Shown piece after piece: positions 1 to 38,554 of a stretch of 38,554 nt of DNA; position 1 is the first letter of the stretch, and each line of letters starts with the position of its first letter. Source of the DNA: Solirubrobacterales bacterium (GTDB taxonomy: Bacteria; Actinomycetota; Thermoleophilia; Solirubrobacterales; 70-9); contig JACDGU010000005.1 of the NCBI GenBank assembly GCA_013821475.1, forward strand, positions 1 through 38,554. The letters are read 5' to 3'. Under the pieces are notes generated by a model. It ran no database searches, was not told the origin of the DNA, and worked only from the letters and a program-made list of their open reading frames with translations. The position numbers were made by a program, and so were the translations under genes.

Positions 1-225
1 CCCGGACACCGCGCCGGCGCCCGTGGTGGCCACGGTCGCCGCACTGGCGCTGGGCGCGGGCGGTGGCGGTGGCGAATGGGCGGCGCGGGCGGCGGAGACG
101 GAGGCGGAGCCGTCGTCGCCGAGCCCGGTGAGCGGCCAGTTCTTGAAGACCTGGGCCGAAACGAGCAGGACGAAGACTGCGATGGCGATCGCGATCAGCG
201 TCGCTCCCGACATCGCACTCACCAT
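1..225 (-). CDS. Membrane-anchored hypothetical protein, 3' end outside the window
   Basis: The reading frame is open from an ATG at 225 to the first base of the window (75 codons) and is absent from the ORF track because its stop lies outside. The N-terminus has a hydrophobic segment (ATLIAIAIAVFVLLVSAQVF, about residues 8-27) followed by Ser/Ala/Pro/Gly-rich low-complexity sequence, which is the look of a signal-anchored extracytoplasmic protein. No SD stands out before the first ATG; a second ATG at 213 follows GGTGAG and may be the true start. It lies directly downstream of the broken M23 gene on the same strand. Function unknown. High GC makes spurious frames common, so confidence is moderate. 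Confidence 0.5.
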   Translation of the reverse strand, partial: MVSAMSGATLIAIAIAVFVLLVSAQVFKNWPLTGLGDDGSASVSAARAAHSPPPPPAPSASAATVATTGAGAVSG

Positions 226-256
226 GTAAGTGCGAGCTTGACGGACCATCCGATTG

Positions 257-1173
257 CTAAAGGTATCCCATTGGGTCGGTGACCTCACCATTTATACGAA
301 CCTCGAAATGAAGGTGAGGTCCGAGGCAGTAGCCGGTGCACCCGGTGTAACCGATGATCTCGCCCTGGTCGACCGACTGCCCGGGCCGAGACCGCGAAGG
401 AGCTCTGGTGGGCGTAACAGGTGGAGAGCCCGCCGCCGTGATCGATGCAGGTGTAGTTGCCGTAGCCGCCGGCGCGGGGCGAAGCCGGAGGCGAGCTGAG
501 CGGCGATCTTGCCCTGGATCGCCGCCACCGAGCCGTCTAGCTCACCTTCGCGTTCGCCGATCTCGGCCAGCGCCGCAACCCGCTGAGCACGGGCGGCCAA
601 GAGCCGGCGCTGGCGATCCTTCAACGCGGTGCGGGAATCGGCGAGCTGACGCTCTTCGGAGGCGATCGCGCCGCGAGCGCTCTCGATCGTGTTCTTGGCG
701 GCGCGCCGGCGGGCGACGATCCGGTCGGCCTCGTCCCGCGGTTCGGTGACCCGGCTCACGATCGCCTCGTCCATCCCCTGCAGCCGGTCGAGGTATTCGG
801 CGCGGGCGGAGATCTCGCCGATGTCGGCCGAGCCGACGACCACCCCGATCAGGTCCGGGCTGCCGCTCTTATACATCGCGACCAGCCGCCGGCGCAGCGC
901 CGCGACGGCCCATCCGAGGTGGGCGCGGACGCGGTCGAGCCTGCCCTTGGCGATGTCGAGGAAGGAGACCGGCCGGCCGAGCTGCCCCTGCTTGGCGACG
1001 AGCCGATCGCGGACCGCGGCCTCGCGGCTGCGGATCCCTGCGACCGCACCGGTCAGGCGTACGATCCTGTCGCCGAACTCGGTGATCAGGAGCAGCGCGC
1101 AGATCGAGGCGGCGAAGGCGCCCAGCGCGGTCGCGACGAGGCGGTTGCAGAACATCGTTCCGAGGCCTGTCAA
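257..1173 (-). pseudogene. Broken M23-family murein hydrolase (coiled coil plus partial peptidase domain)
   Basis: The N-terminal part (about 210 residues: TM or signal segment near residues 12-31, then long Arg/Glu/Ala-rich coiled coil with AMYKSGSPDLIGVVVGS) resembles the coiled-coil half of PcsB/EnvC-type cell-wall hydrolases. The peptidase half is visible but split. GGYGNYTCIDHGGGLSTCYA is in a different frame from the coiled coil (shift near 470-480), and SVDQGEIIGYTGCTGYCLGP followed by HLHFEVRINGEVTDPMGYL to a TAG at 257 is in yet another frame (shift near 386-392; removing one G restores AVSPGQSV). The first half of the M23 domain, with the family's first zinc ligands (HxxxD-type GIDI region), is missing between ASGFAP and AGGYG. 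The predicted 293-aa ORF (292-1173) ends in a meaningless Arg-rich tail. Either a real pseudogene or, less likely because sequence is also missing, assembly errors. Confidence 0.78.
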
Positions 1174-1225
1174 AGCCGATTTCCCGTCTGCCGGCTGCGC
1201 GCGGGGTGCAACCGCACTTGCTGGC

Positions 1226-2170
1226 TCAGGCGCCGCTGGGAACGTTCTCGACGTGCAGCAGACCCCCTTCGGCCTCCTCCTCCATCTGCAGCGTCGTGTG
1301 CTCGATCCCGAACTCCTCGCCGAGGGTCAGCTCGAGCCGGCGGCGGATCAGGTCGCGATCGACGTCCTGGGCGACGACGACGTGGGCGGCGGCGGCGGTG
1401 AGCCCGGCGGTCACCGTCCAGACGTGCAGATCGTGAACCGAGCGGACACCGGGCTCGCGGCAGATCGTCGCCCCCATCGCTTCGACGTCGAGGTTGGCCG
1501 GCGCCGACTCCATCAGCACATCGAAGGGCTCCTTGATCAGCCGCCAGGAGGAGGCGAGGACGAGGCCCGAGATCAGCAGGCCGGCGATCGGGTCGACGAT
1601 CGCCGAGCCACCGGCGAGGACGAAGCCGCCGGCGAGGACGACGCCGAGCGAGCCGAGCGCATCGGCTGCGCTGTGGCGCAGCACGCCCTCGAGGTTGAGG
1701 TCCTCGCGCTGGCCGCGGGCGAGGACCAGCGTCGCCGCCAGGTTCCCGGCGAGCCCGAGGAGGCCGAGGGCGAGGACGCCTGCGCCGTCGATCCCGGGCG
1801 GGTCGGAGAGGCGACCGACAGCGGCGATCGCGATGCCGACGCTGACCACGACCAGAAGCAGGCCGTTGACCAGCGCCGCCAGCACCTCCGAGCGCTGGTA
1901 GCCGAACGTGCGGTTGCCCGCCGCCGGCATCGAGGCGAGCCGGGTGGCGATCAGGGCGAGGACGATCGAGCCGACGTCGGAGAGCAGGTGGCCGGCGTCG
2001 GCGAGCACCGCCAGCGAGCCGGTGAGGATGCCACCGACCGCCTCGGCGACGAGCAGGCCGACGTTGATCCCCAGTGCCACCCGCATCCGCCCGCGGCTGT
2101 CCTCGCGCCGCGCTTCCAGAGCGTGGGCACCGAAGCCGTGGCTATGGCCCGCGTGGTCGTGCGAGTGCAT
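1226..2170 (-). CDS. Cation diffusion facilitator (CDF) metal exporter, CzcD/ZitB-like
   Basis: CDF proteins exchange Zn2+, Co2+ or Cd2+ for protons at the cytoplasmic membrane. The 314-aa product begins with a His-rich stretch (MHSHDHAGHSHGFGAH), then six hydrophobic helices. The paired metal-site motifs HxxxD are visible in TM2 (ADAGHLLSD, about 58-65) and TM5 (RHSAADALGS). The C-terminal cytoplasmic domain (VRSVHDLHVWTVTAG) is the usual ferredoxin-like dimerisation domain. The ORF is open to 2302, but the extra 44 residues carry no family sequence and coincide with a long inverted repeat, so I place the start at the ATG opening the His-rich segment. SD is weak. Family is clear; metal specificity cannot be read. 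Confidence 0.92.
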   Translation of the reverse strand: MHSHDHAGHSHGFGAHALEARREDSRGRMRVALGINVGLLVAEAVGGILTGSLAVLADAGHLLSDVGSIVLALIATRLASMPAAGNRTFGYQRSEVLAALVNGLLLVVVSVGIAIAAVGRLSDPPGIDGAGVLALGLLGLAGNLAATLVLARGQREDLNLEGVLRHSAADALGSLGVVLAGGFVLAGGSAIVDPIAGLLISGLVLASSWRLIKEPFDVLMESAPANLDVEAMGATICREPGVRSVHDLHVWTVTAGLTAAAAHVVVAQDVDRDLIRRRLELTLGEEFGIEHTTLQMEEEAEGGLLHVENVPSGA

Positions 2171-2192
2171 GCCTGCGAGCTTAAGACCAGAG

Positions 2193-2300
2193 GGAGGGTC
2201 GGGTGCCCCTCCTCTTGCCTGACTGGCTGGATCGCTGGGAGTCGTCCGAGATCGCTTTTGGGCCAGCGGCACAAACGTTCGGAGGGGCACCCCGACCTCC
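2193..2300 (-). repeat. 108-bp inverted-repeat element or structured leader upstream of the CDF exporter
   Basis: Left arm 2193-2212 (GGAGGGTCGGGTGCCCCTCC) and right arm 2281-2300 (GGAGGGGCACCCCGACCTCC) are reverse complements apart from two single-base indels. The intervening 68 bases contain further weak complementarity (GGCTGG / CCAGC). The element ends 22 bases upstream of the exporter ATG, so if transcribed it would form a very stable stem in the 5' leader. No target-site duplication is obvious. It could be a metal-responsive leader, a terminator, or a small palindromic repeat. Confidence 0.6.
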
Positions 2301-2424
2301 ACCCGTCCCCAAATCCGGACAGAGAGATCGGACCGAGGTTGAGGTTTTCTGCGCTATCCGTGGAAAAGCTCAACCGCTTGGGCTCCGATTCGGGGTCTGA
2401 GTCCGGAAAAGCTTCCGTCCCTCA

Positions 2425-2446
2425 AGCTCCCCGGTCCCCGGGAGCT
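2425..2446 (-). terminator. Hairpin downstream of the acyl-CoA dehydrogenase gene
   Basis: The sequence AGCTCCCCGGTCCCCGGGAGCT forms a short GC stem. It lies about 110 bases after the stop of the minus-strand acyl-CoA dehydrogenase, in a 384-base gene-free stretch (2171-2554) that otherwise holds the 108-bp inverted repeat and the dispersed hairpin repeat. No T-run follows, so termination is a guess. Confidence 0.35.
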
Positions 2447-2480
2447 CTCGTTCCCCCGGAACCTTCGAGCGAGACGACGA

Positions 2481-2551
2481 GGGAATCGGGTGGGGCTCGC
2501 CAAGCCTCCCCGCTTTTCGCGCAGGTGCGTCCCACCCGATCCCCGCTCGCC
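2481..2551 (+). repeat. Dispersed hairpin repeat, copy A
   Basis: Arms ATCGGGTGGG (2485-2494) and CCCACCCGAT (2531-2540) are perfect 10-bp inverted repeats, extendable to about 14 bp with one mismatch (2481-2494 / 2531-2544). The segment 2498-2548 reappears in reverse orientation at 38504-38554 with 45 of 51 bases identical. It ends immediately next to the stop codon of the acyl-CoA dehydrogenase gene. This is the profile of a REP-like intergenic palindromic element. Confidence 0.75.
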
Positions 2552-2554
2552 TGC

Positions 2555-3829
2555 CTAAGCCGGAACCGGCTCCTTCGCCGCCTCTGACTGGGCCATCGCT
2601 TTCGCGGCGACCTCCGCTCCGTATTCGAAGCGCTCGGCGTATTCGCGCGCCTGCATCCGCGAGATGACCATCCGCTGAATCTCCGCGGTGCCCTCGAACA
2701 GCTGGTAGATCTTGGCGTCGCGGAACCACTTCTCGAGCGGGCACTCGGTGTTCCAGGCATAGGGGCCGACCAGGTCCATCAGCGTCGTCGTCGCCCACAT
2801 CGTCACGTCGCCGGCCTTGAGCTTCGACATCGAGCCCTGGCCACCGGTCATCGGCACGCCGTTGCGGCCCATCCAGGAGGCGCGCTGGACCAGCAACCGG
2901 GCCGATTCGATCTCGGTCGCGACGTCGGCCAGCGTCTGCTGGACGCGCTGCATTTTCAGCATCGGCACGCCGCCTTCGGAGCGGCTGTCGAGGTACTCGA
3001 GGGTCCACTCGTAGGCCGCCTGGGCGATGCCCAGGGCGGAGGCGCCGACGATCGGCCGGGTGATCTCGAAGGTCGCCAGCGCGTCGGCCGAGCGCGAGCG
3101 CTTGCCGGAGCGGGCGCGCTCGAGCTTGCGCTCCAGCTTCTCCTCGCCGCCGAGCAGGTTCTCGACCGGGACCCGGCATTCGTCGAGCACGACCTCGGCC
3201 GTGTGCGAAGCGCGGATCCCGAGCTTCGACTCCTTCTTGCCCTGGCTCAGGCCTAGGGTGTCCTTGCCGACCACGAACGAGGCCTGGCCGCCGGTGCCGA
3301 GCGCGGGGTCGACGGTGGCGACGACGACGTGGACATCGGCGATGCCGCCGTTGGTGATGAAGACCTTGGTCCCGTTGAGGACGAACTCGTCGCCATCACG
3401 CCTGGCCGTCGTCTTCAGGCTCTTGACGTCGGAGCCGGCCTGGGGCTCGGTCACCGCATAGGCGCCGAGCTTGATCTCGTCGCCGACGCCGAAGCACTCC
3501 GGGACCCAGTAGCCGATCTGCTCGGGGGTGCCGCTGGCGGCGATGCCGGCCGCGGCGAGGCCCGAGCCGGCGATCGCCAGAGCGGTGCCGGCGCAGCCCC
3601 AGTGCAGCTCCTCGGCGGCGATCACTCCCATCATGCCCTCGGAGTCGCCGGCCTGGCGCTGAAGCGCCTCGATCCCCTGGAATCCCTGGCGGCGCGCCTC
3701 CGCGACGACCTCCCAGGGCATGCTCTCCTCTTCGTCGTGCTTGCGCGCGGCGGGGCGGATCACCTCGCGGGCGAACTTGCGGCACTTCGCCTGAAACTCG
3801 CGCTGCTCCTCGTTGAGTTCGAAATTCAT
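2555..3829 (-). CDS. Acyl-CoA dehydrogenase
   Basis: FAD-dependent alpha,beta-dehydrogenation of an acyl-CoA, first step of beta-oxidation. The 424-aa protein shows the standard layout: helical N-terminal domain, FAD/substrate motif [12 protein letters not shown], beta-domain [13 protein letters not shown], and C-terminal helical domain with the catalytic base in FEGTAEIQR (Glu near 379). The region around [21 protein letters not shown] is a charged insertion not usual in short-chain enzymes, making the protein slightly longer than the 380-residue norm. SD GAGGAAGGAAT precedes the ATG. An 18-bp palindrome lies 30 bases upstream of the start, nearly identical to one at the thiolase locus. Chain-length specificity cannot be told from sequence. 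Confidence 0.95.
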
Positions 3830-3858
3830 GGATTCCTTCCTCGACCGTGGACCGATTG

Positions 3859-3876
3859 ACTGGTCAGTCAGCCAGT
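3859..3876. promoter_or_regulatory. Palindromic operator, acyl-CoA dehydrogenase copy
   Basis: ACTGGTCAGTCAGCCAGT lies between the acyl-CoA dehydrogenase start (3829, minus) and the CWB2-like gene start (3967, plus). It matches 16 of 18 bases of the site at 12626-12643. ACTGG...CCAGT arms and overall size suit a TetR-family repressor dimer; this is inference. Confidence 0.65.
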
Positions 3877-3966
3877 CCGCCCAACTGTACCCGACCGAAG
3901 CGGCGGAGTGTCCGACAGCCAGGGTGCGATCGCCGCCTCGACAGAGCCACGTGTAGCGTTCGGCCG

Positions 3967-5388
3967 GTGAGCCCTGAGCGACCGATCAACGCCGACGAGC
4001 GGGCACCCGAGCCCTCCGAGGCGCCCGCGGCGGCGAAGGCCCAGTCCGCCCCGCCGGCAGCGAAGTCGCCACCCGCGCCCCCGACGCCCGAACCAGCCAA
4101 AGCGAGGCTCGATGCGCCGGCGCCAAAGGCCTCGGCGCCCAGGCCGAGGAGAAATCGCGGGCGCCGGCCGATGCCGCTGACGCCGAAGCTGCTCGCCACC
4201 CTGGTCCTGATCGCGATCGCCTTCATCGTCGCCGCCGTGATCGGTGGCAGCGGCGGCTCCAAGCACGACACCGGGTCGAGCGCACCGGCACCGGCGCCGG
4301 CCCTCAGCGCCGACTCGGAAGAAGCCCCGGCCTCCCAGAGCGCCGAACAACTCGGCTACCCCTCCTTCGCGACCGACAACACGACCAGGATCGGCGGCTC
4401 CGACGCGGCGACGAACGCCGCCGCGGTGGCTCTCGCGGTCTTCCCCGGCACCGAACCGAGCCAGCGGCCGAAGGCGGTGACGCTCGTCTCGGAAGAAAAC
4501 TGGGCGGGGGCGGTCGCCGCCTCGGTGCTGATGGCCGAACCGGTCCGGGCGCCGCTGCTCGTGTCCAGTCCGGAGGGGGTGCCGGACGCGACGACCGAAG
4601 CCTTCGAAGCGCTGCAGCCCACCGGCTTCGACGGCGACCACGGCGTCGAAGCGTTCTCGCTCGGCGCGCTCGATGTCCCCGGCGAAGCGAGGACCCGCGA
4701 GCTCGGCGGCGGCGACGCGGCGGCACAGGCCGCGGAAATCGCCAAGCTGCGCGACCGCCTCTTCGACAAGCCGCCCGCACACGTCATCGTCGCCCCCAGC
4801 GCCGACCCGGGATTCGCGATCCCCGCCGCCGCCTGGGCCGCCCGCTCCGGCGACCCGGTCCTCTTCACCAACGCCGACGCCCTGCCGGCCGCGACCGTGG
4901 CAGCGCTGAAGCGCCACAACGAGCTCCCCGTTTACGTCCTCGGACCCCCCTCGGCCATCTCCGCCGGCGTCCTCGCCGAAATCGCCAAGGTCGACAAGCA
5001 CGTCAAGCGCGTCTCCGGCAAGGACCCGGTCGTCAACGCGATCGCCTTCGCCCGCTACGGCGACGGCGGCTTCGGCTGGAATATCAACGATCCCGGCCAC
5101 GGCTTCGTCCTTGCCGCCGCCGACTCGCCGATCGAGGCCGCAGTCGCCTCGCCGCTCTCGGCTTCCGGCACCTGGGGCCCGTTGCTGCTCACCGACAGCG
5201 CCACTAAGCTTCCAGCGAAGCTGGGCAACTACTTTCTCGACGTGAAGCCCGGCTACAGCACCGACCCGACCCGCGCCTTCTACAACCACGTGTGGGTGAT
5301 CGGCGACCAGGAGGCGATTGACGTGAATCAGCAGGCGGAAGTGAACGGGCTGGCGGAGCTGGCCAAGATCGGCGGGGCGCAACGGTGA
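3967..5388 (+). CDS. Membrane-anchored cell-wall-binding repeat 2 (CWB2)-like protein
   Basis: I choose the GTG at 3967 (473 aa). The ORF reaches back to 3847, but that would overlap the operator and adds no sensible residues. The first 70 residues are Pro/Ala-rich and basic, followed by one membrane helix (about 74-94, [20 protein letters not shown]), then an extracytoplasmic region. The latter shows repeated units typical of PF04122-type domains: [97 protein letters not shown]. Such domains bind anionic wall polymers in Firmicutes; here they sit on an N-terminal anchor. It overlaps the next gene by four bases, so it heads an operon. Confidence 0.82.
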
Positions 5389-5633
5389 GCGAATCCGAGA
5401 CCCCGGCCCTGCTCGGCCACGAGCACGAGGTCACAGCCGAGGACATCCGCGCCCTCGCCGGCGCCTCCACCCCCCACTTCGCGCTGCAGGTCCGCAACCG
5501 GATCCGCCGCCTGATCGCGCCGCTGCCGGCGGAGCATCCGGCCCGGCTCGAAGGCGAACGCAAGATCGCCCGGCTCGAAGAGCTCGCCGACCACAGCGGC
5601 GATCCCCGGGGGACCTTGGGAATCAGCCATTGA
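5385..5633 (+). CDS. Small conserved-looking hypothetical protein in a translationally coupled trio
   Basis: 82 residues from a GTG overlapping the previous stop (GTGA). Its own stop overlaps the TTG of the next gene (TTGA), so it is coupled on both sides. Predicted largely helical, with LQVRNRIRRLIAPLPAEHPA and ERKIARLEELADH; no membrane segment or cysteine. I do not recognise a family. Tight overlaps argue it is real and made together with the CWB2-like protein and the hydrolase. Confidence 0.75.
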   Translation: MSESETPALLGHEHEVTAEDIRALAGASTPHFALQVRNRIRRLIAPLPAEHPARLEGERKIARLEELADHSGDPRGTLGISH

Positions 5634-6292
5634 AGTACCTCGCCCCGGGCGTCTGGCGGCTGGATGAGTTTCCGCGGCCGCTGATCAACGTCTATCTGGC
5701 CGAGGACGTCCTGATCGACGCCGGCCGGCGCTGGGACTCAGGCCGGATCCGCAAGCAGACGGCCGGCATCGGGCTCTCGATGGTGGCTCTGACCCACGTC
5801 CACCCCGATCATCAGGGCTGCGCCGCGACCGTCTGCGAGGAACGCGAGATCCCGCTGGCATGCCACGCGGCCGATGTCGACGCGATGGAGGGCAGGCGCC
5901 CGGTCGCGGCGACGTCGCATCCACTGGCGAAAAGCTTCGGGCGGCTCTGGCAGGGACCGCCGCACCAGGTCGACCGAGTCCTCGAGGAGGGCGACGAGGT
6001 GGCCGGATTTCGGGTCGTCCACGCCCCCGGCCACGCGCCGGGAGAGGTCATCTACTTCCGCGAGTCCGACCGGGTCGCGATCTGCGGGGACGTGATCAGG
6101 AACATCAGCTTCGTCACGGCGCTGAACAAGCTCGACGCGCCGCCCGCGAACCTGACCCCCGACCCGGCCGAGAACCGGCGCTCGATCCGCAAGCTCGCCG
6201 AGCTCGAGCCCTCCCTGATCCTCCCCGGCCACGGCCCCGCCGTGTCCGACATCGGCGCCTTTGACCGCTTCGTTGCGGCTCTGCCGGGTTAA
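5630..6292 (+). CDS. Metallo-beta-lactamase-fold hydrolase
   Basis: 220 residues starting at TTG. The metal-binding signature is complete: THVHPDHQG (HxHxDH, about residues 56-61), HAPGHAPGEVIYF, AICGDVI (bridging Asp) and LPGHGP (last His). This is the single-domain, glyoxalase II / hydroxyacyl-hydrolase-like branch; the substrate cannot be deduced. Start codon TTG overlaps the previous stop, so it is the third gene of a coupled operon. A hairpin follows its stop. Confidence 0.9.
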   Translation: MKYLAPGVWRLDEFPRPLINVYLAEDVLIDAGRRWDSGRIRKQTAGIGLSMVALTHVHPDHQGCAATVCEEREIPLACHAADVDAMEGRRPVAATSHPLAKSFGRLWQGPPHQVDRVLEEGDEVAGFRVVHAPGHAPGEVIYFRESDRVAICGDVIRNISFVTALNKLDAPPANLTPDPAENRRSIRKLAELEPSLILPGHGPAVSDIGAFDRFVAALPG

Positions 6293-6301
6293 GGGAGTGA
6301 G

Positions 6302-6319
6302 GTCGGGGGTATCCCCGAC
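6302..6319 (+). terminator. Hairpin between hydrolase and secreted-protein gene
   Basis: GTCGGGG-GTAT-CCCCGAC forms a perfect 7-bp stem ten bases after the hydrolase stop. No T-run follows, and the SD GGAAGGGAG of the next gene starts soon after, so it may be a terminator or attenuating/stabilising leader hairpin. Confidence 0.45.
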
Positions 6320-6345
6320 TCAGCCACAACCGGAAGGGAGTCCAG

Positions 6346-6870
6346 ATGCGCACACTCAAGAACCTGCGTCCGTCGCCTTCGATGGTCGTCTCGATCCTCG
6401 CCCTGGTCGTCGCCCTCGGCGGCACCGCCTACGCGGCGCAGTCGATCAACGGCGGCTCGATTCAGAAGCAGTCGATCGGTGCCGGCAAGCTCAAGCACAA
6501 GACGCTGACCGGGTACCAGATCAACACCAACAAGCTCGGCGTCATACCCACGGCGAAGCGCGCCACCGGCACCTACTGGGCGGTCGTCAACAACCCCGCC
6601 AGCCCGGGCAACGCGACCCTCGCCCGCGCCAGCGACCCGACCATCACCGCGGCCGAGGGCGGCGGCGCCGTCAACGTGATCTTCCCGGTCAACGTCACCG
6701 GCTGCGCCAACGTCGCCGCGCGCAACAACGCCAGCACGACGATCCCCAACTCGGGTTACGCGCAGACGAACATCTCGCCGGCCAACCCGAACGCGATCGA
6801 AGTCCACACCAGGGACAAAGCCGGCGCCAACGAAGACGCCGATTTCCAGCTGATCGTCGTCTGCCCGTAA
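6346..6870 (+). CDS. Secreted hypothetical protein with VALGGTAYAA-type signal peptide
   Basis: 174 residues with SD GGAAGGGAG. Basic N-terminus, hydrophobic core and cleavage region SILALVVALGGTAYAAQS (about residues 16-33) form a typical Sec signal peptide of a kind repeatedly seen in Thermoleophilia secreted proteins. The mature part has polar repeats (INGGSIQKQSIGAGKLKHKT) reminiscent of beta-structured surface proteins, then a domain with two cysteines (TGCANVAARNN, LIVVCP) that could form a disulfide. No enzymatic motif. Likely extracellular; function unknown. Confidence 0.82.
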   Translation: MRTLKNLRPSPSMVVSILALVVALGGTAYAAQSINGGSIQKQSIGAGKLKHKTLTGYQINTNKLGVIPTAKRATGTYWAVVNNPASPGNATLARASDPTITAAEGGGAVNVIFPVNVTGCANVAARNNASTTIPNSGYAQTNISPANPNAIEVHTRDKAGANEDADFQLIVVCP

Positions 6871-6880
6871 GATTCAAGCA

Positions 6881-7156
6881 ATGGCCGAGGAAGGAATCGA
6901 CACCACCGAGAACGCCCGCGAACTGGCGATCCAGCGCTTGAAGATGAAGCAGGACTTCAAGGGCATGGCCGCCGGTGGAGCCTTCGCGATCCTCGTCACG
7001 ATCGTGATCTGGGCGCTCTCGGGTGCCGGTTACTTCTGGCCCGTCTGGGTCATCCTCGGTGTCGCGGTGGGCGTCGTCGCCACCGGTTGGAAGGTCTACG
7101 GGCCGAGCAACCGGATCAGTGAGGGCGACGTCCAGCGCGAGATGCTCAAGCGCTGA
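6881..7156 (+). CDS. Small two-transmembrane-helix protein
   Basis: 91 residues, 10 bases downstream of the secreted-protein gene. A charged N-terminal helix (ENARELAIQRLKMKQDFKG) precedes two membrane helices (about 32-49 and 52-69) separated by a short turn (GAGYFWP), and a short polar C-terminus. The arrangement matches the 2TM domain family (PF13239), which in other proteins is attached to sensor kinases or stands alone; role unknown. Its 3' end overlaps the convergent ATL gene by 11 bases. Confidence 0.78.
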   Translation: MAEEGIDTTENARELAIQRLKMKQDFKGMAAGGAFAILVTIVIWALSGAGYFWPVWVILGVAVGVVATGWKVYGPSNRISEGDVQREMLKR

Positions 7157-7394
7157 GCCGGTCACTGCTCATCTCCACCCGCTCGCCGCGGAACGGAACC
7201 CCCTCGGCGACCAGCAGCTGCTTCTGCCGCGCGCCCTTGGCGAGCGAGCCGTCGGCGCGGACGACGCGCCACCAGGCGAGGTCGGGCTCGTCGGCGCCGA
7301 AGAGCACACTGCCGGCGAAGCGCGGGGCGCCGGGCGAGACTTCGCCGTAGGTCGCGACCGAGCCCGCCGGGATCGCCCGCACCCGGGCCAGCAC
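7146..7394 (-). CDS. Alkyltransferase-like / MGMT-fold DNA-binding protein
   Basis: 82 residues from a GTG. VRAIPAGSVATYGEVS is the N-terminal part of the Ada/MGMT DNA-binding domain, and AWWRVVRADGSLAKG is the active-site region. The PCHR of true O6-alkylguanine transferases is replaced by AWWR, so the acceptor cysteine is absent, as in ATL proteins that bind O6-alkylguanine and flag it for nucleotide excision repair. Short for the family (usually about 100), so the N-terminus may be trimmed; no better start is visible upstream before the LLM stop at 7424. Last gene of the acyl-CoA dehydrogenase operon, probably without functional link. Confidence 0.82.
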   Translation of the reverse strand: MLARVRAIPAGSVATYGEVSPGAPRFAGSVLFGADEPDLAWWRVVRADGSLAKGARQKQLLVAEGVPFRGERVEMSSDRLSA

Positions 7395-7423
7395 TTCGCC
7401 TTCGCGATCTGCGGGGGTCGCGA

Positions 7424-8455
7424 TCAGTTCGCGGTGGGGCCGAAGGCGTCGATGATCCGGCCCTGGTACTCGCTCAGCTCCTCGGCCGAGATGAAGTAGG
7501 TCGGCGGGGTGAGGAAGAGGCCGTCAGCGCGCTCGGCGGTCGCCTCGACCCGGGCCCGGACCTTGTCGAGCGGCCCGGCGGCGCAGTAGGTCTCGACCAT
7601 CTCGTCGCTGATCGCCGCCGGGACCGCGGCGAGGTCGCCGCGGCGGAAGGCGTCGCCGGCGGCGACGGCGTTGTCGGTGAAGCCGTGCATCTCCCAGAGC
7701 GGCGCGTAGGTCTTGACCGTCGCGTAGAAGGAGATTGTGCGCCGGGCCATCTCGATCGCCCGACCTTCGTCGTCGTCGATCGCGCAGCAGATGGTCGGCA
7801 GGTAGTCGAAGTCCCCACGCTCGCGGCCCGAGCGACTGAGGCCGGTCTCGAAGCCGTCAACGACGACCTCGTCGATCCACCGCAGGCTCTGGATCGGGTG
7901 ACCGATCAGCCCGTCGGCGACGTCGCCCGCCATCCGCGCCATCCCCGCCTGGACCGCGGCGGTGTAGATCGGCACCGCCTCGCGCGGCGCCTCGTGGGGC
8001 CGCGCCCAGCCCTTGATGTCGATGTCGTAGTACTCGCCTTGGTAGCGGATCGGCTCGCCGGCGCTGGCCTGGCGCATGATCAGTCGGGTCGCCTCGATCG
8101 CCTCGCGCAGGTGTGGCGCCGGTTTGCCGTAGTTGGCGTTGTGCCAGGTCTCGTTCAGCCGTTTGACCCCCGCCCCCATCCCGAAGCGGAAGCGCCCGCC
8201 GGACATCTCGTCGATGTCGAGTGCAGTGATCGCGTGGATGAAGGGGCTGCGGGTGAAGGCCCAGACGATCCCGGTGGCGACGTCGATCCGCTCGGTCTTC
8301 GCCGCCAGGTAGGAGGCCTGGGTGACGGCGCTGCGGAAGAGCTCCGGTGCCCAGACGCACTCGACGCCGGCGGCCTCGGCCCGCAGCGTCTCGGCCTCGA
8401 GGTCGGCAACCGAGTTGCCGATCGCGGCGACGGAGATGCGGTCGAGGGCGCCCAT
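7424..8455 (-). CDS. LLM-class F420-dependent oxidoreductase
   Basis: 343 residues with the bacterial luciferase TIM-barrel pattern: ECVWAPELFRSAVTQASYLAA, VATGIVWAFTRSPFIHA, LDIDEMSGGRFRFGMGAG, AVPIYTAAVQAGMARMAGDVAD. Actinobacterial members of this branch mostly use coenzyme F420, some FMN. It starts 7 bases after the stop of an acyl-CoA dehydrogenase subunit, so it is co-transcribed with a lipid or steroid-side-chain-like degradation pair. Substrate unknown. Confidence 0.9.
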   Translation of the reverse strand: MGALDRISVAAIGNSVADLEAETLRAEAAGVECVWAPELFRSAVTQASYLAAKTERIDVATGIVWAFTRSPFIHAITALDIDEMSGGRFRFGMGAGVKRLNETWHNANYGKPAPHLREAIEATRLIMRQASAGEPIRYQGEYYDIDIKGWARPHEAPREAVPIYTAAVQAGMARMAGDVADGLIGHPIQSLRWIDEVVVDGFETGLSRSGRERGDFDYLPTICCAIDDDEGRAIEMARRTISFYATVKTYAPLWEMHGFTDNAVAAGDAFRRGDLAAVPAAISDEMVETYCAAGPLDKVRARVEATAERADGLFLTPPTYFISAEELSEYQGRIIDAFGPTAN

Positions 8456-8462
8456 CGCCGGC

Positions 8463-9587
8463 TCAGGCGGCCGCGGAAACAGCGGCCCGGGAAAGGACCG
8501 CGTCGGCGACCCGCTCGCGGTGCCACCTGGCGTCGCCGAACATCGCCGCGTTGGCGCGGCCGCGCTTGAGGAAGAAGTGGAGGTCGTGCTCCCAGGTGAA
8601 GCCGATCCCGCCGTGGACCTGGATCGAGGCGTCGGGGACGCGCCAGCCGGCGTCGGAGGCGTAGGCCTTGGCCATCGAAGCGGCGAGCGGCAGCCCGGCC
8701 GGCTCGGCGTCGGCGGCCCAGGCGGCGCCGTAATAGGTCGAGCGCGCGTTCTCGGTCTCCAGCAGCATCTGCGCGCAGCGGTGGGAGACCGCCTGGTAGG
8801 CGCCGATCGGACGACCGAACTGTTGGCGGTCTTTGGCGTACTCGACGGCCATCTCCATCGTCCGCTGGGCGATCCCGGTCGACTCGGCGGCGAGGGCCAC
8901 GCAGAGGCGGTTGAAGACGTCCTCGTAGTCGGCGCCGGCGGCCGGCAGGGTGTCCTCGGCGGCGACCCGGACGCCGTCGAAGCGCACGCTCGAGAGGCGG
9001 CGGGTGGTGTCGATCGACACTTCGGTGACGACCGTCAGGCCGGCGGCAGCGCTGTCGACCAGGTGGCGCTTGCCGTCGTCGGTGGCGACGACGAAGAAGT
9101 CGGCGCTGGCGGCGTCGAGGACGAGCACCTTCTCGCCGTGTAGGACGACGCCGCCGTCCTCCGCCCGAGCCTCCATCTTGAAGGCGCCTGGGGTGGCCGT
9201 CGAGCCGGCGTCCCAGAGCGCAGGGGTGCCGCGCTTCTCGCCGACGGCCAGTGGCCGCAGGTAGCGCTCCCGCTGGTCATCGGAGCCGCAGAGGCTGAGC
9301 GCCAGGCCGGAGATCGTGTTCGAGAACAGCGGCGAGGGGGCCAGTGCGTACCCCATCTCCTCGAAGAGGATCGCCAGCTCGACGATGCCGAGGCCCTGCC
9401 CGCCCCACTCCTCGGGAACGGCCAGGCCGGCCCAGCCGAGCTCTACCATCTCGCCCCAGCCGCCGGCGTCGAAGCCGTCGTCGCCGGCGGCCAGCTCGCG
9501 AATCCGCTCCGATTTGAAGCGCGAGGCGAGGAACTCGTGTGCCGTCGCCTTGATCGCCTGCTGCTCGTCGGTGAGGTCGAAGTACAT
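8463..9587 (-). CDS. Acyl-CoA dehydrogenase, subunit lacking the usual catalytic glutamate
   Basis: 374 residues. Fold markers are clear: EFLASRFKSERIRELAAG, WAGLAVPEEWGGQGLG, DRQQFGRPIGAYQAVSHRCA and the C-terminal VHGGIGFTWEHDLHFFLKR. The equivalent of the catalytic EGT motif is absent, as in one subunit of heteromeric alpha2beta2 acyl-CoA dehydrogenases (FadE26/27, FadE28/29 type of Mycobacterium). The next gene upstream, one base apart, is a second subunit that does carry the glutamate. Together they probably form one enzyme acting on bulky or short side-chain acyl-CoAs. Confidence 0.92.
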   Translation of the reverse strand: MYFDLTDEQQAIKATAHEFLASRFKSERIRELAAGDDGFDAGGWGEMVELGWAGLAVPEEWGGQGLGIVELAILFEEMGYALAPSPLFSNTISGLALSLCGSDDQRERYLRPLAVGEKRGTPALWDAGSTATPGAFKMEARAEDGGVVLHGEKVLVLDAASADFFVVATDDGKRHLVDSAAAGLTVVTEVSIDTTRRLSSVRFDGVRVAAEDTLPAAGADYEDVFNRLCVALAAESTGIAQRTMEMAVEYAKDRQQFGRPIGAYQAVSHRCAQMLLETENARSTYYGAAWAADAEPAGLPLAASMAKAYASDAGWRVPDASIQVHGGIGFTWEHDLHFFLKRGRANAAMFGDARWHRERVADAVLSRAAVSAAA

Positions 9588-9588
9588 G

Positions 9589-10767
9589 TCAGCGCAGCCT
9601 CGGCAGGCCGAGCACCCGCTCGGCGATGATGTTCTTGAGGATGTCGGTGGTGCCGCCCTCGATCGAGTTGGCCCGCGAGCGAAGGAAGCCGTACTGCCAG
9701 GCGCCGTTGGCGACCGCCTGCTCGGCGCCGCGGGAGAGCGGCGCGTAGGCCCCCTCGATCTCCAGCGCCAGCTCGTTCAGTCCCTGGCTGATGTCCGACC
9801 ACTGCCACTTGCCGAGCGAACCCTCGGGCCCGGGAATGCCCGACTGCATCGTCTTGGTCAGCCCGCGGTAGGCGGCGAGCCGCATCGCCTCGGCCTCGAT
9901 GTGGAGCTGGGCGATGCGCTGGCGGTAGTAGCTGTCGTCGGCCGCCGAGCCGCCGCCGAGGCGGATCTCGTTGGCCAGCCTGGCGAGCCGGCGGAGGCTG
10001 TTCTGGATCTGGGCGATGGCGCCGAAGGCGAGCCCGGCGCGCTCGTTCATCAGGGTCGTGATCGCCACGCCCCAGCCGTTGCCGACGCCGCCGACGACGT
10101 TCTCCTCGGGGATCCGCGCTTCGTCCATGAAGACCTCGTTGAACTCGCCCTCGCCGGTGATCTGAACCAATGGTTTGGCTTCGACCCCCTCCTGCTCCAT
10201 GTCCATCAGGAAGTAGGTCAGGCCCTGGTGCTTGGGAGCGTCGGGGTCGGTACGGGCGACGAGCATGCACCACTTCGCGTACTGGGCGAAGGTGGTCCAG
10301 ACCTTCTGGCCACTGACCACCCATTCGTCGCCGTCCTTGACCGCGCGGGTCTTCAGCGAGGCGAGGTCGGAGCCGGACTCGGGCTCGGAGAAGCCCTGGC
10401 ACCAGATCTCCTCGCCGGTCAGGATCGGCTCCAGGTAGCGTTGCTTCTGCGCATCGGTGCCGTGGGCGATGACAACCGGGCCGCCCATCGCCAGACCGAG
10501 GACGTTGGCCGGGCTTGGCGCTTCCTGAGCCGCCGCCTCGCCGACGAAGATCGCCTGCTCGATCATCGTCGCGCCGCGGCCGCCGTACTCCTTCGGCCAG
10601 GAGATCCCGGCCCACCCCGCCGCGTGCAGCTTCAGCTGCCACTCGCCGCGGAAGGTCATCACCTCGTCGAGGCCGGCCTCCGGCTCAGGGCCTGGGTTGT
10701 TCTCCTGCAACCAGGTGCGAACCTCGTCGCGGAACTCCTCCTCCGATGGCGACAGCGTCAGGTCCAT
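9589..10767 (-). CDS. Acyl-CoA dehydrogenase, catalytic subunit of a paired enzyme
   Basis: 392 residues. Motifs: WAGISWPKEYGGRGATMIEQ, FSEPESGSDLASLKTRAVKDG (FAD/substrate), VWTTFAQYAKW, and C-terminal SIEGGTTDILKNIIAERVLG with Glu in the catalytic position. Resembles the FadE26/FadE29/ACAD11-like group. First gene of the operon that continues with the second subunit (gap of one base), the LLM oxidoreductase and the ATL protein. A promoter-like sequence ends just before the ATG, suggesting a nearly leaderless mRNA. Confidence 0.93.
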   Translation of the reverse strand: MDLTLSPSEEEFRDEVRTWLQENNPGPEPEAGLDEVMTFRGEWQLKLHAAGWAGISWPKEYGGRGATMIEQAIFVGEAAAQEAPSPANVLGLAMGGPVVIAHGTDAQKQRYLEPILTGEEIWCQGFSEPESGSDLASLKTRAVKDGDEWVVSGQKVWTTFAQYAKWCMLVARTDPDAPKHQGLTYFLMDMEQEGVEAKPLVQITGEGEFNEVFMDEARIPEENVVGGVGNGWGVAITTLMNERAGLAFGAIAQIQNSLRRLARLANEIRLGGGSAADDSYYRQRIAQLHIEAEAMRLAAYRGLTKTMQSGIPGPEGSLGKWQWSDISQGLNELALEIEGAYAPLSRGAEQAVANGAWQYGFLRSRANSIEGGTTDILKNIIAERVLGLPRLR

Positions 10768-10771
10768 CGAT

Positions 10772-10813
10772 CGGGCAGCCTATAGGACCCCTGGCCGGGC
10801 AGCCAATAGGGCC
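10772..10813 (-). promoter_or_regulatory. Promoter-like direct repeat upstream of the paired acyl-CoA dehydrogenase operon
   Basis: Two copies of an 18-mer, CGGGCAGCCTATAGGACC and CGGGCAGCCAATAGGGCC (16/18 identical), lie 24 bases apart. On the minus strand the distal copy supplies TTGGCT (-35-like) and the proximal copy TATAGG (-10-like), 16 bases apart. The predicted transcription start falls within a few bases of the ATG. Confidence 0.5.
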
Positions 10814-10823
10814 TTTTAGAAAT

Positions 10824-10852
10824 GGAAAGGGCGCCACTCGGGCGCCCTTTCC
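10824..10852 (-). terminator. Strong stem-loop after the lipoprotein gene
   Basis: GGAAAGGGCGCC-ACTCG-GGCGCCCTTTCC is a perfect 12-bp stem with a 5-base loop, 18 bases past the stop of the minus-strand lipoprotein gene. On that strand ATTTCT follows, a weak U-tract. It separates the lipoprotein gene from the next operon's promoter. Confidence 0.8.
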
Positions 10853-10870
10853 AAAACCGTGCAGGGTGCG

Positions 10871-11365
10871 TTATTCGCCGCAGACTTTGAAGCCGTAAGC
10901 GTTGGCGAGTTCGTTCGCTTCCGCGAACGGGCCGCCGCCTTCAGCTTCGACCAGGGAGCTCGGTTCTTCTTCTGCTTCTTCAGCCCCGTTTTCGACAGCA
11001 TCGACGATCGCTTCGACTTCTTCCTCTTCACCGCTGGGAGCACCGAGTTCGCTGATCCCTTCCGCCTGTTCGCGGATCGCGGGCGCGACGACTTCGCTGA
11101 CGACTTCTTCCTGCTGTTCAGTCGTCGGTTTTCCGATGTCGATCCCGTTTTCTTCGGCGAATTCGTTGGCTTCACCTTCGAGGGCTTCGTTGCTTTCCAG
11201 GCAAATCGCGTCGCCGGCTTTGATGAATTCGGCTTTCGTCAACGAAGACGAACTGCTTTCTTCGCCGCCGCCCGTGCTGTCGCTGCTGCTGCTGGAACCG
11301 CACCCCGCGGCGATGACGGCGATTGCGACGACGCCTGCGAGCATCGCGATGAGTCGCTTACTCAA
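10871..11365 (-). CDS. Acidic secreted lipoprotein
   Basis: I choose the TTG at 11365 because AGAGGAG lies 5-6 bases upstream; the ORF track's start at 11401 has no such site. The 164-residue product has a lipoprotein signal peptide (LAGVVAIAVIAAGCGS, lipidated Cys near 22), a Ser/Gly linker, then a strongly acidic helical domain (Glu-rich: SGEEEEVEAIVDAVENGAEE) with two further cysteines (AICLESN and FKVCGE). Such lipoproteins are common in Thermoleophilia; the partner is unknown. Monocistronic, with a strong terminator downstream. Confidence 0.85.
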   Translation of the reverse strand: MSKRLIAMLAGVVAIAVIAAGCGSSSSSDSTGGGEESSSSSLTKAEFIKAGDAICLESNEALEGEANEFAEENGIDIGKPTTEQQEEVVSEVVAPAIREQAEGISELGAPSGEEEEVEAIVDAVENGAEEAEEEPSSLVEAEGGGPFAEANELANAYGFKVCGE

Positions 11366-11420
11366 CTGATCTCCTCTGTCTGGATTGGGACGGAACCGCA
11401 AGCTACTGAGTCCGCCGACC

Positions 11421-12602
<1,182 letters not shown>

Positions 12603-12625
12603 CCCAGTCCCCCGTCAGTTAGCCG

Positions 12626-12643
12626 ACTGGCTAGTCAGCCAGT
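12626..12643. promoter_or_regulatory. Palindromic operator, thiolase / hydroxyacyl-CoA dehydrogenase copy
   Basis: ACTGGCTAGTCAGCCAGT has perfect 7-bp arms (ACTGGCT / AGCCAGT) around a 4-base centre. It is in the 93-base divergent intergenic region and matches 16 of 18 bases of the site at 3859-3876. One bound dimer could control both genes. Confidence 0.7.
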
Positions 12644-12695
12644 TTTCCTATGCACGCTTCACCATTCTACGGGAGCGTGATAGGAACCCCGGCCA

Positions 12696-13517
12696 ATGAG
12701 CACTCACCAGGGGTACGAAAATCCGGGGATCGCGGGGAGCGGGGCAATCGCCACCGGTCTCGCCGCCGTCTCGACCACTACGGCGGAGACGATCCTGCTT
12801 GCCCGCAGCGAGGCCTCCGCCTGGCGCGCCGAGGAGAAAGTCGTAGCCGCCTGCGCCAAGATCGAGGGCGCCGAGCCCTCGCGCCTGCGGGTGACGACCG
12901 ACCCGGCCGACCTGGCCGAGTGCGACGTCATCGTCGAGGCCGTCGTCGAGGAGCTCGAGGCGAAGGGCGAGCTCCTGGCGAGGATCGACGCAGCCTGCCC
13001 CGACGCCGACCTGGCGACCACGACGTCCTCGCTCGGCATCGGTGAGATCGCCGCCGCCGCCGGCACTCCCCGCCTCTTCGGCCTCCACGTCTTCAACCCG
13101 GTGCCGCGGATGCAGCTGGTCGAGGTCTGCATCCCCGACGGTGCCGAGGGCGCGCGCGAGAAGGCCCTCGCCTGGTGCGCGGCGCTCGGCAAGACCGCCG
13201 TCGAGGTCCCCGACCAGGCCGGCTTCGTCGTCAACCGACTGCTCTTCCCATACCTCTTCGACGCGGTGCGGATGGTCGAGCGGACCGGCATGGAGGCCGG
13301 CGAGGTCGACGCCTGCATGAAGCTCGGCGCCGGCCACCCGATGGGCCCGCTGGCCCTGCTGGACTTCGTCGGCCTCGACGTCGCCGAGGCGATCGGCGAC
13401 GCCCTCTACGCCGACTCTTCTGAGGTAGCCCACAAGCCCCCAGGCCTGATCGTCGAGATGATCGGTGAGCAGAGACTCGGCCGCAAGTCAGGCGCCGGCT
13501 TCTACACCTACGACTGA
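12696..13517 (+). CDS. 3-hydroxyacyl-CoA dehydrogenase (3-hydroxybutyryl-CoA dehydrogenase type)
   Basis: NAD(P)-dependent oxidation of L-3-hydroxyacyl-CoA. 273 residues in the stand-alone PaaH/FadB2/Hbd format. N-terminal Rossmann domain (GIAGSGAIATGLAA; the usual GAGTMG is altered), DVIVEAVVEELEAKGEL, then TTTSSLGIGEIA, catalytic His in FGLHVFNPVPRMQLVE, and C-terminal helical domain (GFVVNRLLFPYLFDAVRM, GHPMGPLALLDFVGLD, GRKSGAGFYTYD). AGGA lies about 10 bases before the ATG. Divergent from the thiolase, sharing an operator. Confidence 0.93.
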   Translation: MSTHQGYENPGIAGSGAIATGLAAVSTTTAETILLARSEASAWRAEEKVVAACAKIEGAEPSRLRVTTDPADLAECDVIVEAVVEELEAKGELLARIDAACPDADLATTTSSLGIGEIAAAAGTPRLFGLHVFNPVPRMQLVEVCIPDGAEGAREKALAWCAALGKTAVEVPDQAGFVVNRLLFPYLFDAVRMVERTGMEAGEVDACMKLGAGHPMGPLALLDFVGLDVAEAIGDALYADSSEVAHKPPGLIVEMIGEQRLGRKSGAGFYTYD

Positions 13518-13551
13518 AGAAAGTCGGGGCGCGGCCACCTCCGCTTTCCGG

Positions 13552-13797
13552 TCAGTCTGCCTGGGCGGTCTTCCTCTTCCCGGAGATGTCCCAGATCACG
13601 TCGGCCTCAGAGATTCCCTGGCGCTGAGCGATCTGCTCGATCTGGTGCCAGGGGAGTTCTGCTTCAGGTAGCTCGTCCCAGCGAGCGAGGTCGAGTGCCT
13701 CGATCGAGCCTTTCAGCGCCGGGCCGAGATGCTCCTCGGAGCGCAATAGCGCTCTCAGAACCTCGAGCTGCTTGTCGGTCAGGCGTACAACCCACAT
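13552..13797 (-). CDS. Small hypothetical protein
   Basis: 81 residues with a good SD (GGAGGT, 6 bases before ATG), which argues it is expressed. Sequence begins MWVVRLTDKQLEVLRALL, is predicted helical, and contains PWHQIEQIAQRQGISEADVI. No membrane segment, cysteine or known motif. The helical LTDKQLEVLRALL start recalls transcription-regulator helices, but nothing firm. Nearest neighbour on the same strand is the CNNM gene, 46 bases away and upstream. Confidence 0.7.
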   Translation of the reverse strand: MWVVRLTDKQLEVLRALLRSEEHLGPALKGSIEALDLARWDELPEAELPWHQIEQIAQRQGISEADVIWDISGKRKTAQAD

Positions 13798-13843
13798 AGC
13801 GATACCTCCACACCTTCGGGGGACTGCAGGTTGCCCGGAGAAG

Positions 13844-15142
13844 TTAGGCCGAGGGACGGACGGAACCGCTGATCCGGACCGCCTCGATCCGGTTCTCGCG
13901 AACCGCCTCGACCCGGATCGTGTACCCGTTGGCGACGATCGAGTCGCCGCGCTTGGGCAGCCTGCCGAGCTCGCCGAAGAAGTAGCCGCCGACCGAGTTG
14001 TAGGCGTCGGTGTCGACCGGCAGCTCGATTCCGGCGTCGGCGAGGTCGCCGAGCGAGACGTGGCCGCGGACGAACCAGTCGCCGTTGGTCAGCTTGCGCA
14101 GCGCCGCGGCGCGAGGGTCGGTCTCGTCCTCGATCTCCCCCACCACCTCCTCGAGGATGTCCTCGACGGTGACGATCCCAACCGTCCGCCCGTACTCGTC
14201 GACGACCACTGAAAGCGAGGTGCGCTGGACTTGGAGATCGTGCAAGAGGTCGTCGAGCGGCCGCGTCTCGGGCACGATCAGCGCGTCGCGGATCACCGTC
14301 TCGATCGAGGAGTCGGGGCCGTCGCTCATGTAGAGGCGGGCGAGGCTGTTGTTGTGGACGATGCCCTTGACCCGGTCGGGATTCTCGTCTTCGATCACGA
14401 CCAGCCGGGTGTGACCGGAGGTGACGCAACGGCGTAGCGCCGACTCGACCGACTCCGCGGTGTCGGCGGTGATCACCGCCGGGATCGGCGTCATCACCTC
14501 GCGCGCCTCCTGCTCGTGGAGGTGGAAGACGCCGCCGAGCATCCCCGCCTCACCCGGGTCGAGGGTGCCCCCCATGCTGGAGCTGTCGATGATCTGCTTC
14601 AGATCCTCGGCGGTGTGGTGTTCCTCGAGGTCGCCGGGATTGACGCCGAAGATCCGCACCACCCGGTTGGAGAACCAGCTCAGGCCCTTGGTCACAGGCG
14701 CGGTCGCGACCCGGAACCAGTTCAGCGGCCGCGAGACCCGCCGCGCGGTCCGCTCCGGGTTGGCGATCGCCAGCATCTTCGGCACCTGCTCGCCGACGCT
14801 GATGTGGACCGCGGTGACGATGATGAAGGCGAAGGCCAGCGAGAGCACCGCCGAGGCCTCGTGCGAGAGGCTGCCGAAGATCGGTTCGATCAGCTTCGAG
14901 AGCGAGGGCTCGCCGAGGAATCCGATCCCGATCGAGGCGATCGTGACGCCGATCTGACAGGCGGAGAGCGATTCTTCGATTTTGTCGAGCTGCTCGACCA
15001 CCGCCTCGGCGCCGGATTCCCCCTCCTCCGCCAGCTGCTCGATTTTGCCACGCCGGGTGCGAACCAGGGCGAACTCGGCCGCGACGAAGAAACCGTTGAT
15101 CCCGATCAACAGCAGGAGCAGGACGAGCAGGAGGACGCTCAT
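13844..15142 (-). CDS. CNNM/CorC-HlyC family transporter-like protein with CBS pair
   Basis: 432 residues. N-terminal CNNM (DUF21) membrane domain (LLLVLLLLLIGINGFFVAAEFALVRTRR; QIGVTIASIGIGFLGEPSL; IIVTAVHISVGEQVPKMLAI), then a CBS pair (EVMTPIPAVITADTAESV; RTVGIVTVEDILEEVVGEI) and a C-terminal CorC_HlyC domain (VRGHVSLGDLADAGIELP; YTIRVEAVRENRIEAVRI). Members are implicated in Mg2+/Co2+ handling; the 'hemolysin' name is historical. All domains are present. Monocistronic. Confidence 0.94.
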   Translation of the reverse strand: MSVLLLVLLLLLIGINGFFVAAEFALVRTRRGKIEQLAEEGESGAEAVVEQLDKIEESLSACQIGVTIASIGIGFLGEPSLSKLIEPIFGSLSHEASAVLSLAFAFIIVTAVHISVGEQVPKMLAIANPERTARRVSRPLNWFRVATAPVTKGLSWFSNRVVRIFGVNPGDLEEHHTAEDLKQIIDSSSMGGTLDPGEAGMLGGVFHLHEQEAREVMTPIPAVITADTAESVESALRRCVTSGHTRLVVIEDENPDRVKGIVHNNSLARLYMSDGPDSSIETVIRDALIVPETRPLDDLLHDLQVQRTSLSVVVDEYGRTVGIVTVEDILEEVVGEIEDETDPRAAALRKLTNGDWFVRGHVSLGDLADAGIELPVDTDAYNSVGGYFFGELGRLPKRGDSIVANGYTIRVEAVRENRIEAVRISGSVRPSA

Positions 15143-15251
15143 CGGCTATGCGGCCCGGTACTTCGGGCTGGAGCGTCGTCGGCCATTCGGCGAACGCAAT
15201 ATAGCTGTCCGTCCTCGTGGGTTTCGCGGTAGCTGCGATATTGATCGAATA

Positions 15252-15818
15252 ATGCGCGTAGCGACGCTCAGTGAGATGCTCGAAGAGGTCGTGCTCCTGG
15301 GTGAGGCCACGGGCATGGAGGAGCATGCGCACGAGCTTCGCGGCGAACTCGAGGGCAGGCTGGCGACGGCCCGCGCCGCGGTCACCGGGGCGGGCAGCCC
15401 GCGGGTGATCGCTTTGGAGAGCTTCGACCCGCCGCGGGTCGGCGGTTTCTGGATCCCGGAGATGATCTCGATCGCCGGCGGCGAGGACGTGGCCGGCGAC
15501 CCCGGCCTGAACCCCGCCGAGGTCGGCTGGGGCGAGCTCGCGAGCCTCGGCGCCGAGGTCGTGATCGTGCTGGCCGGCGGCGCGCTCGAGGACGGACAGG
15601 CCGAGGCGATGGAGCACTGGGAGTGGATCGAGTCGCTGGGCGCCCGCCGCGCCTTCGCGGTCGCCGCCGCCGCCGCGTTCGCCGAGCCTGGACCGCGCCT
15701 GGTCGACGGCGTCGAGCTGCTCTGCCACCTGCTCCACCCCGACCTGATGGACCCGCCCGGCAACACCGCCTTCATCACCCTGCGGGCACCGGTCTCGCGG
15801 CAATCTGCCGGCCGCTGA
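15252..15818 (+). CDS. Half-length periplasmic-binding-protein-like protein (C-terminal lobe only)
   Basis: The ORF track starts at 14982, but residues before MRVATLSEM are antisense to the CNNM gene, so I place the start at the ATG at 15252 (188 aa). The sequence matches the second half of BtuF-like (cobalamin/siderophore) binding proteins: TLSEMLEEVVLLGEATGM (inter-lobe helix), RVIALESFDPPRVGGFWIPE, ISIAGGEDVAGDPG, VVIVLAGGALEDGQAEAMEH. The N-terminal lobe and any signal peptide are missing. Either a 5'-truncated remnant or a stand-alone cytoplasmic one-lobe protein. No gene for a permease or ATPase is nearby. Confidence 0.75.
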   Translation: MRVATLSEMLEEVVLLGEATGMEEHAHELRGELEGRLATARAAVTGAGSPRVIALESFDPPRVGGFWIPEMISIAGGEDVAGDPGLNPAEVGWGELASLGAEVVIVLAGGALEDGQAEAMEHWEWIESLGARRAFAVAAAAAFAEPGPRLVDGVELLCHLLHPDLMDPPGNTAFITLRAPVSRQSAGR

Positions 15819-15824
15819 GCGGAC

Positions 15825-16652
15825 TCAGGCAACGGCGAGGGCGCCGAAAAAGGAGACCGCGCCGACGGCGGCGATCAGGAGGAGCTCGACCGGCAGCCTT
15901 CTTGCGCCGAACATGCCGCGCTCACCGGCGACGATCGTCAGCGCGCAGATCACGCCTCCAACGAGGCCGCCGAGATGGGCGCCGACGCTGATGTTGGCGG
16001 CCGCGAAGGTGAAGACCAGGTTGAAGACGATCAGGAAGCCGATCTCTCCCGCGATCGCGTCCATCCCCCGTCCGCGGGCGATGACGAAGGTGGCGCCGGC
16101 CAGCCCGAAGATCGCCCCCGAGGCACCGGCGGACACCACGTTGGGGTCGAGCAGCATTACCCCGAACGAGCCGGCCAACAGGGAGGCGAAGTACACCGCG
16201 ACGAAGCGGGGCGTGCCCAGCGCGGGCTCAAGCAGGCGCCCGAGGAAGTAGAGCAAGAACATGTTGAAGCCGATGTGCAGCGGGCTGACGTGAACGAATC
16301 CGCTGGTCAGCAGGCGCCACCAGTCGCCTTCGGCGACCGAGGGCCCGAAGAGGCCGCCGAGGTCGTAGAGCGTCCGCGTGCTCTGTTCGCCGATGCCACC
16401 GCCACCGTGGGCGATCTCGATCAGATAGACGACGATGTTGATCGCGATCAGAACCATCGTCGCCGGGAAGGCGCTGAACTGGCCCGGGGTTCCGGTCGGG
16501 TTGCGGATCACCTTCGTCTGCTGGCGCATGCACTCCGGGCAGCGCATCCCGACCGGGGTCGGGGTCATGCAGTCCGGGCAGATCGGCCGCCCGCAGGAGG
16601 AGCAGGAGACGGCGGTTTCGCGGTCGGGGTGGCGGTAACAAGTCTGGGTCAT
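15825..16652 (-). CDS. Rhomboid-family intramembrane serine protease with N-terminal zinc finger
   Basis: 275 residues. N-terminal Cys/His cluster (CYRHPDRETAVSCSSCGRPI, then CPDC and CPEC) is a B-box-like zinc-binding module often fused to actinobacterial rhomboids. Six membrane helices follow. The catalytic serine lies in GASGAIFGLAG (Ser about 178), the histidine in AHLGGLVGG (about 226), and the HIGFN motif (Asn about 130) supplies the oxyanion site. Substrate unknown. Seven bases separate its stop from that of the convergent binding-protein-like gene. Confidence 0.94.
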   Translation of the reverse strand: MTQTCYRHPDRETAVSCSSCGRPICPDCMTPTPVGMRCPECMRQQTKVIRNPTGTPGQFSAFPATMVLIAINIVVYLIEIAHGGGGIGEQSTRTLYDLGGLFGPSVAEGDWWRLLTSGFVHVSPLHIGFNMFLLYFLGRLLEPALGTPRFVAVYFASLLAGSFGVMLLDPNVVSAGASGAIFGLAGATFVIARGRGMDAIAGEIGFLIVFNLVFTFAAANISVGAHLGGLVGGVICALTIVAGERGMFGARRLPVELLLIAAVGAVSFFGALAVA

Positions 16653-16680
16653 GGGGACGGTCAGCCTACAATCGGCGCCG

Positions 16681-17190
16681 ATGGAGGCCGCCAGCCCAGC
16701 ACGTCTCTACGCGACCGCCCTCGGCGCCCTGCTCGTCGTCCTCGGGATCGTCGGCTTCTTCTACGGCGCCTCATTCGGCAGCCCGGGCGACGTCGAAGCC
16801 GCGCTCGGCGTGCTCCGGGTCAACGCCTGGCTGAACCTGTTGCACGTCGCCACCGGTGCCCTCGGCCTGCTGCTCGCCGGCGTCGCCTCGCGACGCTACG
16901 CGCTCCTCGTCGGCGCCCTCTACACCGCCCTGGGGATCTGGGGCTTCGCGATCGGAGCCGCCGACGCGATCGGCGGCTTCCTCCCCGCCAGCGGTGGCGA
17001 CGACACCCTGCACCTCGTCATCGGCGTGCTCGGCCTGGCGGCGGCGGCCGGAACCCCGAAGCCGCCAGGGAGGCGGAACGCCAAGCGGCCCGAGAAAGGT
17101 CGTGGTTCCTCTTCCACGCCCAAGGTGCAAAAGGAACCGCTCAAGCAGAAGTCAGAGCCGCGAGCGCAACCCGCTGGTAAGCGAGCGTAG
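16681..17190 (+). CDS. DUF4383-type four-helix membrane protein with basic tail
   Basis: I use the ATG at 16681 rather than the ORF start at 16651, which overlaps the rhomboid start; about 169 residues. Four hydrophobic helices (ALGALLVVLGIVGFFYGASF; LNLLHVATGALGLLLAGVA; LLVGALYTALGIWGFAIG; TLHLVIGVLGLAAAAG) match DUF4383, common in Actinobacteria, function unknown. The last 40 residues are Lys/Arg/Pro-rich and cytoplasmic; the final 39 bases overlap the convergent gene at 17152, so the tail may have been acquired by read-through of an older stop. Confidence 0.85.
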   Translation: MEAASPARLYATALGALLVVLGIVGFFYGASFGSPGDVEAALGVLRVNAWLNLLHVATGALGLLLAGVASRRYALLVGALYTALGIWGFAIGAADAIGGFLPASGGDDTLHLVIGVLGLAAAAGTPKPPGRRNAKRPEKGRGSSSTPKVQKEPLKQKSEPRAQPAGKRA

Positions 17191-17505
17191 GCCGCTTTCG
17201 CCCCGCTGCTTGCTGCGCCGGCGCAGCTCGAGCAGGACCAGCGCTCCGGTGGCGACGCCGCCGGCACCGACCGCGACCACCGGGCGGACCCAGTTGCGGG
17301 GGTCGCGCAGCGCCCGCAGCTCGCTCTCTGAGAGTTCCTCGGCCCACTCGGAGAGCTCCTCGGCAGCGGCCTGGGTGACGGCCGCCAGGGTGTCCTCCAC
17401 CCGGCCGGAGAGCCGCTCGGGGGGCTCGATCGGGGCCAGCGCGTCGGCCAGCAGGCTCTCGACGTCCCAGCTCGAGCGGGTCAACCGCTCGCTTGCCTCA
17501 CTCAT
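17152..17505 (-). CDS. One-TM partner protein of the ECF sigma factor
   Basis: 117 residues starting inside the 3' end of the ECF sigma gene (8-base overlap, so translationally coupled). Acidic N-terminal region of about 70 residues (ALAPIEPPERLSGRVEDTLA; EELSEWAEELSESELRAL), one membrane helix (about 73-93, VRPVVAVGAGGVATGALVLL) and a basic tail. There is no HxxxCxxC zinc anti-sigma motif. The topology and coupling suggest a membrane-tethered regulator of the sigma factor, but this is inference; no family recognised. Confidence 0.75.
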   Translation of the reverse strand: MSEASERLTRSSWDVESLLADALAPIEPPERLSGRVEDTLAAVTQAAAEELSEWAEELSESELRALRDPRNWVRPVVAVGAGGVATGALVLLELRRRSKQRGESGLRSLTSGLRSRL

Positions 17506-18058
17506 CGCTCATCTCCTCCTGGAGTTGCTTGATCGCGCGATGGATAAGGACCTTGGTGGCGCCGTCGGAGCGGCCCAGGGCACGGGCGATCTCGCGGTTG
17601 TCCATGCCGAGCGCGAAGCGCATGATCAGCGCCTCGCGCCGGTCCTCGGAGAGGTGCTCGAGATTGGCCATCACCTGGCGCAGCTCCTCGCGCCCCTCGG
17701 CGATCGCCACGGTGTCGTGCCGGGCGGCGATCGGGTCGGCGTTTTCCAGCGGCGTCTGCGGCCGTCGTGAGCGGTCGCGATAGTAGTTCGAGGCGAGGTT
17801 GTGGGCGATCCGGATCAGCCACGGGCGCAGCGGCCGTCCGTCCGACTCGCGCCGCGCGCGGTCGAAGTGCCGGTAGGCCTGCAGGAAGGCCTGCTCGGTC
17901 AGGTCCTCGGCGTCGTGGTGGTTGCCCACCCGGTAGTAGGAGTAGGAGTAGACGTCGCGCAGGTGGGCGCGGTAGAAGTCTGAGAAAGCGCGGTCCAGCT
18001 CCGCCTTCGCCGCGGGACCCAGGTCGCCGGGCTCGACGTTCTCGCTGGGGCCGCTCAC
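17498..18058 (-). CDS. ECF-family RNA polymerase sigma factor
   Basis: 186 residues. Region 2: DFYRAHLRDVYSYSYYRVGN, DAEDLTEQAFLQAYRHFDRA, and RPWLIRIAHNLASNYYRDR. Region 4: LEHLSEDRREALIMRFALGM followed by a helix-turn-helix NREIARALGRSDGATKVLIH. Length and layout are typical of ECF sigma factors (sigma-70 regions 2 and 4 only). Coupled to the one-TM gene; the PlsC-GpsA gene lies 18 bases upstream on the same strand, so some transcription may come from there. Target promoters unknown. Confidence 0.94.
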   Translation of the reverse strand: MSGPSENVEPGDLGPAAKAELDRAFSDFYRAHLRDVYSYSYYRVGNHHDAEDLTEQAFLQAYRHFDRARRESDGRPLRPWLIRIAHNLASNYYRDRSRRPQTPLENADPIAARHDTVAIAEGREELRQVMANLEHLSEDRREALIMRFALGMDNREIARALGRSDGATKVLIHRAIKQLQEEMSDE

Positions 18059-18076
18059 CGGCCAAGCCTAGCCCGA

Positions 18077-19741
18077 TCACGCCGCCCACCTCGCCCTCTC
18101 GACCCGGCGCAAGCCGGCGACCCACTCGTCGGCGTCGATCTCGCCCCTGATCAGCTCGGCGAGCCCGGTCAGGGCATCAGCGGAGACGCCCGAGGCGGCA
18201 ACCGCTTCGGCCAGCAGCGGCGTCGTGACGAGCCCCTCCGAGGCCTGGCCGATCAGCTTCGGGATCTCCGCCGCCGGCGTGCCGGTGCCGAGCAGCTCAC
18301 CGGCGCGGCGGTTGCGCCCGGTCGGCGCCATCATCGTCGCCGTCAGGTCGCCGACCCCGGCCAGGCCGGAGAAGGTCTCGAGCTCGGCGCCGTGCTGGAT
18401 CGCGTACTCGATGCACTCGCTCCAGATCTCGGCGACGGCGATCCCGGCGGCGTTGAGTCCGTGCGGCTCGGCGGCGGCGGCGGCAAGGGCCGCAGCGTTC
18501 TTCGCCGCGCCGGCCATCTCGACCCCGGTGACGTCGCCGGAGCGCTCGCAGACGAGGCCGGCGAGGTCGAACACCTCGCCCAGCTGGGCGCGCAGGTCGG
18601 CGTCGGCGGAGCCGAGGACGAGCGCCGCCGAGCCGGAGACCGCCTCGCGGGCGTGGGCCGGCCCGCCGAGACAGGCGATCGCCCGCGCCCGCACCCGTTC
18701 GCCGACGTATTCGGCCGGCAGTTGACCCTGCGGGGCAATCAGGCCCTTGGTCAGGAGCAGGATCGAGGAGCGGCCACCGACCCGGTCGGCGATCGACCCC
18801 ACCGCCTGCGGCAGCGACCTGGACGGGATCGCGAGGCAGATCAGGTCGAGGCCGTCGAGCTCGATGTTGGAGGCGAGGCGGACGTCGATCGTCTCCGGCA
18901 GCGGCACCTCCGGCAAGTAGCGGCGGTTCTCGCCGTGGTCGATCAGCTCGGCCACCCGTTCGGGAGTGCGGGCGCCGAGCTGGACCTCGAGCCCGCCGCG
19001 GGCCAGCAGCACGGCGACGGCCGTCCCCCAGCTGCCGGCGCCGATCACCGCGGCGCGGCGCATCGCCGGCAGGCCACCGAGGTCTTCCCACTGCAGCTGG
19101 ACGTTGGGCCAGATCCGCGCCGTAACGGTCTCCGCCAGCGCCCGCGAGGGCTCCTCGGCGCGGGGAAAGGTCATCGCCCTGCCGAGCCGCACCTTGACCT
19201 TGCGCGGCCGGATCCGCCAGCCGCGGCGGACATGTTCGGTCCCGAGCACCGCCGCCGGAATCACCGGCGCACCGGTCTGCAGCGCCAGGCGGCCGACGCC
19301 GCGCCGGGGCGAGCCCAGGGTGCCGCGCCGGATCCGGGTCCCCTCGGGAAAGATCGCGACGGTGCCGCCGCGTTCGACCAGCATCCGCGCCGTCTCCATC
19401 GATTCCTCGTCGGACTCGCCGCGGCGGATCGGGAAGGCGCCGAGGCGGGAGAGGATCCAGCCTTGCCAGGGGCGGCGGAAGAGCTCGACCTTGGCGACGT
19501 AGTTCATCGGCCGCCGCCAGGGCAGCGAGCCGCCGAGAATGAAGGGATCGAGGAAGCTGCGGTGGTTGGAGGCGACGATCAGGCCGCCCTTGAGGCGGGC
19601 GTGCTCGCGACCGGTGCGGGCGTAGCGGAAGTAGAGGAGGAAGCCCGGCGTCAGGAAGACGCGGGCGAGCAGGTAAATCGGCCAGTTGACGCTGTGCTTG
19701 CGCGTGTAGGCATGGTATTTGGCGAGACGCTCGGCGTTCAC
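18077..19741 (-). CDS. Fused 1-acylglycerol-3-phosphate acyltransferase (PlsC) and glycerol-3-phosphate dehydrogenase (GpsA)
   Basis: A single 554-residue ORF with two complete enzymes. Residues 1-215: PlsC-type acyltransferase with the HX4D motif NHRSFLDP (His60, Asp65), IRRGESDEES and FPEGTRIRRG (131-140). Residues 227-554: GpsA with NAD(P)-binding GAGSWGTA (234-241), LLTKGL (Lys about 332), GAAKNAAALAAA (Lys about 414) and GVGDLTATM. Met227 aligns with where a separate gpsA would start, but no stop separates the halves. GpsA makes glycerol-3-phosphate from dihydroxyacetone phosphate; PlsC adds the second acyl chain, so the fusion joins entry and later steps of phospholipid synthesis. Internal initiation at Met227 is possible. 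Confidence 0.93.
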   Translation of the reverse strand: MNAERLAKYHAYTRKHSVNWPIYLLARVFLTPGFLLYFRYARTGREHARLKGGLIVASNHRSFLDPFILGGSLPWRRPMNYVAKVELFRRPWQGWILSRLGAFPIRRGESDEESMETARMLVERGGTVAIFPEGTRIRRGTLGSPRRGVGRLALQTGAPVIPAAVLGTEHVRRGWRIRPRKVKVRLGRAMTFPRAEEPSRALAETVTARIWPNVQLQWEDLGGLPAMRRAAVIGAGSWGTAVAVLLARGGLEVQLGARTPERVAELIDHGENRRYLPEVPLPETIDVRLASNIELDGLDLICLAIPSRSLPQAVGSIADRVGGRSSILLLTKGLIAPQGQLPAEYVGERVRARAIACLGGPAHAREAVSGSAALVLGSADADLRAQLGEVFDLAGLVCERSGDVTGVEMAGAAKNAAALAAAAAEPHGLNAAGIAVAEIWSECIEYAIQHGAELETFSGLAGVGDLTATMMAPTGRNRRAGELLGTGTPAAEIPKLIGQASEGLVTTPLLAEAVAASGVSADALTGLAELIRGEIDADEWVAGLRRVERARWAA

Positions 19742-19758
19742 GCAGAGCGCTACACGGC

Positions 19759-19782
19759 CGGGCGGGCACGGTTACCCGCCCG
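19759..19782 (-). terminator. Hairpin after the maleylacetate-reductase-like gene
   Basis: CGGGCGGG-CACGGTTA-CCCGCCCG, a perfect 8-bp GC stem with an 8-base loop, lies two bases past the stop of the minus-strand gene at 19785 and just upstream of the PlsC-GpsA start. No T-run, so it may act as a weak terminator or mRNA 3' stabiliser. Confidence 0.6.
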
Positions 19783-19784
19783 AC

Positions 19785-20792
19785 CTACCAGGAGCCTTCG
19801 ACCAACCCCGCAAGATCGGACTTGGTCAGGGGTGGCCCGGGGACCGAGGCGAGCTCGGGGCGTTCGAGCATCTGCTCCAGGGCCTGGCCGAGCTTGCTGC
19901 GGTCGGCGCCGAGAGCGCCGAGGCCCGGCGGGTCCTCGCCGAGCTCGAGGATGCGGGGTTCGAGGCCACTGGGGTCGGTGCCGAGCGCAGCTGCGAGCTG
20001 CGCGAAGATCTCGGGAGCGCGGCCGGCGAGGAAGGCCGCGGCGCGAGGCAGGACCGCGGCGTTGGTCCCCGCGTGCGGGGTCCCGCAGACCCGCACCAGC
20101 GTCTGGCAGACCGGGTGGTGGAGGCCGAACTTGGCGCTGTCGACCGCGTAGCCGCAGAGGATCGAGCCGAGCGCCAGCGCCGCCCGGTCGCGCTCGCCCG
20201 GCTCTTCGTCGAGGGCACCGGCGATCGACGCGGCCCCGCGCAGCGAGCACATCACCGAGACCGGGCTGGCCAGCGGCGTGTAGAGGCAGTCGGCGCCGTG
20301 GGCGAGGGCGTTCATCGAGCTGGCGCGGAGTTCGGCCTCGGGGGCGCTGGTCATCGCCTCCGGGTCGGCGATCACCAGCTCGGCCCGGGCGCGGCGACGG
20401 ACCCGGCCCTCGGCGCCGGCGGGAGCGCGGTGGTTGGCGCTCATCTCGGCCCCCGACAGCGTCGTCGGGATCGCGACGACGCGGGCGCCGCTGACCGAGG
20501 CGACCGACTTGGCGACATCGATCACGCGGCCGCCGCCGAGGGCGACGATCGTCGCCGCGTCGACCTGGTCGAGCAGCGGCGCGGCGAGATCGGCGACCGC
20601 GCCGGGCCCGACCTCGTGCACCGCGCTTACCGCGGCGGCCAACTCAGGTGCATCGCCGAGGGCGCGGGGCGTGCTCAGCAACGCGAACGGGTCGAAGTCG
20701 CGACCGAGCACCAGCTCGAGCGCCTGCCCGATCCCACCGCGACGGAAGACGACGGTCCGGCCGGCGTCCTCCCAGACGAAGTCCCCGTTCAC
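19785..20792 (-). CDS. Iron-containing alcohol dehydrogenase family, maleylacetate-reductase-like
   Basis: 335 residues. Family III (Fe-ADH) signatures: cofactor loop VALGGGRVIDVAKSVAS, IPTTLSGAEMSANH, metal-site region SSMNALAHGADCLYTPLAS and GLHHPVCQTLVRVCG. The SGAEM...SS(M)NALAH pattern and length are closest to maleylacetate reductases, which reduce maleylacetate to 3-oxoadipate in hydroquinone and hydroxyquinol degradation. The start overlaps the stop of the ring-cleaving dioxygenase gene by four bases, which supports that role. Confidence 0.85.
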   Translation of the reverse strand: MNGDFVWEDAGRTVVFRRGGIGQALELVLGRDFDPFALLSTPRALGDAPELAAAVSAVHEVGPGAVADLAAPLLDQVDAATIVALGGGRVIDVAKSVASVSGARVVAIPTTLSGAEMSANHRAPAGAEGRVRRRARAELVIADPEAMTSAPEAELRASSMNALAHGADCLYTPLASPVSVMCSLRGAASIAGALDEEPGERDRAALALGSILCGYAVDSAKFGLHHPVCQTLVRVCGTPHAGTNAAVLPRAAAFLAGRAPEIFAQLAAALGTDPSGLEPRILELGEDPPGLGALGADRSKLGQALEQMLERPELASVPGPPLTKSDLAGLVEGSW

Positions 20793-21706
20793 TCCCCCGG
20801 ATCCGAGCGCGGGTTGCGGACCGGCCTCAGATTGGGTTCGACCTCGGCCCGCAGGTGCTCGAAGTCGGGCGGCAGCGAGAGCTTCTCGCCGAGGTGCTCG
20901 AGCGGCTCGTCGACGGTGAAGCCGGGCCCCATCGTCGCGATCTCGAAGAGGACGCCGCTGGGCTCGCGGAAGTAGATCGAGAGGAAGTAGAAGCGGTCGA
21001 TCTCGGGAGTCGGCCGAGCGCCGGCGGAGATCGCCTTCTCGCGCCAGGCCATGTGCTCGTCGGGAGTCGAGGCCCAGGCGACGTGGTGGACGCTACCCGC
21101 GCCCTGCAGGCCGGGCTCGGCGGTCGGCTCGTCGTAGAAGTAGAGCCCTCCCCGCACCTCGCCGCGCGCCTCCCAACCGCCGTCGGCCGGCTCGAACTCG
21201 AGCGCCTCGAGCAGCCCGCTGCTGGCGTCGGGGGCGGCGCTGTAGGCGCGCACCGCGTGGAAACCCTGGAGGGCGAGCTCGGCGGGGATCTCCGGGTGCT
21301 CGGCCGTCAGCGGCTCATCAGGGACGCTGACCACGAGCAGCTCGTGCTCGAGCCCCTCGGGGTCGGAAAAGACGAGGCTGCCGCCGTCCCGCTCGGGCTC
21401 GACGCCGTTGGCGCTGAGGCGCTGCGCCCAGAAGTCGAGCGAATCCTCGGAGGCGACGCGCCAGACGATGCGGTGGACCATGCCGGCGCCGGCGCGGCCC
21501 AGGGGCGCGCCGGGATACTCGAAGAAGGTCAGATCCGAGCCGGGGTCGCCGCCCTCGTCGGCGAAGAACAGGTGGTAGACGGTCGGGCTGTCCTGGTTGA
21601 CCGTTTTCTTGACCAGCCTCAGACCCAGGACACCAGCATAGAAATCGACGTTGCGCTGGGCATTCTCGGTAATCGCCGTTATGTGGTGGATGCCCTCAAG
21701 CTTCAT
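20789..21706 (-). CDS. Ring-cleaving dioxygenase, VOC (glyoxalase) superfamily, MhqO/LinE/PcpA-like
   Basis: 305 residues made of two vicinal-oxygen-chelate modules. Metal-ligand positions are visible: His in GIHHITAITENAQRN (about 7-8), His in SVHHVAWAS, and Glu in GVLFEIATMGPGF. KKTVNQDSPTVYHLFFADEG and EIDRFYFLSIYFREPSG are hallmarks of the MhqO group, which cleaves hydroquinones. Coupled to the maleylacetate-reductase-like gene, giving a plausible ring-cleavage then reduction pair. Divergent from the SHOCT membrane protein gene 24 bases away. Confidence 0.9.
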   Translation of the reverse strand: MKLEGIHHITAITENAQRNVDFYAGVLGLRLVKKTVNQDSPTVYHLFFADEGGDPGSDLTFFEYPGAPLGRAGAGMVHRIVWRVASEDSLDFWAQRLSANGVEPERDGGSLVFSDPEGLEHELLVVSVPDEPLTAEHPEIPAELALQGFHAVRAYSAAPDASSGLLEALEFEPADGGWEARGEVRGGLYFYDEPTAEPGLQGAGSVHHVAWASTPDEHMAWREKAISAGARPTPEIDRFYFLSIYFREPSGVLFEIATMGPGFTVDEPLEHLGEKLSLPPDFEHLRAEVEPNLRPVRNPRSDPGE

Positions 21707-21729
21707 TGCCCACGTATAGCATCCCGGCG

Positions 21730-23139
21730 ATGAGCCGCCGACGACGACGCACCGTGAAAGCGCTGGTCGTCCTCGGCGCGGTGCTCGCCTTCTTCAGCGT
21801 CTTCGCGATCTGGATCGAGCGCCAGGCGCTCAACACGGACGACTGGGTCACGACCAGTGGCCAGCTGCTGCATAACGAAACGATCCGCAGCGCGGTCGGC
21901 GAATACCTCGTCGACCAGCTCTACGAAAACGTCGACGTCGAGCAGGAACTGAAGGAAATCCTCCCCGGCGACACCAAGGAACTGGCCGGTCCGGCCGCCG
22001 GTGGGCTGCGCCAGGTCGCCGGCAGCGGGGCGGAAAAAGTCCTGGAAACGTCCACCGCGCAGGCGCTCTGGGAGGACGCCAACCGGACCGCCCACGAACA
22101 GCTGCTGGCGGTGCTGGAAAACAAGAAGGAAGCGATCTCGACCGCAGGCGGCAACGTCAGCCTCAACCTCGGCAGCCTGCTGACCAACCTTGCCGGCCAG
22201 GTCGGCCTGGCCTCGGACCTGGCCGAAAAGCTGCCGCCGGACGCGGCCCAGATCCGGATCCTCAAGTCCGACCAGCTGAAGACGGCGCAGAGCATCGTCG
22301 TCGCGATCAAGGGCCTGGCGCTGCTGCTCTCGATCCTCACCTTTGCCGTTTTCGCGCTGGCGATATACCTCTCCCGGGAAGGCCGCTGGGTGATCGTCCT
22401 CTTCAGCGGCATCGCCCTGATCGCGGCGGGCTTCGCGGTGATCGTCTTCCGCCACATCGCCGGCGGCATCGTCGTCGACCAGTTAGTCACGGCGCAGAGC
22501 GCAAAGCCGGCGGGCGAAGCCGCCTGGTCGATCGGCACCTCGCTGATGACCAGCATCGCGACCACGGTGATCATCGTCGGCGTCCTCTTCTCCGCCTCCG
22601 GCTGGCTGGCTTCCCCCAGCAACGCCGCCCGCGCCAGCCGCCGCGTGATCGCACCGGCCCTGCGAGATTACATCGCCTACGTCTACGCCGGCCTGGCGAT
22701 CCTCGTCGGCATCTACTTCCTCGGCGCGGCCACCCAGGGGCTGCGCTCGTTCCTCACCACCCTGATCGTCGCCGGGATGGCGGCCTTCGGGATCCACGGG
22801 CTGCGCCGGCAGGCCGGCGAGGAATTTCCCGACGCCCACTTCAGCGACACCTTCGGCCCGACCCGGGACAAGTTCGTCAGCGCCGTCAAAGGCGCCAACA
22901 TCGGCGAGCGCGCATCGAAACTGCGCCTTCCCGAGGTGCGCCGGCCCGAGCGCGCGGACAGCGGCCCCGACGCTCCAGCTCGCTCCGAGGCGCCGACCCA
23001 GGCGCTCCCGGTCGACGCGGAGGACGCCCGACTGCAACGGCTCGAGCGCCTCGGCTCGCTGCGCGACAAGGGCATCCTCACCGACGAGGAGTTCGCGGCG
23101 GAGAAGTCGCGCCTGCTCGGCGGCGCCAGCTCCGACTGA
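21730..23139 (+). CDS. Multi-pass membrane protein with C-terminal SHOCT domain
   Basis: I use the ATG at 21730 (469 aa); the ORF start at 21706 overlaps the divergent gene. One N-terminal helix (ALVVLGAVLAFFSVFAIWI), a long extracytoplasmic helical region (about residues 30-195), then several helices between about 200 and 355 and a cytoplasmic tail. The last 35 residues (LERLGSLRDKGILTDEEFAA) are a SHOCT motif, a short oligomerisation module. The rest resembles actinobacterial integral membrane proteins of unknown role. Confidence 0.85.
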   Translation: MSRRRRRTVKALVVLGAVLAFFSVFAIWIERQALNTDDWVTTSGQLLHNETIRSAVGEYLVDQLYENVDVEQELKEILPGDTKELAGPAAGGLRQVAGSGAEKVLETSTAQALWEDANRTAHEQLLAVLENKKEAISTAGGNVSLNLGSLLTNLAGQVGLASDLAEKLPPDAAQIRILKSDQLKTAQSIVVAIKGLALLLSILTFAVFALAIYLSREGRWVIVLFSGIALIAAGFAVIVFRHIAGGIVVDQLVTAQSAKPAGEAAWSIGTSLMTSIATTVIIVGVLFSASGWLASPSNAARASRRVIAPALRDYIAYVYAGLAILVGIYFLGAATQGLRSFLTTLIVAGMAAFGIHGLRRQAGEEFPDAHFSDTFGPTRDKFVSAVKGANIGERASKLRLPEVRRPERADSGPDAPARSEAPTQALPVDAEDARLQRLERLGSLRDKGILTDEEFAAEKSRLLGGASSD

Positions 23140-23144
23140 CCGCG

Positions 23145-23453
23145 CTAATCCTCGGGCTCGGGACGCTTGCCGGTCTTCCCCGGCAGCAGGGTGAAGGCCT
23201 TGAGCATCTCCGAGCCGATCACCAGGTCCTCGCCGTGGGAGTCGATGCTGACCTTGCCGTAGGGCCCTGGCGAGATCCCCGGGTCGAGCGAGCCGAGCAG
23301 GCCGTCCACCTGGTGGCCGGTCGTCGCCTCGAGCCTGATCGGGATCTCCCCCTCGCGCTCGGCCCGGATCTGCTCGAGCACGTCGCGAAACCAGGCGGCC
23401 GGCTCGGTCGCTGGGCACTCGTAGCGGGTGCCGATTGAGAAGTCGGTCGTCAT
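23145..23453 (-). CDS. Small hypothetical protein
   Basis: I use the ATG at 23453 (102 aa, MTTDFSIGTRYECPATEPAA) since the 55 upstream residues of the ORF look non-coding. Single-domain soluble protein with FRDVLEQIRAEREGEIPIRL and a C-terminal Lys/Pro/Glu tail. No motif recognised. It is convergent with the SHOCT gene (stops five bases apart). No clear SD; could be leaderless. Confidence 0.65.
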   Translation of the reverse strand: MTTDFSIGTRYECPATEPAAWFRDVLEQIRAEREGEIPIRLEATTGHQVDGLLGSLDPGISPGPYGKVSIDSHGEDLVIGSEMLKAFTLLPGKTGKRPEPED

Positions 23454-23652
23454 TCGAGGGGAATCTACTTCGAGAGCGATCGTCGTCGCAAGATTCAGAT
23501 CGGCACCGAGTCCTGCCCGAGCAGCTCGTGGGCCGTGGCTACCCTGCGCCGTGGCGGGGTGCACGGCATCCACGTTTTCCCCGCTTTCCAATTGGCAGGG
23601 GCTCGCGCTCGACTTCACCTACGGTCGGGCGCGGGCCCCGTCTAGTCCCGAG

Positions 23653-23726
23653 AGCCCGCCGCCGGGTTCGAACCGGCAACCTCCTGATTACAAATCAGGT
23701 GCTCTCCCAGGTTGAGCTAGGCGGGC
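23653..23726 (-). tRNA. tRNA-Thr (anticodon UGU)
   Basis: The minus strand folds as a full cloverleaf: acceptor GCCCGCC / GGCGGGC, D-arm with TAGCTCAACCTGGGAGAGCA, anticodon stem CCTGA / TCAGG with loop TTTGTAA (anticodon TGT), T-arm GCCGG-TTCGAAC-CCGGC. Discriminator base is T; 3' CCA is not encoded. 74 nt. Confidence 0.96.
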
Positions 23727-23863
23727 AAGTCACTTCTTTTGGCTTTCGCAGCCGTTTCCTGTGGGGTGGCGATGCGCGGGTGGCTCTCCAAAGCCTACCT
23801 GGGAGTCTCGGCGCCACCGGCCATTCGCTTGAGCCGGGCGGATACGGTGGCGATAACGAGCCA

Positions 23864-24862
23864 ATGGAAGTGAACTTTCGATTTCTGGGGTCCGACGAGG
23901 GGGCCGTGCTGACCGAGGCGATCGAAGCCGCCTACGGCGACAGCTACGACGTCCGCTGGGTCTATGACGCCGCCGAGGTGGCCGCGAGGCTCAGCGACGG
24001 CCGCTACGTCTCCTGCGTCGCCGAGGACGCCGAGGGCGGCCTGCTCTGCCACATGGGGATGAGCGTGGCCGCCGCCGGCGACTCCGTCGCCCACTCCGGG
24101 CAGGCGGTGACCCTCGCCGCTGCCCGCGGCCAGCACCTCTTCACCCGGACCAAGAGCTTCCTGATCGATTGGGCGCGCGAGCAGGGCTTCGCCGGGATGT
24201 ACAGCGAGGCGACCGCCGCCCATCCCTACAGCCAGCGCGCCAACATCGAGCTCGGCGCCCACGAGACCGGCTTCCTGCTCGGCTGGATTCCGGCCTCGGT
24301 CAGCAACGACGCGACCCCCGGCGCCGCGCGGCGCCGGGGGTCGGCGGCGCTCCTCTACATGAAGCTCAACGACGGCCACGAGCGCCGCGTCTACGCGCCC
24401 GAGCGCCACCACGAGATCGTCGGCCAGACGCTGGCCCTCTGCGAGCTGCGCGGGACGCTGGCGCAGCCGCTGCCGGACGCCGAGCTGGCACCCTGCAGCG
24501 AGTTCCACGTCGAGGTCGAGGCCGACCACAACCTGGCGCTGATCAGCGTCCGGGTCCCCGGCGCCGACCTCGAGACGGTGATCGCCGCCGAGCGCCACCA
24601 CCTCTTCCACCGCCTCGGCCTCGACGCCGTCTACGTCGACCTGCCGCTGGAGACCCCCTCCACCGCCCTGGTCGCCGGCGACCTCGAGCGCCTCGGTGTC
24701 TCTTACGCCGGCGTCTTCCCCAACAGCCACACCGACGGCGACGTGCTGCGAATGCAGTCGCTACACCGGGTCCGAGTCAAGGCCGACGACATCGCCGTCG
24801 CCTCGGACCACGGGCGCGAGCTGCTCGAGTACGTCCTCGCCGATCTGCCTCAGACCGCCTGA
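23864..24862 (+). CDS. GNAT-like acetyltransferase
   Basis: I place the start at the ATG at 23864 (332 aa); the ORF track's upstream extension runs over the tRNA and the divergent gene. The N-terminal half has the GNAT core: VAEDAEGGLLCHMGMSVA (beta strands), motif A AAARGQHLFTRTKSFLIDWA and the following GFAGMYSEATAAHPYSQRAN with the acetyl-CoA-binding region. The C-terminal half (about 200-330) has a repeated alpha/beta pattern without recognised motif. Neither substrate nor pathway can be read. It is convergent with the SigH-family gene, stops 7 bases apart. Confidence 0.72.
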   Translation: MEVNFRFLGSDEGAVLTEAIEAAYGDSYDVRWVYDAAEVAARLSDGRYVSCVAEDAEGGLLCHMGMSVAAAGDSVAHSGQAVTLAAARGQHLFTRTKSFLIDWAREQGFAGMYSEATAAHPYSQRANIELGAHETGFLLGWIPASVSNDATPGAARRRGSAALLYMKLNDGHERRVYAPERHHEIVGQTLALCELRGTLAQPLPDAELAPCSEFHVEVEADHNLALISVRVPGADLETVIAAERHHLFHRLGLDAVYVDLPLETPSTALVAGDLERLGVSYAGVFPNSHTDGDVLRMQSLHRVRVKADDIAVASDHGRELLEYVLADLPQTA

Positions 24863-24869
24863 GGCTCCG

Positions 24870-25568
24870 TCAGGCCGCGACCTCTCGGGAAGCCAGATGG
24901 GTCCCGACCTTGCGCTTGACCCGCTGCAGGGCGTTGTCGACGGTCTTGGTGTCGCACTCGAGCTTCTCGGCGATCACCTCGTAGGAGTGGCCGTCGAGGT
25001 AAAGGGAGAGAACCCTGCTCTCGAGGTCCGAGAGGACACCCGAGACGCCGGAGAGGCAGGAGACGAGGCTCTCCAGCTCTTCGCTGGCGATCACCTGGTT
25101 GACCGGGTCGTGGACGCTGGGGCCGGGGAGGATCTCGTCGAGCGTCGTTTCCGAGTCGCCGGCGGCGGCCGGGGTCTGGCTGAACGAGACGTACTGGTTG
25201 AGCGGCGTGTGCTTGTTGCGGGTCGCGGTCTTGACCGCGGTGATGATCTGACGGGTGATGCAGAGCTCGGCGAAGTTGCGGAAGCTCGACTCGCGATCGG
25301 TGCGGTAGTCCCGGATCGCCTTGTAGAGGCCGAGCAGGCCCTCCTGGATCAGATCGTCGGACTCACCACCGAGCAGGAAGTACGAGGAGGCCTTGAGGCG
25401 GACGAAGCCGCGGTAGCGGCGGACGATCATGTCGTAGGCATCGGGCTTTCCGGTCTTGGCGAGAGCGACCAGATAGTGATCATCAAGCTCACCTTGAGGG
25501 TTAGACTGGTGCGGGCGGGCGACCGCCACGGGCGGGCGATTTTCCTGCATCGACGTAGTTAGAGCCAC
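24870..25568 (-). CDS. SigH (Spo0H)-family RNA polymerase sigma factor
   Basis: I choose the GTG at 25568, preceded by AAGGAGAAGGA, giving 232 residues; the ORF track's GTG at 25595 has no SD. Region 2: DDHYLVALAKTGKPDAYDMI, SDDLIQEGLLGLYKAIRDY and SSFRNFAELCITRQIITAVK. Region 4: LSDLESRVLSLYLDGHSYEV, then IAEKLECDTKTVDNALQRVK. This is the sigma-H/sigma-30 branch known from sporulating Firmicutes and widespread in non-sporulating Thermoleophilia. It has its own promoter-like sequence and a 100-base leader. Confidence 0.94.
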   Translation of the reverse strand: MALTTSMQENRPPVAVARPHQSNPQGELDDHYLVALAKTGKPDAYDMIVRRYRGFVRLKASSYFLLGGESDDLIQEGLLGLYKAIRDYRTDRESSFRNFAELCITRQIITAVKTATRNKHTPLNQYVSFSQTPAAAGDSETTLDEILPGPSVHDPVNQVIASEELESLVSCLSGVSGVLSDLESRVLSLYLDGHSYEVIAEKLECDTKTVDNALQRVKRKVGTHLASREVAA

Positions 25569-25595
25569 AGATCCTTCTCCTTGCTGAAGGGTCAC

Positions 25596-25658
25596 GTGGC
25601 GCCGCTTACCTCCCCCGAGGCGCCTCTTTATCGACGGGCTAGCTCAGACTCAAGCTGA
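25596..25658 (-). other. Structured leader of the SigH-family gene
   Basis: The 5' leader on the minus strand contains two short stems: CTCAG-ACTCAAG-CTGAG near 25644-25660, and GGCGCC...GGCGCC bracketing an AGGAGGT-like purine run (on the minus strand, GGCGCCTCGGGGGAGGTAAG) near 25605-25625. No known riboswitch is recognised. Stems in front of a sigma factor gene may affect its translation. Confidence 0.35.
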
Positions 25659-25681
25659 GGTTCACCCTTGTTGCGGTGGGA

Positions 25682-25709
25682 GTCTTACCGCTCCGCGGAG
25701 TTCTGTCAA
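25682..25709 (-). promoter_or_regulatory. Promoter-like sequence for the SigH-family gene
   Basis: On the minus strand, TTGACA (25704-25709) and TAAGAC (25682-25687) are separated by 16 bases. The -35 is consensus for the housekeeping sigma; the -10 matches TANNNT poorly at its last base. A start near 25675 would give a leader of about 105 bases. Confidence 0.55.
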
Positions 25710-25800
25710 CCCCAATTTGCGACTTTTTGCTATCGCCGTTGCATGTGCCCCGCCGCAGGGAAGGGCGAGGCAGGACAGCGATCGAGCCCTCCCCCAGCTT

Positions 25801-26454
25801 CTAGGTGCGCTGTCGAACGGCCTCGAAGAGGAGGGTGGCGGCGGCCGAGGAGACGTTGAGGGACTCGACCTTGCCACGCTGGGGCAGGGCCACCAGGCCG
25901 TCGCAGGCGGCGGCCACGCGGGGGCGGAGACCCTGGCCCTCGCCGCCGAGGACGAGGACGGTGGGGCCTTTGAGATCGACTGACCAGGGGGCGTCCCTGG
26001 CCTCGGCGTCGGCGCCCCAGATCCAGAAGCCGGCCGCTTTGGCGTCGGCAAGCCAGTCGGCGAGGTTGCGGACGTGGGCGACTTCGAGGTGCTCGACGGC
26101 GCCGGCCGAGGCCTTGCAGGTGACCGCGGTGACCGCCGCCGCCCGGCGCTCGGGCACGACGACGCCGGCGGCGCCGGCGAACTCGGCGGAACGGCAGACG
26201 GCGCCGAGGTTGCGCGGGTCCTGGACCTGGTCGAGGGCGACCAGCAGCGCATCCTCTCGCCGCAGCATGCCCCGCGCGTCGCCGTAGGGATAGTTGTCGA
26301 CCTCGGCCACCACCCCCTGGTGGTCGGGCGACCCGCAGAGCCTTTCGAGCTCCTCGCTCGAGGTCTGCGGCGCCCGCCAGACCCGGTGTACAGCTCGGCG
26401 CTGAGCCCGTTCCGCCTCCTCGACCGGCCTGCGGCCGTAGATCACGTCAGACAT
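25801..26454 (-). CDS. rlmB: 23S rRNA (guanosine-2'-O-)-methyltransferase, RlmB/TrmH family
   Basis: SpoU-class 2'-O-methyltransferase. 217 residues, shorter than E. coli RlmB (243), with N-terminal substrate domain (YGRRPVEEAER) and C-terminal knot: motif 1 VALDQVQDPRNLGAVCRSAE, motif 2 LVLGGEGQGLRPRV and motif 3 LPQRGKVESLNVSSAAATLL. Catalytic Arg and the SAM-binding trefoil knot residues are present. Ten bases separate it from cysS upstream, a pairing common in actinobacteria and Firmicutes. Confidence 0.93.
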   Translation of the reverse strand: MSDVIYGRRPVEEAERAQRRAVHRVWRAPQTSSEELERLCGSPDHQGVVAEVDNYPYGDARGMLRREDALLVALDQVQDPRNLGAVCRSAEFAGAAGVVVPERRAAAVTAVTCKASAGAVEHLEVAHVRNLADWLADAKAAGFWIWGADAEARDAPWSVDLKGPTVLVLGGEGQGLRPRVAAACDGLVALPQRGKVESLNVSSAAATLLFEAVRQRT

Positions 26455-26463
26455 AGAGGTCGA

Positions 26464-27855
26464 TCATCGCGGCACCAGGCTCGGCCCGTCGGCCGAGTCC
26501 CTGACCGTCCACCCTATCTCCGCCAACCGATCCCGAATCGCATCCGCCCGCTCGAAGTCCCTGGCCCCCCGAGCCTCCTCCCGCTCCATCATCAAAGCAT
26601 CAGCCTCCGAGTCGGCAGCTCCTTCCGCGGAAGCCAACGAATCCAAACCAACCAGCTCGAGCATCTCTCTGAGTGCCTCCGGAGCTCCGGGAACCCTCTC
26701 CCGGTTCGCTTCCCCCACCAGCTCAGAGACCTCGGCCATCGCGCGAGGGGTGTTGAAGTCATCGGCAAGCGCATCCCGGAAGGAGGTGAGACGGGAGTCG
26801 GGGGAGGACCCGGGGGAGCTTCCCCGCTGTTGCTCCGCCGGGTCCTCCCCCGGGTCCCCCTCACCCGCTGCCCGGAGCGGGTGCCCCCGAAAGAAGTTCC
26901 GCAGCCGCTCAACCCTCGCAGCCGCCTCTTCCATCTGCTCCGGTCCAAACGCCAACGGCTGGCGGTAATGCCCGGAGATCAGGTACGCGACGACCGCCTC
27001 ACGTCCGTACCGATCCAGTGCCTCGCCCAGCTGGAAGATGTTCCCGTCCGATTTCGACATCTTCGCCGCATCCGACTCGATCATCCCGTTGTGCATCCAG
27101 ATCTGGGCGAACGGCCGCCCGGCCGCCTCCGACTGGGCGATCTCGTTCTCATGATGGGGGAAGACGAGGTCCGAGCCGCCGCCGTGGATCGCGAAGGAAG
27201 CGCCCAGCTCCTGCTCGGCCATCACCGAGCACTCGATGTGCCAGGCGGGCCGCCCCGGGCCCCAGGGCGAGTCCCAATGGCTGTCCTCACCCTCCTTGTG
27301 CGCCTTCCAGAGGGCGAAGTCGAGGCGGTTCTCCTTCAGCGAGGCCGAGCCCGCCTCCTCGCCCTGGTCCATGTCCTCGGGACGGCGATTGGAGAGCTTG
27401 CCGTAGTCGGCGAAGCTGCGGACGCGGAAGTAGACGTCGCCGCCCGACGCGTAGGCGTGCTCGGAGCGGACCAGGTCCTCGATCAGGGCGATGATGCCGG
27501 AGATCGTCTCGGTCGCCAGCGGCTCCGCGTCGGGACGGCCGAGCCCGAGCCGGTCGGTGTCCTCAGAGTAGGCGGCGGTCATCCGCGCGGCGAAATCGGT
27601 CGAGGGCTCCCCTGCTGCCGTTGCGGCAGCGTAGATCTTGTCGTTGACGTCGGTGACGTTGACGACCAGGCGGGTGCTGTAGCCCTCCGAGCGGAGGAAG
27701 CGGGCGAAGAGCGAGAAGACGACGAAGGGCCGGGCGTTCCCGATGTGGATCCGGCTGTAGACGGTCGGCCCGCAGGCGTAGATCCCCACCACTTCCGTGG
27801 GGTCGATCGCCCGCGGCTCGCCGCTGAGCGTGTCCCTGATTCGAACCTCGCGCAT
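26464..27855 (-). CDS. cysS: Cysteinyl-tRNA synthetase
   Basis: Charges tRNA-Cys. 463 residues. HIGH-type motif PTVYSRIHIGNARP (37-40), zinc ligands Cys28 (YACGPTVY), Cys209 (WHIECSVMA) and His234/Glu238 (PHHENE), and KMSKS (265-269, AAKMSKSDGN). C-terminal DALR/anticodon region follows. Between the helical bundle (VERLRNFFRGHPL) and FRDALADDFNTPRAM there are about 29 residues of Gly/Pro/Ser/Glu-rich sequence (GEGDPGEDPAEQQRGSSPGS) that is unusual for CysS and coded by a palindromic stretch. Core catalytic residues are intact. Confidence 0.97.
   Translation of the reverse strand: MREVRIRDTLSGEPRAIDPTEVVGIYACGPTVYSRIHIGNARPFVVFSLFARFLRSEGYSTRLVVNVTDVNDKIYAAATAAGEPSTDFAARMTAAYSEDTDRLGLGRPDAEPLATETISGIIALIEDLVRSEHAYASGGDVYFRVRSFADYGKLSNRRPEDMDQGEEAGSASLKENRLDFALWKAHKEGEDSHWDSPWGPGRPAWHIECSVMAEQELGASFAIHGGGSDLVFPHHENEIAQSEAAGRPFAQIWMHNGMIESDAAKMSKSDGNIFQLGEALDRYGREAVVAYLISGHYRQPLAFGPEQMEEAAARVERLRNFFRGHPLRAAGEGDPGEDPAEQQRGSSPGSSPDSRLTSFRDALADDFNTPRAMAEVSELVGEANRERVPGAPEALREMLELVGLDSLASAEGAADSEADALMMEREEARGARDFERADAIRDRLAEIGWTVRDSADGPSLVPR
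26794..26880 (+). repeat. Palindromic segment inside cysS
   Basis: Arms GGGGGAGGACCCGG (26800-26813) and CCGGGTCCTCCCCC (26838-26851) are perfect 14-bp inverted repeats with a 24-base loop. The segment encodes the low-complexity insertion in CysS and keeps the frame. Confidence 0.7.
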
Positions 27856-27880
27856 CGCGCCGAGGTTAGAAGGTCGCGGG

Positions 27881-28750
27881 CTAGAAGGTTCGGTAGCCGG
27901 CGGTGGAGGAGGCGGGCTCGCTGCGCAGCCAGGATGGCGCCGTGTCCTCCGCCGCGGCCTGCGCCTCGCGCTTGGCCTTGCTGGCGCTGGCCATGATCTC
28001 GCTCTCGGTCGCCTCGCGGGCGCGCTCTTCGCGGCGCTGGGCCTGGATCCGGATCCGGTCGGACTCGAGTCGAAGCTGGTCCTCGGCCCGGGCGCGGGCT
28101 GCCTCCTCCGCCTCCCGCTCGACCTTCTCGACCAGATTGCGGACGCTCTCCTCGGCTTCGCGGCGCACCTCCTCGGTGCCCTCCATCACCCGGCGCTCGA
28201 TCTCGGTCTCGAGCTTGACCGCGGTCTCGTGGGCGGCGGCCGCGGCGCGCTCGGCATCGGCGGCGCGCTGCTCGGCGGTGGCGACCGTGCGATCGGCCTC
28301 GGCCTGGATCTCCGTGCGCGCCTGCGCGAAACGGCGATCGACCTCGTTGTCGATCCTGGTCATCGCCTCGGCGACAGTTTTCTCGGCCTCCTGGCGCGTC
28401 TTCGCAGCCTGGGCGAGGATCTCCTCGCGTTCGGCCTGGGCACGCTGTTGGAGCTCCTCAAAGCCCTTCTCCGCCCGGTCGCGGGCCGCTTCGGCCCCGG
28501 CCAACTTGGAGTCGGCCTCCTGGCGCGCCTTGCGCTCGGCGGCGACCCGCTCGCGGGCCTCGCTGGAGATCCCGCGCAGCGTCTCCATCGCCCGCTCCTT
28601 GAGCTCGGTCCTGACCTTCTCGGCCTGCGCCTCGGCGGCGGCGACCCGCTGCTCGCTGACCTTGACCCAGTCCAGGGCCTGCTGGGCTACGTCGTGCATG
28701 GTCGAGGCCGCCTCTCCGACCACCTTCAGCTGCCTGGCTGGATCGCTCAT
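27881..28750 (-). CDS. Long coiled-coil protein
   Basis: I start at the ATG at 28750 (289 aa, MSDPARQLKVVGEAASTMHD); the ORF's earlier ATG lies in non-coding-looking sequence. From about residue 30 to 265 the protein is almost pure Ala/Glu/Arg heptad helix (VAAAEAQAEKVRTELKERAM; AEKTVAEAMTRIDNEVDRRF). No TM or signal. It recalls DivIVA-like or ATP-synthase-b-like coiled coils but lacks their N-terminal motifs. Expected to form a rod in the cytoplasm. Lies between cysS and an acyl-CoA synthetase gene; no functional link apparent. Confidence 0.82.
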   Translation of the reverse strand: MSDPARQLKVVGEAASTMHDVAQQALDWVKVSEQRVAAAEAQAEKVRTELKERAMETLRGISSEARERVAAERKARQEADSKLAGAEAARDRAEKGFEELQQRAQAEREEILAQAAKTRQEAEKTVAEAMTRIDNEVDRRFAQARTEIQAEADRTVATAEQRAADAERAAAAAHETAVKLETEIERRVMEGTEEVRREAEESVRNLVEKVEREAEEAARARAEDQLRLESDRIRIQAQRREERAREATESEIMASASKAKREAQAAAEDTAPSWLRSEPASSTAGYRTF

Positions 28751-28830
28751 GCCACAGCAACTTACTATGGGCGCCGGAAGCGACGCCACCTGGGCGCCCC
28801 CGCTGCTTGGCGCAATTTGCGTATCGGGGC

Positions 28831-30489
28831 TCAGGCGGTTTTGTATTCGCCCCCGCGCAGCTCGCGCTTCAGCACCTTGCCGGTCGCGTTGCGGGGCAGC
28901 TCGTCGAGAAACTCGATCTCGCGCGGCATCTTGTAGCTGGCCAGGTTGACCTTGACATGGGCGTTGAGGTGGGTGGCCTCGAGCGCCGCCCCGTCCTCGA
29001 GCACGACGAAGGCCTTCAGCCGCTGCCCGAACTCGGGGTCGTCAACGCCGATCACCGCGACCTCGACCACACCGTCGAGGTCGGCGAGCAGGTCCTCGAC
29101 CTCGCGCGGGAAGACGTTCTCGCCGCCGGAGACGATCATCTCGTCGTCGCGGCCGTCGATGAAGAGCCGACCGGCGGAGTCGAAGTGGCCGACGTCGCCG
29201 CTGGAGAGCAGGCCGTCGATCGCTTCCTTGCCGCCGCCGCCGGTGTAGCCCTCGAAGGACATTTCGTTGCCGACGAAGATCCGCCCGACCTCACCCGGAG
29301 GGACCTCCTTGCCGGCATCGTCGAAGAGGCGGACGACGGTGCCGCGCGGCGGCCGGCCGGCGGTGCCCGGTGCCGCGCGCAGGTCCTCCGGCGTCGCCAC
29401 GGTCGCGTAGGCGACCTCGGTCGAGCCGTAGAGGTTGTAGACGCTGTCGCCGAAGCGGTCCATCCACTCGATCGCCAGCTCGCCCGGCAGCGCCGAGCCG
29501 GAGAGCGAGGTTATCCGCAGCGAGGAGAGGTCGTAGGAGGCGAGGACCTCGTCGGGCAGGGCGAGGATCCGCTGGATCATCACCGGCACCGCGGCCAACA
29601 CATCGGCCCGGCTGCGCTGCGTCGCGCGCAGCGTCTCCTCGGGGTCGAAGCGACGGCGCAGCACCATCGTCGAGGCGGTCGGCAGGCTCATTACGAAGTG
29701 GAAGAAGCCCCAGGAGTGGAAGAGCGGCGCCGCGATCATCATCGTCTGGCGGCTGCGGAAGGGGATCTTGTCGATCAGCGCGGCGACGGTGAAGAGCCCG
29801 TCGGGGCTGGAGCGCTGCGCCCCCTTCGGCGTCCCGGTGGTGCCCGAGGTGAGGATCACGAAGCGCGGTTTGTCCGGCGGCGGCTTCAGGTCGGAGTCCT
29901 CGCCGGCGGCGATCAGCTGCTCGAGGCTGGGGGTGCCGGCCGGACGGTCCTCGCCGTCGGTCCAGGCGACGATCCGGGCGACTGAGTCGTCGACCCCGTC
30001 GAGCAGCTCGGCGAACTCCTCGTCGAAGACCAGCGCCTTCGGCCCCTCGCGGCGGGTCACCTCGACCAGCTGCGGGCCGGCGAACATCGTGTTCAGGTAG
30101 AGCGCGCTGGCGCCGATCTTGGCCGCCGCCAGGGTCACCTCGAGGAAGCCGCGGTGGTTGCGGCACATGATCCCGATCCCGTCGCCATGACCGATCCCCA
30201 TCGCCTCGAGCGAGTGGGCGAGCGCGTTGGAGCGGCGGTGCAGGCGCTCGAAGCTGAGCGAGCCGCGCTCGTCGATGACCGCGATCTCGTGCGGGTGGTG
30301 GATCGCCGCGGTGGCGATCCCGGTCGCCGGCGAGGCGCCCCAGCGGAGAAAGGTCGAGCCGACCCTGACGGCTTTGTCGGGCCGCATCGGGGCGAGGATC
30401 CCCGCCTGACGGAGGACCTTGCCCTCGAACATCAGGTCCTCGACCGATGCCCGCAGATCCGCGACGTTGGTAACGCTCGAGTTCGTCAT
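28831..30489 (-). CDS. Acyl-CoA synthetase (AMP-binding, ANL superfamily)
   Basis: Activates a carboxylic acid via acyl-AMP to acyl-CoA. I start at the ATG at 30489 (552 aa). A3 P-loop VILTSGTTGTPKGAQR, A5 NLYGSTEVAYATVATPEDLR, A7/A8 SSGDVGHFDSAGRLFIDGRD then EMIVSGGENVFPREVEDLL, and A10 PRNATGKVLKREL with the adenylation lysine. Ends in a short EYKTA tail. Chain length unclear; resembles long-chain or FadD-like medium-chain enzymes. It would feed the beta-oxidation genes earlier in the window. Confidence 0.93.
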   Translation of the reverse strand: MTNSSVTNVADLRASVEDLMFEGKVLRQAGILAPMRPDKAVRVGSTFLRWGASPATGIATAAIHHPHEIAVIDERGSLSFERLHRRSNALAHSLEAMGIGHGDGIGIMCRNHRGFLEVTLAAAKIGASALYLNTMFAGPQLVEVTRREGPKALVFDEEFAELLDGVDDSVARIVAWTDGEDRPAGTPSLEQLIAAGEDSDLKPPPDKPRFVILTSGTTGTPKGAQRSSPDGLFTVAALIDKIPFRSRQTMMIAAPLFHSWGFFHFVMSLPTASTMVLRRRFDPEETLRATQRSRADVLAAVPVMIQRILALPDEVLASYDLSSLRITSLSGSALPGELAIEWMDRFGDSVYNLYGSTEVAYATVATPEDLRAAPGTAGRPPRGTVVRLFDDAGKEVPPGEVGRIFVGNEMSFEGYTGGGGKEAIDGLLSSGDVGHFDSAGRLFIDGRDDEMIVSGGENVFPREVEDLLADLDGVVEVAVIGVDDPEFGQRLKAFVVLEDGAALEATHLNAHVKVNLASYKMPREIEFLDELPRNATGKVLKRELRGGEYKTA

Positions 30490-30502
30490 CGAACGGTGGA
30501 GA

Positions 30503-30955
30503 CTATTCGCTCTGGACCATCGCCACGGCGATGCAGGCGATGCCCTCGCCACGGCCGATCCAGCCCATTCCCTCGTTGCTGGTCGCCTTGACCGTGACCC
30601 GGGCCGAGGTCGCGTCGGCGATTGTCCGCTCCATCTCCGCCTTGTAGGGGCCGAGGCGGGGCTGCTCGCAGATCAGCGTCGCGTCGATGTTGACGATCAT
30701 CCCGGCGACCGTCCCCACCGCGGTGCGCAGCAGGTCGATCGAGTCGGCCCCCCGCCACTGCTCTTCGTCGTCGGGGAACATCGTGCCGATGTCGCCGCCG
30801 CCTGCGGCGCCGAGCAGAGCGTCGATCACGGCGTGGGTGAGGACGTCGGCGTCGGAGTGGCCGGCGAGGCCGAGCTCATGCTCGATCTCGACGCCCCCGA
30901 GGATCAGCTTGCGCCCGGGCGCGAAACGGTGGCTGTCGTAGCCGATCCCGATCAT
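30503..30955 (-). CDS. ispF: 2-C-methyl-D-erythritol 2,4-cyclodiphosphate synthase
   Basis: Fifth step of the MEP isoprenoid pathway: cyclises CDP-methylerythritol 2-phosphate. 150 residues with metal ligands Asp7/His9 (GIGYDSHRF) and the HSDADVLTHAVIDALLGA motif (His about 41), FPDDEEQWRGADS, and C-terminal KATSNEGMGWIGRGEGIAC. Complete. Stands between an acyl-CoA synthetase and a PHP phosphatase rather than fused or adjacent to ispD, which lies 1 kb upstream. Confidence 0.96.
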   Translation of the reverse strand: MIGIGYDSHRFAPGRKLILGGVEIEHELGLAGHSDADVLTHAVIDALLGAAGGGDIGTMFPDDEEQWRGADSIDLLRTAVGTVAGMIVNIDATLICEQPRLGPYKAEMERTIADATSARVTVKATSNEGMGWIGRGEGIACIAVAMVQSE

Positions 30956-30964
30956 CGCCGCCGC

Positions 30965-31807
30965 CTAGCCGACCCGGCTGCCGAGCGGGGCGAAGCGGCG
31001 CCGGCGGCGCTCGAAGACGCAGATCTCGCCGACCCCGAGCGAGTCGAGGAACGCGACCGCGCGCTCGTATTCGAAGCCGACCTGCTCGGGCAGGTGGGCA
31101 TCGGAGGAGAGCGCGAACGGAGCCCCGGCCTCGACGCAGAGCTCGGCGAAGCCGCGCGCGGGGTAGAGCTCGCCCACCGGCTTGCGCAGGCCGGCAGTCG
31201 AGAGCTCGACCGCGATCCCGCTCTCGGCGATTGCCTCGACCGCGGGCTCGTAGAAGGCGCGCAGGTCGAGCTCGGGCAGCGGCCGCGAGCGCCCCCAGAC
31301 CTTGACCAGGTCGGGGTGGGCGAGGATGTCGAACAGGCCCGAGCGGGCGCACTCGGCGAGCGACTCGAAGTAGCGGCGCCAGATCTCGTCGGGGTCCTCG
31401 CTCCCCTCCCAGACGTCCCAGCCGGTGTGGTCGACGGCCGAGTCGCCCTCGCCGATGAAGTGGACCGAGCCGACCACGTAGTCGAAGTCGCGCGCCGCCA
31501 GAAGAGACTCGGTGCGCTCTTCGGCGCCGGGGATGAAGTCGCACTCGATGCCGAGCTTGAGCGGCGTGCCGCGGACGAACTCGCAGTAGGCGTCGATGTC
31601 GTCGCCGGCGTTGGTGACCCAGAGCGGGTGGCGCCAGAGGTCGAGGGCCTGGCGGAAGCGGTAGACGTGCTCGGAGACGCCGAGCTCCTCGATCCCGGCG
31701 GCGTCGGCGGCGGCCAGGTAGCGCTCGACGTTCTCGGCGTTGAAGTAACGCTCGGCTGTGGCGCCCTCGTCGTCGGGGCGCAGATGCAGGTGATAGTCGG
31801 TCAGCAT
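30965..31807 (-). CDS. PHP-domain phosphatase, histidinol-phosphatase-like
   Basis: 280 residues. Trinuclear PHP motifs: YHLHLRPDD (metal His), EELGVSEHVYRF, GIECDFIPG, DYVVGSVHFIGE, FDILAHPDLVK and PFALSSDAHLPEQVG. This is the HisK-type (PHP) histidinol phosphatase family, which removes phosphate from histidinol phosphate; PHP relatives can have other phosphoester substrates, and no other his gene is in view. 9 bases upstream of ispF. Confidence 0.87.
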   Translation of the reverse strand: MLTDYHLHLRPDDEGATAERYFNAENVERYLAAADAAGIEELGVSEHVYRFRQALDLWRHPLWVTNAGDDIDAYCEFVRGTPLKLGIECDFIPGAEERTESLLAARDFDYVVGSVHFIGEGDSAVDHTGWDVWEGSEDPDEIWRRYFESLAECARSGLFDILAHPDLVKVWGRSRPLPELDLRAFYEPAVEAIAESGIAVELSTAGLRKPVGELYPARGFAELCVEAGAPFALSSDAHLPEQVGFEYERAVAFLDSLGVGEICVFERRRRRFAPLGSRVG

Positions 31808-31834
31808 CGGCCTGGAGCCTAGACTGAGACGGCA

Positions 31835-31996
31835 ATGAGCCGCCGGCTAATGCTCCTCCTGCTCGCCTTCCTCGGCGGCACCGCGCTTGCCGCGCTGCTC
31901 GGGGCGGTCAGCCTCGGCGTCGCCTTCGGGGTCGGACAGCTGACCTTCGCGGCGATGCTGGTCTGGGTCCTGATGGCGGACCGCAGCCGGTCCTGA
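31835..31996 (+). CDS. Very small two-helix membrane protein
   Basis: Not in the ORF track. ATG at 31835 to TGA at 31996, 53 residues: basic start (MSRR), then two hydrophobic helices (LMLLLLAFLGGTALAALLGAV and FGVGQLTFAAMLVWVLMA), then DRSRS. Its stop abuts the stop of ispD (31997) on the opposite strand, and it starts 27 bases from the divergent PHP gene; it fills the gap exactly. No strong SD. Likely a real small membrane protein, function unknown. Confidence 0.6.
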   Translation: MSRRLMLLLLAFLGGTALAALLGAVSLGVAFGVGQLTFAAMLVWVLMADRSRS

Positions 31997-32716
31997 TCAG
32001 CGCCGGGAGCGCTCTGCGAGCAGCATCTCGGCGACACGGAGGTCGAGCGGCGTCGTCACCTTGAGGTTCTCCGGCCCGGCCGCGTGCAGCAGCACCGTCC
32101 CCCCCACCGCCTCGACCGGCATCGCCTCGTCGGTCGCGGCGCCGATCTCGGAGCCGGCAAGGGCGTCGCGCAGCGCCGCGGCGCGGAAGACCTGAGGCGT
32201 CTGCGCCGCCCAGAGCGACGCCCGGTCCAGGGTCCTTTCCACAACCTGTGGTTCGTTTTGCACGTCCTGCGCATCTATGGAACCGCCCGATGGGGAAGAC
32301 TGGTGAGCGGCCTGCTTGACGGTATCGGTGATCGGGGTGGCGGCGATCACACCGGCGGCCTCGGGGGCGGCTTCGAGGGTCGCGACCAGCGCTTCGACCA
32401 GCTCCGGCGTCAGCAGCGGCCTGGCGGCGTCGTGGATCGCGACCAGCTCGGTGCCGACCGCCGCCAACGCGTTGGCGACCGACCGGGCGCGGGTGGCGCC
32501 GCCGGCGACGACGCTGAGGTCGGGATGGCCGGCGAGCTCGTCCAGTTGTCCCGGGGGGGCGGCGACGACGATCGAGGCGACCGACGCGCAGGCCCTGAAG
32601 GCGTCGATCGACCACTCGATCATCGGCCTCCCCGCCAGTGGCACGAAGGCCTTCGGGCCGCCGGCTCCGAGACGCTCCCCGGAGCCGGCGGCCGCGATGA
32701 CTGCGGTTACTGCCAA
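31997..32716 (-). CDS. ispD: 2-C-methyl-D-erythritol 4-phosphate cytidylyltransferase
   Basis: Third step of the MEP pathway. The ORF runs back to 32998 but those residues are antisense-like to carD; I start at TTG 32716, which gives LAVTAVIAAAGSGERLGAGGPK, the usual N-terminus (239 aa). CTP-binding GSGERLGAGGPKAF, AIHDAARPLL, TPITDTVK and AAQTPQVFR are present. Between TPITDTVK and LDRASLWA there are about 16 extra residues (QSSPSGGSIDAQDVQN region, about 136-157) not seen in E. coli IspD. Follows carD by 7 bases. Confidence 0.93.
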   Translation of the reverse strand: MAVTAVIAAAGSGERLGAGGPKAFVPLAGRPMIEWSIDAFRACASVASIVVAAPPGQLDELAGHPDLSVVAGGATRARSVANALAAVGTELVAIHDAARPLLTPELVEALVATLEAAPEAAGVIAATPITDTVKQAAHQSSPSGGSIDAQDVQNEPQVVERTLDRASLWAAQTPQVFRAAALRDALAGSEIGAATDEAMPVEAVGGTVLLHAAGPENLKVTTPLDLRVAEMLLAERSRR

Positions 32717-32723
32717 AGGGGGC

Positions 32724-33236
32724 CTACGCCGTGGTGGCGAAGCGCTCCTCCAGCAGCCCGTCGAGGTACTCCTCCGCGCCCTCCTCGTCCTTGTCGAGCG
32801 CGTACATGAACTCGGACGCCAGGATCTTCTTCGCCCGGGTGTACATCTGCTTCTCGCCGGTGGAGAGTCCCTTCTCCATCTCGCGGATGGCGAGGTTGCG
32901 GACGACCTCGGCCAGCTCGAATACGTCGCCGGTCTTGATCTTCTCGCGGTTGTACTTGAAACGCCGGTTCCAGTTCTTCGGCATCTCCGAGACTTCATCG
33001 GTGAGGACGTTTGTGACCTTCTTGATTTCCTCCTCGTCGATCACGCGCCGCAGACCGGCCTTGCCCGCGTTTTCGCAGGGGACCATGACCGTCAGCTCGT
33101 TGTGGAGAATTTTGATCGTGAGGTATTCACGCTCGCTCCCCATCAGCTCACGGGTCTCTTTGGTCAGCACCAGACCAGCCCCGTGATGCGGATAGACGAC
33201 CTTGTCGCCCTCCTCGAAGTCACAGACGTAAACCAC
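32724..33236 (-). CDS. carD: CarD-family RNA polymerase-binding transcription regulator
   Basis: Binds the RNA polymerase beta subunit and stabilises open complexes. The RNAP-interaction domain begins DFEEGDKVVYPHHGAGLVL, followed by REYLTIKILHNELTVMVPCE and the helical DNA-binding half (MPKNWNRRFKYNREKIKTGD; REMEKGLSTGEKQMYTRAKK; LASEFMYALDK). I use GTG at 33236 (170 aa, normal length). Upstream, AAAGGAG sits 6 bases before an ATT at 33281 (frame IPELEEAIEAVFEED), so a longer form starting at ATT cannot be excluded. The ORF extension further upstream overlaps disA and is not coding. Confidence 0.93.
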   Translation of the reverse strand: MVYVCDFEEGDKVVYPHHGAGLVLTKETRELMGSEREYLTIKILHNELTVMVPCENAGKAGLRRVIDEEEIKKVTNVLTDEVSEMPKNWNRRFKYNREKIKTGDVFELAEVVRNLAIREMEKGLSTGEKQMYTRAKKILASEFMYALDKDEEGAEEYLDGLLEERFATTA

Positions 33237-33318
33237 GTCTTCCTCGAAGACTGCCTCGATCGCCTCTTCTAGCTCGGGAATCGGTTGCTCCTTTCGTCTT
33301 CGACGGCGCCCATCGCCG

Positions 33319-34431
33319 TCAACTCTGTAAGTACCGGTCGACCAGATCGACCTCTTGCAGCCGGCGCAGTCCCTCGCGGATGTCCTTGGCCCGTGAGGGT
33401 CCGACTCCGTCGACGGCTGCGAGGTCGGCGTCGGAGGTCGCCAGGACCTCCTCCAACCCGCCCAGCTCGTGGGTGATCTTCTGGACGACAAGTTTGGGGA
33501 TCCGCGGGACCCGGCCCAGCACGCGGTAACCGCGCGGGGCGACGGGGAAGTCCAGCGTGTTGAGCTTGCGGTCGTAGCCGAGCAGCTCGGCGAGGCGGCC
33601 GAAGTCGAGGACGTCCTGGTGGGGCATCCGGCCCAGCGCCTGCAGCATCGCGGAGAGGTTCTGCTCGGAGTCTTCGACGCAGTAGTCGCGGATCAGCGCG
33701 GTCTTGTCGGCGGCGACGCCGACCATCGTCTCCTCCAGCTGCATCTCGATCAGCCGGCCCTCGGTACCGAGCTCGACGATGTAGCGCTCGACCTCGACTG
33801 CCATCCGCGTCACCAGCTCGGCCCTCTGCAGGACGGCAAGGGCGTCGTGGAGAACGCCGCCGCCCTCGAACTCGAGCACGGTCAGGCGCGCCGAGACCTG
33901 GTCGAGCCGCTCGCGGTACTTCTCCAGCGTCGCCAAGCCCTGGTTGGCCTTGGCGAGGACGGCGGGGATGTCCTGCAGGATGTACTTGGCGCCCTCGACG
34001 TAGAGCGAGACGACCTCGCGACGCTGGGAGATCGCGATCACCAGCGCGGTGGTCTGTTTGGAGACGCGCTCGGCGGTGCGGTGGCGGGTGCCGGTCTCCG
34101 AGGAGAGGATGGTTGGATCCGGCATCAGCTGGACGTTGGCCCAGGCGATCGTCGTCGCCTCGCCGTTGAGCACGATTGCCCCGTCCATCTTCGCCACCTG
34201 GTAGAGCATCGCCGGGGTGTAGTCGATGTCGAGCTTGATCCCGCCGGAGAGCAGATGGGAGATGTCGTCGAGCTCGCCGACGACCAACAGGCCACCGGTC
34301 CGAGCGTGGACGATGTTGTCGATCCCCTCGCGCAGCGCACCGCCGGGGGCAACAACGTCGAGGGCTCTCAGTAGCCGAGGATCCTGACGTTCAGAAAGCT
34401 CATGGAGCTCATCCCCGGGGGTAGGTGGCAT
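33319..34431 (-). CDS. disA: DNA integrity scanning diadenylate cyclase DisA
   Basis: Makes c-di-AMP from two ATP and scans DNA for branched structures. 370 residues: DAC domain with DGAIVLNG (83-90) and GTRHRTAERVSKQT (114-127), a central helical linker (EKYRERLDQVSARLTVLEFE) and C-terminal HhH DNA-binding domain (VDGVGPSRAKDIREGLRRLQ). All catalytic residues are present. radA is not next to it; instead the aldo/keto-reductase-like gene lies upstream and carD downstream (82 bases from stop to its GTG). Confidence 0.96.
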   Translation of the reverse strand: MPPTPGDELHELSERQDPRLLRALDVVAPGGALREGIDNIVHARTGGLLVVGELDDISHLLSGGIKLDIDYTPAMLYQVAKMDGAIVLNGEATTIAWANVQLMPDPTILSSETGTRHRTAERVSKQTTALVIAISQRREVVSLYVEGAKYILQDIPAVLAKANQGLATLEKYRERLDQVSARLTVLEFEGGGVLHDALAVLQRAELVTRMAVEVERYIVELGTEGRLIEMQLEETMVGVAADKTALIRDYCVEDSEQNLSAMLQALGRMPHQDVLDFGRLAELLGYDRKLNTLDFPVAPRGYRVLGRVPRIPKLVVQKITHELGGLEEVLATSDADLAAVDGVGPSRAKDIREGLRRLQEVDLVDRYLQS

Positions 34432-34474
34432 CTCGTCTAGGATGGCAAAAAGCGCTCTAGAATGCGGTACGCCA

Positions 34475-34499
34475 ATTCCCGAGTGGATAGCTCGGGAAT
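34475..34499 (+). terminator. Hairpin between the aldo/keto-reductase-like gene and disA
   Basis: ATTCCCGAG-TGGATAG-CTCGGGAAT is a perfect 9-bp stem with a 7-base loop. On the + strand it is followed by CGTTTTG, on the minus strand by TGGCG, so a T-run exists only on the strand opposite to the genes. It may therefore serve as a protein-binding or mRNA element rather than a classical terminator for the minus-strand operon. Confidence 0.45.
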
Positions 34500-34506
34500 C
34501 GTTTTG

Positions 34507-35640
34507 TCAAGCCGAGGCCAGAAGATCGCGCTGGGGGTCGATTCCCCAGCGATCCCCGACCTCTGCCAGGTCCTCGTCCAGAGCCCAGCGGTCGGGCTGC
34601 TCCTCGCCCTCGAAGGCGGGGTTGGCGCCCTTCAGGACCATGCTGCCGGTGTTGTCGCCGATTGCCCGGATCGCTTCGCGATCGGACTCGGAGAGCCGCT
34701 GCTCGGCCGGCAGCGCCGCCAGGTCGGCGCGCTTGTCCTCGATCGAGCGGGCCCGGGGACCGACCTCCTGGATCAGGGTCGGGGCGACCGACTCGACCGC
34801 CGGGTGAGCGAGGTTCCACTGACAGGCGAGCTGGATCGGGGTCAGGTCGAGACGCTCGGCGAAGGGCATCAGCAGCTCCAGCTTCTCCAGGCCGGCCTCG
34901 ATCCAGCCGGCGGGACGGAAGCCGCGGTGGTCGCCCTTGGCCAGCTCCATGCCGGGACGCAGGTCGCCCCAGAAGAGGCCGCCGTAGTCGACGACGCGGG
35001 TCAGGACCTTGACCTCGTGGCGGGCGGCGGCGTCGAGGCAGAGCTCGCCCGGCCAGGGCTCGAGCGGGTTGAGGATGATCATCGCCCAATCGATCCGCTC
35101 GCCGAAGCGCTCGAGGCAGGAGATCAGGTCGAGGGTGAAGCCGTTGGCGGGCCCCGGGGCGACGCCGATCCGCGTCGCCAGACCGGCCTCGCGCAGCGCC
35201 GCCATCCCATCCCAGACGACCTCGCTCGAGTAGCCGAAGCGGTCGGGATTGTGGAGCAGCAGCAGGTCGAAGCGCTCGGCGCCGATCCGCTCGAGGCTGG
35301 CCTCGGTCGCCATCCGCAGGTAGCCGGCGTACTGGTCGGGACCGCGCAGCGCGGGGTCGGTGAAGCGCGGGAACCCTTTCGGGCCGTTGCGCTCGCCCTC
35401 GTAGAAGTCGTGGCCGACGGCGCCGCAGAGGCTGTAACTCTCGCGCGGGACGCCCTCCAGGGCACGGCCGAGGACGGTGTCGGCCTCGCCCTGCCCGTAG
35501 GCGTCGGCGCTGAGGACGGTCTTGATGCCGCCGCCGGGGCGCAGCAGCGAGACCAGCCGCTCCTCGTCGATCGACTCGCCGAAGTGGAGGAACCTGCCGC
35601 CGCTCCAGGTGCCGATCGCGCTGCGGCCGGGCTCGCTCAC
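34507..35640 (-). CDS. Aldo/keto-reductase-like protein with an altered catalytic tetrad
   Basis: 377 residues with AKR barrel features: VLSADAYGQGEADTVLGRAL (Asp46, Tyr48), FDLLLLHNPDRFG (His130) and C-terminal LTPIQLACQWNLAHPAVESV. The strand that normally carries the catalytic Lys (…ATKVG…) reads SLCGAVGHDF, so the lysine appears replaced. There are also insertions (KGFPRFTDPALRGPDQYAG). It may bind NADP without normal ketone reduction, or use a different chemistry. Stop-to-start gap to clpC is 13 bases (it is downstream of clpC on the same strand). Confidence 0.85.
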   Translation of the reverse strand: MSEPGRSAIGTWSGGRFLHFGESIDEERLVSLLRPGGGIKTVLSADAYGQGEADTVLGRALEGVPRESYSLCGAVGHDFYEGERNGPKGFPRFTDPALRGPDQYAGYLRMATEASLERIGAERFDLLLLHNPDRFGYSSEVVWDGMAALREAGLATRIGVAPGPANGFTLDLISCLERFGERIDWAMIILNPLEPWPGELCLDAAARHEVKVLTRVVDYGGLFWGDLRPGMELAKGDHRGFRPAGWIEAGLEKLELLMPFAERLDLTPIQLACQWNLAHPAVESVAPTLIQEVGPRARSIEDKRADLAALPAEQRLSESDREAIRAIGDNTGSMVLKGANPAFEGEEQPDRWALDEDLAEVGDRWGIDPQRDLLASA

Positions 35641-35653
35641 AGCCGGGTCCGGA

Positions 35654-38248
<2,595 letters not shown>

Positions 38249-38272
38249 ATGAATCCTCTTCTTGCTCGAACC

Positions 38273-38324
38273 CGGTAGGCCCGAGTTAGTACCGGCAGAC
38301 GCCCTTCGTTATCGGTAGGCGCCC
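38273..38324 (-). promoter_or_regulatory. Three helically phased boxes upstream of clpC
   Basis: CGGTAGGC-CC (38273), CGGCAGACGCCC (38293) and CGGTAGGCGCCC (38313) begin exactly 20 bases apart, two turns of the helix. The last two share TA(C/T)CGG(C/T)AG(A/G)CGCCC. They lie 25-76 bases upstream of the clpC start, the position of an operator or activator array. I do not recognise CtsR, HspR or ClgR consensus. Confidence 0.55.
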
Positions 38325-38503
38325 ATGTGTTCATTAACGATACCGGGACCGGCCGGCCGGCTTGTCGTGCGGGTCGTCCGGTAACGCGGGCTTTCCGCGC
38401 GAAGCAGGCAGATTTCGCGGTGAGGCTGGGCGAGGGGGGCTTGGGTGTCCCTTCCGCTTGCTGGGATTTTCGTCGGGAGGCCGCCTGCTGGGGAAGGCCA
38501 AGC
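38325..38503. other. Non-coding stretch upstream of clpC
   Basis: No convincing ORF on either strand. Contents are GC-rich with short palindromes (CCGGCCGGCCGG near 38350; CCGCGCGAA...TTCGCGG near 38396-38420) and TTAACGATA near 38334-38342, which may belong to the clpC promoter. No clear -35/-10 pair identified. Confidence 0.4.
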
Positions 38504-38554
38504 GGGCGGGGATCGGGTGGGACTCGCCTTCGCGAACTGCGGGGAGGCTTGGCG
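38504..38554 (-). repeat. Dispersed hairpin repeat, copy B (cut by window end)
   Basis: Reverse-complement copy of 2498-2548 with 45 of 51 bases identical, including GGGGATCGGGTGGGAC and GCGGGGAGGCTTGGCG. The second hairpin arm would lie just outside the window. Confidence 0.75.

What the first reader, a model, noticed from the sequence alone, without database searches (positions are those of the whole stretch)
18077..19741. Single-chain PlsC-GpsA fusion
Seen: complete acyltransferase motifs (NHRSFLDP, FPEGTR) followed in frame by complete GpsA motifs (GAGSWGTA, GAAKNAAALAAA). Known: the two enzymes act two steps apart in phosphatidic acid synthesis. Inference: the fusion may localise glycerol-3-phosphate production at the membrane.
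Basis: partly seen in the sequence, partly recalled or inferred. Interest (0 to 1): 0.52.

Follow-up and report, generated by a model that had tools for sequence, protein, structure and literature searches.

The report
Fused PlsC-GpsA phospholipid enzyme
A single protein joining the enzyme that makes glycerol-3-phosphate to a membrane acyltransferase is real and old, is found throughout one order of soil bacteria (Solirubrobacterales), and goes with the loss of the usual bacterial enzyme (PlsY) that starts phospholipid synthesis.

Summary
The fusion is real: one uninterrupted 554-aa ORF on the minus strand, 18077-19741. It has a PlsC-type acyltransferase (residues 43-165), a length-invariant linker (216-227) and a complete GpsA (231-541). 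AF2 gives one well-ordered protein (pLDDT 91, pTM 0.85). It is not an assembly artefact: about 97 of 399 sampled genomes of the class carry the same full-length gene at a conserved locus. All lie in the window's order; none was found in other orders, nor elsewhere in a 91-genome phylum sample. In the window's family it is the only GpsA (45 of 45 genomes with one). Both halves keep catalytic motifs and are under purifying selection. Elsewhere in the order a stand-alone gpsA exists and the fused GpsA half has decayed or vanished at least four times, leaving PlsC with a linker scar. New context: the same order lacks PlsY (31 of 33 genomes; other orders have it in 111 of 116), keeps PlsX (tested in the family), and carries an order-specific, PlsB-motif acyltransferase, usually beside glpK (25 of 30). 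So the pathway is rewired. The fused PlsC is most likely the second acyltransferase, with the glpK-linked enzyme as first. Membrane tethering of G3P production is plausible but untested. I found no published description.

The parts
18077..19741 (-). plsC-gpsA fusion gene, 554 aa, GTG start, stop at 18077-18079
19631..19735 (-). N-terminal helices (residues 3-37), predicted membrane-surface anchor of the PlsC half
   Evidence: DSSP on AF2 model; anchoring inferred from T. maritima PlsC
19247..19615 (-). PlsC-type acyltransferase domain (residues 43-165; NHRSFLDP, GAFPIRRG, FPEGTR)
   Evidence: PF01553 1.7e-28; motif alignment
19061..19096 (-). Linker LQWEDLGGLPAM (residues 216-227), 12 residues in nearly all loci, also kept as a scar in PlsC-only descendants
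18605..19051 (-). GpsA NAD-binding domain (residues 231-379; GAGSWGTA, TKG Lys332)
   Evidence: PF01210 9.7e-26
18119..18535 (-). GpsA C-terminal catalytic domain (residues 403-541; AKN Lys414, GLAGVGDL Asp465, RN 476-477)
   Evidence: PF07479 2e-23
17498..18058 (-). ECF sigma factor gene, 18 bp downstream on the same strand; likely co-transcribed conserved neighbour
   Evidence: co-directional in 80 of 87 fusion loci
17152..17505 (-). Small protein with one hydrophobic segment, overlapping the sigma gene; conserved neighbour
   Evidence: no Pfam family; co-directional in 79 of 87 fusion loci

Best explanation
A bifunctional phosphatidic-acid-pathway enzyme. The C-terminal GpsA half reduces dihydroxyacetone phosphate to sn-glycerol-3-phosphate (G3P). 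The N-terminal half is a PlsC-type acyltransferase held at the membrane surface by two N-terminal helices, most likely adding the second acyl chain (1-acyl-G3P to phosphatidic acid). A short rigid linker keeps the GpsA half next to the membrane. Because PlsY is missing, the first acylation is most likely done by the order-specific, glpK-linked, PlsB-motif acyltransferase ('PlsC2'). SHOWN: single ORF, complete motifs in both halves, purifying selection, sole GpsA of the window's family, order-wide conservation, PlsY absence, PlsC2 presence. INFERRED: catalytic activity of each half, order of the acylations, membrane tethering, any channelling or local supply of G3P.
For: Both domains above Pfam cut-offs. 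NAD motif, both Lys, Asp, Arg-Asn kept in all full-length fused GpsAs compared, apart from the clearly decayed lineages; HX4D and EGTR kept in the fused PlsCs. dN/dS about 0.09-0.34 in PlsC and in both GpsA domains. AF2 pLDDT 91, pTM 0.85; best fold matches Coxiella GpsA 3k96 (TMt 0.92) and T. maritima PlsC 5kym. Single GpsA in 45 of 45 f1 genomes with a match. PlsY in 2 of 33 order genomes versus 111 of 116 others, 0 of 46 in the family; PlsX in 20 of 21. PlsC2 in 31 of 33 order genomes, 0 of 116 others, with EGGRSR as in E. coli PlsB, beside glpK in 25 of 30.
Against: No biochemistry. The fused (and the order's stand-alone) GpsA lineage scores well below NCBIfam cut-offs (195.7 vs 257) and about half the usual PF07479 score, so substrate or cofactor preference may differ. 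The GpsA half was lost or decayed repeatedly where a stand-alone gpsA exists, so physical linkage is not essential. PlsC2 was not found in the window's own assembly, which is only 89.6% complete.
Confidence: 0.6

Rival explanations
1. The fused PlsC half is itself the G3P acyltransferase that replaced PlsY, so GpsA hands its product directly to its partner and the two activities are adjacent steps.
For: PlsY is missing in exactly the order that carries the fusion. A G3P-making enzyme is covalently attached. Motif II GAFPIRRG resembles PlsB GAFFIRR, and the fused-PlsC profile also finds PlsB weakly (5.8e-8).
Against: Motif III is the ordinary PlsC FPEGTR, not PlsB EGGRSR. The paralogue PlsC2 carries the PlsB-like blocks and sits beside glpK, so it is the better candidate. 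RR in motif II is common in the other actinobacterial PlsCs aligned.
Confidence: 0.22
2. The fusion is a frozen accident: both halves work as ordinary separate enzymes, and linkage gives only fixed stoichiometry and co-expression, with no local supply or channelling of G3P. (This concerns the benefit of fusion and can be true together with the activities of the best explanation.)
For: The parent genes already sit in one gene cluster (aroA-cmk-plsC-der-(plsY)-gpsA) in other orders. The GpsA half was lost or decayed at least four times once a separate gpsA was present.
Against: The linker length is constant and its sequence strongly conserved over the order, and the predicted domain arrangement is confident; no fission was found in the window's family.
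Confidence: 0.3
3. The GpsA half no longer makes G3P in bulk and acts as a nucleotide or metabolite sensor regulating the acyltransferase.
For: Low family scores. In one genus the C-terminal catalytic domain is gone while a Rossmann-like remnant remains attached (L052, L060, L061).
Against: In the window's family it is the only GpsA and keeps every catalytic motif under purifying selection. The remnant forms occur only in other lineages.
Confidence: 0.08
4. Assembly or frameshift artefact joining two genes.
For: None found.
Against: About 97 independent genomes share the uninterrupted ORF, including finished single-contig genomes.
Confidence: 0.01

Closest known systems
GpsA, NAD(P)-dependent glycerol-3-phosphate dehydrogenase (PF01210 + PF07479; Coxiella 3k96)
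   Same: Fold, NAD motif, catalytic Lys/Lys/Asp/Arg-Asn; 30% identity to 3k96 over the GpsA half
   Different: Attached to a PlsC domain; diverged clade scoring below the NCBIfam cut-offs
PlsC, 1-acyl-sn-glycerol-3-phosphate acyltransferase (PF01553; T. maritima 5kym)
   Same: HX4D, FPEGTR, N-terminal helices
   Different: C-terminal helix continues through LQWE[WD]xGG into a GpsA domain
DsGPDH of Dunaliella salina (6iuy), a two-domain G3P dehydrogenase
   Same: GPDH fused to another enzyme that acts on the G3P pathway; found by sequence and by fold
   Different: Its partner is a phosphatase (HAD/SerB-type) domain (from my own knowledge), not an acyltransferase; eukaryotic, independent origin
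aroA-cmk-plsC-der-(plsY)-gpsA gene cluster of other actinobacterial orders
   Same: Keeps plsC and gpsA together in one co-directional cluster
   Different: Separate proteins; der, and in some plsY, lie between them
Mycobacterial PlsB2/PlsM pathway (PMC10593935)
   Same: Actinobacteria that lack PlsY and use HX4D-type acyltransferases for both acylations
   Different: Mycobacteria also lack PlsX; no fusion to GpsA mentioned there

Membership tests
GpsA (PF01210/PF07479) | Both Pfam domains above curated cut-off | tested here: met
   91.1 vs 23.1 and 83.6 vs 25 bits
GpsA (PF01210/PF07479) | NAD motif GxGxxG, catalytic Lys x2, Asp, Arg-Asn | tested here: met
   GAGSWGTA, K332, K414, D465, R476-N477
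GpsA (PF01210/PF07479) | NCBIfam GpsA models above cut-off | tested here: not met
   best NF000942 195.7 vs 257 bits
GpsA (PF01210/PF07479) | DHAP reductase activity | not testable with these tools
   needs an enzyme assay
PlsC / LPAAT (PF01553) | PF01553 above cut-off with HX4D and EGTR blocks | tested here: met
   99.5 vs 23 bits; blocks
PlsC / LPAAT (PF01553) | TIGR00530 AGP_acyltrn above cut-off | tested here: not met
   86.8 vs 102.95 bits
PlsC / LPAAT (PF01553) | Uses 1-acyl-G3P rather than G3P as acceptor | not testable with these tools
   needs an assay; motif III favours PlsC
PlsB (for the paralogue PlsC2, not the fusion) | TIGR03703 plsB above cut-off | tested here: not met
   22.7 vs 618.5 bits; only the catalytic blocks resemble PlsB
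PlsB (for the paralogue PlsC2, not the fusion) | HxSxMD / EGGRSR[ST]G blocks | tested here: met
   HxSxMD in many and EGGRSR in most of the order's PlsC2; E. coli PlsB sequence
DsGPDH-type phosphatase-GPDH fusion | N-terminal phosphatase domain | tested here: not met
   the N-terminal domain is PF01553

The most novel reading that the evidence does not exclude
Solirubrobacterales rebuilt the entry to phospholipid synthesis: PlsY was lost, a new PlsB-like enzyme tied to glycerol kinase took over the first acylation, and GpsA was welded to the acyltransferase. Each G3P-making enzyme is thus paired with its own acyltransferase, one by gene linkage and one by fusion, feeding G3P locally at the membrane, while PlsX is kept for another purpose.
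Probability: 0.35. Interest if true: 0.68.

Novelty: new variant of a known kind. Interest (0 to 1): 0.5.

Why it matters
Both families are textbook enzymes, but the architecture appears undescribed and marks a whole order in which the standard PlsX/PlsY step is broken (PlsX kept, PlsY gone). That makes the first acyltransferase of these soil bacteria an open, testable question and offers two defined candidates. The repeated in-place decay of the fused GpsA half is a natural experiment on what a fused enzyme is good for.

Tried and rejected
Artefact or frameshift: rejected. Internal start at Met227: not conserved. Origin of the fused PlsC from the cmk-linked operonic PlsC: the tree is unresolved, so only a hypothesis. 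Looking for a second gpsA or plsC in this genome: none found, but the assembly is 89.6% complete, and sibling species have two more PF01553 genes, so plsC uniqueness is not claimed. The C60 weak PF01210 hit in G000 (22.9 bits, 85 positions) was not taken as a GpsA because no PF07479 copy accompanies it. Literature searches for the fusion or for PlsY in Thermoleophilia found nothing; only open-access papers are searched. Fusion outside the order: none in 91 phylum genomes.

Full report
OBSERVATION. The finding's coordinates hold one ORF of 554 codons on the minus strand. Pfam places an acyltransferase at 43-165, the GpsA NAD domain at 231-379 and the GpsA C domain at 403-541, all above curated cut-offs. 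All quoted motifs are present.

DISTRIBUTION. A search of 399 genomes of the class gave full-length matches in about 97 (my count of the listed rows), all in four families of the window's order. Record titles of near relatives name the order Solirubrobacterales. The other orders of the class and a 91-genome sample of the phylum show PlsC and GpsA only as separate matches. In the window's family f1, 45 genomes have a PF07479 match, each exactly one.

LOCUS. Downstream on the same strand lie an ECF sigma gene (18 bp gap) and a small gene with one hydrophobic segment, conserved in 80 and 79 of 87 fusion loci, then a rhomboid protease and a CNNM transporter. This synteny holds over the order, so copies are orthologous.

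PROTEIN. The linker LQWE[WD][LI]GGxPPx is 12 residues in nearly all loci where both domains were found. Invariant columns include H60, D65, E133, R136, K332, K414, D465. dN/dS against six relatives is about 0.09-0.34 in PlsC and in both GpsA domains. AF2 with 39 orthologues gives pLDDT 91.3 and pTM 0.85; helix 200-220 leads into the first GpsA strand at 229. Foldseek finds GpsA 3k96 and PlsC 5kym.

EVOLUTION. GpsA tree: fused copies and stand-alone copies of the order are sister groups inside one strongly supported clade, far from the GpsA of other orders. Where the stand-alone copy exists, the fused GpsA half may be intact, diverged with catalytic residues gone (L039, L040, L053), cut to a Rossmann remnant (L052, L060, L061, L048, L071) or lost (L047, L051, L059). 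PlsC-only descendants keep LQWEWLGG, a scar of the former fusion. On the PlsC tree the non-intact states need six changes by parsimony; well-supported branches force at least four for the 'full' label. In other orders plsC and gpsA lie in a cluster aroA-cmk-plsC-der-(plsY)-gpsA, a plausible ancestor; the PlsC tree does not resolve this.

PATHWAY CONTEXT. PlsY (PF02660) is present in 111 of 116 genomes of other orders and in 2 of 33 of this order (my count; both copies score lower than the typical ones), and in 0 of 46 of the family. PlsX is present in 20 of 21. A second PF01553 protein, here called PlsC2, is found at 47% identity or more in 31 of 33 genomes of the order and in none of 116 others (best 139 bits against 217 or more). 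Its blocks NHFSxMDH, GVFPVRR, EGGRSR[ST]G resemble E. coli PlsB (HRSHMDY, GAFFIRR, EGGRSRTG), and TIGR03703 plsB hits it at 3e-5, far under that model's cut-off. It lies beside glpK in 25 of 30 loci, in f1 and elsewhere. These correlations reflect few evolutionary events, so the counts are not independent tests.

MECHANISM. The simplest reading: GpsA half makes G3P, PlsC2 adds the first chain, the fused PlsC adds the second; glycerol kinase beside PlsC2 gives a second G3P source. The rival that the fused PlsC acylates G3P directly remains open. Whether fusion gives local G3P supply is untested; repeated loss of the GpsA half argues that linkage is useful, not essential.

KNOWN OR NEW. Both families are known; I found no description of the fusion or of PlsY loss in this order in the open-access library. 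Mycobacteria also lack PlsY, but lack PlsX too (PMC10593935). Verdict: a real, order-wide new architecture of known enzymes in a rewired pathway.

Noticed in passing
L155:3638-4408(-), L145:3664-4407(-) and orthologues L197-L226: Order-specific PF01553 protein with PlsB-like catalytic blocks (EGGRSR), next to glycerol kinase in 25 of 30 loci; candidate replacement for PlsY.
   Followed up: yes
Order-wide: PlsY absent in 31 of 33 genomes of the order while PlsX is kept in 20 of 21 genomes of the window's family; what uses acyl-phosphate is unclear.
   Followed up: partly
window 17152-18058 (-): ECF sigma factor plus small protein with one hydrophobic segment, 18 bp downstream of the fusion, conserved in about 80 of 87 loci; may link lipid synthesis to an envelope response.
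   Followed up: partly
G139, G218, G194 (genus code g28): Genomes of the order (one a single 3.5-Mb contig) with neither the fusion nor any PF07479 GpsA, yet with PlsC2; their G3P source is unknown.
   Followed up: partly
L052, L060, L061, L048, L071: PlsC fused to a Rossmann-like remnant of GpsA lacking the catalytic domain, in several species.
   Followed up: partly
window 19756-19785 (-): 13-bp GC-rich hairpin between the upstream Fe-ADH-like gene and the fusion start, no U tract (z -2.1).
   Followed up: no
window 19785-20792 (-): Short Fe-containing alcohol-dehydrogenase-like gene directly upstream, found beside the fusion only in part of the window's family (17 of 87 loci).
   Followed up: no
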